Shown one piece after another: positions 1-60,970 of a stretch of DNA of 60,970 bases. The stretch comes from Bacteroidetes bacterium GWF2_40_14 (lineage in GTDB: Bacteria > Bacteroidota > Bacteroidia > Bacteroidales > UBA932): assembly GCA_001769195.1 (NCBI GenBank), contig MEOK01000027.1, forward strand, positions 6,164-67,133. Reading direction: 5' to 3'. The first letter of the stretch is position 1, and every line of letters begins with the position of its first letter. The notes beneath the pieces are model-generated. The model did no database searches. It saw only the letters and a program-made list of their open reading frames with translations, and was not told the DNA's origin. The position numbers and the translations under genes were made by a program.

Positions 1-1
1 A

Positions 2-1258
2 TGGACAGATGCCCGTTTTGGGATGTTTATCCACTGGGGGTTATATTCAATGCCTTCCCGCCACGAATGGGTAAAGAAGGACGAAAGGCTTACTAACGAT
101 CAGTATCAGAAGTACTTTGAATTGTTTAACCCCGATATGTACAATCCCAAAGAGTGGGCCAGGATAGCAAAAGAGGCAGGAATGAAATATGCAGTTATCA
201 CCACTAAACATCACGAAGGATTCTGTTTGTTTGATTCAAAATTCACAGATTACAAATCGACAAATACACCATATGGTAAGGATTTATTGCGAGAATGGGT
301 TGATGCCTACCGTGCTGAGGGAATTAAGATAGGATTCTATTATTCATTACTTGACTGGCATCACCCGGATTATATAATAGACCGTAACCATCCACAAAGC
401 CAGACCTCCGATTCTTTATATGGTATGATGAATAAAGGGAGGGATATGAACAGATATAGAGATTATGTAAAAAAACAGGTAACAGAACTGTTAACTAACT
501 ACGGTGAGATAAGTATTATATGGTTAGATTATTCATTTCCTTCCGGAAAGCACGGTAAAGGACGCAATGACTGGGATTCTGAAAACCTGTTAAAGCTTGT
601 CAGGAAACTGCAACCGGGTATTCTGGTCAACGACAGACTTGATCTATCTGATATCCAAGGGGGTTGGGATTTTACCACACCGGAACAGTACAAAGTAACA
701 AAATGGCCCGAAGTAAATAACAAGCGGGTACCATGGGAAACCTGTCAGACTTTTTCCGGTTCCTGGGGATACTATCGCGATGAAAATACATGGAAAGACA
801 CTAAACAACTGCTTGTATTGCTAATAGAATCGGTTAGCAAAGGGGGAAACCTTCTTCTGAATGTAGGACCAACCAGCAGGGGAACAATAGATTACCGGGC
901 ACAGAAACGTTTGGAAGCCATAGGTGAATGGATGAAACTAAATAGCCGCTCTATATATGGATGTACTGAGGCACCTGATGAATTCCAGACCCCCGATAAT
1001 TGTATCCTTACTTATAATCCTGTGACCCGCAGGCTCTATATTCATTGCATAGACTGGCCTATGGGAGTGCTTCATCTGAAAGGATTCAAAGACAAAATCA
1101 AATATGTCCAGCTATTACACGACGGTTCGGAGGTCCTGTTTTCTAAAAGCGAAGGATACTGGAATCCCGAGAAGAAGTCAGATGATATTCTCAGTCTGTC
1201 GTTACCTGTTATAAAACCAAATGTGGAGATTCCGGTAATTGAGATCATTCTGAAATAA
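2..1258 (+). CDS. GH29 alpha-L-fucosidase, 5' end cut by window edge
   Basis: Retaining alpha-L-fucosidase of family GH29, probably periplasmic, releasing fucose from glycans. The frame is open from base 2 and reads WTDARFGMFIHWGLYS, the usual start of the GH29 TIM barrel, so the ATG at 23 is internal and the signal peptide lies outside the window. Further family marks are the TTKHHEGFCLFDS stretch, the WLD motif at 521-529 whose Asp fits the GH29 nucleophile, and GGNLLLNVGPTSRG near 840-890. About 418 residues are visible, ending with a normal C-terminal beta domain. The next gene converges from the right, so this is the last gene of its unit. Family assignment is secure; substrate linkage is not. 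Confidence 0.93.
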   Translation, partial: WTDARFGMFIHWGLYSMPSRHEWVKKDERLTNDQYQKYFELFNPDMYNPKEWARIAKEAGMKYAVITTKHHEGFCLFDSKFTDYKSTNTPYGKDLLREWVDAYRAEGIKIGFYYSLLDWHHPDYIIDRNHPQSQTSDSLYGMMNKGRDMNRYRDYVKKQVTELLTNYGEISIIWLDYSFPSGKHGKGRNDWDSENLLKLVRKLQPGILVNDRLDLSDIQGGWDFTTPEQYKVTKWPEVNNKRVPWETCQTFSGSWGYYRDENTWKDTKQLLVLLIESVSKGGNLLLNVGPTSRGTIDYRAQKRLEAIGEWMKLNSRSIYGCTEAPDEFQTPDNCILTYNPVTRRLYIHCIDWPMGVLHLKGFKDKIKYVQLLHDGSEVLFSKSEGYWNPEKKSDDILSLSLPVIKPNVEIPVIEIILK

Positions 1259-1308
1259 TTCCAGTTTTTTATATCGACTAACTACTAATCAATAAGCTAT
1301 ATCTACAA

Positions 1309-2145
1309 TTAATTATTTTTCAAAATACCTTTTTTTGCATTGAGGGGAGAAATTACTTTTTCGCCGGTTTTTGCTTCCAGTTCCAGGCGTGCATTTCGGG
1401 CGATTTCACCGCCTTGTTTAGCTACATTTGCGTGTTCATCCATCGAATCAGGGTTAGTTGTTTCCGAAATTCGTTTTGTGGAAAGTTCGGCCAACATGTT
1501 CAACACAAGCTCCGTGTTGGTCATATTGTCGCGAAGGTTCTCTTTTTTCAATCCTTTGAATTGCTTATATTCTTTAGCCGTTTTATCGGCCCAGGTTTTG
1601 TAAATGATATCAGTAAGCGATGCAAATTGAACTCCTTCCTCCAATCCTCTCGATTTCCATTCATCGGTCAGCTCTTTCCGTATTTCAATGCTTTTTAACC
1701 GTTGGTTTATCCAATTGTCGGAATATCCAAGCCTTTTATAATCCATCATAGCTTGTTCTATAGACAACTCTGGGTCTTGCATCTGATCTAACCGCTCTTT
1801 GGCCACTTGGGCAATCCATAGTTTAAAAGGCTCAGCTTTTGGTGAAGGAATGGACTGAATCAAACGGAAAAGCTGTTGGGTAGAGGCAACATCAGTTAGA
1901 TATTTTTTACCATCAGATGAAGGCATTTTCAGTTGGTTACAATTTGTAACCATCTTGCTTCCTTCTTTTTTAAGCCTGTTTTTCAGGACTTTCCAATAGT
2001 TGTTTGGATTTGGGCTATCTGTCAGAATGCCAACGACATCAATGACCGAAAAATACCACTCTTCTGTTTCATCGTCCCAAACAGTGCGCACTTTGCGTTC
2101 TTCAAAGATTTTAATTCCGTTTTTCATACATTTCCTAATTGACAT
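1309..2145 (-). CDS. Bro-N domain protein (prophage antirepressor-like)
   Basis: Protein of 278 residues whose first ~115 residues match the BRO N-terminal/antirepressor DNA-binding type. The pattern is KIFEERKVRTVWDDETEEWYFSVIDVVGILTDS, interrupted here as KIFEERKVRTVW then EEWYFSVIDVVGILTDS, followed by a WKVLKNRLKKEGS segment. The C-terminal half is helical and charged and ends with an EIARNARLELEAKTG stretch seen in stand-alone chromosomal members. The first ATG is at 2145. A second in-frame ATG at 2127 has AGGA a few bases upstream and begins MKNGIKIFEE, which is closer to the usual family start. Such genes are often mobile cargo or prophage remnants, but no phage genes are nearby. Its target is unknown. 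Confidence 0.8.
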   Translation of the reverse strand: MSIRKCMKNGIKIFEERKVRTVWDDETEEWYFSVIDVVGILTDSPNPNNYWKVLKNRLKKEGSKMVTNCNQLKMPSSDGKKYLTDVASTQQLFRLIQSIPSPKAEPFKLWIAQVAKERLDQMQDPELSIEQAMMDYKRLGYSDNWINQRLKSIEIRKELTDEWKSRGLEEGVQFASLTDIIYKTWADKTAKEYKQFKGLKKENLRDNMTNTELVLNMLAELSTKRISETTNPDSMDEHANVAKQGGEIARNARLELEAKTGEKVISPLNAKKGILKNN

Positions 2146-2371
2146 AGATTTTCACCGCAGTTTTCTGATTGAATATTACGAAAAGAAGTTTACTCAAAGA
2201 TAATGTTTTTATTCCCAAGGTCTGATTGTTTAGACTAATTGGTATAATACCGCATGGTATAAAAATTGCAGCAAAAAACAAGATTAAAAAGCATACTATG
2301 GCGTTAACCTATAAGTATTTGTACAGTATGTGCATAATTTTTTTTTATTTATATATTAAATTATCAAGGCT

Positions 2372-3580
2372 ATGAATATTATCGAAAAGAGTAAACAATT
2401 GTTGATTTATCTGCTGCTATTTCTTCTACCTTTAATCTCGTGTAGTGTAACACACACTGTTTCAGGTACTATTGCGGGTCTTGCCAATGACACTCTGTAC
2501 ATCTCTCTGGAAGCGAGCGACTCTTTAGGTAATCAGATTTACGACACTTTTATAACAGATACGATAGTAATGAAGAATAATCGTTTTGCATTTGACATCG
2601 AAAACGGGTTTTTCACTATGGTTAGAATAATTCCGGCAGTGGGCCCGGCAAAAATTCTCAAAAGTGGAATGTTTTCTGGATATGATTCCGATTATATAAT
2701 CCTTTTTGTGGACAAGGGGGAAAAAGTCAAAATAGATGCAAATTACGATGGTAAGGTTGTGGAATATACTCTAAAAGGAACACCCCTTGCCGAAAAATAT
2801 TCCGAATACCGTAACACACTGTTCGAACATCAGCGTAAGCGGGCTGATGCATTGAGGGAGATAGGTCGCTTACGATCTGCCGGAGAACCTCTTGTCAAGG
2901 GACAGGCAATGCTGAAAGTGGCAATGGACTCAATAAGACATATCATTGCGGGTTTTATAGATGATAACTTGAATTCTCCTCTTACCCCGTATATTCTTCT
3001 CTATAATAACATGAACGATTTTGATATTCTGATATCCTATAAAGATAAATTGAGAGCAGAGGCACTAAAACACCCTCTGGCAAAAGAGTATCTGAGTTAT
3101 GTGAAGTATGCGGAGAACAGTGACGAATATAAACAAGAGGAGATGCGTAAAGAGAAGGCATTTCTTGAACTCAAGGGTAAACAGGCACCAGATTTTACGC
3201 TCAAGACAATTGATGGGAAAGATATTACCCTTTCTTCTTTTAAGGGCAAATACGTCGTTCTGGATTTCTGGGGAAGCTGGTGTGGGTGGTGTCTGGAGTC
3301 TATGCCTAAGTTGCTGGAATATCATAAAAAATATAGTCAGAACATAGTTATAGTTGCAATCGCCTGCTATGACAAAGAGAGTAAGTGGCGCAAGGCAGTC
3401 AGTGATTTTAAAATGGATGGGCTGATTAATGTTTTTGACGCTGATAATGTTGTTTCCAACTTGTACAATATCACGGGGTATCCGACACAAGTATTGATAA
3501 CTCCGGAAGGTATCGCTGAACCATTCGCCGCGGATGAACTATATGAGCGGCTGGACCAGCTTTTTGGGAATAAGCATTAA
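2372..3580 (+). CDS. TlpA/ResA-like thioredoxin lipoprotein with DUF4369-type N-domain
   Basis: Predicted envelope lipoprotein of 402 residues. A hydrophobic leader ends in lipobox LISC with Cys24. Residues ~27-130 form a DUF4369-like beta domain (VSGTIAGLANDTLYISLE). Residues ~270-400 are an AhpC/TSA-thioredoxin fold with active site WCGWC (Cys304, Cys307) and a cis-Pro site in ITGYPTQVL. It probably acts as a thiol-disulfide reductase in the periplasm. The active site CGWC is less common than CGPC or CxPC, so its redox potential may differ. It stands alone between two antirepressor-like genes. The substrate cannot be told from sequence. Confidence 0.85.
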   Translation: MNIIEKSKQLLIYLLLFLLPLISCSVTHTVSGTIAGLANDTLYISLEASDSLGNQIYDTFITDTIVMKNNRFAFDIENGFFTMVRIIPAVGPAKILKSGMFSGYDSDYIILFVDKGEKVKIDANYDGKVVEYTLKGTPLAEKYSEYRNTLFEHQRKRADALREIGRLRSAGEPLVKGQAMLKVAMDSIRHIIAGFIDDNLNSPLTPYILLYNNMNDFDILISYKDKLRAEALKHPLAKEYLSYVKYAENSDEYKQEEMRKEKAFLELKGKQAPDFTLKTIDGKDITLSSFKGKYVVLDFWGSWCGWCLESMPKLLEYHKKYSQNIVIVAIACYDKESKWRKAVSDFKMDGLINVFDADNVVSNLYNITGYPTQVLITPEGIAEPFAADELYERLDQLFGNKH

Positions 3581-3620
3581 TTTTTCTTTATGGAATGGAA
3601 CGATAATTTATATAATTGCC

Positions 3621-4884
3621 ATGCAATCCATATTTTCCAAGATTGAACGAACCGATTCTTTAGGGAATGTTTTCTGGAAATCCAGGGAGCTATCTACTAT
3701 TATGGGTTATTCTGAATACAGCAAATTCAAACGAATAATAGAGCTTGCTAAGCAAATGTGTAAAGAGAATGGCTACGAAATAGCCGATAACTTTACCCCC
3801 GTGGGCGAAATGGTCAAGCTGGGTTCAGGAGCTTCTCGTGAAGTGGAAAATCTGCGTCTTTCTCGTTACGCTTGTTTGCTAATTGCAACAAAAGCAGATG
3901 TAAGAAAAGAACAAGTAAAACAAGCGAGAGAATTCTTTTCAGGGAAGTTGGATAATGCTCAAGGGCTTGATATTCGAGAGAATGCAGATATTATTTTTTA
4001 TTCAAATCCTGAAGGCAATCTACGGGTAGAACTCACTTTTGATGGTGAGACTTTTTGGACCACACAGAAAAGAATGGCAGAAATATTCAATGTTGAGGTG
4101 CCGACCATAAACTATCATTTAACAGAAATATTTAAGAGTGGGGAGTTGAATAAATATTCAGTTATTAGAAAAATTCGAATAACTGCAAGCGATGGAAAAC
4201 AGTACGACACAAAATTTTATAATCTGGATGCAATAATTGCTGTGGGCTATCGTGTGAATTCGACAAAAGCTACTCAATTTCGTATATGGGCAACGCAGGT
4301 TCTTAGTGAATTTATCCGTAAGGGCTTTGTTATGGACGATGAACGTTTCAAGAAAGGAGATAAATGGAGTGATGATCATTTTGAACTTGTATTGGAGCGC
4401 ATCCGTGATATAAGGACTTCGGAGCGAATGCTCTATCAAAAGATAACAGAGGGCAATATCAGGCCAAACTGCTGCTGAAATAATATATTCAAATGCAGAT
4501 TCAGCAAAGACCAACATGGGGTTAACAACTTGGAAACTTGCCCCGAATGGAAAAGTTTTAAAATCGGATATAATCGTCGCAAAAAACTATTTATCTGAAA
4601 CTCATATTAAAGAGTTAAATCAGATTGTATCTGCATATCTGGACCTTGCAGAGAATCGGGCAAAAAGAAAAATCACCACGACAATGGAAGATTGGGTAAA
4701 GTTTTTAGATAGTTTTCTGGAATTATCTTCATACCAAATTCTCCTTGATAAAGGGAAAATAAGTGCAGAACAAGCAAAGATAAAGGCATTCGAGGAGTAC
4801 AATAAATTCAGAATAATACAGGACAGAGATTATCTCTCTGATTTTGACAGAGAACGGAAGCAGGTGGAAGAAAAACATAAATAG
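3621..4884 (+). pseudogene. DinD-like/RhuM chimeric gene, broken by internal deletion and frameshift
   Basis: From the ATG at 3621, residues 1-~108 resemble the DinD N-terminal domain (ARELQ-like FWKSRELSTIMGYSEYSKF, GSGASREVENLRLSRYACLLIA). From residue ~119 the protein resembles RhuM (IIFYSNPEGNLRVEL, FWTTQKRMAEIF, GYRVNSTKATQFRIWA). The frame stops at 4478 just after IRTSERMLYQKITE. The missing RhuM C-terminal part continues in another frame from ~4453 (AISGQTAAEIIYSNADSAKTNMGLTTWK) to 4884. RhuM proteins normally have ~25-30 residues between these two pieces, so a deletion that also shifted the frame is the simplest reading. An upstream extension of the frame into the preceding gene is not the real start. 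Function, if any, is lost or split. Confidence 0.8.
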
Positions 4885-4899
4885 GACTGGACTTGCCGC

Positions 4900-5667
4900 T
4901 CAGATTTCCGTCGCCCGCTTTTGCGCAATATTGATCACATTATCGAACAGGAGATCGATGTTATTATCTGTCAGATATCTGATCCCAGCCTCTGTGGTGC
5001 CACCCTTACTGGCAATATTGTCGATAAGCCTGTCTATACTCAAACTCTCGCAATACTCCCGATAATAGTCAGTTGTTCCGGCTAAGAGCCCAATCAGCAT
5101 TCTGTTTACATCATGTTCCAGAATTCCAATCTCCATTATTTTTGTTTTTTGGACATCCAGAAGCTTTAATAAAAATGCCGGACCGCTTCCAAAAATTGCT
5201 GTGAAAATATCGAAATCCTTTTCCGGCATCTCTATCAAAACGCCAAGTCCCTCCAATAATTCTCTGATATTGTTTCTATAAGGGTTTTCCACGTCGTTGG
5301 ACGCATAAGCCGTGACAGAGCTTCCGAACTCTATTGCAAGATTTGTCATGATCCTTGTAATTGAGATATCGGAACCTATGCTTTCTGCAATAAAACCTAT
5401 GCTTTTACCAGCTACGATAGAAATAATCAGTTTGTCCTTTAAATCTTCCTTTTTAAGAATACCCAAAACGCTGAGAATGTTCTGAGGTTTTATTCCCAGC
5501 CATATCACATCTGAATTGATTGTCAGTTCAGATATTGAACAGAATGCCCTTGACTCTTTGTGGGAATTTGTTTTTGAATAATAACCGAATGTGTTGTCAT
5601 CACTGTTTTTCACAGCCTTGTGAATAGCCTGTATTACATTACCGTATCCTATAAATCCATGTCTCAT
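4900..5667 (-). CDS. proC: Pyrroline-5-carboxylate reductase
   Basis: Last step of proline synthesis: NAD(P)H-dependent reduction of pyrroline-5-carboxylate, in the cytoplasm. The N-terminus MRHGFIGYGN is the Rossmann GxGxxG-type motif. VIWLGIKPQN and the C-terminal SKGGTTEAGIRYL, the ProC substrate-binding signature, are clear. The frame is open ten codons further upstream to 5697, but that start would overlap proB. The ATG at 5667 leaves a gap of 4 bases after the proB stop and puts the Rossmann motif at the N-terminus, so it is preferred. Length is 255 residues, near the family norm of ~265. It is third in proA-proB-proC. Confidence 0.93.
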   Translation of the reverse strand: MRHGFIGYGNVIQAIHKAVKNSDDNTFGYYSKTNSHKESRAFCSISELTINSDVIWLGIKPQNILSVLGILKKEDLKDKLIISIVAGKSIGFIAESIGSDISITRIMTNLAIEFGSSVTAYASNDVENPYRNNIRELLEGLGVLIEMPEKDFDIFTAIFGSGPAFLLKLLDVQKTKIMEIGILEHDVNRMLIGLLAGTTDYYREYCESLSIDRLIDNIASKGGTTEAGIRYLTDNNIDLLFDNVINIAQKRATEI

Positions 5668-5671
5668 AATG

Positions 5672-6457
5672 TTATACAATAAATTTTGTGAAAACAATTT
5701 TATTAGCTAAAGCGTCAGCAAAAAAATTGTCATATCCTCCGTTAACTATCCACATCTCAACTCCTCCATCCTTGCAAATCTGGGCTGCCTGAAATTTTGA
5801 TATCATCCCCCCAGTGCCCTGATCCGATTTGTTACAATCTGCAAAATGAAGGACCTCATCAATATTGTACACCTTATCAATCAATTTGGCGTTTTTGTTG
5901 ATTTTTGGATTAGAATCAAATAATCCGTCAATATCGGATGCAATTATAAGAAGGTCGGCCTCAATTGTAAGGGCAACCAATGCAGACAACTTGTCGTTGT
6001 CTCCTAGAATAATCTCTTCAACAGCTACAGTGTCATTTTCATTCACTATGGGTATGTAACCATATTCCAATAACTTATTAATAGTATTTCTGGTATTGTT
6101 TTTAGAGGTTTCGTTCTCAAAATCCCTGTAGGTCATAAGACATTGCGAAACATTCAATCCAAACCGACAAAAAATATCATCGTATATTCTTATCAGTTTA
6201 GGCTGACCGATTGCGGCCATAGCCTGTTTTGAATCGACTTTTTTATTATATCCGGATATCTCAACTACCTGTTTTGCAGCTGCAATTGCTCCGGAAGATA
6301 CAATTACAACATCATATTTATCTTTGATTTTTTCTATCTGACTCGCAATATCTTCAATCTTGCCAAAGGATATCCTCTTTGTCCCGGAGGTAAGTGTAGA
6401 AGTCCCTATTTTTATAACTACTCTCTTTTTCATACTCTTCATTTTTATATTCATCAC
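5672..6457 (-). CDS. proB: Glutamate 5-kinase (no PUA domain)
   Basis: First step of proline synthesis: ATP-dependent phosphorylation of glutamate at the gamma carboxyl. The amino-acid-kinase fold is shown by RVVIKIGTSTLT, VIVSSGAIAAAKQ, the AMAAIGQPKL segment, VNENDTVAV and GTGGMISKFQAA. The C-terminal PUA domain of the E. coli enzyme is absent, as in many Bacteroidota. The chosen start at 6457 has AGGA seven bases upstream, six bases past the proA stop. An internal ATG at 6433 (MKKRVVIKIG) is an alternative. It is co-transcribed with proA and proC. Confidence 0.92.
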   Translation of the reverse strand: MMNIKMKSMKKRVVIKIGTSTLTSGTKRISFGKIEDIASQIEKIKDKYDVVIVSSGAIAAAKQVVEISGYNKKVDSKQAMAAIGQPKLIRIYDDIFCRFGLNVSQCLMTYRDFENETSKNNTRNTINKLLEYGYIPIVNENDTVAVEEIILGDNDKLSALVALTIEADLLIIASDIDGLFDSNPKINKNAKLIDKVYNIDEVLHFADCNKSDQGTGGMISKFQAAQICKDGGVEMWIVNGGYDNFFADALANKIVFTKFIV

Positions 6458-6463
6458 TGTTTC

Positions 6464-7651
6464 CTAATTCCTTACTTGTCCGTTTCCATAAATAAACCAC
6501 TTATTTGTAACTAATTGATTTATACCTAGCGGACCACGGGAGTGCAACTTCTGGGTGCTGATAGCAATCTCGGCCCCTAACCCAAACTCTCCGCCATCGG
6601 TAAACCTAGTTGAAGCGTTATGGTAAACTGCAGCACAATCGGTTTGTAAAAGGAATTCATTTGCAGCATCGTTATCGGTTGTTATGATGGTAGCAGAGTG
6701 ACCACCTGAATATGAGTTAATTACTGATACAGCATTCTCAAGGTCGGATATTATAGCGATGAATATTTTTTTAGAGAGAAACTCCTCTTTGAGTATTTCT
6801 GCAATCGTGATATCATCTGGTTCGGCGAGTGATATATCAATATCTGTCCTGTCTATAACCTCAATGTGTTCCTTTTTTAAGATATCTTTAAGTTTATCAA
6901 TACAGGTTTGCAGATTTGGAAGATTTTTGTCAATCAACACCTTATCTAAAGCATTGCAGACGCCTATCCTTCTCTTTCCATCCACTATAACATCAATTGC
7001 TAAATCAAAATCACACTGAGAGTGAATATACAGGAAATTGTTCCCCCGACCGCTGGCAATAATTGGGATGGAGCTGTTGTTCTTTACATAATTGATTAGC
7101 TCTTCGCCTCCTCTTGGAATTATCAGGTCTATTTTCATCTCTTCACCACTAATGAGTTTCTGAGTTTGTTGCCTGTTGTAATCCAGATACCTGATGATTT
7201 CAGGATCCTGATTGCATATAGTTAACGCAATATTCCAAAGGTCCACAAGATATAGATTGGTGTGTCTGGCCTCCTTGCCACCCTTAAGCAAAACCTTGTT
7301 GCCGGCTTTGAAGGCGACAGCTGCAGCCTCTATTGTGACATCGGGTCTCGATTCATATATTAAAAGGACACATCCAAACGGCACTCTCTTGTTGACCACC
7401 TCCATGCCATTTGAATGCGTAAATGTGTATATATTTTCGTTTTCCGGGTCCTTTTCATCGGATATTGATGTAATAGAATCAATCATACTTCCGATTTTTC
7501 TTGGGTCAACTTTTAATCGTTCAATCAATGCTATATCCATCTTCTCCAGGGAGAGTAGATCTTTAGTATTATGGTCAATAATATTCTGGGCGTTTTTTTT
7601 AAGCAGACCTGCCAGGGTCTTGAGGACCCTGTTCTTATTTTCACTATTCAT
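6464..7651 (-). CDS. proA: Gamma-glutamyl phosphate reductase
   Basis: Second step of proline synthesis: NADPH-dependent reduction of gamma-glutamyl phosphate to glutamate semialdehyde, which cyclizes to pyrroline-5-carboxylate. This is an aldehyde-dehydrogenase-fold protein of 395 residues. The catalytic Cys is in RIGVCNALDKVLID. Family signatures include VLLIYESRPDVTIEA, VLLKGGKEARHTN, and the C-terminal FTDGGEFGLGAEIAISTQKLHSRGP, too long to be chance. It is the first gene of the unit, 24-30 codons of AT-rich leader behind a plausible -7 box at 7838-7845, so transcription of all three pro genes probably starts there. Confidence 0.95.
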   Translation of the reverse strand: MNSENKNRVLKTLAGLLKKNAQNIIDHNTKDLLSLEKMDIALIERLKVDPRKIGSMIDSITSISDEKDPENENIYTFTHSNGMEVVNKRVPFGCVLLIYESRPDVTIEAAAVAFKAGNKVLLKGGKEARHTNLYLVDLWNIALTICNQDPEIIRYLDYNRQQTQKLISGEEMKIDLIIPRGGEELINYVKNNSSIPIIASGRGNNFLYIHSQCDFDLAIDVIVDGKRRIGVCNALDKVLIDKNLPNLQTCIDKLKDILKKEHIEVIDRTDIDISLAEPDDITIAEILKEEFLSKKIFIAIISDLENAVSVINSYSGGHSATIITTDNDAANEFLLQTDCAAVYHNASTRFTDGGEFGLGAEIAISTQKLHSRGPLGINQLVTNKWFIYGNGQVRN

Positions 7652-7754
7652 AATGTTTAAATGGTTGGATTAAACCGCCATTAATTAATGGCAGCTTAAA
7701 TAATAAATAATAAATTTATTTGGTGGGGAATTCTATTGATGAACAAACTCCCCT

Positions 7755-7820
7755 TTAAGAAAGAGTAAGATAATTAACCCCGAAGGGGGATGGAGTATGG
7801 TTTTGGTTCACCAAGAACAT
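7755..7820 (-). other. Candidate leader ORF upstream of proABC
   Basis: A 21-codon ORF starts 17 bases after the predicted -7 box of the proABC operon. It contains TPSP (codons CCA and CCC at positions 10 and 12), and these codons lie in a C-run that forms a UUCG-type hairpin with the following GGGG. A second GGGGA and a TCCCC further on allow competing pairings. The arrangement resembles an attenuator leader, but only two Pro codons are present and there is no clear T-run, so chance is a real alternative. Confidence 0.2.
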
Positions 7821-7837
7821 TTAAACAAATTTGACTA

Positions 7838-7845
7838 CAAATATA
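7838..7845 (-). promoter_or_regulatory. -7 element TATATTTG for proABC
   Basis: The minus strand reads TATATTTG, matching the Bacteroidota -7 consensus TAnnTTTG, about 187 bases before the proA start. No good TTTG lies 19 bases upstream, where the terminator of the preceding gene is placed, so the -33 element is weak. Confidence 0.45.
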
Positions 7846-7854
7846 AAAACTTAT

Positions 7855-7905
7855 TCTAAAAAATATCTCCCTGGATAGTTATTAGTTTATATCCAGAGAG
7901 ATATT
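7855..7905 (-). terminator. Intrinsic terminator of the thioredoxin-domain gene
   Basis: The 16-base arms at 7862-7877 and 7890-7905 pair with a single mismatch around a 12-base loop. On the minus strand the stem is followed directly by TTTTTT. It lies 25 bases after the stop of the gene at 7930 and separates that locus from proABC. Confidence 0.8.
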
Positions 7906-7929
7906 GTTTTGCACAGTGAGGAAGTGGTA

Positions 7930-10470
7930 TTACTTTAACAACTCTTCCAATTTCCTCTCCAATGCTTCTCCTCGCAAACTTGTTGCTACAATTGTGCCAT
8001 TTTCATCTAGCAAGAAATTAGCAGGAATTCCCGTAACTCCATACATCCTAACAATTTCGCTCTTCCATCCTTTTAAATCTGAAAGTTGGGTCCATGGCAT
8101 CTTGTCATCTGCAACAGCTTTCCTCCAGGACTCTTTTTTATCATCCAGCGAAACTGCTACTACATCAAATCCTTTTGCGTGATATTTATTATATGCTTTC
8201 AACACATTTGGATTCTCTGCCCTGCATGGACCACACCACGAAGCCCAGAAATCGAGTAGAATATAATGTCCCTTCTTAAGGCAGGAACTCATTTTAACCT
8301 CTTTGCCATTAATATCCATTAACGTAAAGTCTTTAAATGATTTTCCGACCCCAACGGATTTTACCATCATATCATTCATCACATTTTTATCTACTATTGC
8401 CTTGAAAATTTGTCCAACATGAGAGCTCTTAATCTCATCACTCAGACTATTAAATAGATCGGGCCATAACTCTTCTGCACGCGCAAAAGGAAGGGGCGAC
8501 TTTCCAAGCTCAAACAGACAAAATAAACTACTAATATCACTTGTGTTTGTTTTAACATAAGATTTAAGAAAATCTCTTTTATCTTCTGCAAGTTTCCTGT
8601 TTTCTGCCCTGTATTGTAAAAGTTTAGTGCGGATATCATCACTTAGGTCTTCTGGTTTTGGATTCTTGGACCAGTCGATATTTAATCCCATCATTTTAGT
8701 TTGGACATTACTCATAGGAGTGTCAAATTTTTCATCTAAGATTTTCCTAAGCGAAATTACACTTTGAAAAGATGGAGCATTATTGGTCACATCATACGAG
8801 GTTGCAGAGATATTCACATTGATATTAAAGTTGTTTTCTGCAAGTATATTACCATTCCCAGACCTCATCCCTAGAACCTTGCAATTCAGCTTGGCTGTTT
8901 TGTCTTCTATTCTAAGCTGTAATAAAACAGGACAATCGGTTAAATTAACATTGAATGAAAAACTCCCGTTAACAATATTGGTTGATTGAACTATTTTATT
9001 TTCACCATTTATGCCAACTAATTCAAGAAATATTTGCTGGTCAGGAATACCGCTTACATTTCCCGCAATATTAACAGATTTTGGCTGTGATGGTAAATTA
9101 CCGGCAGCATTTTGCTCCATTTTTTTCAGTTGATCCAATAGTCTGTTTTTTATGGGTTCGTTAGCCATCTTAAGATTTTCAAACTCAGAAATTGCCTTTT
9201 TTTGGTATTTTATTCCCTCTTCTACCCGTCCAAGCTTGAATAGCAACCCCGCTTTTACCTCTGTCATTGTGAAGTTATCAAAATACTGGTAAGCAACATC
9301 AGCCCAGTTTAGAGCATCTGTCAGCAAATTCTTATCGGTCACTACTTTTAATGCAGATTGTGCAATATTGCGTAAACGAAAACCATAGTTTAAAGATTCC
9401 ATTTTTGCCATCTTTCGCGCTAAACCAATCTCATCCTCTGTTCTATCTTTAAACATGCCGGACTTAACTTGCTGTTCAAACTTTATCAAAGAAACGGAGT
9501 CAGATTTTGCAATTAGTTTTTTATCGTAATTCAGTACCGATTTACTATATCGGGATAATACCTCAGATAGTTTTTTATCGTTTGAAGTAGCTGTGTAATA
9601 CTTCATAAACGCTTCGTCGGCAATCCACTCCTTGTTTGTATTATCTGTATTAAATAAAACCAGAGCACTAATTATTTTTTGCAGAAGAACTTCGTCTCTT
9701 TTCTCAATAGCGCGTTCAATGTCGTTACTTGCCAGATAACCTAGAGTTCTGCTTAGGGTTTCTGTTTTGGGGTAACCAAGTTTTTTTGCAACCTCATCTT
9801 TATTATCTGTCAGAAATCCGAAAAATAAACCATCTATATTGATGTTTTTATTTTTCAGCAAAATTGTGAGAGTCTCTTTATTTAGTATTTCATCTTTTGA
9901 ACATAGAGAGACATACATATCTGCAGCATCTGCACTACTGACGCCTCTCACCTGGCTTTTTTGCATATATTTCAACAGAAACTCCTTGTCTTTACTTTTG
10001 GCGTCATATTGACTTTTCAAAAGAGCAAATGGCTCAGGGTCACTAAACTCCCTAATAGCATTTTCTGCCTCCTTCAAAAATTTCTCTTCCGGCATCGATC
10101 CCATACTGCTATAGAAAAGTATTCCATCGCCATTTATAAAGAGATATGTAGGGAAACCTGTAACACCGTATTTTTTTGCGATTGCAACGCCTTCTCCCTT
10201 TTCTGCATCAATTTTATAGTTGATAAAATTTTTGTTGAACACATCACCAACACTCTTACTTGGGAATATATCTTTTGCCATAAGCTTGCAGGGGCCGCAC
10301 CATGATGTATATACATCTATAAATACTAGTTTTTTTTCGGTTCTGGCCTTTTCCAGCACCTCTTTCCAGCTTCCGGTTTCAAATTTGATTCCATCCTGAG
10401 CAAAGGAGGAACATGGAATTAATGTTGCTGTAATCCAGCACAATAACGAAAATAAAATGGTTTTTCTCAT
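7930..10470 (-). CDS. Exported protein with two thioredoxin domains
   Basis: Predicted periplasmic protein of 846 residues with a signal peptide ending near SSFAQ. The Pro before the leader Cys argues against a lipobox. An N-terminal thioredoxin_7-like domain has active site WCGPC (Cys58, Cys61). A long helical middle follows, then a DUF4369-like beta segment (~465-560, VNIAGNVSGIPDQQIFLEL). The C-terminal TlpA-type domain has a second WCGPC (Cys746, Cys749) and the cis-Pro motif GVTGIPANFLL. An upstream ATG at 10488 would overlap the SusD gene; the ATG at 10470 gives a typical leader and is preferred. It is last in the sigma/FecR/SusCD unit and probably handles thiol redox for proteins of that locus. 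Confidence 0.85.
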   Translation of the reverse strand: MRKTILFSLLCWITATLIPCSSFAQDGIKFETGSWKEVLEKARTEKKLVFIDVYTSWCGPCKLMAKDIFPSKSVGDVFNKNFINYKIDAEKGEGVAIAKKYGVTGFPTYLFINGDGILFYSSMGSMPEEKFLKEAENAIREFSDPEPFALLKSQYDAKSKDKEFLLKYMQKSQVRGVSSADAADMYVSLCSKDEILNKETLTILLKNKNINIDGLFFGFLTDNKDEVAKKLGYPKTETLSRTLGYLASNDIERAIEKRDEVLLQKIISALVLFNTDNTNKEWIADEAFMKYYTATSNDKKLSEVLSRYSKSVLNYDKKLIAKSDSVSLIKFEQQVKSGMFKDRTEDEIGLARKMAKMESLNYGFRLRNIAQSALKVVTDKNLLTDALNWADVAYQYFDNFTMTEVKAGLLFKLGRVEEGIKYQKKAISEFENLKMANEPIKNRLLDQLKKMEQNAAGNLPSQPKSVNIAGNVSGIPDQQIFLELVGINGENKIVQSTNIVNGSFSFNVNLTDCPVLLQLRIEDKTAKLNCKVLGMRSGNGNILAENNFNINVNISATSYDVTNNAPSFQSVISLRKILDEKFDTPMSNVQTKMMGLNIDWSKNPKPEDLSDDIRTKLLQYRAENRKLAEDKRDFLKSYVKTNTSDISSLFCLFELGKSPLPFARAEELWPDLFNSLSDEIKSSHVGQIFKAIVDKNVMNDMMVKSVGVGKSFKDFTLMDINGKEVKMSSCLKKGHYILLDFWASWCGPCRAENPNVLKAYNKYHAKGFDVVAVSLDDKKESWRKAVADDKMPWTQLSDLKGWKSEIVRMYGVTGIPANFLLDENGTIVATSLRGEALERKLEELLK

Positions 10471-10480
10471 AAATAACGTA

Positions 10481-11950
10481 TTATTCATTATCGCTCATAT
10501 TTGGATTTAATAGTAGAACCTTAGCAGGAATCTTCATTGTAAGCCTTTTGTTCTGTAATGTAAATGTTTCAGTTCCATAGGTTCTGGTGTTGTCAATATT
10601 ATTGTATGTACCCTCCAGAGAAAGTCTTCTCATGTCAAACCATCTTAACCCAGTACCGGCAAATTCCCTGATTCTCTCCTCTAAAATAAATCTGATCATA
10701 GCATCTTTTGTAGTAACAGAAACAATAGCATCTGCCTCAGGCATCCTTTTTTTACGAAGAGTTTCAACATCTGCTTTAGCCCCGGTTAAATCGTTAGTTC
10801 TGGCTTTACACTCTGCCCTCATTAGATAGAGATCGGGAAGACTAGCACCCCAGTTAACTCCACCTGGAGAACATCTCTGATAACCCGGTAGAGTTGTAGA
10901 CCCCATCATATAGTCTTTGTTGGAAAACAGTCGTCTTCTTAAGTCGGATGTTCCAAATTTGTTCATTACAGCATCTTTCACAAAAATATTACTATAGAAG
11001 TAGTTCATTACGATAGAGAGCTGTCTCATATATATAACTTCATAACTGTCGAACATAGTCGGATGTCCGGAAGCACCTCTGTTTGGTTGAGCAGGGTTGT
11101 ACCATCCTGCAGGAGGAGCAGAGTTCATAAGAGTGTTGTAATCATAAAGTTCAACTTTGAAAGGGAGAGAGGCAACTGCAATTTCGGAGTTATTAAGAGC
11201 AGTTATTGCTTTGGTATAATCTCCCATATAAAAATATGTTCGTCCAAGAATAAACCATGCTGCCGAACGGCCAAGACGTACCCTCACCTTTGCCTGAGCA
11301 GGTAGATCCGGAATAGACTCTTCAATCTCCTTGACGATAAAATCATAAATCTCTTTTACAGTTCCACGGGTGAAATCTTTTGCTGTAATATCTGCCTTTG
11401 TAACGAGAGGAACACCAGGATCCTGAGCAGCGGTTGCACTATTATATGGTTTTGCAAACTGATTTACAAGGAGAAGATAATTAAAGGCCCTGTTAATTCT
11501 TGCCTCAGCCTGCACCTCTCTTTTTCGCGTGTCTGTGGCACCAGTACAATTCATTACACCATTTATTGCAAGATTGTAAACGTATATAGGAACATACATG
11601 GCTCCCCATTCGTTAGGGTCCTCATTCTCTTCGTAAATTTTGTCACTCCATTTATATGCATTTATTTCATACGGAGCCTTTGACCCAAAATATTGAGGTG
11701 TTGTAAAAACATCGTCCGACATAATTAATGGAGCACCGGCAGCACCTAAAATTAGAGTTCCTCCACTTTCCAGAGTTCTGAAATTTTGAAGATTGAGAAG
11801 CATAATGTTGTTTAAAAGGCCATTGTAATGGTCAATATTTTCTAAAATATCTTTTCCTTTTGGTTTAACATCCAGGAACTTCTCACAACTGCTGACTGAT
11901 AACAGTAAAACAGCAGCTATTAATATTTGTGTTATGTTAATTTTTCTCAT
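10481..11950 (-). CDS. SusD/RagB family outer-membrane nutrient-binding lipoprotein
   Basis: Surface lipoprotein of 489 residues with lipobox VSSC, followed by the SusD-typical EKFLDVKPKG. TPR-like helical repeats and RINRAFNYLLLVNQFAKPYN match the family helix core. The C-terminal part has FILEERIREFAGTGLRWFDMRR, given here as ILEERIREFAGTGLRWFDM, the hallmark of SusD. It would form the lid of the SusC barrel encoded just upstream, 18 bases away. The ligand is unknown; the FecI/FecR-type regulators in this unit fit a TonB-linked uptake system controlled by its own substrate. Confidence 0.94.
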   Translation of the reverse strand: MRKINITQILIAAVLLLSVSSCEKFLDVKPKGKDILENIDHYNGLLNNIMLLNLQNFRTLESGGTLILGAAGAPLIMSDDVFTTPQYFGSKAPYEINAYKWSDKIYEENEDPNEWGAMYVPIYVYNLAINGVMNCTGATDTRKREVQAEARINRAFNYLLLVNQFAKPYNSATAAQDPGVPLVTKADITAKDFTRGTVKEIYDFIVKEIEESIPDLPAQAKVRVRLGRSAAWFILGRTYFYMGDYTKAITALNNSEIAVASLPFKVELYDYNTLMNSAPPAGWYNPAQPNRGASGHPTMFDSYEVIYMRQLSIVMNYFYSNIFVKDAVMNKFGTSDLRRRLFSNKDYMMGSTTLPGYQRCSPGGVNWGASLPDLYLMRAECKARTNDLTGAKADVETLRKKRMPEADAIVSVTTKDAMIRFILEERIREFAGTGLRWFDMRRLSLEGTYNNIDNTRTYGTETFTLQNKRLTMKIPAKVLLLNPNMSDNE

Positions 11951-11968
11951 TGTTATTAATTTTAGCTG

Positions 11969-14900
11969 TTATAAAAGGGTGACTTTCAAACCAATCGTAA
12001 TAAACGGAGGAGTCTTGTCTGTTCTGGTGCCTTGTCTTATATTATAAAATTCAGGATCAATATCAAACTTATTATTTTTCCAGATCATTATATTATTCAC
12101 TTGCCCGTAAACGGAAAGGTTCTCCATATATATCTTAGAAATTATTTTTTTAGGTATTGAGTAAGATATTGTGAAATCTCTGATTTTAGCATAGGAGGCA
12201 CTTATGATGTTTTGAACAGATTGGGTATATATTGGCAGATATCTTTGTGAATTGCTAGTACCCGTGTTGGCGATATATTTTGGTACGTCAGTAATGGCCT
12301 CATCGCCGGCTACTTTCCATCTGGAGCTAAAACTCTCCTTTAAATTTTCAGTCACTCTTCCTGTATAGAATGTGTTAACATCGTTTCTCATCATATGCCC
12401 AAGGTTGTATACTATAAGTGCTGAAAGAGTAAAACCATTCCACGAGAATTCATTTGTAATTCCACCATACCATTTAGGTTGGGTAACTCCTTTAAAAATA
12501 GGGTCATCAATCGACAACTGAGACGATAATGTTGCTTCATTTCCGTTTGCCTTACGTGCAACAGGATTACCATTTTGGTTAAGGCCAATATTATCAAATC
12601 CAAACAGTGAGTATGCCGGATATCCTTCAATAAACTGTTCGTACATCTTACTGCTGAAATCCAGAGCGGTATTACGTTTAATCTCAGTTAACCTGTTACT
12701 ATTGTAAGAGAGAGTAAATCCGGTGTTCCAGATAAAGTTTTTGGTTGAGATATTTACACTGTTGATCATTACCTCAAACCCTTTATTGTCTATCTGTCCC
12801 AGGTTTCCATATGCATAGTACCAGCCGGTAGTTGGGTCAAGCGGCTGATAACCTAACAGATCTGTTGTTTTTTTCTGATATACATCTACTGAACCAGAAA
12901 TTCTGTTTTTTAGCACAGCAAAGTCAATACCTATGTTGGTTGTTGAGGTTCTCTCCCATGAAAGACCAGCATTACCCGGAAGTGCAACAACATATCCAAT
13001 CTCTGTAAAACGTGAATTGTTTGTTGGGAACAGAATATCGAAAGGACCCCCCGAACCTGGTCTCGGAGAGTTTCCTCCAAAGCCGTAGGTAACTCTCAAG
13101 TTTAAATTATCTATAAGATCGGATGTGCAAAACTTCTCTTTAGTAATGTTCCATGAAGCTCCAAAGCTCCATATTGGCTTAAACTGTGTACTCTTATTAG
13201 AGCCGAAGAGGTTAGACTGATCCATTCTTATGCTACCGTTAAAGGTATATCTCTTATCATAAGTGTAAGCTGCATTTGCATACAGAGAGAAGAACCTGGA
13301 ATCATATTCACCGAATGTCTCTGCTTTCGAATTTAGGATACTTGTTGACGAGGTTCCCGAAATAATGATTGGAGAGGAGACTCCGGTTGTAGAGAGTGCT
13401 TTCTCGTCATAAGGGCTGTATGTTTGTGTTTGCATATCAAAACCTCTTCTGTATGTATCATGCATGACAGAAAGATCTCCCCTTACTTCTGTTCCTGCAA
13501 GAGATGTGATTTGGTGTTTTTCGGCTAAGGTTTTATCGAAAAGGAGTTGGTTCCTCACTGTCCACGATGTGTTATTTACACTGTTTGTTTGATAGTGGCC
13601 ACCTGTTGTTGGCAGGTAATATGTTGGTAACGATGTTGGAGATGCGGGGGCAACTGTAAAACAGACAAGTTCATCTCTCACTTTATATGAGTTTTTGCTG
13701 TAATAAGCGTAGCCTTTATCAAATTCTTTCTGATACTGGAATTTTCCCTGATATTGTAGCCCCGGGAGAAGATTGATGCTCAGACCGGCATTTACTCTTG
13801 CAATTAAGCTGCTGCTGCTGTTTTGAGTGTAACTGTTCTCGAGCATAGGGAAATAATCCAGATTCAAAAGGCTCTTGTTTTCTGCATCCTTTCTGAATGG
13901 TTCGTATTTTTTTAAGTACGCCTGAGATAAAGCATTGCCACTATTATCGGAGAACATTGCATAAGGAAGATAATTGTTCAAAGTTGTGGGCAGATCAGGA
14001 ACAAGATACTGCTCCCCTGTTTCATAAGAGATATTGGCAGTCAGGTCTAGTTTGATATTTTTTGTGAACTTGAAATCCTGACGTATGTTTATCTGATGTT
14101 TTGATGATGAGGATTTATTTGACTTATTATCTCCCGTATAAGCATAAGAAGCATAATATGTGTGATAATCGCTACCCCCGGAGAAACTTAAACTATGGTT
14201 TGATACCATGGCGTTTTGAGTAAAGTAATCTTCAATCTGCTCTCTGTTGTTCAATCTTTTAAGAGAGTCAATCCGGGAATCGGCAGTTGTTTGGTTTATC
14301 AATCCCCTGCTAAGATCGTAGAGAATTTTTTCATGAGGATAAATGACAGGATTACGTGCTGTGGAAGAGGATGCAATTACCGTGTTCCAGGGATAGTCTG
14401 TAACCGAAAATACCTCTTTTGCGGCATCAACCAGTTGGCTGCTTGTCATCATGTTCTGATAGCTGTAATCTGGTTTCCCTCTCAAAGAGACAAAACTGTT
14501 ATAAGTAACTTTTGGTTTTCTTACCTGGGGCTTTCCCACTTTTGTTGTGATGTTGATAACTCCATTGGCGGCAGAGGCTCCCCATATGGAAGCTGCTGTA
14601 GCATCTTTTAAGAATGTTATACTTTCAACATCATTTGGGTTTACCAGCGACGAAACCACATCATAGTTTGAAGGGACTCCATCAATTACAACAAGAGGCG
14701 ATTTTGCTGCATTAATTGAAGTAAGACCCCTCATCAGAAACTTCTCGGCACCTGCACTCATGTTTACGGACAGACCCGGAACGAGACCTTCCAGACGGTC
14801 TACTATATTCATGCTTGATGTCTTAGATTCTAGTGCCGTATTACGAATGACTGAAAACGAACCTGAACTCCTCTCTCGTGAGAGTGTCTGATATCCAGTA

Positions 14901-15505
14901 ACTACAACGTTTTGCAACTGAACAAGATCCTCCTCCAGCTTGATAGTGTACTCAGTTCTGTTGTCAGCAACAAGGATAATGTTTTTCATGCCAATCATTG
15001 AGATATTTACAGCATCTCCTGCTCTTACAGTTTTAAGCTCAAACCTACCTTGCAGGTCGGTTGTTGCTACCTCTTTTGATTTAGCTGAAAACACAGTTAC
15101 TCCCGGAAGGGGATCACCATTGGAGTCCTTTACAAATCCAATGAATCGATTATTGTCCTGTTGATTCTTCTCTACTGACGAGCTCTTTGGAGAGAGGAGA
15201 ATCTGTTTTCCGGCGATCTTGTAGGCGACTTTGGTTTTTGAAAGAATTTCGTCCAGAACTTTCTCAATGGAGAGTCCGGAGGTGTTGATAGTAACCAATG
15301 AGTTGACATTGATTAGGTTGTCGTTGTAAACAAACCTGTAATCGGTCTGTTTCTGGACTTCCTTTAATACAGTCTTGAGGGGAACATCCTTAAATTTGAG
15401 TGTAATGTTTTGGCCATAAGATGTTTGTGAAAAAAACAAAAAACATGAAACCAAAACGAAACTGCAAATAAAAGATCTGCTTGTTAGTTTTGCATTTTTA
15501 AACAT
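11969..15505 (-). CDS. SusC/RagA TonB-dependent transporter with STN signalling domain
   Basis: Outer-membrane transporter of 1178 residues. It has a signal peptide (~1-31), then a secretin/TonB N-terminal (STN) domain at ~33-105 (ITLKFKDVPLKTVLKEV, IEKVLDEILSKTKVAYKI). A carboxypeptidase-regulatory-like domain follows at ~120-200 (GFVKDSNGDPLPGVTVFS). The plug starts near VVTGYQTLSRERSSGSFSVI, with the SusC signature PLVVIDGVPSNYD and SITFLKDATAASIWGASAANGVI. The barrel ends in an aromatic-rich beta strand (TIGLKVTLL). The STN domain is the part that talks to FecR-type anti-sigma factors, which agrees with the FecR and ECF sigma genes directly upstream. The substrate is not known. Confidence 0.95.
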   Translation of the reverse strand: MFKNAKLTSRSFICSFVLVSCFLFFSQTSYGQNITLKFKDVPLKTVLKEVQKQTDYRFVYNDNLINVNSLVTINTSGLSIEKVLDEILSKTKVAYKIAGKQILLSPKSSSVEKNQQDNNRFIGFVKDSNGDPLPGVTVFSAKSKEVATTDLQGRFELKTVRAGDAVNISMIGMKNIILVADNRTEYTIKLEEDLVQLQNVVVTGYQTLSRERSSGSFSVIRNTALESKTSSMNIVDRLEGLVPGLSVNMSAGAEKFLMRGLTSINAAKSPLVVIDGVPSNYDVVSSLVNPNDVESITFLKDATAASIWGASAANGVINITTKVGKPQVRKPKVTYNSFVSLRGKPDYSYQNMMTSSQLVDAAKEVFSVTDYPWNTVIASSSTARNPVIYPHEKILYDLSRGLINQTTADSRIDSLKRLNNREQIEDYFTQNAMVSNHSLSFSGGSDYHTYYASYAYTGDNKSNKSSSSKHQINIRQDFKFTKNIKLDLTANISYETGEQYLVPDLPTTLNNYLPYAMFSDNSGNALSQAYLKKYEPFRKDAENKSLLNLDYFPMLENSYTQNSSSSLIARVNAGLSINLLPGLQYQGKFQYQKEFDKGYAYYSKNSYKVRDELVCFTVAPASPTSLPTYYLPTTGGHYQTNSVNNTSWTVRNQLLFDKTLAEKHQITSLAGTEVRGDLSVMHDTYRRGFDMQTQTYSPYDEKALSTTGVSSPIIISGTSSTSILNSKAETFGEYDSRFFSLYANAAYTYDKRYTFNGSIRMDQSNLFGSNKSTQFKPIWSFGASWNITKEKFCTSDLIDNLNLRVTYGFGGNSPRPGSGGPFDILFPTNNSRFTEIGYVVALPGNAGLSWERTSTTNIGIDFAVLKNRISGSVDVYQKKTTDLLGYQPLDPTTGWYYAYGNLGQIDNKGFEVMINSVNISTKNFIWNTGFTLSYNSNRLTEIKRNTALDFSSKMYEQFIEGYPAYSLFGFDNIGLNQNGNPVARKANGNEATLSSQLSIDDPIFKGVTQPKWYGGITNEFSWNGFTLSALIVYNLGHMMRNDVNTFYTGRVTENLKESFSSRWKVAGDEAITDVPKYIANTGTSNSQRYLPIYTQSVQNIISASYAKIRDFTISYSIPKKIISKIYMENLSVYGQVNNIMIWKNNKFDIDPEFYNIRQGTRTDKTPPFITIGLKVTLL

Positions 15506-15518
15506 AGTATTTTTTTTA

Positions 15519-15544
15519 AGGTTTCATATTATACGCAGAAACCT
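15519..15544 (-). other. Hairpin between FecR and SusC genes
   Basis: AGGTTTC and GAAACCT arms (7 bp, perfect) around a 12-base loop, ending 13 bases before the SusC start. No T-run follows on the minus strand, so it may set mRNA processing or relative expression of SusC versus FecR rather than terminate. Confidence 0.4.
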
Positions 15545-15566
15545 CTCACTACCCCCGTTTTTTTGC

Positions 15567-16574
15567 TTATTCTTCGTATAATGTATAGGTCTTATCTTTA
15601 ACCGTAAATTTTATATTTGATGTAACCTTCATATATTCAAGAACCTGGGCTATAGATTCTGATTGAAATTCTCCGGTAAGGTGGTTGGTTAGAACGGTAG
15701 AATCTTTAACAAGGATTTTTACACCAAACCAACGCTCCATCTTTTTTATGACTTCGTTCATAGGTGTGTTGTCAAAGACAAGCAGTCCGTTTTTCCAGCT
15801 GGTATTCAGATAAAGATTGGCCTTATTTTTTTCAGTTACAGCTACTCCTTTATTAACAGGGACAGTAATTTCTTCAAGCTTTTTGACCTCAAGTTCACTT
15901 TTATCAGACTCCTTAATGAGCCTGACTGTCCCGGAGACCATAGTAAGTTTGAGTACATTATCGTTTGAATATGATGAAAGGTTAAACTCTGTACCTGTTA
16001 CCTTAACAGTATACCCCGATGCAGTTTTTATGTTCATCGGCCATTTCTCGTTGCTCTCCACAATAAAATATCCCTCACCGTAAAGTTCGAGGTCCCTGCT
16101 TCTGTTAGCGAACTTCTGGGGACACTTTATTGAGCTATTGCTGTTTAGCCAGACTTTACTGCCGTCGGGCAGGGTTATTAAACCCTTTACTCCCGGATTT
16201 ACAGTGTATTGGAATGTGGTGCTATCCTGTTCCGGAGCAATATAGCTAAACGCAATTGCATTTTGTTCAAGCGTTTTTATTTTATTACTGAAGTGAATAT
16301 ACTGATATAATAAAATGCCAACAAGGGGGATTGACAGTATTGCTGCAATCTTGTATAAAAAAGTGTAGTTACGTCTTCTCCGTATATCGGACATCATGGA
16401 AGAGACCATCTTTTCGGGAGCAGCATTGTTTGGCATGCCAGACATGGTCCTGTCAATGTCCCTTCTTATGAAATCTTTCCTCTCCTCTGGACTCCCTTCC
16501 AGATGCTTGAACATCTTTTCTTTCTCGGAATCAGAAGCGGTACCCTTTAAATATTTATCTTTAATACTATTCAT
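15567..16574 (-). CDS. FecR-family anti-sigma factor
   Basis: Inner-membrane regulator of 335 residues. A cytoplasmic N-terminal domain (~1-75) precedes a single membrane helix near residues 76-94 (FLYKIAAILSIPLVGILLY). The periplasmic FecR domain carries TLPDGSKVWLNSNSSIKCPQ and LYGEGYFIVESNEKWP, and a C-terminal DUF4974/STN-like domain has VFDNTPMNEVIKKMERWFGV. It would hold the sigma factor encoded upstream inactive until the SusC STN domain signals substrate. It sits between sigma and SusC with short gaps, the usual order of such loci. Confidence 0.95.
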   Translation of the reverse strand: MNSIKDKYLKGTASDSEKEKMFKHLEGSPEERKDFIRRDIDRTMSGMPNNAAPEKMVSSMMSDIRRRRNYTFLYKIAAILSIPLVGILLYQYIHFSNKIKTLEQNAIAFSYIAPEQDSTTFQYTVNPGVKGLITLPDGSKVWLNSNSSIKCPQKFANRSRDLELYGEGYFIVESNEKWPMNIKTASGYTVKVTGTEFNLSSYSNDNVLKLTMVSGTVRLIKESDKSELEVKKLEEITVPVNKGVAVTEKNKANLYLNTSWKNGLLVFDNTPMNEVIKKMERWFGVKILVKDSTVLTNHLTGEFQSESIAQVLEYMKVTSNIKFTVKDKTYTLYEE

Positions 16575-16606
16575 GTGTGCAAAGTACTTCTCAAATTATA
16601 CAATTT

Positions 16607-17209
16607 TTAACGCAGTAACCCCATAAAAAATGGAAGAAACTGAATAAATCGTCCCAATTTCTTCTTGAATATCTTTAATGCGGCAGAGATGTTGTGTTCC
16701 ACGGTTTTTACTGAAATACCCAGTTGATCCGATATCTCCTTGTAAGAGAGTCCGTTTTTACGACTCAGTACAAAAGAGTCCTTTATCTTAGCTGGTAATA
16801 TATCATAAGTCTTATCTATGACATTCTGCATATCCAATGCATCTATACGTGAAGACATATAATCGTCACTCAAAACGGATATCTTGTATGCAATTTCTGA
16901 CTTGTCGAGAGAATCGGTCAATTTGAAAGCACGATTTCTTAGAATGTTGATGATTCTGTTTCTGGCTATTGTGAATAGAAACGACTTTAAACTCTGGTCC
17001 AGATTGATTTTCTCCCGGTTCTCCCAAATAGTTATAAAAGAGTCATGGACAATATCTTCAATTATAGTATAATCAGTCATATACCTGGAGAGAAAATACT
17101 TTAGATTGCAGTATTCTGCCCTGTAGAAAATTTCAAAAGCCTTTTCGTTTCCTGCTTTAATAGCAGAAATTATCGAAAATTCAGCAGTTCCGGGTATGTT
17201 CGTTTCCAC
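16607..17209 (-). CDS. RNA polymerase ECF sigma factor (FecI-like)
   Basis: Sigma-70 family factor of 200 residues. Region 2 is in the N-terminal half (FLSRYMTDYTIIEDIVHDSFITIWENRE, core IIEDIVHDSFITIWENRE) with SFLFTIARNRIINILR. Region 4 is a helix-turn-helix at ~140-185 (KNGLSYKEISDQLGISVKTV). It is predicted to drive the downstream SusCD locus. Gap to FecR is 32 bases. The predicted -7 box ends only five bases before the ATG, so the message may have almost no 5' leader, or a downstream start may be used. Confidence 0.95.
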   Translation of the reverse strand: METNIPGTAEFSIISAIKAGNEKAFEIFYRAEYCNLKYFLSRYMTDYTIIEDIVHDSFITIWENREKINLDQSLKSFLFTIARNRIINILRNRAFKLTDSLDKSEIAYKISVLSDDYMSSRIDALDMQNVIDKTYDILPAKIKDSFVLSRKNGLSYKEISDQLGISVKTVEHNISAALKIFKKKLGRFIQFLPFFMGLLR

Positions 17210-17213
17210 CCGA

Positions 17214-17221
17214 CAAATATA
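17214..17221 (-). promoter_or_regulatory. -7 element TATATTTG before the ECF sigma gene
   Basis: Perfect TAnnTTTG on the minus strand, five bases before the sigma gene ATG. No TTTG is at the -33 distance, where the 106-bp repeat is approached. Moderately likely. Confidence 0.35.
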
Positions 17222-17245
17222 TCAAATTTTAGTTACAGTATGCCT

Positions 17246-17351
17246 AGCCCTATGCTTTCATGGCATATCTTTGAATATCAGGTAAATATGCCTAATGTTA
17301 ATTATTGTTAAGGCATTGATTATAAGCACTTGGCCATAAAAGCATAGGGCT
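17246..17351. repeat. 106-bp palindromic element, copy A
   Basis: Terminal inverted repeats AGCCCTATGCTTTCATGGC and GCCATAAAAGCATAGGGCT pair over 19 bases with one mismatch around an AT-rich core. An internal ATGCCT/AGGCAT pair is also present. The same element recurs at 19139-19244, equal in length and identical at 86 of 106 positions by hand count in ungapped alignment. Copy A lies between the ECF sigma gene and the end of the AbiEii-type toxin gene. No coding capacity. Confidence 0.85.
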
Positions 17352-17380
17352 GAAACTTTATCCTGATAGAACTTAAGTAT

Positions 17381-18466
17381 TCATTTATCAGATTTGAGTA
17401 TCTCACTAAGGTTCAAATTGTCCCTTTGGAAAAATGAAGTATCACAAGAAAGGCTTCTGAAACGTTCTTGAAGATCAGCGATACGTCCTATCAACTCTTT
17501 ATAAGAAAGTGATTCCCCGTAGATAAAACCCTCTTGCAACTTCTTGTAGTCTTCCTCTAGTGCTTCTGTCAATGATTCTGGAGGTAAAAAAGAAATGGTT
17601 GAAGGGTGATGGCTTTGATAATCCAGACCACTCCAAGCCGTAAATTTACTTCGATGCTCCACTATATCAGAATACAAAGATTCGTTGTTCATAACTTCGA
17701 TAATAAAGTCCTTGTCCATCATCTTCTCAATATCATATAGATGTCTGGAAAGCCGTTCTACAACAGTACCTCCTCCGGCACGGTTAAATTCCTCATGAAG
17801 AAGAAATGTTTTCTCCAGAAATGTTTTCCCGGGTAAGACTGTAGGTACATAAAACGGAGGCTCTGTAAATGGTTCATCGGGATAGGCATCCTCGATCATA
17901 GACCTCATGCCCACAGGTTCAAATGGTTCCGTCAAAGAACGACAACTAACTTCAATCTTTACCTTTTCTGGAATATAGGGATTCTTTCTAGGTAATATAG
18001 AATCGTACTCAACGAAAAACTCTACAGGGTCTTTATCCGATTCTTTTGTCTCGGGAACCACTATTTTAAAATGGCCCATCATACCCAACAGATTTAAAGC
18101 TCCTTCTAATTCTATGGCGAGTGTTCTCTCTATAAATATCTTGGAGGCCTTTCTAAGCTTATTACGTTGCGTTCCATTTAACTCCTTCTCGAATCCCAAA
18201 ACTGTCCGGTCAATGGACAAGTCGCAATCTTCAGAGAACCTTTTTATCAAGTCCCAACCTTTACTGAGACTTGTACCCCCTTTAAATACAATTCCTTTGC
18301 TGCACGATAAACTAAAAATGGCTTTCAAGACCATACTTACCCAGAAATCTTTTTCTATAGCATTATCGTCGATGCCTTTCTCTTCTGCAATATTGGCAAG
18401 AATTGTCTGCCGTTCTTCTAATGAAAGCAGTACCCAACTATTCAGTCTTTCTGTTCCACTGCTCAT
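17381..18466 (-). CDS. AbiEii/AbiGii-type nucleotidyltransferase toxin
   Basis: Putative toxin of a type IV toxin-antitoxin (AbiE-like) phage-defence pair, 361 residues. The nucleotidyltransferase core reads IVFKGGTSLSKGWDLI followed by RFSEDCDLSID, the GGTSLxK and D-x-D motifs of the DNTase-like AbiEii fold. N-terminal ENRARE-like helices and EKDFWVSMVLKAIF are also typical. Members transfer a nucleotide to tRNA or other targets, which is known for related MenT/AbiEii proteins but not shown here. The start overlaps the upstream antitoxin stop by ATGA, so the two are translated together. Confidence 0.9.
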   Translation of the reverse strand: MSSGTERLNSWVLLSLEERQTILANIAEEKGIDDNAIEKDFWVSMVLKAIFSLSCSKGIVFKGGTSLSKGWDLIKRFSEDCDLSIDRTVLGFEKELNGTQRNKLRKASKIFIERTLAIELEGALNLLGMMGHFKIVVPETKESDKDPVEFFVEYDSILPRKNPYIPEKVKIEVSCRSLTEPFEPVGMRSMIEDAYPDEPFTEPPFYVPTVLPGKTFLEKTFLLHEEFNRAGGGTVVERLSRHLYDIEKMMDKDFIIEVMNNESLYSDIVEHRSKFTAWSGLDYQSHHPSTISFLPPESLTEALEEDYKKLQEGFIYGESLSYKELIGRIADLQERFRSLSCDTSFFQRDNLNLSEILKSDK

Positions 18467-19056
18467 TTAATATCTAATTTTTTACGTATCCATTGAGGTG
18501 CAAAGAGGAAATCCTGCCTAATCAAATCCTGATTATCTTCTTTTTCAAGTATCCTTTTGATTTTAAGGATAACATCGTCATTGATGTTTTCTTCACCAAT
18601 TTCTTTCATAGCCGAAACTACTAAAGAGAACAATTCACTCTGATATGCGAAATTTTTTGGGACGCTTTTCTTAAAAATGATTCTACGCTTGCCCACAGTG
18701 ACCGTCCGAGGGGTTCCATTTGTCAGATATATAGCATTCATCGGTACTTGCGTTGATAACCCCAAGATGTTCAAAGCCGTTAATCCGGATGGTACGATAC
18801 GAGCTTTGTCTTTTTCTGCAATAGCTTTGGCTATCACGTCAATTGATGGTCGGTGTATCCCATACTGGTTTCGATTAGGATACAAATATACACCTTGAGA
18901 GAGACGTACCAGAAAATCTTCTTTTTCTAGTCTGGACAATACACGAGTAACTAATGCATCGTTGTTTAAATCTGCAAAATCGCCCACAACATAAAGCCGC
19001 CCTTCTCCACTTTGTACGATGCGATTTCTAATTTCTTTAGATAAAATTGGTGCCAT
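18463..19056 (-). CDS. AbiEi-like / DUF6088 antitoxin
   Basis: Protein of 197 residues with an N-terminal winged helix (VTRVLSRLEKEDFLVRLSQGVYLYP) followed by the AbiEi-type antitoxin domain (IAEKDKARIVPSGLTALNILGL, IYLTNGTPRTVTVGKRRIIFKK). Such antitoxins repress their own promoter and counter the toxin without stable binding. The toxin gene overlaps its stop by four bases. A 14-bp perfect inverted repeat sits 16 bases upstream of the start and is the obvious operator. Family membership is firm; the exact subfamily name is from memory. Confidence 0.88.
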   Translation of the reverse strand: MAPILSKEIRNRIVQSGEGRLYVVGDFADLNNDALVTRVLSRLEKEDFLVRLSQGVYLYPNRNQYGIHRPSIDVIAKAIAEKDKARIVPSGLTALNILGLSTQVPMNAIYLTNGTPRTVTVGKRRIIFKKSVPKNFAYQSELFSLVVSAMKEIGEENINDDVILKIKRILEKEDNQDLIRQDFLFAPQWIRKKLDIK

Positions 19057-19071
19057 ATTAGTATCTCATAA

Positions 19072-19108
19072 GTTTTGTCCGAAATTAATGCTTTATTTCG
19101 GACAAAAC
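19072..19108. promoter_or_regulatory. Inverted-repeat operator of the AbiE pair
   Basis: GTTTTGTCCGAAAT at 19072-19085 and ATTTCGGACAAAAC at 19095-19108 are perfect 14-bp inverted repeats with a 9-base spacer. An outer GTATCT/AGATAC pair sits at 19061-19066 and 19110-19115. Placed immediately upstream of the antitoxin start, this matches the expected autoregulatory site for a winged-helix antitoxin. Confidence 0.7.
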
Positions 19109-19138
19109 AAGATACGTCCACAATTTTCGCTCATATTC

Positions 19139-19244
19139 AGCCCTATGCTTTCATGGCATGTCTTTGGTTATCAAACCAATACACTTAATGCGAATTGATA
19201 TTAAATCATTGATTATCAGCATTTGGCCATGAAAGCATAGGGCT
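19139..19244. repeat. 106-bp palindromic element, copy B
   Basis: Second copy of the element at 17246-17351, in the same orientation judged from the core (TTGATTATnAGCAnTTGGCC shared). Its terminal inverted repeats are perfect over 19 bases and extend by TTC/GAA. It lies upstream of the AbiE operator, so the two copies bracket the toxin-antitoxin pair. Confidence 0.85.
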
Positions 19245-19257
19245 GAAATTCGCATCG

Positions 19258-19372
19258 GCGTGGCGCGATAAGTGGTAACTCATACATTATTAGGCTAGTA
19301 GTCCAGATAATTATATCGATGAAATTTTGTATTAATCTGTATTATACATAGTTATTACTTATCGTGCCACGC
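19258..19372. repeat. Second type of palindromic element, 22-bp arms
   Basis: Arms 19258-19279 and 19351-19372 are inverted repeats with three mismatches (GCGTGGC-G/A-CGATAAGT core), separated by 71 AT-rich bases. It lies 13 bases after copy B and ends 9 bases before the stop of the ankyrin gene. It could fold as a terminator-like stem, but no T-run follows on the minus strand. Unrelated in sequence to the 106-bp element. Confidence 0.7.
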
Positions 19373-19381
19373 GGCATCTCT

Positions 19382-21277
19382 CTATTTGACCACCTTCACA
19401 TACTTTTCGCCGTTCATCACCAGGTCCTTTCCCTCTAAGCGGTATTCTATAACGGCAGGAAACGAGTTGTTGATGAATATCCACATACGGCCATCTCTCA
19501 GCTCATATGAATTATATCCAGGTCCGTCAGGAACCCATTGGCTGGTAGAGGTTTTCATTGCCTTGCTATAAGTCCAGTCCTTATTCAATACAACCCTTGT
19601 GGTGTAGGTAACGCCTTCGTGCTTGAAATACTTTTCCCATATTCCCACAAGACCTTCGGTAACATTTGATTTGTCTGCGGCCTTGTCGTAGCTTTTGGCA
19701 GGGTTGGCTCCCTTAGCAAGCAACAGGTCAACCGATTTTGCGCGATTGTATCGCTTTGCCCAATATAAAGCAGTATGTCCCTCTTTGTCCTCAACCTCTA
19801 GCTTTGCCCCTTTTTTTACAAGCATTTCAAGAATATCTGTGTATGTGCCATATTTGTTTCCTAACGCATTCACTCCGCCTGCGGCATGCATCAGGGCGGT
19901 TTTACCCCATTTGTCCTGCAACTCAATGTCGGCACCTTTGCTTAACAGTAATTTCACTGCATCCACAGAACCACCAACAACAGGCATCACACCCAATACA
20001 ACCTTAAGTAAACCGCCCTTGACGGCAAACATCAGAACGCTTTCACCGTTCTTGTTCTGCATATTTATATTTGCACCTTTGGCAATCAGTGTTTTAAAAG
20101 GGCCTATTTTTTGTACTGAATAAATCAATGGAGTATTTCCATTGCCATCCTGTGCATCTATCTTTGCACCTTTTTCAATAAGCAGGTTGAGTATCTTGTC
20201 GCAGTTTTTTTCATTAGGATCGGCAACCATGTAGTTGCTCACTGCTTTATGTAAAGGGGTGTAATCAAATTTGTTTCTGGCATTTACATTGGCCCCGCGG
20301 GAAACGAGCATCTCAACCATTTCAAGCATAGAGGTCTCCATAAGAGGAGTATATCCGCCAAGATCATCGTTCCCCTCAATATTCGCCCCCTCGTCCAGTA
20401 GGTATTTTGCCATCTCCAGCTGATTGGATATTACCGCCCAGTGCAATGCACTATATATCATTTCGCTCTTCACACCAAGGCTGACGGCCCTTGCCATCAG
20501 TAATTTTGCTGCCTCTATGTTCCCTTTCATTGCAGCATAGTCCATTGCATTTGGCGAAACTTTATAGGTCGATTGTCGGATTAGGATATTCGCTCCTTTA
20601 TCTATAAGCATCTTTACAACATCGGTATATTTTCCGGCAGAAAGCATCAAAGCGGTCTCTCCTCCCTTTGTCTGAAGGTCAAGCTTTGCCCCTTTGTCAA
20701 TAAGAATCTTTGAAATTTCAGTATTATGCACCCCCAGCATTAAAGCTGTATAACCCAGCTTGTTCTGGATGTCAATCTTTGCCCCCTTGTCAATAAGAAG
20801 CTTTGCAGACTCTGTGTAAGTAAAATTGGGAGCTCCCACAGCAAACATAAGCGCAGTATATCCACCGCTTTCGTGAAGCTTTCCATCCCACATTAGCTTG
20901 TCGTCCTGCAAATCAAGCAAGGCTCCCTTATCAATAAGCAGTTTAACAATTTCCGGAAACTCAATATGTTTCATAAGAACCTGATATTTCCAAGAAAGTT
21001 CGGGCATCGACTCTATGTTCCACTCATTGAGTTTTATGCCTTTGGCGTTAATCAACAACTTTGTCATCTCAGGAAACTTACCTGTAGGAGACAATGCTAA
21101 AATACTCTCTTTTCTCAGTTTTGTGTTGGGATTCACCCCTTTTGCCAGCAAGGCCTTTACTTCATCAATTTTTCCATTAGTTACACTGGATACGATATCC
21201 TGACAAAAAAGGCTGTTATTGCTGCTCAGCATGAGTATGGCCGATAAGATGATTCCGGCAAAAAGAGTTTTCTTCAT
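19382..21277 (-). CDS. Secreted ankyrin-repeat protein
   Basis: Exported protein of 631 residues. A signal peptide (about residues 1-25) is followed by a run of ankyrin repeats from ~residue 28 to 530 (units such as GYTALMLGV, AKLLIDKGAKI, GGETALMLSAGKYTDVVKML). A C-terminal beta-rich domain of ~85 residues starts GLVGIWEKYF and contains lipocalin-like strands. The ankyrins would bind protein partners in the periplasm or outside the cell; no enzymatic motif was found. It ends next to the palindromic element and is followed upstream by the ROK gene with a gap of 8 bases, so both may share a transcript. Partner and role are unknown. Confidence 0.85.
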   Translation of the reverse strand: MKKTLFAGIILSAILMLSSNNSLFCQDIVSSVTNGKIDEVKALLAKGVNPNTKLRKESILALSPTGKFPEMTKLLINAKGIKLNEWNIESMPELSWKYQVLMKHIEFPEIVKLLIDKGALLDLQDDKLMWDGKLHESGGYTALMFAVGAPNFTYTESAKLLIDKGAKIDIQNKLGYTALMLGVHNTEISKILIDKGAKLDLQTKGGETALMLSAGKYTDVVKMLIDKGANILIRQSTYKVSPNAMDYAAMKGNIEAAKLLMARAVSLGVKSEMIYSALHWAVISNQLEMAKYLLDEGANIEGNDDLGGYTPLMETSMLEMVEMLVSRGANVNARNKFDYTPLHKAVSNYMVADPNEKNCDKILNLLIEKGAKIDAQDGNGNTPLIYSVQKIGPFKTLIAKGANINMQNKNGESVLMFAVKGGLLKVVLGVMPVVGGSVDAVKLLLSKGADIELQDKWGKTALMHAAGGVNALGNKYGTYTDILEMLVKKGAKLEVEDKEGHTALYWAKRYNRAKSVDLLLAKGANPAKSYDKAADKSNVTEGLVGIWEKYFKHEGVTYTTRVVLNKDWTYSKAMKTSTSQWVPDGPGYNSYELRDGRMWIFINNSFPAVIEYRLEGKDLVMNGEKYVKVVK

Positions 21278-21285
21278 ATGTTAAT

Positions 21286-22491
21286 TTATAATAGTCCGAG
21301 AGTTTTGCTACGTGCAAGCATGCATGCACCCATTATGCCACACTTGTCGCCTAGTTTGGAAATCTTGACTTTTGTGTCCTTGCTCACCAGAATTAGCGAA
21401 TACTTGTTGATCGCACTCTTTATCGGGAGCAGTATATAGTCTTTGGCGCTCGACAGGGTGCCGCCAATAACGATAAGTTCAGGGTTGAAAAGGTTTATCA
21501 GACCGGAAATTGCTTTTCCCAGCTCATTACCTACAGATTCCATTATCTCAATTGCCAGTACATCTTCCTTAAGCACTGCATCCATAATGTCTTCCAGAGA
21601 GATCGGTTCCCCGCGGCCGTATTTGTTTGAGAGCATAGAGACTCTTCCCTCTTTGAGGCTCTCCATGAATATGCGGTGCACTGCAGATCCAGAGGCTCCG
21701 GTCTCGAGGCATCCACGTTTGCCGCACCTGCAGATTATCTCATTGTCGAAGAAAGGAAAGTGTCCGTATTCACCGGAGAATCCCGATTTGCCATAGTACA
21801 GCTTGCCGTCGATAATGATTCCTATTCCTAATCCCCAGCTGGCATTTATGAATAGCATGTTCTTAGGACTGTTGTTTTCGCCAAGCATATACTCCCCATA
21901 GGTCATGGAGCGGGAGTCGTTCTCTATGAATACACTGCAGTCAATTCTCTCCTCAATCAACATAGAAAGCGGCTTTTCGTCGAGATAGTAAAAGCTGTAG
22001 CTGTAGCCCGATTCTGAGTTTACGCGTCCAGAGATGTTAACTCCTACAGCAAGAATTTTCTCTTTAGGTATAGAAAGCTTTGATACATATGATTTTATAA
22101 GCGAGCAAAGCTTGTCAAGTGACTGCATGGTATTCTCAAGAATGAATGTTTTATCCTCATGCTCTATCAGTTGCCCCTTGAATGTTATCAGACCAAGGGA
22201 GAGACTGTCTTTTTTGATATCCACCCCTACAAAGTAGCCGGCCTCAGGGTTAAGTCCGTACATATTGGGTCTGCGGCCCCCGCTTGTGCCTTGTTTTCCA
22301 AAGTCTATTACAAATCCTTCGGTTATAAGTTCCCCTATAAGTTTTGTGATTGTGGGGGCACTAATATTGACCTCCTTGCTAAGATCTGTAATGCTGAAGT
22401 TCCCATTTACAACAAAGAGCCTTATGAGCTCCTTCTTTAAGGAGGCACTCTTGTTTCCGTCGCAGGATTGTTGTAAAAATGAGGTATTCAT
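21286..22491 (-). CDS. ROK-family transcriptional repressor (NagC/XylR-like)
   Basis: Regulator of 401 residues. An N-terminal winged helix (residues ~20-75, FSITDLSKEVNISAPTITKL) is joined to a sugar-kinase-like ROK fold. Marks of ROK are FVGVDIKKDSLSLGLI, IENDSRSMTYGEYMLGE, the zinc-site stretch CRCGKRGCLETGASG, and LINLFNPELIVIGG. The HTH makes it a sugar-responsive repressor, not a glucokinase. It is encoded behind the SSS symporter and opposite the PUL. The inverted repeat at 24455-24497 is its best candidate operator. Confidence 0.93.
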   Translation of the reverse strand: MNTSFLQQSCDGNKSASLKKELIRLFVVNGNFSITDLSKEVNISAPTITKLIGELITEGFVIDFGKQGTSGGRRPNMYGLNPEAGYFVGVDIKKDSLSLGLITFKGQLIEHEDKTFILENTMQSLDKLCSLIKSYVSKLSIPKEKILAVGVNISGRVNSESGYSYSFYYLDEKPLSMLIEERIDCSVFIENDSRSMTYGEYMLGENNSPKNMLFINASWGLGIGIIIDGKLYYGKSGFSGEYGHFPFFDNEIICRCGKRGCLETGASGSAVHRIFMESLKEGRVSMLSNKYGRGEPISLEDIMDAVLKEDVLAIEIMESVGNELGKAISGLINLFNPELIVIGGTLSSAKDYILLPIKSAINKYSLILVSKDTKVKISKLGDKCGIMGACMLARSKTLGLL

Positions 22492-22531
22492 GGTTGAAAA
22501 TGATTTATTTTCCTAACAAATGTATTATAAA

Positions 22532-24373
22532 TTATTGGTTTTCGAAACCCTTGTCGGCATTCACAAGCTTGTCGTACCAGTTGAATTTTAAAATTGTCAT
22601 TGTTACTGCAATCACAGCAAGTGTTATCCAGATTGCGTTGGTTTTATGTATAATGATATAGATAGGCAGCACAACAAGCGACATCTGCCATACGATTCCT
22701 ACAACTACGTTTGTCATATCCCTTCCGAAATCTTTATTTGCCTCAAATTCAGGGTGCTCTTTAACCACTTTTTCGTAAATAGGTTTCCAGAATCCCCATG
22801 GACGTACATTTTTGTAGAACTTCATCAGAATTTCATCGGTGTCGGGTTTGGTAAAAAGACTCCCCGCAAAACATCCGATAAATGAGAAGCCTAGTATGAT
22901 TGGGAAGAAGTAGATGTCAGTAAAATCAGGAAAAACAACCAGCTTAACGGTAGAGGCAATCAACCCTGCAAGCATTCCCCAGAAGTATCCGTAACCGTTG
23001 AATCTCCACCATATCCATTTAAGGACGTTGGCGGCTGCATAGCCTCCGTAGAGAGAAGATGTTATCCAGAGAGTAAGGGAGTTAAGTGATTTTGCATAAA
23101 ATCCGAAGGCAACACCTATCACTACAAGAACTATTGATGCAAGATAGCTGAAGCGTACGTATGTCTTGGGAGCAGCATCGGGCTTGATGTATTTTTTATA
23201 GAGGTCATTAACTATATATGCAGGTGCCGAGTTGACAAATGCCGCTAGTGTCCCTACAAATGCTGCAAGAAGACCAGCAAGAAGCAACCCTTTGAGTCCG
23301 ATAGGAACAAAGCGGGTTATCGCAACCGGTAATATGGTTTCAAAGTCCATTGCAGATCCAAGGCCGGCCAGCTCCGGAGACAAATAGACCAATGATAAAG
23401 CTGCCAGACCTGCAACCATCAGGTATCTAGGAGCAAAAAGCAAAAGAATTGTAAGCCCGCTCATTTTGGCTGCTTCCGATGGTTTCTTTGTCGAAAGTAT
23501 ACGCTGCATGTCGTAGCTGGGAACCGGCCCGGCCAGACTGGCGAATATGCCTTTGAATACCATCATCAGAACCAGTGCGCCAAACAGGTCATACCCATCT
23601 GTCGATATCTTGTCGTTGAGGGCAGGCATGAGTCCGTCCCAGTTCATGTTAAGGTGCCATCCAAAAAAGAGGTTGTCCCAGCCGTCAGGGGTAAGTGCAG
23701 CTATCTGTTCTCCGGTAACGGATGTATAGGCAATGTAACCAACAATTAGACAAGAAATTGTCATTATTATAAATTGAAAGATATCTGCCGCAACAACACT
23801 CATCATTCCACCTGTCAATGTGTAAAGTGTTGTTATTCCTATTATAATAAGAGCATAGGACTGAGCAGAGGTAAGAGTCATGAAACCTAAATCGGCTGTG
23901 AGGTCCCAAGGGAGAATCTGTATTGCAAACTTGCCAATACCTTCGAAGAAGTAGGCCATGAAACCAATAACACTAATTATTGCAAAGCATATAACAACTA
24001 TATGAGAGAGCTTGCCGCCTCTTCCCCCGAATCGGGTGAGTATCCACTCTGCACCAGTCATTACATTTGAACGACGCATCCATATTGCAAGGAAGACCAT
24101 AACGAAAACCTGGTTCCACACCGGCCACAGCCACGGTAACCAGACACTTTTAATTCCATACACGAACAATATGGCCACTGTCCACATTGTTCCTGATATG
24201 TCGAACATGCCTGAGGCGTTGGAGAGGCCAAGAAAGTACCATTTGATTTTTTTTCCTCCAAGAAAATAGGAGTCAAGGTTTTTTGAAGCTCTCTTGGACA
24301 AGAAAAAGCCTATAGCCAGAATTGTCACGATATAGCAACAGATTACCAGAATGTCTATCCACGAAAGGCTCAT
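22532..24373 (-). CDS. Sodium:solute symporter (SSS family)
   Basis: Inner-membrane Na+-coupled transporter of 613 residues with about 13-14 predicted membrane helices. The N-terminus (WIDILVICCYIVTILAIGFF) and the core GLSNASGMFDISGTMW fit the SSS family, as do the YTLTGGMMSVVAADI and GLLLAGLLAAFVGTLAAFVNS segments. The latter resembles the SSS signature. It is divergent from the PUL operon and shares its control region, so it is the likely importer of the final sugar product. The substrate is not deducible from sequence. Confidence 0.93.
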   Translation of the reverse strand: MSLSWIDILVICCYIVTILAIGFFLSKRASKNLDSYFLGGKKIKWYFLGLSNASGMFDISGTMWTVAILFVYGIKSVWLPWLWPVWNQVFVMVFLAIWMRRSNVMTGAEWILTRFGGRGGKLSHIVVICFAIISVIGFMAYFFEGIGKFAIQILPWDLTADLGFMTLTSAQSYALIIIGITTLYTLTGGMMSVVAADIFQFIIMTISCLIVGYIAYTSVTGEQIAALTPDGWDNLFFGWHLNMNWDGLMPALNDKISTDGYDLFGALVLMMVFKGIFASLAGPVPSYDMQRILSTKKPSEAAKMSGLTILLLFAPRYLMVAGLAALSLVYLSPELAGLGSAMDFETILPVAITRFVPIGLKGLLLAGLLAAFVGTLAAFVNSAPAYIVNDLYKKYIKPDAAPKTYVRFSYLASIVLVVIGVAFGFYAKSLNSLTLWITSSLYGGYAAANVLKWIWWRFNGYGYFWGMLAGLIASTVKLVVFPDFTDIYFFPIILGFSFIGCFAGSLFTKPDTDEILMKFYKNVRPWGFWKPIYEKVVKEHPEFEANKDFGRDMTNVVVGIVWQMSLVVLPIYIIIHKTNAIWITLAVIAVTMTILKFNWYDKLVNADKGFENQ

Positions 24374-24404
24374 AGAGTTTAAGTTTAATTAGTGTATAAC
24401 CTCG

Positions 24405-24435
24405 CAAAAATAATAAAATTTTCTAACGATGCAAA
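24405..24435 (-). promoter_or_regulatory. Promoter for the SSS/ROK unit
   Basis: Minus strand -33 TTTG (24432-24435), spacer of exactly 19 bases, -7 TATTTTTG (24405-24412): a full match to the Bacteroidota housekeeping promoter. Start of transcription is expected about 30 bases before the symporter ATG. Confidence 0.75.
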
Positions 24436-24454
24436 AATGGCAATAAAATTTAAG

Positions 24455-24497
24455 AACACAACCATCGTTATTAAAAATATTTAATAATAGTTGTGTT
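24455..24497. promoter_or_regulatory. Candidate ROK operator in the divergent region
   Basis: Outer arms AACACAAC (24455-24462) and GTTGTGTT (24490-24497) enclose a second perfect pair TTATTAAA (24468-24475) and TTTAATAA (24480-24487). The nested palindrome lies between the two divergent promoters and reaches the -33 region of the rightward one, so binding could repress both. Confidence 0.6.
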
Positions 24498-24515
24498 TAT
24501 AAAAAATATATTTAT

Positions 24516-24523
24516 TATGTTTG
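24516..24523 (+). promoter_or_regulatory. -7 element TATGTTTG for the PUL operon
   Basis: Perfect TAnnTTTG on the plus strand, 34 bases before the first PUL gene. The nearest upstream TTG (24491-24493) is slightly too far away (22 bases) and lies within the inverted repeat. Confidence 0.55.
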
Positions 24524-24557
24524 TAGGAAATTAATCAATAAAACTCAAGACATAATT

Positions 24558-25853
24558 ATGAAGCGATTCTTACTCCTGATTACTCTCTTTTTTATTGTCA
24601 GTATTTCATTTGGACAGGTAAAGCCAAAATATATGTGGTTCGACTGTGAGGCAAACTACGAAAGACTGAGCAGCAAAGATTCAATCGCATTTTATCTTAA
24701 CAAGGTAAAAAGCATAGGTTTTACAGATGTAGTTGTAGATGTCAAGTCAATTATGGGAGAGGTTCTATATAAGAGCAAGATTGCTCCATATATGGGGGAG
24801 TGGGAGGGCCACTACAGGAGCGAGGATTTTGACATGCTCAGGATTTTCATTGAACAGGGGCACAAGTTGGGGTTGAAGGTTCATGCATCACTGAATGTAT
24901 TTGCCGGGGGACACAACTTCTTCAACAGAGGAATAATCTACAAGCAGCATCCCGAATGGCAGTCGCAGGTTTACTGGCAGGGAAAGATAATGCCAATTGG
25001 AGAGATGAAGTGGAACTACAACGGTATGATGAACCCGGCAAACCCTGAGGTACGCAAGTATCAGCTCGAAATTCTAAAGGAGTGTGTGACAAAATACAAA
25101 AATCTTGACGGTTTGATACTGGACAGAATGAGGTTCGATAATATAACTTCTGATTTCAGCCCTCAGTCAAAGGTTCAGTTTGAAGAGTATTCGGGATTGA
25201 AGCTCGAGAAATATCCCGATGACATTCTTTATTGGGAAACTGTTAATGGCAAAATGGAGTGGAAGTTGGGAAAACACTTTAACAAATGGGCAGAGTGGCG
25301 CGCCATGATAATAAAATCGTTTGCTGAGGATGTTCACAGGGAATTGAAAAAGATAAACAGTAAGTTGGCACTAGGAGACTATACAGGTGGCTGGTATCCG
25401 ACTTATTATCATGTAGGTGTGAACTGGGCAAGCAAGACCTATGATCCGTCCAAGGAGTTCAAATGGGCCACCCCTGAGTACAAGAACAGCGGCTATGCAG
25501 AACTTCTGGACATATATATGACCGGTCTCTATTACACAAACGTGACCAAGGACGATGTTGACAAAGCAAACGGAGTTGTTGGAAAAAGGACAGAGGCAGG
25601 TATGGACAACAGCAGGTCGTACTGGTACTCTGTTGAGGGAGGAGCGGCATTGGTCAAGGAGATAACAGCCGGAGTGGTTCCTGTAACCGGCTCTCTCTAT
25701 GTGGAACAGTATGAGGGGAACGAAGAGTTGTTTAAAAAGGCAGTGAGACAGGCTCTTATAAGTTCAGACGGTCTTATGATTTTCGACATTAGCCATATCA
25801 TAAAAAGGAACTGGTGGAACATCCTTGATGAAGGCATAAACAAAACTAACTAA
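24558..25853 (+). CDS. GHL10-like glycoside hydrolase, exported
   Basis: Predicted TIM-barrel glycoside hydrolase of the GHL10 type (family 10-like, related to E. coli DigH/YddW), 431 residues with a signal peptide ending near SFGQ. Barrel marks are FTDVVVDVKSIMGEVLY, GHKLGLKVHASLNVFAGG, YKNLDGLILDRMRFD and the WYPTYYHVGVNWAS stretch. It is paralogous to the gene at 32380. It is first in the PUL, ahead of SusC, so it probably acts on or near the cell surface. The DigH relatives cut peptidoglycan glycan strands, but related PUL enzymes may have other substrates, so no substrate is assigned. Confidence 0.82.
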   Translation: MKRFLLLITLFFIVSISFGQVKPKYMWFDCEANYERLSSKDSIAFYLNKVKSIGFTDVVVDVKSIMGEVLYKSKIAPYMGEWEGHYRSEDFDMLRIFIEQGHKLGLKVHASLNVFAGGHNFFNRGIIYKQHPEWQSQVYWQGKIMPIGEMKWNYNGMMNPANPEVRKYQLEILKECVTKYKNLDGLILDRMRFDNITSDFSPQSKVQFEEYSGLKLEKYPDDILYWETVNGKMEWKLGKHFNKWAEWRAMIIKSFAEDVHRELKKINSKLALGDYTGGWYPTYYHVGVNWASKTYDPSKEFKWATPEYKNSGYAELLDIYMTGLYYTNVTKDDVDKANGVVGKRTEAGMDNSRSYWYSVEGGAALVKEITAGVVPVTGSLYVEQYEGNEELFKKAVRQALISSDGLMIFDISHIIKRNWWNILDEGINKTN

Positions 25854-25885
25854 CTATATTAACTATTAACTTACCTTAAATCTTT

Positions 25886-28800
25886 ATGAAAAGGTTAATT
25901 TCTTCTCTGATTTTTTTATTTGTCTGCGTCGGTATGATATCGGCTCAGACAACCTTAAGAGGGAGAGTGACCGATAACACTGGCAATCCTTTGCCCGGAG
26001 TATCGGTTGTAATTCAAGGTGCATCTGTACAGACATTTACCGAATCTGACGGTTCGTATACTCTGGCAGTCTCTGCGGCAAACATGAAGGATGCCGTTAT
26101 CGAATTTATCTATATGGGTTTCAAGACAGAACGGATTCCACTGGCAGGTAAATCTACTATTAACATTATGTTGGCAGAAGATGCAGCAAAGCTCGATGAG
26201 ATAATTGTTGTCGGTTACGGAACACAAAAAAGGGCCAGTGTAACCGGCTCTGTTTCGCAAATCAGCGGCAAGGAACTTCTGAAGGCTCCTGTAGGCAACA
26301 TTACCAATCTACTTGGTGGAAGGATCACAGGTGTAACCTCGCTTCAACAGTCCGGACAACCCGGAGCAGATGCGGCAAGCATTATTGTCCGTGGTTCAGG
26401 CGCAAAATACATTGTCGACGGTGTTCAAAGGAGTCTGGCAGAACTTGACCCTAACGAAATCGAGACAATATCTGTTTTGAAGGATGCCGCATCGGCAGCC
26501 GTTTACGGACTTGATGCAAATGCTGTAATTATCATAACAACCAAGAGGGGAGGAAGTAAAGATTCTAAAATCTCATACTCAGGAACTTATGGTATAAGTT
26601 CCAATGCAGTTATGCTGCAATTGCTTGACGGACCTGGTTATGCATACTGGTACAATAAAGCCAGGGTAATGGATGGCGACACTCCTGTGTTCACCTCAAG
26701 TCATATTGCCATGATGCAGAACAACGACCCCGCAGACGGATGGGGAAATACAAACTGGTACAAGGAGACTTTTGGAGTTGGTACAAGTATGTCCCACAAT
26801 GTAAACTCAAGTGGCGGAAATGAGAGGATCAAATATTTTACATCGCTTGGTATTTATGACCAGTCGGGTAACGTAAGAGGATTCGATTACAAAAGGTATA
26901 ACGTAAGGTCTAACATCGATGCTAAAATCGCAAAGAACCTGAACCTTACATTTGACTTGTCTGCCCGTATGGAAGACAGGCTAACCCCTGGATACGGTTC
27001 CAATCCCGATGACTGGAACAATATTCCTCAGCAGGCAATGAGGGCGCATCCTTATGTTCCTATGTATATAGATGGTATTCCTGTATCTACAAGAACAGCA
27101 AGTTCTTACGTAAGCCCAATAGCAGCTTCGGACCTTACAGGATACAAGAAATCAAAGACTACAACACTACAGTCGAACTTCACGCTTAAATATGATGTTC
27201 CCGGAATCAAAGGGCTTAATGTTAAGTTCCTTGGAGCCTATGACTTGTCTTACTATACCTCAAAAGGTTTCTCGACACCATATCAGACTTATGTAGCAAC
27301 AGCTCCTACAGCAGCTACAACCAACATAGCATATTCACTGGTTACAGATGCAAGAGGCACAACAGCCAGCCTTGTAGAAGGTCTCTCCCTAAACACCAAC
27401 ATCACCACCAATACAAGTATCAATTATGCCAACACCTTTGGAAACCACAATGTTTCTGCATTGGTTCTTGCTGAAACTTATAAAGGTGCAGGCAACAATT
27501 TTGGAGCTTATGGTTACGGATTCGACTTCTATGAGCTTGATGAACTTAATTATGCCAACATAGCTGAAAAGAACAACATTTCAGGCGGAAGCAGCGAATC
27601 CAGGAAAGCCGGTTTTCTTGCCCGTGTGAACTACGATTATAAAGACAAGTATCTTGTTGAGGCATCTTGCAGATATGACGGAAGCTATCTTTTTGGCGGA
27701 ATGGTTCCGGGTAAAAGATGGAGCCCGTTCCCTGCAGCATCAATCGGATGGAGAATCTCAAATGAAGAGTGGTTCCACAAAGCACTTCCATTCGTAAGCA
27801 ATCTTAAACTGAGAGCCAGTGTCGGCCTTACAGGAACATCTGGAATCTCTCCTTATCAATTCCTTAACACTCTTTCTATTCTTGAAAAAGCAGCAATCAT
27901 TGGTGGTACAACAGTGAACGGACTTATTACCTCCAGCCCTGCAAATATCAACCTTACATGGTCAAAATCACTGCAATACAACGCAGGTTTTGAGGCCACT
28001 CTATGGGATGGTATGTTAAATGCAGAGTTTGACGTGTTCTACAAGTATATGTATGATATCCTTAGTTCAGTATCTGCAACCTACCCGGACTCTTTCGGAG
28101 GTTTCTACTACTCTCTGGCGAATAACAACAAGCAGGATTACAAAGGTTTCGAGTTATCTCTAAGCCATTCAGCAAAGATTGGTGATTTTAAATACACAAT
28201 TGGCGCAAACGGAAGTTATACAAAACGCAGATGGTTAAGATATTCAGATTCTGAAAACACTCCTGACCACCTTAAGCTTACCGGAAAAGAGGTAGGGGCA
28301 CAAGTAGGTTTCATTGCTTTAGGACTGTTCCAGAGCGAGGCAGAGATTGCCAACTCGGCACTTATCCCGGGTAAGCCGGTTAAAGTGGGAGATATAAAAT
28401 ATCTTGACAGAAACGGCGATGGAAAGATCACTTACGAGCAAGACCGTGGCTACACAGGAAAATCTGCTTATCCTAAGTTTATTGCTGGTATGACATTCAA
28501 CGGCGAATGGAGAGGCATAGACCTGTCACTTCTTGTACAGGCAGGCTTCGGAAGGGATGTGGCTTTGACAGGAGTTTACTCAAGTGGTATCATGGACAAC
28601 ACATCTATGACCCGTCCCTTCTACCATGGTGGAAACACACCGCAATATCTTGTAGAGAATTCGTGGAGAGAGGACAACACAAATGCAGAATTTCCTCGTC
28701 TTTCACTTGTCCCTGCAAGCAGCAACAACGCATTCTCATCTACTTACTGGTACAGAAGTGGCGACTACGTTAGATTAAAGAGCACTCAGATTGGTTACTC

Positions 28801-28984
28801 TCTACCTGCAAGTTTGGTTAAAAAAGCAGGTTTGGAGAAAATCAGGATATACGCAGAAGGTCAGAACCTGCTTACAATAAGCAAGCTGACAAAATACAAC
28901 ATAGACCCGGAACAGCCAGGAGTTTCCAACGGATACTATCCTCAACAAAGGGTGATTTCACTTGGTATCAATTTAACTTTCTAA
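25886..28984 (+). CDS. SusC/RagA TonB-dependent transporter (PUL)
   Basis: Outer-membrane transporter of 1032 residues. The leader ends near GMISAQ. A carboxypeptidase-regulatory-like domain (LRGRVTDNTGNPLPGVSVVI) follows, then the TonB-box region LDEIIVVGYGTQKRASVTG and the plug with SIIVRGSG, KYIVDGVQR and ETISVLKDAASAAVYGLDA. It has no STN domain, unlike the first SusC in the window, so it is not wired to a FecR system and must be controlled otherwise (ROK). The C-terminus ends in a beta strand (ISLGINLTF). It pairs with the SusD directly downstream. Confidence 0.95.
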   Translation: MKRLISSLIFLFVCVGMISAQTTLRGRVTDNTGNPLPGVSVVIQGASVQTFTESDGSYTLAVSAANMKDAVIEFIYMGFKTERIPLAGKSTINIMLAEDAAKLDEIIVVGYGTQKRASVTGSVSQISGKELLKAPVGNITNLLGGRITGVTSLQQSGQPGADAASIIVRGSGAKYIVDGVQRSLAELDPNEIETISVLKDAASAAVYGLDANAVIIITTKRGGSKDSKISYSGTYGISSNAVMLQLLDGPGYAYWYNKARVMDGDTPVFTSSHIAMMQNNDPADGWGNTNWYKETFGVGTSMSHNVNSSGGNERIKYFTSLGIYDQSGNVRGFDYKRYNVRSNIDAKIAKNLNLTFDLSARMEDRLTPGYGSNPDDWNNIPQQAMRAHPYVPMYIDGIPVSTRTASSYVSPIAASDLTGYKKSKTTTLQSNFTLKYDVPGIKGLNVKFLGAYDLSYYTSKGFSTPYQTYVATAPTAATTNIAYSLVTDARGTTASLVEGLSLNTNITTNTSINYANTFGNHNVSALVLAETYKGAGNNFGAYGYGFDFYELDELNYANIAEKNNISGGSSESRKAGFLARVNYDYKDKYLVEASCRYDGSYLFGGMVPGKRWSPFPAASIGWRISNEEWFHKALPFVSNLKLRASVGLTGTSGISPYQFLNTLSILEKAAIIGGTTVNGLITSSPANINLTWSKSLQYNAGFEATLWDGMLNAEFDVFYKYMYDILSSVSATYPDSFGGFYYSLANNNKQDYKGFELSLSHSAKIGDFKYTIGANGSYTKRRWLRYSDSENTPDHLKLTGKEVGAQVGFIALGLFQSEAEIANSALIPGKPVKVGDIKYLDRNGDGKITYEQDRGYTGKSAYPKFIAGMTFNGEWRGIDLSLLVQAGFGRDVALTGVYSSGIMDNTSMTRPFYHGGNTPQYLVENSWREDNTNAEFPRLSLVPASSNNAFSSTYWYRSGDYVRLKSTQIGYSLPASLVKKAGLEKIRIYAEGQNLLTISKLTKYNIDPEQPGVSNGYYPQQRVISLGINLTF

Positions 28985-28997
28985 TTGATTGATAATT

Positions 28998-30632
28998 ATG
29001 AAAAAATATATTACAAAATCAATATTGATGCTTGCGGTTATAGTTTTGGCAACTTCTTGTGACAAGTTTCTCGAAACAACACCTACGAGCAGTATTTCCG
29101 ACAAAATTGTCTGGAAAGACATTAAAAGCGTAGAACTTTACGTTAATGGATTCTATCCATATCTGGACCGATACGGAAGCTTCGGGGACGAGCAGTTCTC
29201 GGGCAGCCTTACTGAGGGACTTACAGAGACATTGAAATATGGCTCGTATGCTCCCGGCACAATGGCAGGAGATGCAAACAATTACGCCATGATTCCTGAA
29301 GTGCTCACTCCAACAGGAAATCTCCTTGGAACATGGTCCGATACCTATACAAGAATAAGACGTGTAAACGAATTTCTTGTATCACTTGAAAAATTCTCTC
29401 AACTCACAGCTGAGCAAAACAAGAAGCTGGAGGGACAAGTAAGGTTTTTCCGTGCATTTCTTTACTTCCAGCTTGCTAAAAGACATGGAGGGGTTATCCT
29501 TTATGAAGACATGAACCTTGAGAAGAACAAGGCAAGAAGCACAGCAGCAGAAACATGGAACCTAATAGAAAAGGATCTGGATTATGCAGCATCAGTACTG
29601 CCAAAGGCATGGCCCGCTGAGAGTTCGGGAAGAATCACCAAAGGAGCAGCGTTTGCATTAAAATCAAGAGCAATGCTATATGCAGAGAGATGGCAGAGTG
29701 CAGCAAGTGCAGCAGACTCAGTTCTTGCCACAGGTCTCTATGCGCTTGTAAGTGATTATAAAAATGCATGGAAAGGCGATAACAGTGAGTCTATCCTTCA
29801 GTACAAGTATATCACTACCGGCCCTAACCACACATTCGACAGAAACTATGCTCCATACGGAGATATAGAAAATGAGGGTGGTAAAGGATCTCCTACACAA
29901 GAGATGGTTGAAGCCTATGAAAAGGCCGACGGTACTAAAATTGACTGGACACCATGGCATGGCACAACAACTGCAACTCCTCCTTACAGTCAGCTGGAGC
30001 CTCGTTTTCAGGCAACAGTAATATACAACGGCTCAACTTGGAAAGGACACACAATGCAAAACAGCGTTGGCGGCAACTGGGGCAGGTTCATGGGTTACAG
30101 AGAGGATGTTTATGCCAAAGGCAGAACAACAACCGGTTACTATCTTAAGAAGCTGATGAACGAAACTCATACCGACCTGCTTACCTACAAGAGTACACAG
30201 ACATGGGTAGAGATTAGACTTGCAGAGGTTTACCTTAACAGGGCAGAGGCTTACTACCGTCTAAGCAAAGAGGGACTTGCTCTTGCCGATATAAACACAG
30301 TAAGGGCACGTCCGGGCGTAAACCTGCCTGCTAAACAAGGGCTCACAGGTACTGCCCTCTTTAATGCGATACGTCAGGAGAGAAAGATAGAACTCTCTTA
30401 TGAGGGTCATCTTTACTGGGATATGCGCCGTTGGAAACTTGCACATGTAGAATATAACAACTACAGGGTGCATGGCTTGAAAATCTCTCCTGCGGGAGCT
30501 GGTTATACCTACGAATATGTAGACTGCGACTTACAAGACCGTAAGTTCCTTCAGAAAACATATGTCTTACCTGTTCCTTACAGCGAACTGGCGAATAATT
30601 CTGCTATAGAGCAATATGATGAATGGAAATAA
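28998..30632 (+). CDS. SusD/RagB lipoprotein (PUL)
   Basis: Surface glycan-binding lipoprotein of 544 residues with lipobox ATSC and the mature start DKFLETTPTSSISD. Helical TPR-like segments include GQVRFFRAFLYFQLAKRHGG. The SusD C-terminal motif reads IRQERKIELSYEGHLYWDMRR. An ATG three codons further upstream (28989) is possible, but MKKYITKSILML is a standard leader. It lies 13 bases after the SusC stop. Confidence 0.95.
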   Translation: MKKYITKSILMLAVIVLATSCDKFLETTPTSSISDKIVWKDIKSVELYVNGFYPYLDRYGSFGDEQFSGSLTEGLTETLKYGSYAPGTMAGDANNYAMIPEVLTPTGNLLGTWSDTYTRIRRVNEFLVSLEKFSQLTAEQNKKLEGQVRFFRAFLYFQLAKRHGGVILYEDMNLEKNKARSTAAETWNLIEKDLDYAASVLPKAWPAESSGRITKGAAFALKSRAMLYAERWQSAASAADSVLATGLYALVSDYKNAWKGDNSESILQYKYITTGPNHTFDRNYAPYGDIENEGGKGSPTQEMVEAYEKADGTKIDWTPWHGTTTATPPYSQLEPRFQATVIYNGSTWKGHTMQNSVGGNWGRFMGYREDVYAKGRTTTGYYLKKLMNETHTDLLTYKSTQTWVEIRLAEVYLNRAEAYYRLSKEGLALADINTVRARPGVNLPAKQGLTGTALFNAIRQERKIELSYEGHLYWDMRRWKLAHVEYNNYRVHGLKISPAGAGYTYEYVDCDLQDRKFLQKTYVLPVPYSELANNSAIEQYDEWK

Positions 30633-30644
30633 TTATTGGAATAT

Positions 30645-32318
30645 ATGAGAACTAAAATATATTTGTTATTTATCCTGGGGCTGCTGGTAACTGTAAGCAG
30701 TTGCCAGAAACCAGACGAGCTGTTACCATCTGTTTCACGTAATGGTATAAACAGCATAACAGCAACATTCGAAGATGGTACCGGTTCATTTATCGGATAC
30801 TCTTCGGAGACAAGCGATGAGATTATAATTCCGGTTCCTTACTACTTTCCGGAAAGCAGCGACAACATCACACCTGCGGCCAGCCTTAAGAAAATGAGGG
30901 TTGTTGCAAATCTTGACGATAACGTGACTATTACTCCAGCAATTCTTTATATGGACCTGTCACAGAATAATCTTATAACTGTAACGGACCAGCTGAAAAA
31001 GCAGAAGACATATAAAATCAAGGGTGAAATCAGAAAGAGCAACGCCTGTTCAATAGAGGAGTTCAGGATACCTTCTCTTGGCCTTACAGGAATTGTAAAC
31101 GAAGATACCAGAACGATTGCCTTGATTGCAGTAGGAACAATCCAGCCTGCAAATGCAAGTTACCGTCTCTCTTATCACGCAACAATTTCTCCTGACCCTG
31201 CAGTTACACAACTGAACTACAATTCAGATGTTACGCTTACAGTAACTGCTAATGACGGAGTCACAAAGAAGGTTTATACTGTAAAGAAACAGATTCCTAA
31301 CAAAACTCCATTCGGGATGAGAGCCGGCAGCCAGAATTTACTTTGGGGAACTACTACTCTCAACACTAATCCTGCTGTTACAAAGGGTGCAAACGTAAAC
31401 TATACGCTTGCTGTTCTTGGAGACAATCTTCTACTTTCTACAGGTAACACAAACATCAATTACATAAACAAGTCTACCGGTACATTCATAGACAAAATCA
31501 ATATGAATGGAGTAGACCTGACTGGTGGAGCGATAACCAGCGACAAGGGCGGAAACGTTATCATGTGTAACTCTGTTGCCAAGAATGGTGTTCTTAAACT
31601 CTATAAGCTGACTTCAGTTACATCTTCTCCACAGGAGATTTTGAGCTGGACCTACAATATTGGTTTAGGCGCAAGAATTGGTTCAAAAATTTCTGTTTCA
31701 GGAGATATTAAGGGCGATGCAATAATAATAATAAATGACTGGTTCTGGACAAGTCCGGCAGCATGTCGCGAATTTATCCGAATCAAGGTTACAGGTGGTG
31801 TATTGGGAGCCCCAGAGGCCGTTACACTTACAGGAGTTCTGGCATGGAACGGAGGTAACGTAGATTTAGTGTACTCATCTTCTGACATTACATCTGACCT
31901 GTTTGTTACAAGCTACAGCGGAAACAGCCTTGAGGTTGTGAACGGAGCCACAAATGCACAGAAAGGTATTGTTACCAAAGGAGCAAATGATGCAAACAGC
32001 AACTTCTCATGTGTAGACTTTGCAAAGTTCAACAAGGCATCTTATGTTGTAGTATACGGTGGGGCTCACTTCACATACAGTGCAACAAGGGCGATGCTTT
32101 TGGATGTAAGCACACTTGCCAGCTTCAGCGGTACATTTGACAACACTTCGTCAAAAATATTCACAAGTCCTACATTCTATGCAAGTTCACTGAGCGGAAC
32201 AGCTTATTCTGACGTTCTGCTTAATGTATCTGATGACGGATTCATGATGAACCTCTATTTTGTAGGTTCAAACAACGGAGTATTGCAGGCATATCAGTTT
32301 GACTGTATAGATAAATAA
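30645..32318 (+). CDS. DUF5018-domain lipoprotein in SusE/F position
   Basis: Lipoprotein of 558 residues with lipobox VSSC (leader MRTKIYLLFILGLLVT). The first half carries repeated Ig-like beta domains (GINSITATFEDGTGSFIGYS, NACSIEEFRIPSLGLTGIV) of the DUF5018 type. The second half has beta-propeller-like repeats (GGAITSDKGGNVIMCN). It sits where SusE/SusF-like surface binding proteins occur and is probably an accessory glycan-binding protein. The TTG upstream at 30636 is not needed as a start. Function beyond that is unknown. Confidence 0.8.
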   Translation: MRTKIYLLFILGLLVTVSSCQKPDELLPSVSRNGINSITATFEDGTGSFIGYSSETSDEIIIPVPYYFPESSDNITPAASLKKMRVVANLDDNVTITPAILYMDLSQNNLITVTDQLKKQKTYKIKGEIRKSNACSIEEFRIPSLGLTGIVNEDTRTIALIAVGTIQPANASYRLSYHATISPDPAVTQLNYNSDVTLTVTANDGVTKKVYTVKKQIPNKTPFGMRAGSQNLLWGTTTLNTNPAVTKGANVNYTLAVLGDNLLLSTGNTNINYINKSTGTFIDKINMNGVDLTGGAITSDKGGNVIMCNSVAKNGVLKLYKLTSVTSSPQEILSWTYNIGLGARIGSKISVSGDIKGDAIIIINDWFWTSPAACREFIRIKVTGGVLGAPEAVTLTGVLAWNGGNVDLVYSSSDITSDLFVTSYSGNSLEVVNGATNAQKGIVTKGANDANSNFSCVDFAKFNKASYVVVYGGAHFTYSATRAMLLDVSTLASFSGTFDNTSSKIFTSPTFYASSLSGTAYSDVLLNVSDDGFMMNLYFVGSNNGVLQAYQFDCIDK

Positions 32319-32330
32319 TTTTATTAAATT

Positions 32331-32361
32331 TACAGGTATCCCTCAGAAAGGGATACCTGTA
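32331..32361 (+). other. Strong intra-operon hairpin
   Basis: A perfect 13-bp stem (arms 32331-32343 and 32349-32361, core CAGGTATCCCT) with a five-base loop, between the DUF5018 gene and the second hydrolase. No T-run follows, so it may be a 3' stability or processing element that lowers downstream expression rather than a full terminator. Confidence 0.6.
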
Positions 32362-32379
32362 TAATTATTAAGGATCTTC

Positions 32380-33744
32380 ATGAGAAACAAAATAATAGCA
32401 TTTTTGATTCCTTTTGCATTCCTGGGATGTTCTTTTTCTACATTCTCCTGCAGCAAGGCACCGGTAACTCCCCCCTGGGAATGGCCGGACGGGACAGATA
32501 AGATAGAAAAACCTCGCTTTATATGGATAGATGCCGCAGCTAACTTCCCCGATTTTGCAAACAGCAAGGACAATATTATAAGGGACCTTACACTTGCAAA
32601 AAATGCAGGATTCACCGATGTTGTTGTTGATATCAGGCCAACAACAGGAGATGTGCTTTTTACGACCTCCAAGGTAGATCAGGTTAAATGGCTGGGAGCT
32701 TGGTTATCATCTGGTTATACAAAAGTCGAAAGAACTGCCACTTGGGATTACCTTCAGGCATTCATAGACGAAGGGCATAAGCTGGGGTTAAAAGTACATG
32801 CAGGATTCAACACAATGGTTGGGGGAAACACAACCTCACTCGGTTCAGAAGGGATTCTTTTCCGTGATGCTGCAAAGCGGTCATGGGCAACCCAACTAAA
32901 CCAGACAGGAGGAATTGTCAGCATTATGGATGCTGGCAAGAGTGCAAAATTCTTCAACCCTGTTCTTCCTGAGGTTCAGGAGTACCTTTGTTTGATACTG
33001 GAAGATCTTGCAAAATACAGCACACTTGATGGAATTGTACTTGACAGATGCCGGTTTGACGGTTTTGAAAGTGATTTCTCAACATTCACAAAGCAGAAGT
33101 TCGAAGAGTTCACCGGTCTTCAGGTTAACAATTTTCCAAATTCGGTGCTACCTCCGGGAACACAGGTTGGAGCCCTTCCATCGCCATACCCCACTTTTAT
33201 GAAATCATGGTTGGAATTCAGGGTAAAGGTTATACACGATTTTATGGTAAAAGCCAAAGCCAGAGTTAAGGCCGTAAACCCGAACATCAAGTTCGGAGTA
33301 TACGTAGGAGCATGGTACTCTTCATATTATGATGTAGGGGTAAACTGGGCAAGTCCAAATTACAACACCTCTTCATATTATGGCTGGGCTAGTCCGAATT
33401 ACAAGAATTACGGCTATGCCGACCATATGGATATGATGTTGATTGGTGCCTACGCAGCAGCAAACAAGGTTTACGGAAGCGGTGAGTGGACAATGCAGGG
33501 CTTCTGCCTGAAAGCGAAGGACATAATAAAAGGCGCAGCACCGGTTTATGGTGGACCGGATGTAGGAAACTGGACGGTTCCTGCCGGAACAGATGTGAAT
33601 TTATCAGTTACCCAATCGGTTGATGCATGCATAAATGCAGCTGACGGATACTTTCTGTTCGACATGATTCACCTTAAAAAGGCAAACCAATGGCAATATG
33701 TTAAGACAGGCATAGACAGCTATCTGAATTCAATCAAGAAATAG
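32380..33744 (+). CDS. GHL10-like glycoside hydrolase lipoprotein, paralog
   Basis: Second GHL10-type hydrolase, 454 residues. A lipoprotein leader ends in LGC or FSC (two Cys; the first, in FLGCS, fits the lipobox best). Barrel motifs match the first paralog: FTDVVVDIRPTTGDVLF, GHKLGLKVHAGFNTMVGG, DGIVLDRCRFDGF, and GAWYSSYYDVGVNWAS. A paralog with a lipid anchor next to a secreted one suggests division of labour between surface and periplasm. Substrate unknown. Confidence 0.8.
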   Translation: MRNKIIAFLIPFAFLGCSFSTFSCSKAPVTPPWEWPDGTDKIEKPRFIWIDAAANFPDFANSKDNIIRDLTLAKNAGFTDVVVDIRPTTGDVLFTTSKVDQVKWLGAWLSSGYTKVERTATWDYLQAFIDEGHKLGLKVHAGFNTMVGGNTTSLGSEGILFRDAAKRSWATQLNQTGGIVSIMDAGKSAKFFNPVLPEVQEYLCLILEDLAKYSTLDGIVLDRCRFDGFESDFSTFTKQKFEEFTGLQVNNFPNSVLPPGTQVGALPSPYPTFMKSWLEFRVKVIHDFMVKAKARVKAVNPNIKFGVYVGAWYSSYYDVGVNWASPNYNTSSYYGWASPNYKNYGYADHMDMMLIGAYAAANKVYGSGEWTMQGFCLKAKDIIKGAAPVYGGPDVGNWTVPAGTDVNLSVTQSVDACINAADGYFLFDMIHLKKANQWQYVKTGIDSYLNSIKK

Positions 33745-33746
33745 TC

Positions 33747-34433
33747 ATGAAAAAATTATTTTGTCTGCTTTGTGTAACTATACTGGCCCTTTCGTTCACT
33801 GTTGCAACAGCCCAGGAGACAAAGAAAGAGTCTAAATTCGGGGGATTGTATTACGAAACCCGCAGAACCGCACACAATCAGGAGGGTCTGCCTGAGGGTT
33901 CTGTTGTCTTTATGGGTAACAGTATAACCGAACAGGGTTGGTGGAACATGCTCTTTAAGGTAAAGAACATAGTGAACAGGGGAATAGGTGGTGACAACAC
34001 ATACGGAATGGTTGACCGGATGCCTGAGATACTTGCCTCAAGGCCCCAAAAGGTCTTTCTGATGGCAGGAATAAATGATATCTCCCTTGGTTTTCCGCAG
34101 GATACTATTGTCAGCAATATCAGAAAGATGGTGAAAATGTCAAGGAAGATGGCGCCCTCATGTAAGTTTTACGTGCAGAGTGTCCTCCCTTTGAATGAGA
34201 ACCGTCTGGCTTTTCCGCTCGTAAAGGGTAAGAATCCTGTTGTGAGAGATCTGAACAGCAGGTTGAAAACGATGTGTGAAGAGGAGGGAATTATGTTTCT
34301 GGATATTGCCTCGCTGTTGTCCGACCCAAATGGAGATCTCAGGATCGAACTTACAAAGGACGGGCTGCATATTCATTCGCAGGCATATGTTATCTGGGCA
34401 GATTATCTTAAAAGGTCCGGATTGTTGAAATAA
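33747..34433 (+). CDS. SGNH/GDSL hydrolase
   Basis: Secreted esterase of 228 residues with a signal peptide ending near ATAQ. Catalytic blocks are VVFMGNSITEQGWW (Ser), NRGIGGDNTYG (Gly), LMAGINDISLG (Asn) and DGLHIHSQAYVIWA (Asp-x-x-His). Family members remove acyl groups from carbohydrates or act as PAF-acetylhydrolase-like esterases. In this operon a deacetylase of the target glycan is the natural role. The gene starts two bases after the upstream hydrolase stop. Confidence 0.88.
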   Translation: MKKLFCLLCVTILALSFTVATAQETKKESKFGGLYYETRRTAHNQEGLPEGSVVFMGNSITEQGWWNMLFKVKNIVNRGIGGDNTYGMVDRMPEILASRPQKVFLMAGINDISLGFPQDTIVSNIRKMVKMSRKMAPSCKFYVQSVLPLNENRLAFPLVKGKNPVVRDLNSRLKTMCEEEGIMFLDIASLLSDPNGDLRIELTKDGLHIHSQAYVIWADYLKRSGLLK

Positions 34434-34442
34434 TATAAAGAT

Positions 34443-35396
34443 ATGAGAATAAAAGGAACATTTCTGGACGAGATAAGTCACGACATTCCTCACCAGAACT
34501 GGAGCGAGAAGGAGTGGGACACAGACTTTGGCCACATGAAAAGGGCCGGGATAGATACAGTAATTCTTATAAGAAGCGGATATCGCCGCTGGCAGACATT
34601 TCCATCGGCAGTTTTGACTGCTGAGGAGGGTTGTTATGCTCCACCGGTAGATCTTGTAGACATGTATCTCAGGTTGAGCGATAAATGGAAAATGAACTTC
34701 TATTTCGGGTTATACGACTCGGGTAAATACTGGGAGCAGGGCGATTATGAGAAGGAGATATCCATAAACAAAAAGGTGATTGACGAAGTCTGGAATAAGT
34801 ATGGACACCATGAATCATTTGCCGGATGGTACATCTCTCAGGAGTGCAGCCGCAAGACAGGTAAGATAATAGACATCTATGCTAGTCTTGGCCTCTATTG
34901 CAAGAGGGTTTCAGGCGGGTTGCCTACAATGATATCGCCATATATAGACGGAGCCAAAAATATTAGCCAGTACACATCACAGACGACAAAGGGCAACTCA
35001 GTAACACTTGAGGACCATGAAGCGGAGTGGGACGAAATCTTTGCCGGAATCAAAGGGGCGGTAGACATTGTGGCATTTCAGGATGGCCATGTAGGGTATG
35101 ACGAACTGGTTAACTTCCTTACAATAAATAAAAAACTGGCAGACAAACATGGTCTGGAGTGTTGGACAAATTCCGAGACCTTCGACCGTGACATGCCAAT
35201 CAAATTTTTACCAATAAAATGGGAGAAGCTGCTTCTCAAAATGAATCTTGCACAAAAGGCAGGAATAGAGAACGCAGTGACATTCGAATTTTCCCATTTC
35301 ATGAGTCCCCAGTCGGCATACCTGCAGGCCGGACATCTTTACAACAGGTATATTGAATATTTAGAATCTCTTGAAAAACAAACGAATCAATTATGA
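34443..35396 (+). CDS. DUF4434 protein (TIM-barrel-like)
   Basis: Protein of 317 residues without a clear signal peptide. It begins MRIKGTFLDEISHDIPHQNW and has KRAGIDTVILIRSGYRRW, FAGWYISQECSR, and WTNSETFDRD near the C-terminus, consistent with the DUF4434 family of putative glycoside-hydrolase-like barrels. No leader implies a cytoplasmic role, in contrast to the exported hydrolases. It overlaps the epimerase start by ATGA and is probably co-translated with it. Function is not established. Confidence 0.7.
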   Translation: MRIKGTFLDEISHDIPHQNWSEKEWDTDFGHMKRAGIDTVILIRSGYRRWQTFPSAVLTAEEGCYAPPVDLVDMYLRLSDKWKMNFYFGLYDSGKYWEQGDYEKEISINKKVIDEVWNKYGHHESFAGWYISQECSRKTGKIIDIYASLGLYCKRVSGGLPTMISPYIDGAKNISQYTSQTTKGNSVTLEDHEAEWDEIFAGIKGAVDIVAFQDGHVGYDELVNFLTINKKLADKHGLECWTNSETFDRDMPIKFLPIKWEKLLLKMNLAQKAGIENAVTFEFSHFMSPQSAYLQAGHLYNRYIEYLESLEKQTNQL

Positions 35397-36556
35397 AATT
35401 TCAGCAACTTGCTCATCAGTACAAGGATGAGCTGCTTAATAATATTTTGCCCTTTTGGTTGAACAATTCTCAGGACGAGGAGTACGGAGGCTATTTTACC
35501 TGTCTGGACAGGGAGGGAAAGGTTTACGATACAGATAAGTTCATCTGGCTGCAGGGGCGGGAGGTCTGGCTCTTCTCCATGCTTTACAACAAGCTCGAAA
35601 AAAGAAAGGAGTGGCTGGAGATAGCAGTACAGGGGGCAGAGTTTTTAAAGAAATACGGTCACGACGGAAATTACAACTGGTATTTTTCTGTTACCCGTGA
35701 GGGGAAACCACTCATACAACCATATAATATATTTTCATACACATTTGCATCAATGGCTTTTGCAGAACTTAGCATAGCCACAGACAATGATGAGTATGCT
35801 CAGATAGCAAAGAAGACATTCTGCAGAATAATAGAAAAGCAGGATAATTCCAAGGGAATCTGGAACAAGGCATACCCTGGAACACGCGACCTTAAAGGAT
35901 TTTCTCTTCCAATGATATTGTGCAACCTTTCGCTGGAAATAGAGCACCTGATAGACAAATCTCTTTTGGACAGCACAATAGAAAAGTGTTTGAACGAGGT
36001 AATGAATGTCTTCTACAGAGAAGATTTGGGGTTGATTATGGAGAATGTAACCCTTGACGGCAAATTCTCCGACTCTTTTGAAGGAAGGCTCATAAATCCA
36101 GGCCACTCGCTGGAATCTATGTGGTTCATAATGGATCTTGGGGTAAAGCTTGGTAGGAAGGATATTATAGAGAAGGCTGTAAAGATTGCCTTAAGGACAA
36201 TTGAGTTCGGATGGGACAAACAGTATGGGGGGATTTTCTACTTCATGGATATTCATGACCATCCCACCCAGCAGCTTGAGTGGGACCAGAAGCTATGGTG
36301 GGTTCACATAGAGACACTTATCACCCTTATAAAGGGTTATCAGCTTACAGGGTCGCAAGAGTGTCTTGAGTGGTTCGAAAAGGTGCATGACTACACCTGG
36401 GAACACTTCAAGGACAAGGAACATCCCGAATGGTTCGGCTACCTTAACAGGAGAGGAGAGGTTCTTCTCGACCTTAAAGGTGGCAAGTGGAAAGGTTGTT
36501 TCCATATTCCACGCGGACTCTATCAGATAAACAAAGTATTGGAACAATGTAAATAG
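35393..36556 (+). CDS. AGE-family sugar epimerase/isomerase
   Basis: Cytoplasmic (alpha/alpha)6-barrel epimerase of 387 residues in the N-acylglucosamine 2-epimerase superfamily. Key stretches are IWLQGREVWLFSMLYN, NPGHSLESMWFIMDLG with a likely catalytic His, HIETLITLIKGYQLTG and the C-terminal CFHIPRGLYQINKVL with a second catalytic His. Members interconvert GlcNAc/ManNAc, or epimerize cellobiose or mannose-type sugars. No sialic-acid lyase is nearby, so the exact sugar is open. It most likely works on the end product of this PUL. Confidence 0.85.
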   Translation: MKFQQLAHQYKDELLNNILPFWLNNSQDEEYGGYFTCLDREGKVYDTDKFIWLQGREVWLFSMLYNKLEKRKEWLEIAVQGAEFLKKYGHDGNYNWYFSVTREGKPLIQPYNIFSYTFASMAFAELSIATDNDEYAQIAKKTFCRIIEKQDNSKGIWNKAYPGTRDLKGFSLPMILCNLSLEIEHLIDKSLLDSTIEKCLNEVMNVFYREDLGLIMENVTLDGKFSDSFEGRLINPGHSLESMWFIMDLGVKLGRKDIIEKAVKIALRTIEFGWDKQYGGIFYFMDIHDHPTQQLEWDQKLWWVHIETLITLIKGYQLTGSQECLEWFEKVHDYTWEHFKDKEHPEWFGYLNRRGEVLLDLKGGKWKGCFHIPRGLYQINKVLEQCK

Positions 36557-36563
36557 CAGGATA

Positions 36564-39500
36564 ATGAAAAAGGCAATCACCCTTCTTGCATTTCTGGTTT
36601 TTTACCTCTCTTCATGGGGAACCGGGGTTATAAACATAAAAGGTAGTGTAACCTGTGAAGAGAGGCCGTTGTCCGGAGTGGTAGTAACAGACGGAGTTAA
36701 TTTCTCTGTTACTGACAAAAAAGGGAGATACAGCATAAATGGCCCGGCAGGGAGCCGTTTTGTATATATCTCCACACCAGCCGGATACAGCGCTCCCCTC
36801 AAAGATGGAGTGATTAACTTTTTCATTAAAATTGACGATACAAAAAAAACATACGACTTCACTCTTACAAAGAAGAGTCAGGACGATAACAAGCATGCTT
36901 TCATAGCAATAGCCGACCCGCAGATATGGTCCAAAAAGGAGTTTACCCTTCTGGAGAGTGCCGCAGCCGATATCAGATCCACAATAAAAGGGTATCCCGA
37001 ATCAATCCCTTTTCACGGAATATGTTGCGGCGACATCGTCTCAAATGACCACTCGTTTTATCCTCTCTACACAGAAACCATAAACAAATCCGGAATTCCC
37101 TTTTACAACACCATGGGAAATCACGATATGGTCAATTACGGAAGGTCCTTCGAGACAAGTCAGGGAAAATATGAAGAGACATTCGGCCCTTCTTACTACT
37201 CATATAACGTAGGGAAGGTCCATTACGTGGTACTTAACGACAATTTTTACATCGGGCGCGACTACTTCTATATCGGATACCTTGAGGAGAAGCAGCTTTC
37301 GTGGCTGGAGAGGGACCTTGCACTTGTAAAGAGCGGTTCAACGGTTGTTGTTGCCTTGCATATTCCCTCATCATGCGAACCAAAGGATCGCAAGCAGTTC
37401 AGCCTTGAGAGGGCAGGGGGAACGATGACGAATCACAGGGGGCTGTACAAGATTCTTGAACCATTCAACGCGCACATAATTTCAGGACATACACATACTG
37501 CATATAATCAGCAGATTGCTCCAAGGCTATACGAACATGTCACCCCTGCCCTCTCAGGTGCATGGTGGCAGGGAGAGCTCTGTACCGACGGAACCCCAAG
37601 GGGCTATGGTGTCTATGAGGTTAATGGCGACAGCATCAGCTGGTACTACAAATCGACCGGCTACCCAAAGGATTATCAGATTAAAACCTACAACGGAGAA
37701 GATTATCCTGAGTTTAAGGGATATATAGTGGCCAACATCTGGAACAGCGACCCCTCATGGAGGGTCGAGTTATACGAAGATGGCAGGAACATGGGGCCCA
37801 TGGAGCGGTTTGAGGCATACGACCCGGCTGCAAGACAACTCTATTCAAATACTGACAAGCTAGACCATAAATGGATCTACCCATCTGTGTCGGACCATTT
37901 CTACAAGGTAAAGCCTTCAGGAACTGCCGGAAAAACTGAGATTGTTGCAACTGACCGTTTCGGGAACCGCTATACCCGGGAGGTGAAAAGCGAGTATGAT
38001 GTTGTGGTTATAGGGGGAGGCAACAGTGGAACGGCAGCGGGTATTCAGGCGGCTCGTTCGGGAGTGAGGACCCTTATTACAGAAGAGTTTGACTGGTTGG
38101 GTGGTATGATAACCGCTGCCGGGGTGAGCGCATTTGACGGAAATTTCAAGCTTAAGGGTGGCTTCTGGGGAGAGTTCAGAGATTCACTGAGCAGTTACTA
38201 CGGAGGAGATGGGGCGCTTAAGACTGGTTGGGTGAGCAACATCCTCTTTGAACCATCTGTTGGCAACAAGATTTTCAAGAAAATTGCTCAGAGGGAGAGG
38301 AACCTGAATGTATGGTACAGAAGCGTTCCTGTAAGCTTTAAAAGAGAGAATGACAAATGGGAAATAGTGATAAACAGCGATGGCCGCTTAAAGAGAGTTC
38401 ACGCAAAGGTTCTGATAGATGCCACAGAGTTGGGCGATGTTGCAAAGGAGCTGGGTGTAAGATATGATATCGGTATGGATTCACGCCATTTAACCGGCGA
38501 GGATATTGCCCCTGCAGAGGAGAATGATATAATTCAGGATCTTACATACGTAATGATACTTAAGGAGTATGACCGCGACATGACCATTGCCAGACCAGAG
38601 GGATACAACCCTGCACTCTTTTATTGCAGTTGTATAAGTGACAAGTGCAAGCATCCAAAGGAGAAGCAGAGGCTCTGGAGTAAGGATATGATGATAACAT
38701 ACGGAAAGCTTCCGAACAAAAAGTACATGATAAACTGGCCGATAGAGGGTAACGACTACTATGTTAATGTTTTGGAAATGGGTCCAAAACAGAGAGAAGA
38801 GGCACTCCAAAAGGCAAAGAACCACTCATTGTCTTTCTTATACTATATGCAGACAGAGTTGGGGTTAAAAAACCTCGGGCTGGCCGATGATGAATACCCC
38901 ACCGCAGACAAACTTCCGTTTATACCATACCACAGAGAGTCGCGTCGTATTGAAGGAGTTGTACGCTTTTCTGTAAAGAATGTGTCGGACCCGTACGGAC
39001 AAAAGCAGAAGCTTTACCGTACCTCAGTTGCAGTAGGCGACTACCCGGTTGACCATCACCATACAAGATATTCAGGATGGGCAGAGCTGCCCGACCTTCA
39101 CTTTCACCCCGTACCATCTTACGGCCTCCCTCTTGGTGTAATGATTCCAAAAGAGGTTAAAGGTCTTATAGTTGCAGAAAAATCAATATCTGTAACAAAT
39201 CTGGTAAACGGCTCTACGAGGCTCCAGCCTGTTGTCATGCAGATAGGATTTGCTGCCGGGTCGCTTGCAGCCATTGCAGTTAAGGAGGGCAAGGATGTGT
39301 CTGAAATCTCAATAAGGGATGTACAAAAAAGTGTTCTCAACTCGGGAGGTTATCTGTTGCCATATCTTGACCTGCCATCTTCACACAAGCACTTTAAGGC
39401 ACTTCAGAGAATAGGGGTTACAGGTATCATCAAGGGAGTTGGAATGAACAAGGGATGGGAAAACCAGACATGGTTCAGGGCCGACTCACTAATAAGCGAC

Positions 39501-39800
39501 ATGGAACTTTCACAGGGGCTCAATGAGGTTTATCCAGAAAAGAAATTTGAAAACGCTTCTGAACAGAAGACAACTGTAAAATCTTTAAGCAAAATGCTTT
39601 CCACAATTGCAGGCAACATAACTCCATCGGAAATGGAGCAGAAGATAAATGGCGAATGGGCCAAACTAGAACTTGGTATATTTGACACAAACAGACCTCT
39701 CACAAGAGGAGAGTGTGCAGTCATTATAGACAAGTTTGCAGATCCTTTCAACAATGCCGAAGTTGATATTTTTGGCAACTATATCAAAATGAAGAATTAA
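36564..39800 (+). CDS. Calcineurin-like phosphoesterase fused to FAD-dependent oxidoreductase
   Basis: Exported two-part protein of 1078 residues. After a leader, a small beta domain (~25-100, GSVTCEERPLSGVVVTDGV) precedes a metallophosphoesterase: ADPQ (~118), CCGDIVSND (~155), MGNHDM (~185), HIPSS (~270), GHTHT (~309). A C-terminal MetallophosC-like domain follows. From ~residue 477 an FAD-binding oxidoreductase begins (YDVVVIGGGNSGTAAGIQAAR, VLIDATELGDVAKELG, PSYGLPLGVMIPKEVKGLIVAEKSIS) of the PF12831 type, ending in a helical tail. Both halves keep their motifs. The gene reads through without a break, so the fusion looks real. Each half is known in PULs; joined they are unusual. Confidence 0.85.
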   Translation: MKKAITLLAFLVFYLSSWGTGVINIKGSVTCEERPLSGVVVTDGVNFSVTDKKGRYSINGPAGSRFVYISTPAGYSAPLKDGVINFFIKIDDTKKTYDFTLTKKSQDDNKHAFIAIADPQIWSKKEFTLLESAAADIRSTIKGYPESIPFHGICCGDIVSNDHSFYPLYTETINKSGIPFYNTMGNHDMVNYGRSFETSQGKYEETFGPSYYSYNVGKVHYVVLNDNFYIGRDYFYIGYLEEKQLSWLERDLALVKSGSTVVVALHIPSSCEPKDRKQFSLERAGGTMTNHRGLYKILEPFNAHIISGHTHTAYNQQIAPRLYEHVTPALSGAWWQGELCTDGTPRGYGVYEVNGDSISWYYKSTGYPKDYQIKTYNGEDYPEFKGYIVANIWNSDPSWRVELYEDGRNMGPMERFEAYDPAARQLYSNTDKLDHKWIYPSVSDHFYKVKPSGTAGKTEIVATDRFGNRYTREVKSEYDVVVIGGGNSGTAAGIQAARSGVRTLITEEFDWLGGMITAAGVSAFDGNFKLKGGFWGEFRDSLSSYYGGDGALKTGWVSNILFEPSVGNKIFKKIAQRERNLNVWYRSVPVSFKRENDKWEIVINSDGRLKRVHAKVLIDATELGDVAKELGVRYDIGMDSRHLTGEDIAPAEENDIIQDLTYVMILKEYDRDMTIARPEGYNPALFYCSCISDKCKHPKEKQRLWSKDMMITYGKLPNKKYMINWPIEGNDYYVNVLEMGPKQREEALQKAKNHSLSFLYYMQTELGLKNLGLADDEYPTADKLPFIPYHRESRRIEGVVRFSVKNVSDPYGQKQKLYRTSVAVGDYPVDHHHTRYSGWAELPDLHFHPVPSYGLPLGVMIPKEVKGLIVAEKSISVTNLVNGSTRLQPVVMQIGFAAGSLAAIAVKEGKDVSEISIRDVQKSVLNSGGYLLPYLDLPSSHKHFKALQRIGVTGIIKGVGMNKGWENQTWFRADSLISDMELSQGLNEVYPEKKFENASEQKTTVKSLSKMLSTIAGNITPSEMEQKINGEWAKLELGIFDTNRPLTRGECAVIIDKFADPFNNAEVDIFGNYIKMKN

Positions 39801-39811
39801 TTATCGTTTAT

Positions 39812-40903
39812 ATGACTAAAAAGACAATATACCTGCTGTTGCTGGTTCTCTCTGTAAACAGCCTGTGGGCACAGACAAAGACAACCGTTTTTCGTGCAGA
39901 TGACAAGAATATAAGCTATGTCGGCCGCATCCAGAAATCAGAAGCAGGTGCAGTGAGCTTTGACTGGAGCGGAACCTACTTTACCGTAAAATTTACCGGC
40001 AGCTATTGCGCCATTAGAGTTTCTGACACAAGGAAGAACTACTTCAATGTTTTTATAGACGACAAACTTACAGGGGTAGTGACCACCTTTGGAAAGGATT
40101 CGCTGGTAGTACTGGCAAAAGGGCTCAAAAATACCCCTCATACACTGCTTTTGCAAAAGAGGAGCGAGGGGGAACAGGGCAAAACCACCATTCACAGCTT
40201 TGAGCTGTCAACAAAAGGGAATCTTTTACCGGCCAATGCCACAAAAGAGAGGCACATAGAATTTATAGGAAACTCAATTACATGCGGCTATGGCACCGAG
40301 GGGCTCTCCAAGACTGAACCATTCAAGGCTGAGACTGAGAACTGTAACTTAGCATTCAGCTGTATAGTTTCCAGATATTTCGACGCAGATTACACCTTAA
40401 TAGCCCACTCCGGACGAGGAGCAGCGCGTAATTACGGCGATACCGCAAGAGTTTCCAAATATTCCATGAAGGACCTAATGATGAATACATTTGACGAATT
40501 CAGAGATCAGAAGTGGAACTTCAGCGACTACACACCCGACGTGGTTGTGATTAATCTCGGCTCCAACGACTTTTCCACAAAGCCTCATCCGCTCAAAGAT
40601 GAGTTTCTGAAGGCATACGACCAGATAATTGGTCAGATAAGAGCAAAGTATGGCGACATACCTGTTCTTTGTGTTGCCCCGCCAAAGGGCCCCGCTTTTG
40701 AATACATACAGTCATTCTGCCAGGCAAAGGGCGATAAGAACCTCCACTTCGCCGCCTATCTGCAGGGAGTCTACAACAACGACTCCGACCAGGGCTCGTC
40801 CGGACACCCAAACTACGAGGGTCAGAAGAAGATAGCCATGAACCTTATCCCATACATTTCAACAATCACAGGCTGGCAACTTTCCGGAAAAATCGTGAAA
40901 TAA
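39812..40903 (+). CDS. SGNH esterase of the CE2 type
   Basis: Secreted esterase of 363 residues. The leader ends at LWAQ, an N-terminal jelly-roll (~25-140, VSFDWSGTYFTVKFTG) follows, then an SGNH core with FIGNSITCGYGTE, HSGRGAARNYGD, NLGSNDF and SGHPNYEGQ. This two-domain arrangement and the Ser/His pair without a DxxH Asp is that of CE2 acetyl-xylan/6-O-deacetylases. It likely removes acetyl groups from the glycan. It is last in the PUL operon, and its stop codon touches the palindromic element. Confidence 0.88.
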   Translation: MTKKTIYLLLLVLSVNSLWAQTKTTVFRADDKNISYVGRIQKSEAGAVSFDWSGTYFTVKFTGSYCAIRVSDTRKNYFNVFIDDKLTGVVTTFGKDSLVVLAKGLKNTPHTLLLQKRSEGEQGKTTIHSFELSTKGNLLPANATKERHIEFIGNSITCGYGTEGLSKTEPFKAETENCNLAFSCIVSRYFDADYTLIAHSGRGAARNYGDTARVSKYSMKDLMMNTFDEFRDQKWNFSDYTPDVVVINLGSNDFSTKPHPLKDEFLKAYDQIIGQIRAKYGDIPVLCVAPPKGPAFEYIQSFCQAKGDKNLHFAAYLQGVYNNDSDQGSSGHPNYEGQKKIAMNLIPYISTITGWQLSGKIVK

Positions 40904-41028
40904 ACTGCCAGTTGTTTTAACAAATAGTTGTTTATTAGCTTATTACAAACTTTGTTTTTGTGTAAGCCCCTGGAAAATCATTCCGTATATCATTCATATT
41001 CTACAAATTGTAAAAACAACTGGCAGTT
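40903..41028. repeat. 126-bp element with 21-bp inverted ends
   Basis: Arms at 40903-40923 and 41008-41028 are inverted repeats with one mismatch (AACTGCCAGTTGTTTT core) and enclose 84 AT-rich bases. The left arm starts in the last base of the CE2 gene stop codon. No ORF lies inside. The architecture resembles the 106-bp elements at 17.2 and 19.1 kb but the sequence is unrelated. It may serve as the operon's 3' end structure or be a small non-autonomous mobile element. Confidence 0.75.
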
Positions 41029-41079
41029 CCGTCAGATTTATTTGATATATTTATCTTGAAATTTAATATTCAGGAAATT

Positions 41080-42123
41080 ATGAGAAAAATTGTCTTTATT
41101 CTCACTCTTCTTCTTATAGTGTATTCATGCAAGAATGAGAACTCATTTAGTGGATATTCTATCGAGAGCTTAATTTCGACTGCAAAGGAGATAACAAATG
41201 AAGGGGTAAATGCCGAGATTAAGCATATCCAACTTGAGACATCAGAAAAGTCTCTGATTGCTGATATTATGGATCTTGTAATTACAGACGATTACATATT
41301 TATTTTGTCATCAACACCAAAAGTCCTTCAGTTTACCAGAGAAGGAAAATTCATCAAGCAGATATCGATGTTAGGAAACGGACCCGGAGAGCATCTGAAG
41401 GTTAGTAGCATTTTCGTCAATGAAAGGAGGCGAAGCATCTATATGTCAGAATTATTCGGAAGGATCCTGGAATTTGATTTTAATGGCACATATAAGGGGA
41501 TGCGCAAGGTCGGAGACTCAATGAGTAAGTTTATTTGTGATGCAGATGATAATTTGCTTGAAAGTATTCAGGTCATTTCCGGTAACGAGCCGGTCAAGAT
41601 ATATGTCACAAATATAGAAGGAGATACCTTAGCTAGGTTTGAAAACCATGTAAAATATGAATTTACCCAAAGTTCTATTGCCACATCCTACGCCGATTAT
41701 AAATCGATGTTCCAACTCGGTGACCAGATAGTCTATCATCAACTTTCTACCGATACAGTCTTTACATATGATCATCGTACAGGCAAACTGGAGCCCAGAT
41801 ACTGGTTTCATAATCCTAATGGACCGGATGTCTACGATTTTACCCATTTTATGGAAAGGGCTAAGGAGCTTACCCTTATTTATGATATTGCCGAAGACAA
41901 TAATTTTATCTACGCCACTATAATAACAAAAGGCTGGAAGAAAAATCTTTACTTGATAGATAAAACTAATGGAAAATACTATTTGCTCAAGTTGAAAATT
42001 GATGATAACCCAGAAAAACTATTCTTTCCAAAATGGCAGCAGGACCAGTATTTGATAGATTTTGTAAACAAGCAGGATACAAATCCGGAACTGGTGATAG
42101 TTAAAGTTATAGGAGTTCCTTAA
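41080..42123 (+). CDS. 6-bladed beta-propeller lipoprotein (BF3886-like)
   Basis: Lipoprotein of 347 residues with leader MRKIVFILTLLLIV and lipobox YSC. The 6-bladed propeller repeats (FIFILSSTPKVLQFTREGKFI-type blades, MLGNGPGEHLKVSSIF, MSELFGRILEFDFNGTY) match the family annotated as 6-bladed beta-propeller in Bacteroidales. An earlier in-frame ATG at 41056 adds eight residues without a leader; the ATG at 41080 is preferred. It heads a four-gene unit with a similar lipoprotein at its end. Role unknown, probably ligand or peptide binding at the cell surface. Confidence 0.8.
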   Translation: MRKIVFILTLLLIVYSCKNENSFSGYSIESLISTAKEITNEGVNAEIKHIQLETSEKSLIADIMDLVITDDYIFILSSTPKVLQFTREGKFIKQISMLGNGPGEHLKVSSIFVNERRRSIYMSELFGRILEFDFNGTYKGMRKVGDSMSKFICDADDNLLESIQVISGNEPVKIYVTNIEGDTLARFENHVKYEFTQSSIATSYADYKSMFQLGDQIVYHQLSTDTVFTYDHRTGKLEPRYWFHNPNGPDVYDFTHFMERAKELTLIYDIAEDNNFIYATIITKGWKKNLYLIDKTNGKYYLLKLKIDDNPEKLFFPKWQQDQYLIDFVNKQDTNPELVIVKVIGVP

Positions 42124-42140
42124 TAGGCGAAGAATTGATT

Positions 42141-42431
42141 ATGCGTATATTTGCAAGTATAATAATGTTTTATAGAAGGCTGATTATTCCATCAGCAGTG
42201 TTTTCCATACTGATAGGACTTGCCGGAACAACGGTTACCGGCTCCTTTTCTTTAAAGTACACCGGACTTGCCTATCTGTTTATCTGTCCGATGGTCCATT
42301 ACTTTGTATATGAGCTCATCTACGCCAAAGAGTACTATTTCTACTACAACCTGGGATTGAGCAGGGGATCTTTATGGGCGTCAACTCTTATAATCAGTGG
42401 TATTATCAGTTTAATATTGATCCTGTTATGA
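42141..42431 (+). CDS. Small membrane protein, possible ABC permease-like subunit
   Basis: Protein of 96 residues with about three hydrophobic helices (LIIPSAVFSILIGLAG, LAYLFICPMVHYFVYELIY, ASTLIISGIISLILILL). The ATG at 42141 is chosen over a TTG two codons earlier. Its stop overlaps the start of the ABC ATPase by ATGA, which suggests that the two work together in the membrane. At this size it is far smaller than an ordinary ABC permease, though a dimer or tetramer could form a channel. No family recognised. Confidence 0.7.
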   Translation: MRIFASIIMFYRRLIIPSAVFSILIGLAGTTVTGSFSLKYTGLAYLFICPMVHYFVYELIYAKEYYFYYNLGLSRGSLWASTLIISGIISLILILL

Positions 42432-43093
42432 GCAAACTGCATGCAGACAGCATAATGAAAAGCTACGGGACCAAACAGGTGTTGACGGATATTTTTATCT
42501 CTTGTAATACAGGTGAAATAGTAGGGTTACTTGGAAGAAATGGTTCTGGCAAATCAACACTGTTAAAAATTATATTTGGCTCACTTAACGCCGATACAAA
42601 ATTTGTTAAGGTCGGCAGTAAAATAATAGATGGACTATTTGATAATCGCAACCTGATCCATTATTTACCGCAAGATGGATTCCTGCCAAACCACATAAAG
42701 ATAAAAACCATTATCAACTTGTTCTGTAAAAAAGACAATGCTGCAATAATTGCAGAGAATCCTCTGATCAAGCCGCTAATCAACAAAAAGAGCAAACTGT
42801 TGTCAGGCGGAGAAAAGAGACTCCTGGAGATATTCCTCATTATTTATTCGAGGGCAAAACATGTACTGATAGACGAGCCATTCAATGGTATTGCCCCGTT
42901 CTATAAAGATGAGATAAAGAGACTTATAAAGGAACAATCAAAGAATAAGGGCTTTATTATAACCGACCATGATTACAGAAATATTCTGGATATAGCTTCA
43001 CGGATACTGGTATTACACGATGGCGCAATACATGAAATCCATAGCAAGGAGGAACTTAGTTATTGGGGATATTTACCTCAGATTTTGCCATAA
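42428..43093 (+). CDS. Small ABC transporter ATP-binding protein
   Basis: ATPase of 221 residues with Walker A GRNGSGKST, signature LLSGGEKRLLEI, Walker B KHVLIDEPF and switch His in FIITDHDYRNI. The frame is open upstream, but the ATG at 42428 overlaps the membrane-protein stop and gives the normal N-terminus MSKLHADSIMKSYG. Probably powers export or membrane remodelling with the 96-residue partner. The signature LLSGG is close to the consensus LSGGQ. Substrate unknown. Confidence 0.9.
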   Translation: MSKLHADSIMKSYGTKQVLTDIFISCNTGEIVGLLGRNGSGKSTLLKIIFGSLNADTKFVKVGSKIIDGLFDNRNLIHYLPQDGFLPNHIKIKTIINLFCKKDNAAIIAENPLIKPLINKKSKLLSGGEKRLLEIFLIIYSRAKHVLIDEPFNGIAPFYKDEIKRLIKEQSKNKGFIITDHDYRNILDIASRILVLHDGAIHEIHSKEELSYWGYLPQILP

Positions 43094-43128
43094 ATTTAAA
43101 GTCAATTAATAATATCAAAACCATTTTT

Positions 43129-44244
43129 ATGAGAAGTGTAATTTTTGCAATCTTTTTACTATCACTGTTAAGTTGTCAGAAAAAGAATGAATCAATAGTT
43201 ATTGACTTAAATAGAAACGATAAGGTGTCAATATTTGATCTTGTAGATTCAATTTCTGTAATAAAATTGGAGACAAAACCCGAATGTTTCATAAAATTTA
43301 TGAAACAAATTATTTCTCATAAAAACAGATTTTACATTTTTGACAGGATGCTTTATACCGTATTTTGCTTTGATGAAAGTGGCAGATTCCTGTTCAAGAT
43401 AAACAAACTGGGGCGAGGCCCCGATGAGTACGTAAATTGTGGGTTTATAAATATTGATAAATTCAATGATAAGATAATGATGCTGGTTCCTTGGGGGTAT
43501 ATTCTATATTTCGATTTGGACGGCAATTTCATCTCTAAAGTAAGATTGCCGGAAGAGATAAGAAATTATAACGAAGTTCATTCAATTAACAACGATGTTT
43601 TACTATTCTTATCAATAAATGAGTATAGGGCAGCTTATTATTCACTCTCAGGAAATAAGATACTTAAGAGATTTCTTAAAGTTACGCCTGAGCAAAGAAC
43701 CCTCTTTCTTCCTATTAGTAAAACATACAACTTCGATGGCTCAATATTCTTTAACGATGATCTTAATAATACTGTTATCAATTTAACTGACACTACTAAT
43801 CTGGTGAAGTATTCCTGGGACTTTGGGGAAAATAACATTACAGAAGAACAAATGAAGGGATTTGAATCCTATCAGAAAGAACAGTACGGACAGGGAAGAG
43901 GAGTTAATTTGGATGAGGTGTTGACAAGTAAAAAATACATGAAACATCATCCCGGGTTGAGTATTGAGTCAAAAACGTATAGGGGAATAGAAATAAGATA
44001 TAACGGTTCTAGCAAACAAGTTTTTTATAATAAAGAGAATAAGGAATGCAAGGTCATTAAAGAGACTATCGAGGGCGTCACACCATATATGTATTTAATA
44101 TACGACAATTCGATAGTAAATGTTTATTCAGATAAAAATGCTGCTGCTTTTGATAAAATATTGACAGAGAATCAAAAAAAGATTGTTGAATCACACAAAT
44201 CCGATTCAGACAATCCATTATTGGTGATATATCATTTAAAATAA
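43129..44244 (+). CDS. 6-bladed beta-propeller lipoprotein, second copy
   Basis: Lipoprotein of 371 residues with leader MRSVIFAIFLLSL and lipobox LLSC. Propeller blades such as RFYIFDRMLYTVFCFDESG and KLGRGPDEYVNCGFINI are similar to the protein at 41080 but not closely identical. The upstream open frame from 43063 overlaps the ATPase and is not used. Last gene of the four-gene unit. A 315-base stretch with short repeats follows. Confidence 0.8.
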   Translation: MRSVIFAIFLLSLLSCQKKNESIVIDLNRNDKVSIFDLVDSISVIKLETKPECFIKFMKQIISHKNRFYIFDRMLYTVFCFDESGRFLFKINKLGRGPDEYVNCGFINIDKFNDKIMMLVPWGYILYFDLDGNFISKVRLPEEIRNYNEVHSINNDVLLFLSINEYRAAYYSLSGNKILKRFLKVTPEQRTLFLPISKTYNFDGSIFFNDDLNNTVINLTDTTNLVKYSWDFGENNITEEQMKGFESYQKEQYGQGRGVNLDEVLTSKKYMKHHPGLSIESKTYRGIEIRYNGSSKQVFYNKENKECKVIKETIEGVTPYMYLIYDNSIVNVYSDKNAAAFDKILTENQKKIVESHKSDSDNPLLVIYHLK

Positions 44245-44338
44245 CAATACACGAGTTGAAGTTTCAAAGAGCTCAAGAAGGTATGTGTCGGCAAGATTTG
44301 CCTCCATATGGTTTTATATTCAGCTGCAGATTAGACAT

Positions 44339-44553
44339 CTACTAACACCTTTGGCAGAGCAATTAGTAAATGTCAGATTAGCAAACGAATGCGTATTGCT
44401 CACATTTCCAGTGAAATGCTAACCCCCCTAGCAGAGTCTCTGCCAGAGGGGTCAGTATATGCATGTTTTACACATACTTGCGAAATGGTCTGAAAATCAA
44501 ACAAGTATACAATTGGTTGATTATCTGATAACTACTAAGAGCTTTGGCAGAGC
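44339..44553. repeat. Gene-free stretch with a duplicated 22-bp motif and a GC-rich hairpin
   Basis: The 315 bases between 44245 and 44559 hold no gene. CTACTAACACCTTTGGCAGAGC at 44339-44360 recurs at 44532-44553 with two changes (shown here only in part: CTACTAA then TTTGGCAGAGC). Between them at 44425-44451 is a hairpin of CCCCT/AGGGG and GCAGA/TCTGC arms that also contains GCAGAG/CTCTGC. It is the only candidate transcription end for the converging genes, although no T-run is present. Confidence 0.5.
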
Positions 44554-44559
44554 TGTCGA

Positions 44560-45720
44560 TCAGAAAGCCGATTTCAACCGCTCCATCCCCTCTCTTACAA
44601 CCGAAAGAGGTGCCCCGATGTTCATTCGACGGAAACCTATTCCCTCTGTTCCAAACTGTGCGCCATCGTTAAGCCCCAGCTTTGCAACCTTTATCAGCCT
44701 TTCGCTTACCTCATCGTGAGTGTATCCAGTGGCTCTGAAATCGAGCCAGAGCAGAAAGGAGCTCTGGGGTTTGACCATCTTTACAGCCGGTAGCTCTTTA
44801 TTTAGGAAATCATATACATAATTGACATTTCCCTCAAGATACTTTATAAGATGACTCAGCCAATCCTCGCCACCCTTGTAAGCAGCTTCCATGGTGATGT
44901 GTCCGAAAATGTTGCCAAGATCGAGATGAAGGGAGGTAAGCTCCTTGTTGAATGCCCCCAATAGCTCCCTGGATGACGATACTATTACCGAGTTAAGCAT
45001 ACCGGCAATGTTGAATGTCTTGCTTGGGGCCATACCAGTAATGGTTATCTGAGCAATCTCCTCTGAGACCGATGCCAGAACCGTATGTTTGTTCCCGAAC
45101 AGGGCAAGGTCGGAATGTATCTCGTCTGAAAAGATCTTGACTCCGTATTTGCAGCACAAATCTCCCATTTGTTTAAGTTCTTCCCGGCTCCATGCTCTGC
45201 CCAGCGGATTGTGAGAGTTGCAGAGGATGAATAACTTGACGCCACTCTTTAACTTCGCCTCAAAATCATCCCAGTCCACATAGTACTGGCCATCCTTCTG
45301 GTAAAGAGGGGAGCATAACAGTTCCCTTTTCTGCTCCTTAACAATAGAATGGAACGGAGGATACACCGGAGTCTGTATTAAAACCTTGTCACCTTTTTCT
45401 GTAAATGCCCGTATTGCTATTGGTAGGGCGGCAACTATTCCGGGGCTGGATGTTATCCACTCAATCTTTACATCCCAGTTGTGCATTTTAGCAACCCAGC
45501 TTATAAAAGCCTCTTTGGAGCTCTCCGACCGGAATGTATAGCCAAAGACCCCATGTTCACTGAGCCTTCTGGCTGCTTCAGTTACCGCAGGAGGTGACTG
45601 AAAATCCATATCGGCAACCCACATAGGAAGGAGATCTTCAGTGCCAAACACCTCCTTGCGCAAATCATACTTCACACAGGAGGTGCCTTGCCTGTCGATA
45701 ATCTTGTCGAAATTGTACAT
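44560..45720 (-). CDS. MalY/PatB-family PLP aminotransferase (C-S beta-lyase)
   Basis: PLP enzyme of 386 residues of the class I/II aminotransferase fold, MalY/PatB group. It has LLPMWVADMDFQSPPAV, GVFGYTF, CNSHNPLGRAWSREEL, IFSDEIHSDLALFG and the PLP Lys in MAPSKTFNIAGML. Members cleave cystathionine or cysteine C-S bonds and some have aminotransferase activity. It is a probable source of homocysteine or sulfide. The gene closes a leftward run with ybjQ and pepT. Confidence 0.9.
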   Translation of the reverse strand: MYNFDKIIDRQGTSCVKYDLRKEVFGTEDLLPMWVADMDFQSPPAVTEAARRLSEHGVFGYTFRSESSKEAFISWVAKMHNWDVKIEWITSSPGIVAALPIAIRAFTEKGDKVLIQTPVYPPFHSIVKEQKRELLCSPLYQKDGQYYVDWDDFEAKLKSGVKLFILCNSHNPLGRAWSREELKQMGDLCCKYGVKIFSDEIHSDLALFGNKHTVLASVSEEIAQITITGMAPSKTFNIAGMLNSVIVSSSRELLGAFNKELTSLHLDLGNIFGHITMEAAYKGGEDWLSHLIKYLEGNVNYVYDFLNKELPAVKMVKPQSSFLLWLDFRATGYTHDEVSERLIKVAKLGLNDGAQFGTEGIGFRRMNIGAPLSVVREGMERLKSAF

Positions 45721-45738
45721 CTATGGTGCAGTTTTCTC

Positions 45739-46053
45739 TTAACGAACCTTTACAGCAGTACCTGCTGCAGTGACCATAAGCATAGATGATCCTATTGTTT
45801 CGTAGTCCAGATCAATTCCTATTATGGCGTTGGCTCCCATAGCCATGGCCTGATTGGTCATCTCCCTGATGGCCTCCTCTTTTGCCTCCTTAAGAACTCT
45901 CTCGTACGAACCTGAACGGCCACCTACTATATCTGTAATTCCGGCAAAGAAGTCTTTTACTATATTGGCTCCAATGATTGTTTCTCCTGAGACTAAACCT
46001 AAATATTGGTCGATATCTCTTCCCTGAAGGGTTGATGTTGTTGTTAGTAACAT
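45739..46053 (-). CDS. YbjQ/UPF0145 family protein
   Basis: Small cytoplasmic protein of 104 residues of the YbjQ (heavy-metal-binding-like) family: [53 protein letters not shown] and MVTAAGTAV, the last forming the conserved beta strands. Members form pentamers; function is unclear. It is preceded by a 16-bp tandem repeat in its 5' leader. Confidence 0.88.
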
Positions 46054-46061
46054 GGTAATGT

Positions 46062-46119
46062 GCTAATTTGCTAATGGGTTAATTTGCTAATGGGTTAATT
46101 TGCTAATATGCTAATGGGG
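46062..46119. repeat. 16-bp tandem repeat before ybjQ
   Basis: About 3.5 copies of the 16-bp unit GTTAATTTGCTAATGG, the last ones degenerate, fill the space between the pepT stop and the ybjQ start. On the transcribed strand they read CCATTAGCAAATTAAC. Slippage could change the ybjQ leader length. Confidence 0.8.
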
Positions 46120-46122
46120 TGA

Positions 46123-47352
46123 TTATTTGGTGTAGAGGTAGATGAGGTTTATGATAACTTCGGTGGCCTTCTCCATGCTCTCTACAGGAACGTATTCAAA
46201 CTTGCCGTGGAAGTTGTGTCCACCGGCAAAAATATTGGGGCAAGGCAGACCCATGAATGAGAGTCTCGCTCCGTCGGTACCACCCCGGATTGGCTTGATA
46301 AGAGGAACAATCGAAGACATCTCCATTGCCTTAATGGCCTTCTCTACAATATGGTAGTGAGGCTCCACCTCTTTACGCATGTTGTAGTACTGGTCCTTTA
46401 ATTCAAGACGGAAGGTCCCCTCTCCGTACTTCATATTCATGAAGGTTATGCACTCCTCTATAAGGGTCTTTTTATCTTCGAACTTAGACATGTTATGATC
46501 TCTTATAATGTACTGAATCATAGCCTGTTCTACCGTACCGTCAAATCTTATTATGTGGAAGAAACCTTCGTAGTCCTGAGTGAATTCGGGGCGTTGCTCA
46601 ACCGGAAGCAATGAGTTGAACTCGCTTGCCAGAATAATGGCATTCACCATCTTATTCTTTGAATATCCCGGATGGATGTTACGACCCTGTATGTAAATCT
46701 TTGCAGAAGCGGCGTTGAAGTTCTCATATTCGAGCTCTCCAATCTGTCCGCCATCAAGAGTATAAGCGTAGTCGGCACCAAACTTCTTAACATCGAACTT
46801 GTCCACTCCGCGACCAATCTCTTCGTCGGGCGTGAAGCCTATCTTAATCTCCCCATGCAGGAATTCAGGGTGTGTCATTATGTACTCAACAGACGTCATA
46901 ATCTCTGCAATTCCCGCTTTGTCGTCTGCTCCAAGAAGCGTGTTCCCGTCTGTTGTAATAATGGTCTGTCCCTTATAGTCAGGAAGTTCTGGGAAGTCGG
47001 AAATTTTGAGAACAAGGTTCTTCTCCTTGTTTATAACTATGTCGCCACCGTCGTAATTCTTTACAATCTGTGGTTTTATGTTTTCTCCGGATGCATCAGG
47101 GGCACTGTCCACGTGGGCAATGAACCCAATCTTAGGCACCTTAGTTCCGGCAGGCAGGTTAGATGGTACAGTTGCCATTACATATCCAAATTCATCCAGA
47201 GCAGCATTGCTGACTCCCATCGCCAGCAACTCTTTTACAAGTAACCGCGACAGAACAAGCTGCTTCTTGGTGCTTGGCTGACTCTCCGAATCCGGGTCAG
47301 ATGCAGTGTCAATTGAAATATATCTTAAAAATTTATCTAATACAGATTCCAT
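46123..47352 (-). CDS. pepT: Peptidase T (aminotripeptidase)
   Basis: Cytoplasmic M20 metallopeptidase of 409 residues that removes the N-terminal residue of tripeptides. Zinc ligands are in FIAHVDSAPDASG (His, Asp), LLGADDKAGIAEIM, FTPDEEIGRGVDKFD (catalytic Glu-Glu), YTLDGGQIGELEYENF and the C-terminal AGGHNFHGKFEYVPVES. Length and order are those of PepT. It lies next to the OPT oligopeptide transporter, suggesting peptide use as nitrogen source. Confidence 0.95.
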   Translation of the reverse strand: MESVLDKFLRYISIDTASDPDSESQPSTKKQLVLSRLLVKELLAMGVSNAALDEFGYVMATVPSNLPAGTKVPKIGFIAHVDSAPDASGENIKPQIVKNYDGGDIVINKEKNLVLKISDFPELPDYKGQTIITTDGNTLLGADDKAGIAEIMTSVEYIMTHPEFLHGEIKIGFTPDEEIGRGVDKFDVKKFGADYAYTLDGGQIGELEYENFNAASAKIYIQGRNIHPGYSKNKMVNAIILASEFNSLLPVEQRPEFTQDYEGFFHIIRFDGTVEQAMIQYIIRDHNMSKFEDKKTLIEECITFMNMKYGEGTFRLELKDQYYNMRKEVEPHYHIVEKAIKAMEMSSIVPLIKPIRGGTDGARLSFMGLPCPNIFAGGHNFHGKFEYVPVESMEKATEVIINLIYLYTK

Positions 47353-47388
47353 TTTTTCTTCTTTTATGTGATGGTTAATATCCTGCTT

Positions 47389-49386
47389 CTAATTCTCAGC
47401 CTTGGCCCTTAAGCTGTCCCAGATGAGATAACCGATAATTACAATATACATGCCTAAAGCAAGCAAAACGGCAGGAGAGGACTCCATCCATTCAGGACTT
47501 GTAAGGTTGACTCCTCCGAATCTGATCAATGCACTTACTACACCCATCAATGCACCACCGGCAATAAATCCGGAAGCCAGAAGTGTTCCTCTCTCCTTGC
47601 GTGCTGTATTGAGAGACTCATCCTTGCTGCGGGTAGAGACGAACCATGCGATTGCACCACCAACCAGTAACGGAAGGTTAAGCTCAAGAGGAATGAACAT
47701 ACCAAGAGAGAATGCCAATGCAGGAACTCCGAAAAGTGTGAGGAATATAGATATTACGGCACCGATTCCGTAAAGCAGCCAAGGTGCACCGCCACCGGAC
47801 ATAAGTGGTTCAATTACAGCAGCCATTGCATTTGCCTGAGGAGCTACAAGAGCATGTTCCCCAACGAATCCGTATGTCTTGTTCAGAATTATCATAACAC
47901 CGCCAACTGTTGCAGCAGCCACAAGGGTTCCCAGGAACTTCCATGACTGTTGTTTTGCAGGGGTCGAACCAAGCCAGTAACCTATCTTGAGGTCTGTAAT
48001 AAAAGCTCCGGACATAGAAAGTGCAGTGCAGACCACACTTCCTATAATCAAAGCTGCTGTCATACCTGCTGTACCTTTAAGACCGCTGGCTACCATAACA
48101 ACCGATGCAAGTATAAGTGTCATAAGGGTCATTCCGCTTACAGGGTTTGTCCCTACAATTGCGATTGCATTTGCGGCCACGGTTGTAAACAGAAATGCGA
48201 TTACTCCCACTACAACAAGTGCTATAATTGCGTGATAAAGATTGTTCACCACTCCAAAGTAGAAGAACACAAAGGTTGCCGCCATCGCCACTAAAATACC
48301 TATAGCAATGATTTTCATAGGTATATCTCTCTGAGTTCTCAATGTAGATTTGTTAGGATCGGTATTTCCTTTAAGTTCCTTTGCTGCAAGACCAAAGGCA
48401 GATTTGATAATTCCGGCAGAGCGGATAATTCCAATCACACCTGCTGTAGCGATACCACCAATACCTATATGTCTGGCATATGTTCTGAATATCATTTCCG
48501 GTGACATGCTTCCTATTGTCTGAGCCAGACCTGTATTCATAAGGTCAATAACCTGTGCACCAAAGATAAGATTCATCAGAGGAATGATTACAAACCATAC
48601 AAGCATAGAGCCACAGGCAATAATAAATGCATATTTCAACCCAACAATGTATCCAAGACCCAGAACCGCAGCTCCGACATTTATCTTGACAACCATTTTG
48701 GCTTTCTCTGCAATGACCTCACCATAAGGAAGTACCCTTGTTGTGAAGACCTCCGACCACCATCCGAATGTAGATACAATAAAGTCATATAAACCTCCAA
48801 TAAGACCGCTTACGAGCAGAAGCTTAGCTCCTGTGCCACCGGTCTCTCCGCTTACCAGGACCTGGGTTGTTGCTGTAGCCTCAGGGAAAGGATACTTCCC
48901 GTGCATATCGGAAACAAAATATTTTCTGAATGGAATGAGAAACAAGATACCTAAAACACCTCCGAGCAGAGAGCTCATGAACACCTTTGCAAAGTCTACT
49001 GTAAGCTCAGGATACTTTGCCTGAAGGATATAAAGTGCAGGCAGAGTGAAGATTGCTCCTGCAACGATTGCTCCGGAACATGCTCCAATAGACTGGATGA
49101 TTACATTCTCTCCAAGTGCGTTTTTCCTTTTAAGTGCGCCTGACACTCCAACGGCGATTATCGCTATCGGAATTGCTGCTTCAAACACCTGTCCAACCTT
49201 CAATCCAAGATAAGCTGCCGCGGCAGAAAAAATAATTGTCATAAGTACCCCCATTGATACCGACCAGACACTAACCTCCGGGTAGTTTTTTGAGGGTGAC
49301 ATAATGGGCTTGTACTCTTCGCCTTGCTTCAGTTCGCGATACGCATTTTCCGGTAAACCTTTTGGTTTGCTGTTCTCTGTTTCCAT
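47389..49386 (-). CDS. OPT-family oligopeptide transporter
   Basis: Inner-membrane transporter of 665 residues with about 16 helices. OPT marks are VSVWSVSMGVLMTIIFSAAAAYLGLKVGQVFEAAIPIAII, here the core AAAAYLGLKVGQVFEA, PFPEATATTQVL and IFLTLFGVPALAFSLGMFIPLELN, core GMFIPLELNLPLLVGG. Members import oligopeptides or metal chelates. The gene is divergent from the arginine operon and its predicted promoter is 20 bases upstream. Confidence 0.93.
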   Translation of the reverse strand: METENSKPKGLPENAYRELKQGEEYKPIMSPSKNYPEVSVWSVSMGVLMTIIFSAAAAYLGLKVGQVFEAAIPIAIIAVGVSGALKRKNALGENVIIQSIGACSGAIVAGAIFTLPALYILQAKYPELTVDFAKVFMSSLLGGVLGILFLIPFRKYFVSDMHGKYPFPEATATTQVLVSGETGGTGAKLLLVSGLIGGLYDFIVSTFGWWSEVFTTRVLPYGEVIAEKAKMVVKINVGAAVLGLGYIVGLKYAFIIACGSMLVWFVIIPLMNLIFGAQVIDLMNTGLAQTIGSMSPEMIFRTYARHIGIGGIATAGVIGIIRSAGIIKSAFGLAAKELKGNTDPNKSTLRTQRDIPMKIIAIGILVAMAATFVFFYFGVVNNLYHAIIALVVVGVIAFLFTTVAANAIAIVGTNPVSGMTLMTLILASVVMVASGLKGTAGMTAALIIGSVVCTALSMSGAFITDLKIGYWLGSTPAKQQSWKFLGTLVAAATVGGVMIILNKTYGFVGEHALVAPQANAMAAVIEPLMSGGGAPWLLYGIGAVISIFLTLFGVPALAFSLGMFIPLELNLPLLVGGAIAWFVSTRSKDESLNTARKERGTLLASGFIAGGALMGVVSALIRFGGVNLTSPEWMESSPAVLLALGMYIVIIGYLIWDSLRAKAEN

Positions 49387-49406
49387 GTTTTTTTTGGTTT
49401 AATATT

Positions 49407-49414
49407 CAAAGGTA
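49407..49414 (-). promoter_or_regulatory. -7 element TACCTTTG for the OPT gene
   Basis: The minus strand reads TACCTTTG, a perfect TAnnTTTG, about 20 bases before the OPT start. It mirrors the plus-strand element at 49437-49444 with 22 bases between them. No TTTG at -33. Confidence 0.5.
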
Positions 49415-49436
49415 TGAATTTTCTAAATAATTATTT

Positions 49437-49444
49437 TACCTTTG
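49437..49444 (+). promoter_or_regulatory. -7 element TACCTTTG for the arginine operon
   Basis: Perfect TAnnTTTG on the plus strand, 8 bases before the leader ORF at 49453. Start of transcription is expected at about 49448, so the leader would be almost leaderless. No -33 TTTG at the right distance. Confidence 0.5.
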
Positions 49445-49452
49445 CCGCTACA

Positions 49453-49518
49453 ATGAATCAAACAAACTGCAATATCAACTTCAACCGTAAACACAGACAC
49501 GTCCGACGATGCGTCTGA
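49453..49518 (+). CDS. Candidate arginine leader peptide
   Basis: ORF of 21 codons upstream of the arginine operon and outside any known gene. The last ten residues read RKHRHVRRCV with four Arg codons (CGT, AGA, CGA, CGA), including a tandem CGA CGA. The codons lie within the hairpin 49494-49517 and just ahead of a T7 run. The ATG is within a few bases of the predicted transcription start. This is the layout of an attenuation leader peptide. Chance Arg richness in a 21-codon ORF cannot be excluded from one sequence. Confidence 0.45.
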   Translation: MNQTNCNINFNRKHRHVRRCV

Positions 49519-49533
49519 GAAGGCAGTTTTTTT
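49464..49533 (+). terminator. Attenuator-like hairpin with T-run in arg leader
   Basis: Outer arms AAACTGC (49464-49470) and GCAGTTT (49523-49529) form a perfect 7-bp stem that runs into T7 at 49527-49533. Inside, 49494-49517 folds as CAGAC-a-CGTC / GATG-c-GTCTG with a CGAC loop, holding the Arg codons. The 85 bases after the T-run contain two weaker stems (TGATCT/AGATCA at 49535-49551; GCAGG/CCTGC at 49559-49577) whose GCAG/CTGC segments could compete with the outer stem. Confidence 0.45.
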
Positions 49534-49618
49534 CTGATCTTTCTTAGATCAATTTCACGCAGGTAGTGTACCCCTGCAAAAATCAATCACATACTAACAA
49601 TTTTACTGTTTATTAAAA

Positions 49619-50236
49619 ATGGATGTAACCATTTGTGTGGCTAATATTAGTCATGTAAAGTATGCAGAGCGTATCTGCGAACTGGTATATATTTCGGCAC
49701 AGGAGAGAGGCACCGGAATTGCGACAAGGTCTCCTGAATACATTGCTGAGAAGATGATTGCCGGCAAGGCGGTCATTGCTCTGGATGGCGACGAGGTAGC
49801 CGGCTTTTCATATATTGAGACCTGGAGCCACAGCAAGTTTGTGGCAAACTCAGGTTTGATAATTGCCCACGATTACCGACATTCGGGGCTGGCAAGAAGG
49901 GTAAAAGCTAAGATATTCGAGCATTCCAGAAAACTATATCCCGATGCTAAAATCTTCAGCATCACAACTGGTCTGGCTGTAATGAAGCTTAATACCGAAC
50001 TCGGTTTTAAGCCTGTTACGTTTTCTGAACTGACAGACGACAAGGATTTCTGGAAGGGTTGCGAAGGATGTAAGAACTTTGACATACTCCAAAGAAACAA
50101 CCATAAAATGTGCCTATGCACAGGTTTGCTGTATGATCCGGCAGAGGTAGCAAAAGAGAAGAATCTTCTAAGCAGGTCGAACCCTATTCTTGCTACTGTT
50201 GGGAAAATCAATTCAATAATATCGTTTAAAAAATAG
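49619..50236 (+). CDS. GNAT N-acylglutamate synthase (likely N-succinylglutamate synthase)
   Basis: First committed step of arginine synthesis: acylation of glutamate, in this lineage probably with succinyl-CoA. The protein has 205 residues with a GNAT fold: the CoA-binding loop is DYRHSGLARRVKAKIF (residues ~85-100) and MKLNTELGFKPV follows. The last third has a Cys cluster, C148-x2-C151 and C165-x-C167 (FWKGCEGC, HKMCLCTG), suggesting a metal site. It is first in the arg operon, which supports the role. It is not a classical ArgA (no kinase-like domain). Assignment rests on operon context plus recall that Bacteroides uses a GNAT protein here. Confidence 0.75.
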   Translation: MDVTICVANISHVKYAERICELVYISAQERGTGIATRSPEYIAEKMIAGKAVIALDGDEVAGFSYIETWSHSKFVANSGLIIAHDYRHSGLARRVKAKIFEHSRKLYPDAKIFSITTGLAVMKLNTELGFKPVTFSELTDDKDFWKGCEGCKNFDILQRNNHKMCLCTGLLYDPAEVAKEKNLLSRSNPILATVGKINSIISFKK

Positions 50237-50246
50237 TGTATAAGAG

Positions 50247-51437
50247 ATGAAAAAGAAAGTAGTATTGGCATTCAGCGGAGGCTTGGACACATCATTCTGT
50301 GTTCCGTATTTGAAAATTGAAAAGGATCTCGAAGTACATACTGTTGTTGTAAACACAGGCGGCTTTACAGCAGAAGAGGAGAAGAAGATAGAGGAAAGGG
50401 CACTTACACTGGGTGCTGCCTCACACACTTGTATCAATGCAGTTGAGGAGTATTATAAGAAGGGGATCAAGTATCTTCTTTTCGGAAACATACTCAAGAA
50501 CTCTACATATCCACTTTCAGTAAGTTCAGAAAGGATCTTTCAGGCGCTTGAGGTTCTTAAAGTTGTAAAGGAGCTAAATGCAGAATTCGTTGCGCACGGC
50601 AGCACCGGTGCCGGGAACGACCAGGTACGGTTTGACCTTGTTTTTGAAGTTATGGCACCCGAAGTGGGCGTTATTGCCCCAATAAGGGAACTTGCTCTCT
50701 CTAGGAAAGATGAGATAGATTATCTGAACAAACACGGCTTCGACTTCTCATGGGAGAAGGCTAAGTATTCTATAAATCAGGGTATTTGGGGAACCAGCAT
50801 AGGAGGTGTGGAGACACTGAGCTCCTCGGGGGTACTTCCGGAAGAGGCCTATCCCTCTAAAGTGACCAAAACAAATCCCGAAAGAGTTAAAATAGGTTTT
50901 GAAAAGGGCGAACCATGTTCACTCAATGGCGAGAAGATGGATCCTGTGTCACTTATTCACAAGCTTAATGCAATTGCATCGGCCTTTGGAGCAGGCAGAG
51001 ATATCCATGTGGGAGATACCATTATAGGAATAAAGGGGAGAGTGGGCTTTGAGGCATCAGCTCCGCTTATTTTGGTAAAGGCACATCATCTTCTTGAAAA
51101 ACACACTCTTACAAAGGGACAGCTCTACTGGAAGGAGCAGCTTGCCGGATGGTACGGACAACTTATGCACGAGGCTCAGTATCTCGATCCACTGATGAGA
51201 AATATCGAGGTCTTTTTAGATGACACACAGACATCGGTTTGCGGTGTGGTTGAGGTGGAACTTCGGCCATATCATTTTGCGGTCTTAGGTTGCGAAAGCC
51301 CTTACGATCTTATGAACTCTAAGTTCGGAGATTATGGTGAGGCTAATAAATCTTTCACCGGACAAGATGTGATTGGCTTTACCAAGGTTTTGGCTAATCC
51401 GTTGAAAATTTACTATTCTGTACATAAAAATGATTAA
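50247..51437 (+). CDS. argG: Argininosuccinate synthase
   Basis: Condenses citrulline and aspartate with ATP to argininosuccinate, 396 residues. The PP-motif reads VLAFSGGLDTSFCVPYL; HGSTGAGNDQVRFDL, SINQGIWGTSIGG and FEASAPLILVKAHHLLEKHTL are conserved stretches. Length is as usual. Starts 10 bases after the acyltransferase and ends overlapping argC by eight bases. Cytoplasmic, in the arginine pathway. Confidence 0.96.
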   Translation: MKKKVVLAFSGGLDTSFCVPYLKIEKDLEVHTVVVNTGGFTAEEEKKIEERALTLGAASHTCINAVEEYYKKGIKYLLFGNILKNSTYPLSVSSERIFQALEVLKVVKELNAEFVAHGSTGAGNDQVRFDLVFEVMAPEVGVIAPIRELALSRKDEIDYLNKHGFDFSWEKAKYSINQGIWGTSIGGVETLSSSGVLPEEAYPSKVTKTNPERVKIGFEKGEPCSLNGEKMDPVSLIHKLNAIASAFGAGRDIHVGDTIIGIKGRVGFEASAPLILVKAHHLLEKHTLTKGQLYWKEQLAGWYGQLMHEAQYLDPLMRNIEVFLDDTQTSVCGVVEVELRPYHFAVLGCESPYDLMNSKFGDYGEANKSFTGQDVIGFTKVLANPLKIYYSVHKND

Positions 51438-52422
51438 GGTTGCGGTGGCCGGAGGGACGGGCTATACTGCCGGAGAACTCCTCAGAATTCTGATAAATCA
51501 TCCTCATACCGAGGTCGTGTCGGTCTACAGCACCAGTTCTGTGGGAGCATTGGTATCCTCGGCGCACAGAGATCTTTTGGGAGATACAGATCTTAGATTT
51601 TCCGGCAACACAGAGTTCGAAAATGTCAAGAGTAGTCTTGATGTGCTTTTTCTGTGCCTCGGACACGGTCTTTCAAAAAAGTTTCTGGACGATTTCAAGA
51701 TTTCGGCCAAATGCAAAGTGATTGACCTTGGAAACGACTTTCGTCTTGAGAGCAGGTACAACCATTCGGAATTTGTATATGGTCTTAGCGAGTTCAACAA
51801 GAAAGAGATAGAATCGGCAAATCAGATAGCAAATCCCGGGTGCTTTGCAACAGCTATCCTGCTGGGGCTTTCACCACTGGCATTGAAAGGAGCTCTTACA
51901 GATGACATTCATATTCATGCCCTTACAGGTTCCACCGGAGCAGGAAAGTCGCCATCTGAGAGCACCCATTTCAGTTACAGGAGCTCTAATATATCGGTAT
52001 ACAAACCCTTTACACATCAGCATATTGGGGAGATCGAAAAGACTCTTGCATATATGATGGGCTCCAAGGCCCCCGTAATTAATTTTGTTCCTATGAGGGG
52101 TGACTTTGCAAGGGGGATATTTGCCAGCATATATACAAAATGTTCAGACGACACATCGCTTGAGGATATGCGGGAATACTTCAGACAAACATACAGCAAC
52201 TCTCCTTTTGTATTTGTATCTGACGAGAGTATATCTCTTAAAGAGGTTGTTAACACAAACAAGGCACTGTTACATATCGAAAAGCACAACGGTTACTGGC
52301 ATTTAACAGTTATTATAGATAATTTAATCAAAGGCGCTTCAGGTCAGGCTGTCCAGAACATGAATATCATGTGCGGTTTTGAGGAGAATTGCGGACTTAA
52401 GCTTAAAGGGAACGCTTTCTAA
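51430..52422 (+). CDS. argC: N-acyl-gamma-glutamyl-phosphate reductase
   Basis: Reduces N-acylglutamyl phosphate to the semialdehyde with NADPH; here the acyl group is probably succinyl. 330 residues, with Rossmann motif VAVAGGTGYTAGELLR at the N-terminus and catalytic Cys138 in NPGCFATA, followed by TGSTGAGKSPSESTHFSYRS and FVPMRGDFARGIFASIY. The start overlaps the argG stop by eight bases, implying coupled translation. Confidence 0.95.
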   Translation: MIKVAVAGGTGYTAGELLRILINHPHTEVVSVYSTSSVGALVSSAHRDLLGDTDLRFSGNTEFENVKSSLDVLFLCLGHGLSKKFLDDFKISAKCKVIDLGNDFRLESRYNHSEFVYGLSEFNKKEIESANQIANPGCFATAILLGLSPLALKGALTDDIHIHALTGSTGAGKSPSESTHFSYRSSNISVYKPFTHQHIGEIEKTLAYMMGSKAPVINFVPMRGDFARGIFASIYTKCSDDTSLEDMREYFRQTYSNSPFVFVSDESISLKEVVNTNKALLHIEKHNGYWHLTVIIDNLIKGASGQAVQNMNIMCGFEENCGLKLKGNAF

Positions 52423-52453
52423 AAATTTACATGAAAATTAACAAAGTAATTCA

Positions 52454-53593
52454 ATGAAGAATTTTGAAGTATATAAACTCTGGCCCATTGAGCCTGTAAA
52501 AGCCAAAGGGTGTAAAGTTTGGGACAAGAATGGCACAGAGTATCTCGACCTTTACGGTGGCCATGCAGTTATCTCAATAGGACACGGACATCCGGTTTAT
52601 AATGATATGATAAAAGAACAACTTGAGAAGATATGTTTCTACTCAAACTCGGTTCAAAATTCTCTGCAGGAGGAACTGGCAGAGAGGCTCGGAAGGGTGA
52701 GCGGTTATCCCGACTACTCCCTGTTCCTTTGTAATTCAGGGGCCGAGGCAAACGAAAATGCACTCAAACTTGCATCGTTCAGTAACGGAAAGAAGAGGGT
52801 CATAGCATTCGAAGGAGCATTTCATGGAAGGACCTCCGGTGCGGTTGCAGTAACAGATAACAAGAACATTGTAAGCCCGTTCAACTCAGGACACGAGGTT
52901 ACGTTTGTTCCTCTTAATAACCTGGACGCTGTTGAGAAGGAGCTTGCGAAAGATGATTGCGCAGCAGTAATAATAGAAGGAATTCAGGGAGTTGCGGGTA
53001 TATATATGCCAACTGATAAGTTTCTGCAAGGATTAAGGGAACTGACAATCAAGTACGGTGTTGCTCTTATCCTGGACGAGGTCCAATCCGGTTACTGCCG
53101 TTCTGGAAAATTCTTTGCACACCAACACTCAGGAATAAAGCCCGATATTATTACCACTGCAAAAGGAATGGGGAACGGATTTCCTATTGGCGGGGTACTT
53201 ATATCTCCATCATTCAAACCAAAACAGGGTATGCTCGGGACAACATTTGGAGGAAATCACCTGGCTTGCACAGCTGCAATAGCTGTACTTAAGGTAATTG
53301 AAGAAGAGTCCCTCATCAATAAAGCAGCAGAATTTGGAGAGTACATAATCTCTGAATTGAACAAGATTAAGTCCGGTACAGGTTCAAAAGCAATTGCAGA
53401 TATCAGGGGTATTGGCCTTATGATTGGTATAGAGATGGAAAGCGATTTTATAAAAGTCAGGGATAAACTGTTGTTTGAGGACAAGATTTTTACCGGAGGG
53501 GCAAAATCAAATATTATAAGACTTTTACCTCCTTTGACAATCACCAGGGGAGAGATTGACCATTTTTTAACATGCTTTAAAAAATCAATTTAA
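52454..53593 (+). CDS. argD: N-acylornithine aminotransferase
   Basis: PLP transaminase that turns the N-acyl semialdehyde into N-acylornithine using glutamate. 379 residues, class III aminotransferase: LYGGHAVISIGHGHP, NSGAEANENALKLA, AFHGRTSGAVAVT, LILDEVQSGYCRSGKFFA and the PLP Lys in TAKGMGNGFPIGG. Starts 31 bases after argC. It may also act in lysine synthesis, as ArgD enzymes do. Confidence 0.95.
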   Translation: MKNFEVYKLWPIEPVKAKGCKVWDKNGTEYLDLYGGHAVISIGHGHPVYNDMIKEQLEKICFYSNSVQNSLQEELAERLGRVSGYPDYSLFLCNSGAEANENALKLASFSNGKKRVIAFEGAFHGRTSGAVAVTDNKNIVSPFNSGHEVTFVPLNNLDAVEKELAKDDCAAVIIEGIQGVAGIYMPTDKFLQGLRELTIKYGVALILDEVQSGYCRSGKFFAHQHSGIKPDIITTAKGMGNGFPIGGVLISPSFKPKQGMLGTTFGGNHLACTAAIAVLKVIEEESLINKAAEFGEYIISELNKIKSGTGSKAIADIRGIGLMIGIEMESDFIKVRDKLLFEDKIFTGGAKSNIIRLLPPLTITRGEIDHFLTCFKKSI

Positions 53594-53599
53594 CTACCG

Positions 53600-54553
53600 A
53601 TGAAAAAATTTACGTGTGTACAAGATGCAGGTCCTTTGGACATAGCACTTGCAATGGCCGCGGAGGTAAAGGCAAATCCTTTTGCCGACAGCCATCTGGG
53701 GAAAAACAAGACCCTGCTGATGATATTCTTCGATTCAAGCCTGAGGACAAGACTAAGTACTCAAAAGGCTGCTATGAATCTGGGTATGAATGTTATTGTG
53801 CTGGATATCAATCAGGGTGCATGGAAGCTTGAAACAGAGAAGGGTGTGATTATGGACGGAGACAAATCTGAACATATTCTTGAGGCAATTCCTGTGATGG
53901 CTTCATACTGCAACATTATAGGCGTCCGCTCATTTGCAAGATTCGAGAGCAAGGCAAACGATTACAATGAGGTAATACTTAGTCAGTTTATCAAATATTC
54001 AGGAAAGCCTGTATTTAGCATGGAGGCGGCCACCCGCCATCCGCTTCAGAGCTTTGCCGACCTTATCACTATAGAAGAGTATAAAACTGTTGCAAGACCA
54101 AAGGTTCTCCTTACATGGGCACCCCATCCAAAGGCTCTTCCGCAGGCAGTTCCCAACTCTTTTGCAGAGTGGATGAATGAAACAGATTACGAATTCGTGA
54201 TTACTCATCCAAAAGGGTATGAACTTTCTCCCGATTTTGTAAAGAATGCAAAGGTGGAGTATGATATAGAAGCCGCCTATAAGGGAGCAGATTTCGTATA
54301 TGCAAAGAACTGGTCGGTATTCAGTGATCCCAATTATGGTCAGATATTGAACATCGACAGAAGCTGGATGGTCGATTCCAGGAAGATGCAACTCACCAAC
54401 AATGCCAAATTCATGCACTGTCTTCCGGTGAGAAGGAACATGATTGTGAGCGATGAGGTTATCGATGGTCCTGACTCAATAGTGGTACAAGAGGCTGCAA
54501 ACAGGGTAGTTTCTGCACAGGTTGTGTTGAGAGAGATGTTAAAGACACTTTAA
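53600..54553 (+). CDS. argF': N-succinylornithine carbamoyltransferase (SOTCase)
   Basis: Transfers carbamoyl to N-succinylornithine, giving N-succinylcitrulline; 317 residues. It aligns without gaps in the first ~100 residues to the Bacteroides fragilis SOTCase as recalled (MKKFTCVQD, SLRTRLSTQKAA, VIVLDINQGAWKLET, VIMDGDK). Carbamoyl-phosphate site SLRTR (~47-51) and HCLPVRRN are present. Residue 90 is Ser (GDKSEH) where the B. fragilis enzyme has Pro and N-acetylornithine carbamoyltransferases have Glu. Ser still fits the succinyl type. Gap to argD is six bases. Confidence 0.92.
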   Translation: MKKFTCVQDAGPLDIALAMAAEVKANPFADSHLGKNKTLLMIFFDSSLRTRLSTQKAAMNLGMNVIVLDINQGAWKLETEKGVIMDGDKSEHILEAIPVMASYCNIIGVRSFARFESKANDYNEVILSQFIKYSGKPVFSMEAATRHPLQSFADLITIEEYKTVARPKVLLTWAPHPKALPQAVPNSFAEWMNETDYEFVITHPKGYELSPDFVKNAKVEYDIEAAYKGADFVYAKNWSVFSDPNYGQILNIDRSWMVDSRKMQLTNNAKFMHCLPVRRNMIVSDEVIDGPDSIVVQEAANRVVSAQVVLREMLKTL

Positions 54554-54577
54554 TATAACGTATTTATATAAAAGATT

Positions 54578-55351
54578 ATGAAGGAGTTGACTGTTATAAA
54601 AATTGGTGGGAACATAGTTGACCAGCCTGCGGCACTTGAAGAGTTTCTTAAGGCCTTCAGTAAGTATCCTGCACCAAAAATCCTGATTCATGGTGGAGGG
54701 GTAATGGCAAGTGAGCTTTCAGCTAAAATGGGTATAGAGGTAAAGATGCAAAATGGCAGAAGAGTAACCGATCTGGATACGCTCAAATTGGTCACTATGG
54801 TTTATGCGGGTTGGATAAATAAAAGCATTGTGGCCATATTGCAAAAGCTTGGGTGTAACGCAATAGGACTTTCAGGTGCCGATGGAGATCTTGTACCTGC
54901 AACAAGAAGATCACCTGAGCCGGTTGATTTTGGCTATGTGGGTGATGTGAATCCAGTAGACATCAACTCTTCACTGCTTGAGAGTCTGCTGGGAAGAGGA
55001 ATAACTCCAGTGTTTTGTGCAATTACACACGACAGGAACGGTTCCCTGTTAAATACCAATGCCGACACTATGGCATCAAGTCTGGCAATTGCCCTTTCAA
55101 GTGATTTCTATACAAGGCTCATCTATTGCTTCGAAAAAGAGGGGGTACTTTACGACCAGGAGAATCCGGATTCGGTTGTACCACTAATTACAAGGGCCAA
55201 CTATCAGACAATGAAAGATAACGGAGCAATTACCGGTGGAATGCTACCTAAGCTTGATAACGCATTTGCAGCAATTGAGAGCGGAGTATCTGAGGTTTGC
55301 ATCAAGCATGCATCAAATCTGGGCAACAACAAAGGGACAGTTTTAAGGTAA
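54578..55351 (+). CDS. argB: N-acylglutamate kinase
   Basis: Phosphorylates the gamma carboxyl of N-acylglutamate (probably N-succinylglutamate), 257 residues of the amino-acid-kinase fold. Motifs: VIKIGGNIVDQP, ILIHGGGVMASELSAKMG, GRRVTDLDTLKLVTMVYAG, VGDVNPVDI and ITGGMLPKLDNAFAAI. It lacks the long N-terminal helix that confers arginine feedback on some ArgB proteins, so control may fall on transcription. Confidence 0.94.
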   Translation: MKELTVIKIGGNIVDQPAALEEFLKAFSKYPAPKILIHGGGVMASELSAKMGIEVKMQNGRRVTDLDTLKLVTMVYAGWINKSIVAILQKLGCNAIGLSGADGDLVPATRRSPEPVDFGYVGDVNPVDINSSLLESLLGRGITPVFCAITHDRNGSLLNTNADTMASSLAIALSSDFYTRLIYCFEKEGVLYDQENPDSVVPLITRANYQTMKDNGAITGGMLPKLDNAFAAIESGVSEVCIKHASNLGNNKGTVLR

Positions 55352-55357
55352 AGGTTA

Positions 55358-56422
55358 ATGAAGATAGAAGAGAAATATTTTTCTGATGCAGAGGCACTTC
55401 TTCACAAGTTGGTACGAATTGTATCATATTCGGGAGAGGAGAACATGGCAGCTCAGTTTGTTTTCAATTATCTGTCAGATAAGGGGACAGACTGTGTAAA
55501 AGTAAAAAACAATGTAATTGCATATTCGAGGGATTTCAAACCTTCCAGACCAACCCTTATGCTCAACTCTCATCTGGATACGGTAAAAGCAGGAAGCGGC
55601 TATACTTTTGACCCGCTTAACCCTCCGCTTTCCGATGACAGAATATTGGGTCTGGGCAGCAATGATGCCGGTGGGTCAGTTGTTTCAATGATTGAGACCT
55701 TTCTCTATTTCAACAACCACCCTGTTTCCTTCAACATCCTTCTCGTTCTCTCTGCGGAGGAGGAGAATTCCGGAAAAAACGGAATGGATATTGTGTTGAA
55801 GAAAACTCCTGAAATAGCCTGTGCAATTGTAGGCGAGCCTACAGGTATGCGCGTTGCCGTTGCCGAGAGGGGTCTTCTGGTTGTTGATGCGATAGCCAGA
55901 GGGAAAAGCGGCCATGCGGCCAGAGGAGAAGGAGAGAATGCCATTTATACAGCAATAGAAGACATAAACTGGATAAGAGGTTATAAGTTCCCTCTTATAT
56001 CAGATTTAATGGGAGAGGTAAGGGCCACAGTAACACAGATAGAGGCAGGAGTTCAGCACAATGTTGTTCCTGACGCCTGTAAATTTGTAATAGATATCAG
56101 ACCTACGGACCAATATACAAATCCGCAGATTATGGAGATTTTGAAATCACACATGAAATGTGACCTTAAGGCAAGATCTCTTACAAATAAAAGTTCTTCA
56201 ATACATGCCGGCCATCCTTTAGTCAAAACGGCAGATCTTCTGGAGATAGAGAAATATGTCTCTCCAACAACATCGGACTGGATGCGTCTGTCATTACCGG
56301 CAATAAAAATGGGCCCGGGCGAATCTTCAAGGTCACACAGGTCAGATGAGTATATTTTCAAAAGTGAGGTCAGACAAGGGGTAGAGGGATACATAAATTT
56401 TGTCAAAAAACTTGAGTTATAG
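55358..56422 (+). CDS. argE: N-acyl-citrulline/ornithine deacylase (ArgE-type M20)
   Basis: Zinc hydrolase of 354 residues that removes the acyl group; after a SOTCase the substrate is probably N-succinylcitrulline. M20 metal motifs are MLNSHLDTVKAG (His, Asp), GLGSNDAGGSV, LSAEEENSGKNGMD (catalytic Glu-Glu) and IVGEPTGMRVAVAERG; the dimerization domain follows from ~170. It starts seven bases after argB. Its acyl specificity should match succinyl rather than acetyl. Confidence 0.9.
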   Translation: MKIEEKYFSDAEALLHKLVRIVSYSGEENMAAQFVFNYLSDKGTDCVKVKNNVIAYSRDFKPSRPTLMLNSHLDTVKAGSGYTFDPLNPPLSDDRILGLGSNDAGGSVVSMIETFLYFNNHPVSFNILLVLSAEEENSGKNGMDIVLKKTPEIACAIVGEPTGMRVAVAERGLLVVDAIARGKSGHAARGEGENAIYTAIEDINWIRGYKFPLISDLMGEVRATVTQIEAGVQHNVVPDACKFVIDIRPTDQYTNPQIMEILKSHMKCDLKARSLTNKSSSIHAGHPLVKTADLLEIEKYVSPTTSDWMRLSLPAIKMGPGESSRSHRSDEYIFKSEVRQGVEGYINFVKKLEL

Positions 56423-56425
56423 ATT

Positions 56426-57721
56426 ATGAGCAAATTATGGGAAAAGGGAGTAGAAGCAAATAAGCTGGTAGATGATTTTACCGTGGGCCGCGACAGGGAG
56501 CTGGACATAAGAATGGCAAAGTACGACATTCTTGGTTCGGTGGCCCATATAACCATGCTGGAGAGCATAGGACTTATAACATCGGAAGAGTTTACTTTAC
56601 TAAAAAACGAACTGTCAGTTTTGCTGAAAGAGGCAGAGAAGGGCAATTTTTCAATAGATGATGACGTTGAGGATATTCATTCTCAGGTAGAACTATGCCT
56701 CACTAAGGTTCTCGGAGAGACAGGCAAGAGGATTCACTCGGGCAGGTCGAGAAATGACCAGGTGCTTGTAGATATAAAGCTCTTTTTGCGCGATGAGATA
56801 CTGGTTTTCAAGGAGGAGATTATCTCTCTATTCGATCTTCTGCAGAATCTAAGCGAGGAGTACAAAGATGTCCTTATGCCTGGATATACTCACGGACAGA
56901 TAGCCATGCCCTCATCATTCGGATTATGGTTCGGAGCGTATGCAGAGACCCTGATTGATGATATATATTCACTGACAGCAGCATGGAACGTAGTAAATCA
57001 AAACCCTTTAGGTTCGGCAGCCGGTTATGGTAGCTCTTTTCCTCTCGACAGAGATATGACCACCACTCTTCTGGAATTTAAAAGCATGAACTACAATTCT
57101 ATCTCTGCGCAGTTAAGCAGAGGCAAGTCCGAAAAGGTTGTCGCTAATGCACTCTCTTCGCTGGCATCTACACTCAACAAGCTAGCATCCGACTGTACGA
57201 TGTACATGTGCGGCAACTTTGGATTCATCTCTTTCCCGGATGAGCTTACAACTGGTTCCAGCATAATGCCTCATAAGAAAAACCCAGATGTGTGGGAGTT
57301 GATAAGGGCAAATTGTAACCGTATCCAGAACACTCCAAATGAGATATCACTGCTCTGCACCAACCTCCCTCACGGGTATCACAGGGATTTTCAGCTGCTA
57401 AAGGACATTCTTTTCCCAACAATTGAGAGGATGCACAACTCAGTTCATATGACTATGCTAATGTTATCCAATATCAGAATCAACAAAAACATACTGGATG
57501 ATTCAAAATATGACTATCTTTTTACAGTAGAAGAGGTTAACAAGCTTGTTCTGGACGGGGTCCCTTTCCGTGATGCATACAAGAGGGTAGGGAAAGAGGT
57601 GATGGAGGGTAGGTTCATTGCAAAAAAAGAGGTTGCCCACACTCACAAGGGGAGTATAGGCTACCTGTGTACTTCTGAAATCAAGGCCAAAATGGATTCG
57701 GCCCTTAATCAGTTAAAATAG
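56426..57721 (+). CDS. argH: Argininosuccinate lyase
   Basis: Last step of arginine synthesis: cleaves argininosuccinate to arginine and fumarate. 431 residues of the fumarase/aspartase superfamily with signature GSSIMPHKKNPD, SGRSRNDQVLVDIKLFLRD and the TPGYTHGQIAMPSS-like MPGYTHGQIAMPSS. It is last in the arg operon; its stop is two bases from the converging YeiH stop, with no room for a separate terminator between them. Confidence 0.95.
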   Translation: MSKLWEKGVEANKLVDDFTVGRDRELDIRMAKYDILGSVAHITMLESIGLITSEEFTLLKNELSVLLKEAEKGNFSIDDDVEDIHSQVELCLTKVLGETGKRIHSGRSRNDQVLVDIKLFLRDEILVFKEEIISLFDLLQNLSEEYKDVLMPGYTHGQIAMPSSFGLWFGAYAETLIDDIYSLTAAWNVVNQNPLGSAAGYGSSFPLDRDMTTTLLEFKSMNYNSISAQLSRGKSEKVVANALSSLASTLNKLASDCTMYMCGNFGFISFPDELTTGSSIMPHKKNPDVWELIRANCNRIQNTPNEISLLCTNLPHGYHRDFQLLKDILFPTIERMHNSVHMTMLMLSNIRINKNILDDSKYDYLFTVEEVNKLVLDGVPFRDAYKRVGKEVMEGRFIAKKEVAHTHKGSIGYLCTSEIKAKMDSALNQLK

Positions 57722-57723
57722 TA

Positions 57724-58923
57724 TCAGTTGAAGTAGGCGTAATTTCCAAAAAGAAGGAAAGCAGCCAGCAATGTTATAAGAATATTGAAGGTCTGGGCAA
57801 TAAGAAATGTATATATGTAGTTCTTGTTGTCCTTATTAAAAATTTTCTTGAAATCGGTTTCCAGACCAATCGAGACAAAAGCAATTGAAAACAGCGTTTC
57901 GCGAAGCCCCTTTGCAACCTTGCCGAGATCCTTTGCATAATTCGGTTCAAACATGAAACTGAAAACGAGTGATGCCAGTATGAATCCAAGAACAAACTTA
58001 GGGAACCTCTCCCACAAGACACTTGCAGATGGCTTGATATCCTTGTTTGTTCCTCTGTATGACCAGTAAATTGAAATTGCAAATGCAGCAACACCAAGCA
58101 GTACATTTTGCGAAGACTTGATTATAACGCTGTATTTCTCTGCAACATCTCCCAAAAACTTGCCCGATGCCACAACCGCCCCTGTTGTGTCAATTGTGCC
58201 ACCAAGCCATGCTCCGGCAACCTCCGGACTAAGGCCCAGCAATTTTGCCAGAAATGGCATCAGATACATCATTGGAACAGCAACAACAAGTACTATCGAT
58301 ATAACAAAAGACAACTTCTTGCTATCCCCCTTTATTGCGCCGCATGTAGCAATTGCAGCAGATACCCCGCAAATCGAAACCGCACTCGACAACATGACGG
58401 CCATCTCCTTATCTACACCAAATTTTTTTGCCACCCAATACGAGAAATACCATACAGAAATTACAACAATAACGGCCTGAACCATTCCGAGGGCGCCTGC
58501 CTTCATAATTTCGCCGAATAGTATTGATGTACCAAGGAGAACGAGACCTGCTTTAATATAGTACTCGCTTCTTACCGCAGGCTCCAGCCATTTAGGAAGG
58601 CCAACGGTGTTTCTGATAAGCAGACCAATTGCCACCGAAAAGAAGACCGCTTCAAATCCGGTTGTCTTAATAAATGATATTCCGCTTAAATATTGGGCTA
58701 AAAGAGAGATCAAGAACAGAAGTGTGTATGAAATAGCAAATCCTTTAAGACTGCTTCCCAATATCCTGAGACCTATTGCTCCCAGTATTCCTACAGAAGC
58801 AAAGATCACATATATGTTCGACATGAATTTTGGGAAAATGATTACGCCAATAACCAGTATCGCACCTAATATGGTTGCTATCCAGTCCTCGTTCTTAAAC
58901 TGTGCAAGAAATTTTGTGTTCAT
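57724..58923 (-). CDS. YeiH/UPF0324 family membrane protein
   Basis: Integral membrane protein of 399 residues with about 10-11 helices. YeiH marks are AVFFSVAIGLLIRNTVGLP, GLVLLGTSILFGEIMKAG, SAVSICGVSAAIATCGAIKG and AWLGGTIDTTGAVVASGKFLG. Members are putative sulfate exporters, by prediction only. Transcribed leftward from a predicted promoter at 58938-58966. Confidence 0.92.
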   Translation of the reverse strand: MNTKFLAQFKNEDWIATILGAILVIGVIIFPKFMSNIYVIFASVGILGAIGLRILGSSLKGFAISYTLLFLISLLAQYLSGISFIKTTGFEAVFFSVAIGLLIRNTVGLPKWLEPAVRSEYYIKAGLVLLGTSILFGEIMKAGALGMVQAVIVVISVWYFSYWVAKKFGVDKEMAVMLSSAVSICGVSAAIATCGAIKGDSKKLSFVISIVLVVAVPMMYLMPFLAKLLGLSPEVAGAWLGGTIDTTGAVVASGKFLGDVAEKYSVIIKSSQNVLLGVAAFAISIYWSYRGTNKDIKPSASVLWERFPKFVLGFILASLVFSFMFEPNYAKDLGKVAKGLRETLFSIAFVSIGLETDFKKIFNKDNKNYIYTFLIAQTFNILITLLAAFLLFGNYAYFN

Positions 58924-58937
58924 AAGAGAAGTTATTC

Positions 58938-58966
58938 GTGATTAAAGTTAATTAATCACAAATATA
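58938..58966 (-). promoter_or_regulatory. -7 element and palindrome before yeiH
   Basis: TATATTTG on the minus strand (58959-58966) abuts a palindrome GTGATTAA (58938-58945) / TTAATCAC (58952-58959) with a six-base spacer. The palindrome would sit at or just after the transcription start, a usual place for a repressor site. Confidence 0.5.
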
Positions 58967-59004
58967 AATCTAAAATCGAAATAGTAAAATGTTTTACTAC
59001 TTTT

Positions 59005-60681
59005 CTATAACGTTAGCCTGCTACCAGATTCCGCCTTGACTGCTTTTTTCCATCTCTCGGAATATCCCGGAAATTCAGGAGCCGGCGGAATGTCCGGAGA
59101 GAACCCGTTATTTACAAAAGAACCGTCCTGATTTTGTTTTTTTGTATTGCCGTCAATGAACTTTACAAGCAGATAACGATCAAGATTTTTCCACATTTCA
59201 AACAGGTCGTTTGCTTTGACTACAGAAAAATTTGTTAGGAAATCTCCAACAGATCCAGAGTTACCGGAATTTCTTGTCAGCATCTCTTTTGCCCTCTTGT
59301 CTGTTTCGGCCACCTCTGCAAACATTGTATTCTCATGTTTGTCTATTATCGACCGGACCTCTGCCCCGATATGGTTGTATCTGAGATACGCAAACTGTGC
59401 TATCCTGTTTGCCATCCAGAACATAGATGTCTCGGAATATTTTATCATTGAGCCATTACCCAATGCATAATGGCTTGATATGCTCTTAGAGGAGGTGTAT
59501 ACAGGTGTAAGTGGTGAAGTTCCTGCATCATCGACACCGAACCAGAAGATTCCTCCAATCGCCTTAGGCATCCATGAACGACACTCTCCAACAAACCAGA
59601 AACCAGTCTGCTGAGTTGCAATGGCTCTTTCGTTTATATATTTCTTTCCATCCACTTCGTATGACATAGGGCGCCATCTGTATGGCAGCACGTTACCACC
59701 GGCACCTATATCCTGGGTCATATCCATAGGAGTTCCTTCATAATGGTCCCTCATCATATCAGCTACATCCTTCACAGAAAGTTTTGTCTTAACCTTAAAA
59801 TAAAGAGGCATTCTGTTACTCATATTTTTACCCATTGCGTAATCAAGATATTTACTCATATCTTCCAGCGCAAAGCGGTTAAAAAAGCTCCACACCCGCG
59901 CATCGCATCCCCTTACTGTCTCTCCTCCGGCAGGACCGTATGTTTCGGCAAAGCTGAAATCTTTGTCCTCTCCTTTGAACAGCCCCTGCTCTCGTGCCTG
60001 AGATATAAGGTCTGGTGCATAGAGACAATTTTCAGGGTCATTTAGCGGAAAGGTGGTAATTCTTGCCTGATTTGCGTGTCCCGATACAGTTCCGTCGGGA
60101 AGCCTTACGGCCACCCATAAAGCTCCTTTGTTTCTGTTGATTCCCTCAACTTTTCTTGGAACCTTGCCAATAATCTCAACGAACCACACCTCGTTGGGGT
60201 CAGCAATTGAGATAGATTCACCACTTGATGCGTAACCATATTCGGCAACCAGGTCTGTAATAACTTTTATCGCCTCCCTTGCAGTCTTTGCTCTCTGTAA
60301 AGCTATGTACATAAGCGAACCATAGTCAAGTATAGCATCTGGGTCAAGTTGCGATTCAAGTCCTCCCCAGGTGGTTTCGCCTATTACAACCTGATACTCA
60401 TTCATATTGCCAATGACATTGTATGTCTGTTCTGCCTGCGGTATCTCTCCCAGGTACCGTCCTTTGCCCCATTCGTAGATCTTCATCATGGTCCCTTTCG
60501 GATACTTTTGTGCGGGATAGTGAACAAGTACCCCGTAGCGTGTATGAGAATCGGCGGAATAACTTACCATGCACGACCCATTTTGGGACGCACCCTTGGT
60601 TATCAATAAATTTGTACATGCTTCCCCTTTCTGAATATTAAGGGAAAAAATCAGCAGACAGGATAAAATAAGTCTCTTCAT
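59005..60681 (-). CDS. C69-family dipeptidase
   Basis: Exported peptidase of 558 residues of the C69 (PepD/dipeptidase A) N-terminal-nucleophile family. The leader ends at GEA and the next residue, Cys22 of CTNLLITKGASQNGS, is the catalytic nucleophile exposed by cleavage. Also YSADSHTRYGVLVHYPAQ, VIGETTWGG, WFVEIIGKVP and ASSGESISIADPNEVW mark the family. It degrades dipeptides in the periplasm and complements the OPT and peptidase T genes. Divergent from the rRNA-type promoter at the window edge. Confidence 0.92.
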   Translation of the reverse strand: MKRLILSCLLIFSLNIQKGEACTNLLITKGASQNGSCMVSYSADSHTRYGVLVHYPAQKYPKGTMMKIYEWGKGRYLGEIPQAEQTYNVIGNMNEYQVVIGETTWGGLESQLDPDAILDYGSLMYIALQRAKTAREAIKVITDLVAEYGYASSGESISIADPNEVWFVEIIGKVPRKVEGINRNKGALWVAVRLPDGTVSGHANQARITTFPLNDPENCLYAPDLISQAREQGLFKGEDKDFSFAETYGPAGGETVRGCDARVWSFFNRFALEDMSKYLDYAMGKNMSNRMPLYFKVKTKLSVKDVADMMRDHYEGTPMDMTQDIGAGGNVLPYRWRPMSYEVDGKKYINERAIATQQTGFWFVGECRSWMPKAIGGIFWFGVDDAGTSPLTPVYTSSKSISSHYALGNGSMIKYSETSMFWMANRIAQFAYLRYNHIGAEVRSIIDKHENTMFAEVAETDKRAKEMLTRNSGNSGSVGDFLTNFSVVKANDLFEMWKNLDRYLLVKFIDGNTKKQNQDGSFVNNGFSPDIPPAPEFPGYSERWKKAVKAESGSRLTL

Positions 60682-60756
60682 ATTTTGTCAATTTTTTTAG
60701 CCAAGATAGTGAATTTGTCATTACTGAGTAATTAGTTTTAAAATATCCCAAAAAAA

Positions 60757-60787
60757 TTTGGAGATTAAAAAAAAGTCCATACCTTTG
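60757..60787 (+). promoter_or_regulatory. Strong Bacteroidota promoter, probably of an rRNA operon
   Basis: -33 TTTG (60757-60760), spacer of exactly 19 bases (60761-60779), -7 TACCTTTG (60780-60787). This is the best promoter match in the window. It faces out of the right end. Confidence 0.8.
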
Positions 60788-60970
60788 CAGCCCGTTTGAG
60801 AAAAAAACGGACAGTTCTTTGAAGTTTTGAGAGAGATAAAGAGGTAAAGAATATGAGGTAGATATAATGGTTTATAATTTATTATAAGCGTAACAATCAT
60901 CTCGAGCGAAAAAAAATAGATTGGGTCTGTTAATTGAAAGATTAAGGGACTACAATTTCAATACGTTTTA
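60788..60970 (+). ncRNA. Probable leader of an rRNA operon, cut by the window edge
   Basis: After the promoter comes a stem (CCGTTT/AAACGG at 60792-60810), then AGTTCTTTGAA (60813-60823), which resembles the boxA-like antitermination signal found between promoter and 16S rRNA in Bacteroidota, followed by an AT-rich untranslated stretch. No ORF of note is present. The 16S gene itself would begin beyond 60970 and is not visible, so the call rests on leader architecture. Confidence 0.6.

Follow-up and report, generated by a model that had tools for sequence, protein, structure and literature searches.

Candidate arginine attenuation without a canonical terminator: a conserved Arg-rich leader ORF before the arg operon of a Bacteroidales bacterium

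How a bacterium might match arginine synthesis to arginine supply when the repressor ArgR has no counterpart in its genome is the question raised by a stretch of 60,970 nucleotides from Bacteroidetes bacterium GWF2_40_14, referred to below as the window. It carries an operon of eight arg genes preceded by a short ORF that ends in arginine codons, and the genome to which it belongs (97.5% complete) gave no match to ArgR (PF01316) at E ≤ 0.001. A first-pass annotation of the DNA had proposed an arginine attenuator at this site, and the positions that it gave for a −7 box, the ORF, a hairpin, an outer stem and a run of seven T were confirmed on the sequence. From comparison with related genomes we consider it fairly probable that the leader acts in arginine-sensing, ribosome-mediated attenuation, using rare CGA codons and no canonical terminator.

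The arg operon and the elements that precede it

The operon and the features of its leader lie on the forward strand and are listed here in order.

49437–49444 (+): −7 promoter box TACCTTTG, from the sequence
49453–49518 (+): leader ORF of 21 codons, MNQTNCNINFNRKHRHVRRCV and stop, ending KHRHVRRCV
49464–49470 (+): P1 5′ arm AAACTGC, leader codons 4–6, from covariation
49494–49517 (+): P2, hairpin across the Arg codons, from folding
49501–49509 (+): putative sensor codons GTC-CGA-CGA (Val-Arg-Arg), with in-frame NTC-CGA in the leaders of the family
49523–49529 (+): P1 3′ arm GCAGTTT, 4 nt past the leader stop, from covariation
49527–49533 (+): T7 run, not kept in relatives
49535–49551 (+): P3, small hairpin after P1, replaced by a different hairpin in several genus members
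49559–49577 (+): P4, hairpin GCAGG..CCTGC, ending 41 nt before argA′ and present in part of the genus only
49619–57721 (+): eight-gene arg operon, from profile matches and sequence
49619–50236 (+): argA′-like GNAT N-acetyltransferase, first gene of the operon, passing the Pfam GNAT cut-off
50247–57721 (+): argG, argC, argD-like, N-acylornithine carbamoyltransferase-like, argB, argE-like deacylase and argH

The box TACCTTTG presumably belongs to the TAnnTTTG promoter type of the Bacteroidota. An OPT transporter gene (47389–49386) lies on the opposite strand, and the arg operon reads away from it. NCBIfam cut-offs are passed by argG, argC, argB and argH; for the argD-like, N-acylornithine carbamoyltransferase-like, argE-like and GNAT genes the assignments are the best matches, with scores below the cut-off, and it is from its operon context that we infer the ArgA′ role of the first-gene acetyltransferase. 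The nearest named relative found is Bacteroidales bacterium CF, with 81% identity across the first operon protein. No Rfam family matched within the window at gathering scores, and the 21-residue leader peptide, a very short query, had no Pfam match at E up to 1.

The annotation had also remarked that ArgB lacks the extra N-terminal helix that serves allosteric control in some enzymes, and the protein (54578–55351) indeed has no long N-terminal extension: it has 257 residues and starts near the first kinase strand. Feedback inhibition is doubtful for ArgB proteins without a long N-terminal extension, and it is on this ground doubtful at the ArgB step here. As a separate observation, many draft assemblies, mostly of genus g14, have contigs that end 100–400 nt 5′ of argA′, as if a repeat were located there (loci L147, L178, L181, L205, L207, L213, L225, L226, L228, L229 and L233).

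Conservation of the leader, its arginine codons and the argR slot

ArgA′ was searched for in 199 genomes of the family and matched in 141, from which 130 upstream regions were obtained by removing 11 genomes with ArgR and three fragmentary cases and adding three second copies; three of the 130 regions derive from the two remaining ArgR genomes (G084 twice, G195) and have no leader. A strict rule required the first ATG to come no more than 24 nt from the beginning of TAnnTTTG and to open an ORF of 6–40 codons that contains two or more Arg and lies over 90 nt ahead of argA′; it finds a leader in 85 of the 130 regions. Admitting GTG starts while requiring the motif NTCCG adds seven more, making 92/130, and the reverse complements give 0/130. 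Every one of the 20 regions from the genus of the window has a leader. In a count that uses only the first ATG after TAnnTTTG, 75 of the 87 short ORFs that precede argA′ carry at least two Arg among their last eight residues, compared with 6 of 38 after other −7 boxes (80 loci). The distance from box to ATG is held at 13–18 nt across the 85 rule-found leaders, so that the transcript, if it begins at the usual place, would be nearly leaderless.

The peptides themselves diverge strongly and have the arginine end in common, as in NFNHRHVRRCA, IAIRRVRR, NKILQILRIRRRA, TTGIRVRRGSSAASVLVRI, LFVRR and RRVRS, and the leaders of Petrimonas and Proteiniphilum end in LVRRCF or similar. Neither rule detects a leader in 38 of the 130 family regions, including all 10 from genus g9 and 11 of 12 from genus g19, and five of the 38 (G029, G031, G161, G183 and G189) have one by eye. 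The GTG-start leaders of genus g4 (L184, L185, L218, L224 and L232) have VRL or VRS ends, keep NTC-CGA and have 1–3 Arg left.

Outside the order, a phylum sample with 84 matched genomes supplied 29 loci (L244–L272) besides the window's own. A short ORF before argA′ with RR in its last six residues is present at 17 of these 29 loci and at 5 of 29 in the reverse-complement control, with ends such as PTRRRP and RIPRRR. Leaders of the Gelidibacter and Psychroflexus type place an RRP-like cluster within a GCCC..GGG hairpin, which is followed by a conserved block like GAACTTAGGTGAGTCCGGTTC and then by argA′ (RRP-type loci L086, L110, L244, L246, L248, L250, L254, L256 and L260).

Judged by these comparisons, the Arg-rich leader ORF is a genuine feature and has been conserved. 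It is a short ORF between promoter and operon that is rich in codons for the amino acid that the operon produces, which is the arrangement by which leader-peptide attenuation is recognized. The annotation had suggested an arginine leader peptide able to sense arginine by stalling, and had named loss of the ORF or stems in relatives as a finding that would speak against it; the ORF, its place just past the promoter, the Arg codons and the outer stem are all conserved, and the suggestion is to that extent supported. When the combined pattern of box, ATG and motif was run over 25 genus genomes, it returned 52 matches, arg leaders included, against 128 for the reversed pattern, and for this reason no second site is claimed.

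The choice of arginine codon is as distinctive as their number. Over the final 12 residues of the 85 leaders, CGA is the commonest Arg codon (144 of 273, 53%), and in 40 genes of the window it is the rarest (27 of 639, 4%). It follows NTC in frame in 82 of the 85 leaders, which were found by a strict rule that made no use of NTC-CGA, and in the window genes only 2 of the 27 CGA codons are preceded by NTC. The preference for GTC or ATC before CGA seems stronger than the amino acid requires, and NTC-CGA may, as a guess, be a slow codon pair; the in-frame motif also provides a handle with which the leaders of the family can be searched for. Codon rarity itself is to be read with caution, since frequent Arg codons in place of rare ones kept regulation by Salmonella orf34 according to the accessible part of that work (PMC6386406). 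Attenuator theory, as far as the accessible text of its treatment goes, does not hold that the rarest codon is simply the best, and rare control codons were proposed there for the leu attenuator and not as a general rule (PMC1183508).

The position of the leader gains meaning from the distribution of ArgR. Within the family, 13 of 199 genomes have an ArgR match. In a sample of the order, ArgR occurs in 54 of the 66 genomes with ArgA′, and in 48 of these 54 argR is found no more than 2.5 kb 5′ of argA′ and on its strand, in 45 of them within 700 nt. Across a phylum sample of 198 genomes, ArgA′ is found in 84 and ArgR in 72, and by reading of the two lists only two genomes stand on both, with weak ArgR matches. 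The mutual exclusion of leader and ArgR is not strict: both are present in Petrimonas and in one Proteiniphilum, among nine genomes reached via named records, and the ArgR-less genera g9 and g19 have leaders in 0/10 and 1/12 regions. This pattern suggests that repressor and leader peptide can stand in for each other in a single genomic position, with a switch between them that could be traced across the phylum, and it makes the leader a candidate for the missing regulator of arginine synthesis in Bacteroidota without ArgR.

RNA structure and terminators

Folded by itself, the window leader is hardly better than chance (z −1.43, with 14 of 200 shuffles as good). In leaders of the window type, P1 pairs codons 3–8 of the ORF with the sequence directly 3′ of its stop. 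For 16 such leaders, left from 19 sequences after identical arms were dropped and near-identical ones kept, the arms pair with their own partners at −10.2 kcal/mol versus −6.7 kcal/mol when crossed, a difference reached in 0 of 20000 permutations, uncorrected for kinship. A scan of segment pairs over 21 leaders places P1 as the best of 539 (z −6.84), the next unrelated pair reaching −2.98. In a separate set of 11 leaders from other genera, in which the P1 3′ arm has an Arg cluster on either side, the same helix is the best of 227 pairs (z −3.97) and is equalled in 2 of 20000 permutations, again uncorrected for kinship. RNAalifold on a MAFFT alignment did not recover P1 and showed no two-sided change in any pair; a slight displacement of the 3′ arm between leaders may be the reason. 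With one leader from each of 15 genera, own and crossed P1 arms were not clearly apart (median p 0.19), and when 82 leaders were set against the arms of other genera in loose windows the median rank of the own arm was 0.40.

The inner hairpin P2 had been described as a 10-bp hairpin; the hairpin is present at 49494–49517 and consists of nine pairs and one A·C mismatch instead of ten perfect pairs. Across 19 aligned leaders its 5-bp core is intact in 93 of 95 cells, all changes being one-sided. The leader ORF with the 45 nt that follow folds better than its shuffles (mean z −1.50 over 85 leaders, with 15 of 16 genera below zero), while the rest of the leader is hardly better than shuffled sequence (z −0.40 over 74).

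Several further pairings were considered and set aside. Pairings of the P1 3′ arm with the start of argA′ or with other downstream segments amount to noise in the scan, an ACTGTTT block near argA′ having seemed complementary by eye. A 2:3 pairing in the two-cluster leaders reached z −3.10 in the scan and was matched by 5399 of 20000 permutations with a wider window. No competing helix that could free the P1 3′ arm as an antiterminator would stands out, the best other pair of the 21-leader scan being that at z −2.98. Two structural observations belong to other genera. In g14 leaders the stop is directly followed by a hairpin whose loop, TTTCAGC, is conserved, and there is a second hairpin with the loop CAGCAGAA; these loops are partly complementary, which makes kissing loops possible (such double hairpins occur, e.g., at L197, L198, L202, L204, L226 and L233, plus L049). 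Leaders of g22, g6 and g2 share a conserved element close to TTGCAATTGACAATCnnGGTTTGTCTTGCCrTTAGG on the 5′ side of argA′ (L111, L170, L172, L174, L175, L177, L220, L221, L235, L237 and L102).

Terminators were scored with what we take to be the formula of the d'Aubenton-Carafa score. A pattern scan of the window called no terminator, and with hairpins of up to 95 nt none of the 20 arg leaders of the genus scores above 0. The window leader, at −3.7, is the best of the genus because of its T7, three of whose seven T are already part of the P1 3′ arm; among 18 other aligned leaders the longest T runs are 6 T (G180) and 5 T (G174). Across the family, 5 of 85 arg leaders score above 0 with hairpins up to 95 nt, all of them in other genera; at a limit of 45 nt the count is 2 of 85, and five g14 leaders come near the threshold (−2.3 to −5.1). 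As a control, the same formula was applied to the 200 nt that precede hisG, with hairpins limited to 45 nt. HisG is present in 22 of 25 genus genomes, of which G152 was excluded as fragments, and the 21 full loci all combine a His-run ORF (HHHH) with a strong canonical terminator, scoring +32 to +80. In the genome of the window the hisG leader encodes VSFLANTNVLHHHHLHSH..., followed by GGGCTTACC..GGTAGGCCC and T8; it lies about 180 nt 5′ of hisG (L273, on G000:C8) and, with L274–L293, represents a classical his attenuator in Bacteroidales.

An intrinsic terminator as a conserved feature of the arg leader was rejected on the d-scores at both 45 and 95 nt. The annotation had the outer stem flowing into T7: both the stem and the run exist, and the terminator that their combination implies finds no support, as the run is not conserved and no genus leader reaches a positive score. 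The comparative evidence sets both ORF and outer stem apart from chance and leaves the T-run unsupported as a conserved part. From 21/21 his leaders with terminators against 0/20 arg leaders, it can be argued that these bacteria appear to employ classical attenuation for his and not for arg. As one leader has a terminator and the other does not, the his and arg leaders of a single genome make a natural pair for studying how leader peptides work where intrinsic termination is lacking; in these bacteria translation and Rho may not be the same as in E. coli.

Proposed mechanism and comparison with known systems

The comparisons show a conserved ORF, with its codons, its position and, subject to the caveats above, P1, in a genome with no ArgR match and no conserved terminator; from these we infer stalling, the direction of the response and the output. 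Transcription would start at the leader ATG or a few bases before it, as judged from the promoter, and a ribosome would load on the leader at once. Were charged tRNA-Arg short, the ribosome would wait at the CGA codons close to the ORF's 3′ end, where it would sit inside P1/P2 and reach into the sequence past the stop; P1 could then not close, and the operon would be expressed. With ample arginine the ribosome would proceed to the stop and leave, P1/P2 would close and expression would be reduced, probably by something other than a canonical intrinsic terminator. The dependence of P1 on ribosome position is suggested by geometry. As output we would first choose early termination assisted by Rho or by pausing on the untranslated stretch before argA′, and in second place mRNA decay as in Salmonella orf34-speF or an effect on translation.

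A post-transcriptional output in the manner of orf34-speF, with ribosome position setting an mRNA conformation that governs decay or argA′ translation, we regard as rather unlikely. It has its precedent in Salmonella, as far as the accessible text describes it (PMC6386406), and would suit the lack of a canonical terminator and the small hairpins between leader and argA′ that are kept within several genera, but no covarying pairing with the start of argA′ stands out, and two of the three g25 leaders (G060 and G043) have little beyond P1/P2 and an A/T-rich stretch. That P1/P2 and T7 form a classical intrinsic terminator, held open by the stalled ribosome, appears distinctly unlikely. The stem that runs into T7 in the window, its genus-best score and the handful of family leaders above or near the threshold are what would be expected of it; against this stand the loss of the T-run in relatives and the uniform gap in score between the arg and his leaders of the genus.

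The remaining readings concern what is sensed. With the fungal arginine attenuator peptide, free arginine is sensed inside the tunnel of the ribosome and the nascent chain arrests. By analogy, the [V/I/L]-R near the C-terminus of most family leaders could serve in the same way, yet the peptides otherwise diverge, the conservation of NTC-CGA and of a rare codon at the nucleotide level exceeds what the residues need, and leaders from beyond the order have the endings RRP or IPRRR, so that we hold nascent-chain arrest to be very unlikely. Such nucleotide conservation, and the near-palindromic core of GTCCGACGA, could alternatively mark a DNA operator or an RNA motif for a regulator, to which the ORF would be incidental. 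This seems the most improbable of all, as the motif is in frame in nearly all the leaders and has further Arg codons around it, and as the reading frame with its start and stop persists through changes of sequence and position. Ribosome-mediated sensing at the CGA codons, with P1 as the responsive structure, is the reading that we prefer to carry forward. A broader version of it strikes us as evenly balanced between right and wrong: that Bacteroidota without ArgR, and a few with it, have widespread, fast-evolving leader peptides in the argR slot, and that those of the window's family use the rarest Arg codon as sensor and a single helix spanning the leader, without terminator or antiterminator, giving an output unlike that of the his attenuator.

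The annotation had thought the use of leader-peptide attenuation for arg new in this phylum. Novelty for the phylum is too strong a claim for leader-peptide control as such, which is not new in principle in the Bacteroidota, given Bacteroid-trp, Flavobacterium psychrophilum and the His leader of the same genome; no arg leader was named in the literature searched. Bacteroid-trp RNA holds a Trp leader ORF and is named for trp, whereas the leader described here precedes an arg operon, and its model (RF01692) has no match in the window genome. In the accessible part of its description it is a cis-regulatory RNA of Bacteroidetes (PMC2864571). For F. psychrophilum, the accessible text describes hints of attenuation by leader peptides ahead of amino-acid operons (PMC9723704), and for B. 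thetaiotaomicron short ORFs reminiscent of leader peptides, with arginine unmentioned in that text (PMC7366714). Leader-gene distances were compared across many phyla in a study whose accessible part does not treat arginine (PMC4833913). In the accessible literature we found no arg leader from this phylum, nor the CGA signature, the exchange with argR or the absence of a terminator; subscription journals and supplements lay beyond reach, and the F. psychrophilum supplement may list arg.

Among established systems, the his, trp and leu attenuators of Proteobacteria, and likewise the hisG leader of the same genome, resemble the arg leader in placing an ORF with codons for the product before a biosynthetic operon and in using a stall at control codons as the signal. 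They differ from it in structure: in the arg leader one long-range helix stands out and no antiterminator is established, and the strong terminator of the his leaders is missing. ArgR has the same presumed task and, in relatives, the same slot 5′ of argA′, but it is a DNA-binding protein, and the window genome gave no match to it. The proven example of Arg-codon sensing that comes closest is orf34-speF, where, in the accessible part of the Salmonella study, consecutive Arg codons 12–13 sense arginine through ribosome pausing, a hairpin 3′ of the stop codon matters, and the output runs through Rho, RNase G and the speF ribosome-binding site (PMC6386406). As described there, orf34/SpeFL of Salmonella and other gammaproteobacteria shares with the arg leader an ORF with Arg codons and structure near the stop. 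It differs in controlling ornithine decarboxylase, where the arg leader precedes genes of arginine synthesis and not speF, and in being much longer, with a peptide domain of its own (PF10940; PMC6386406) in contrast to the 21-residue peptide of the window.
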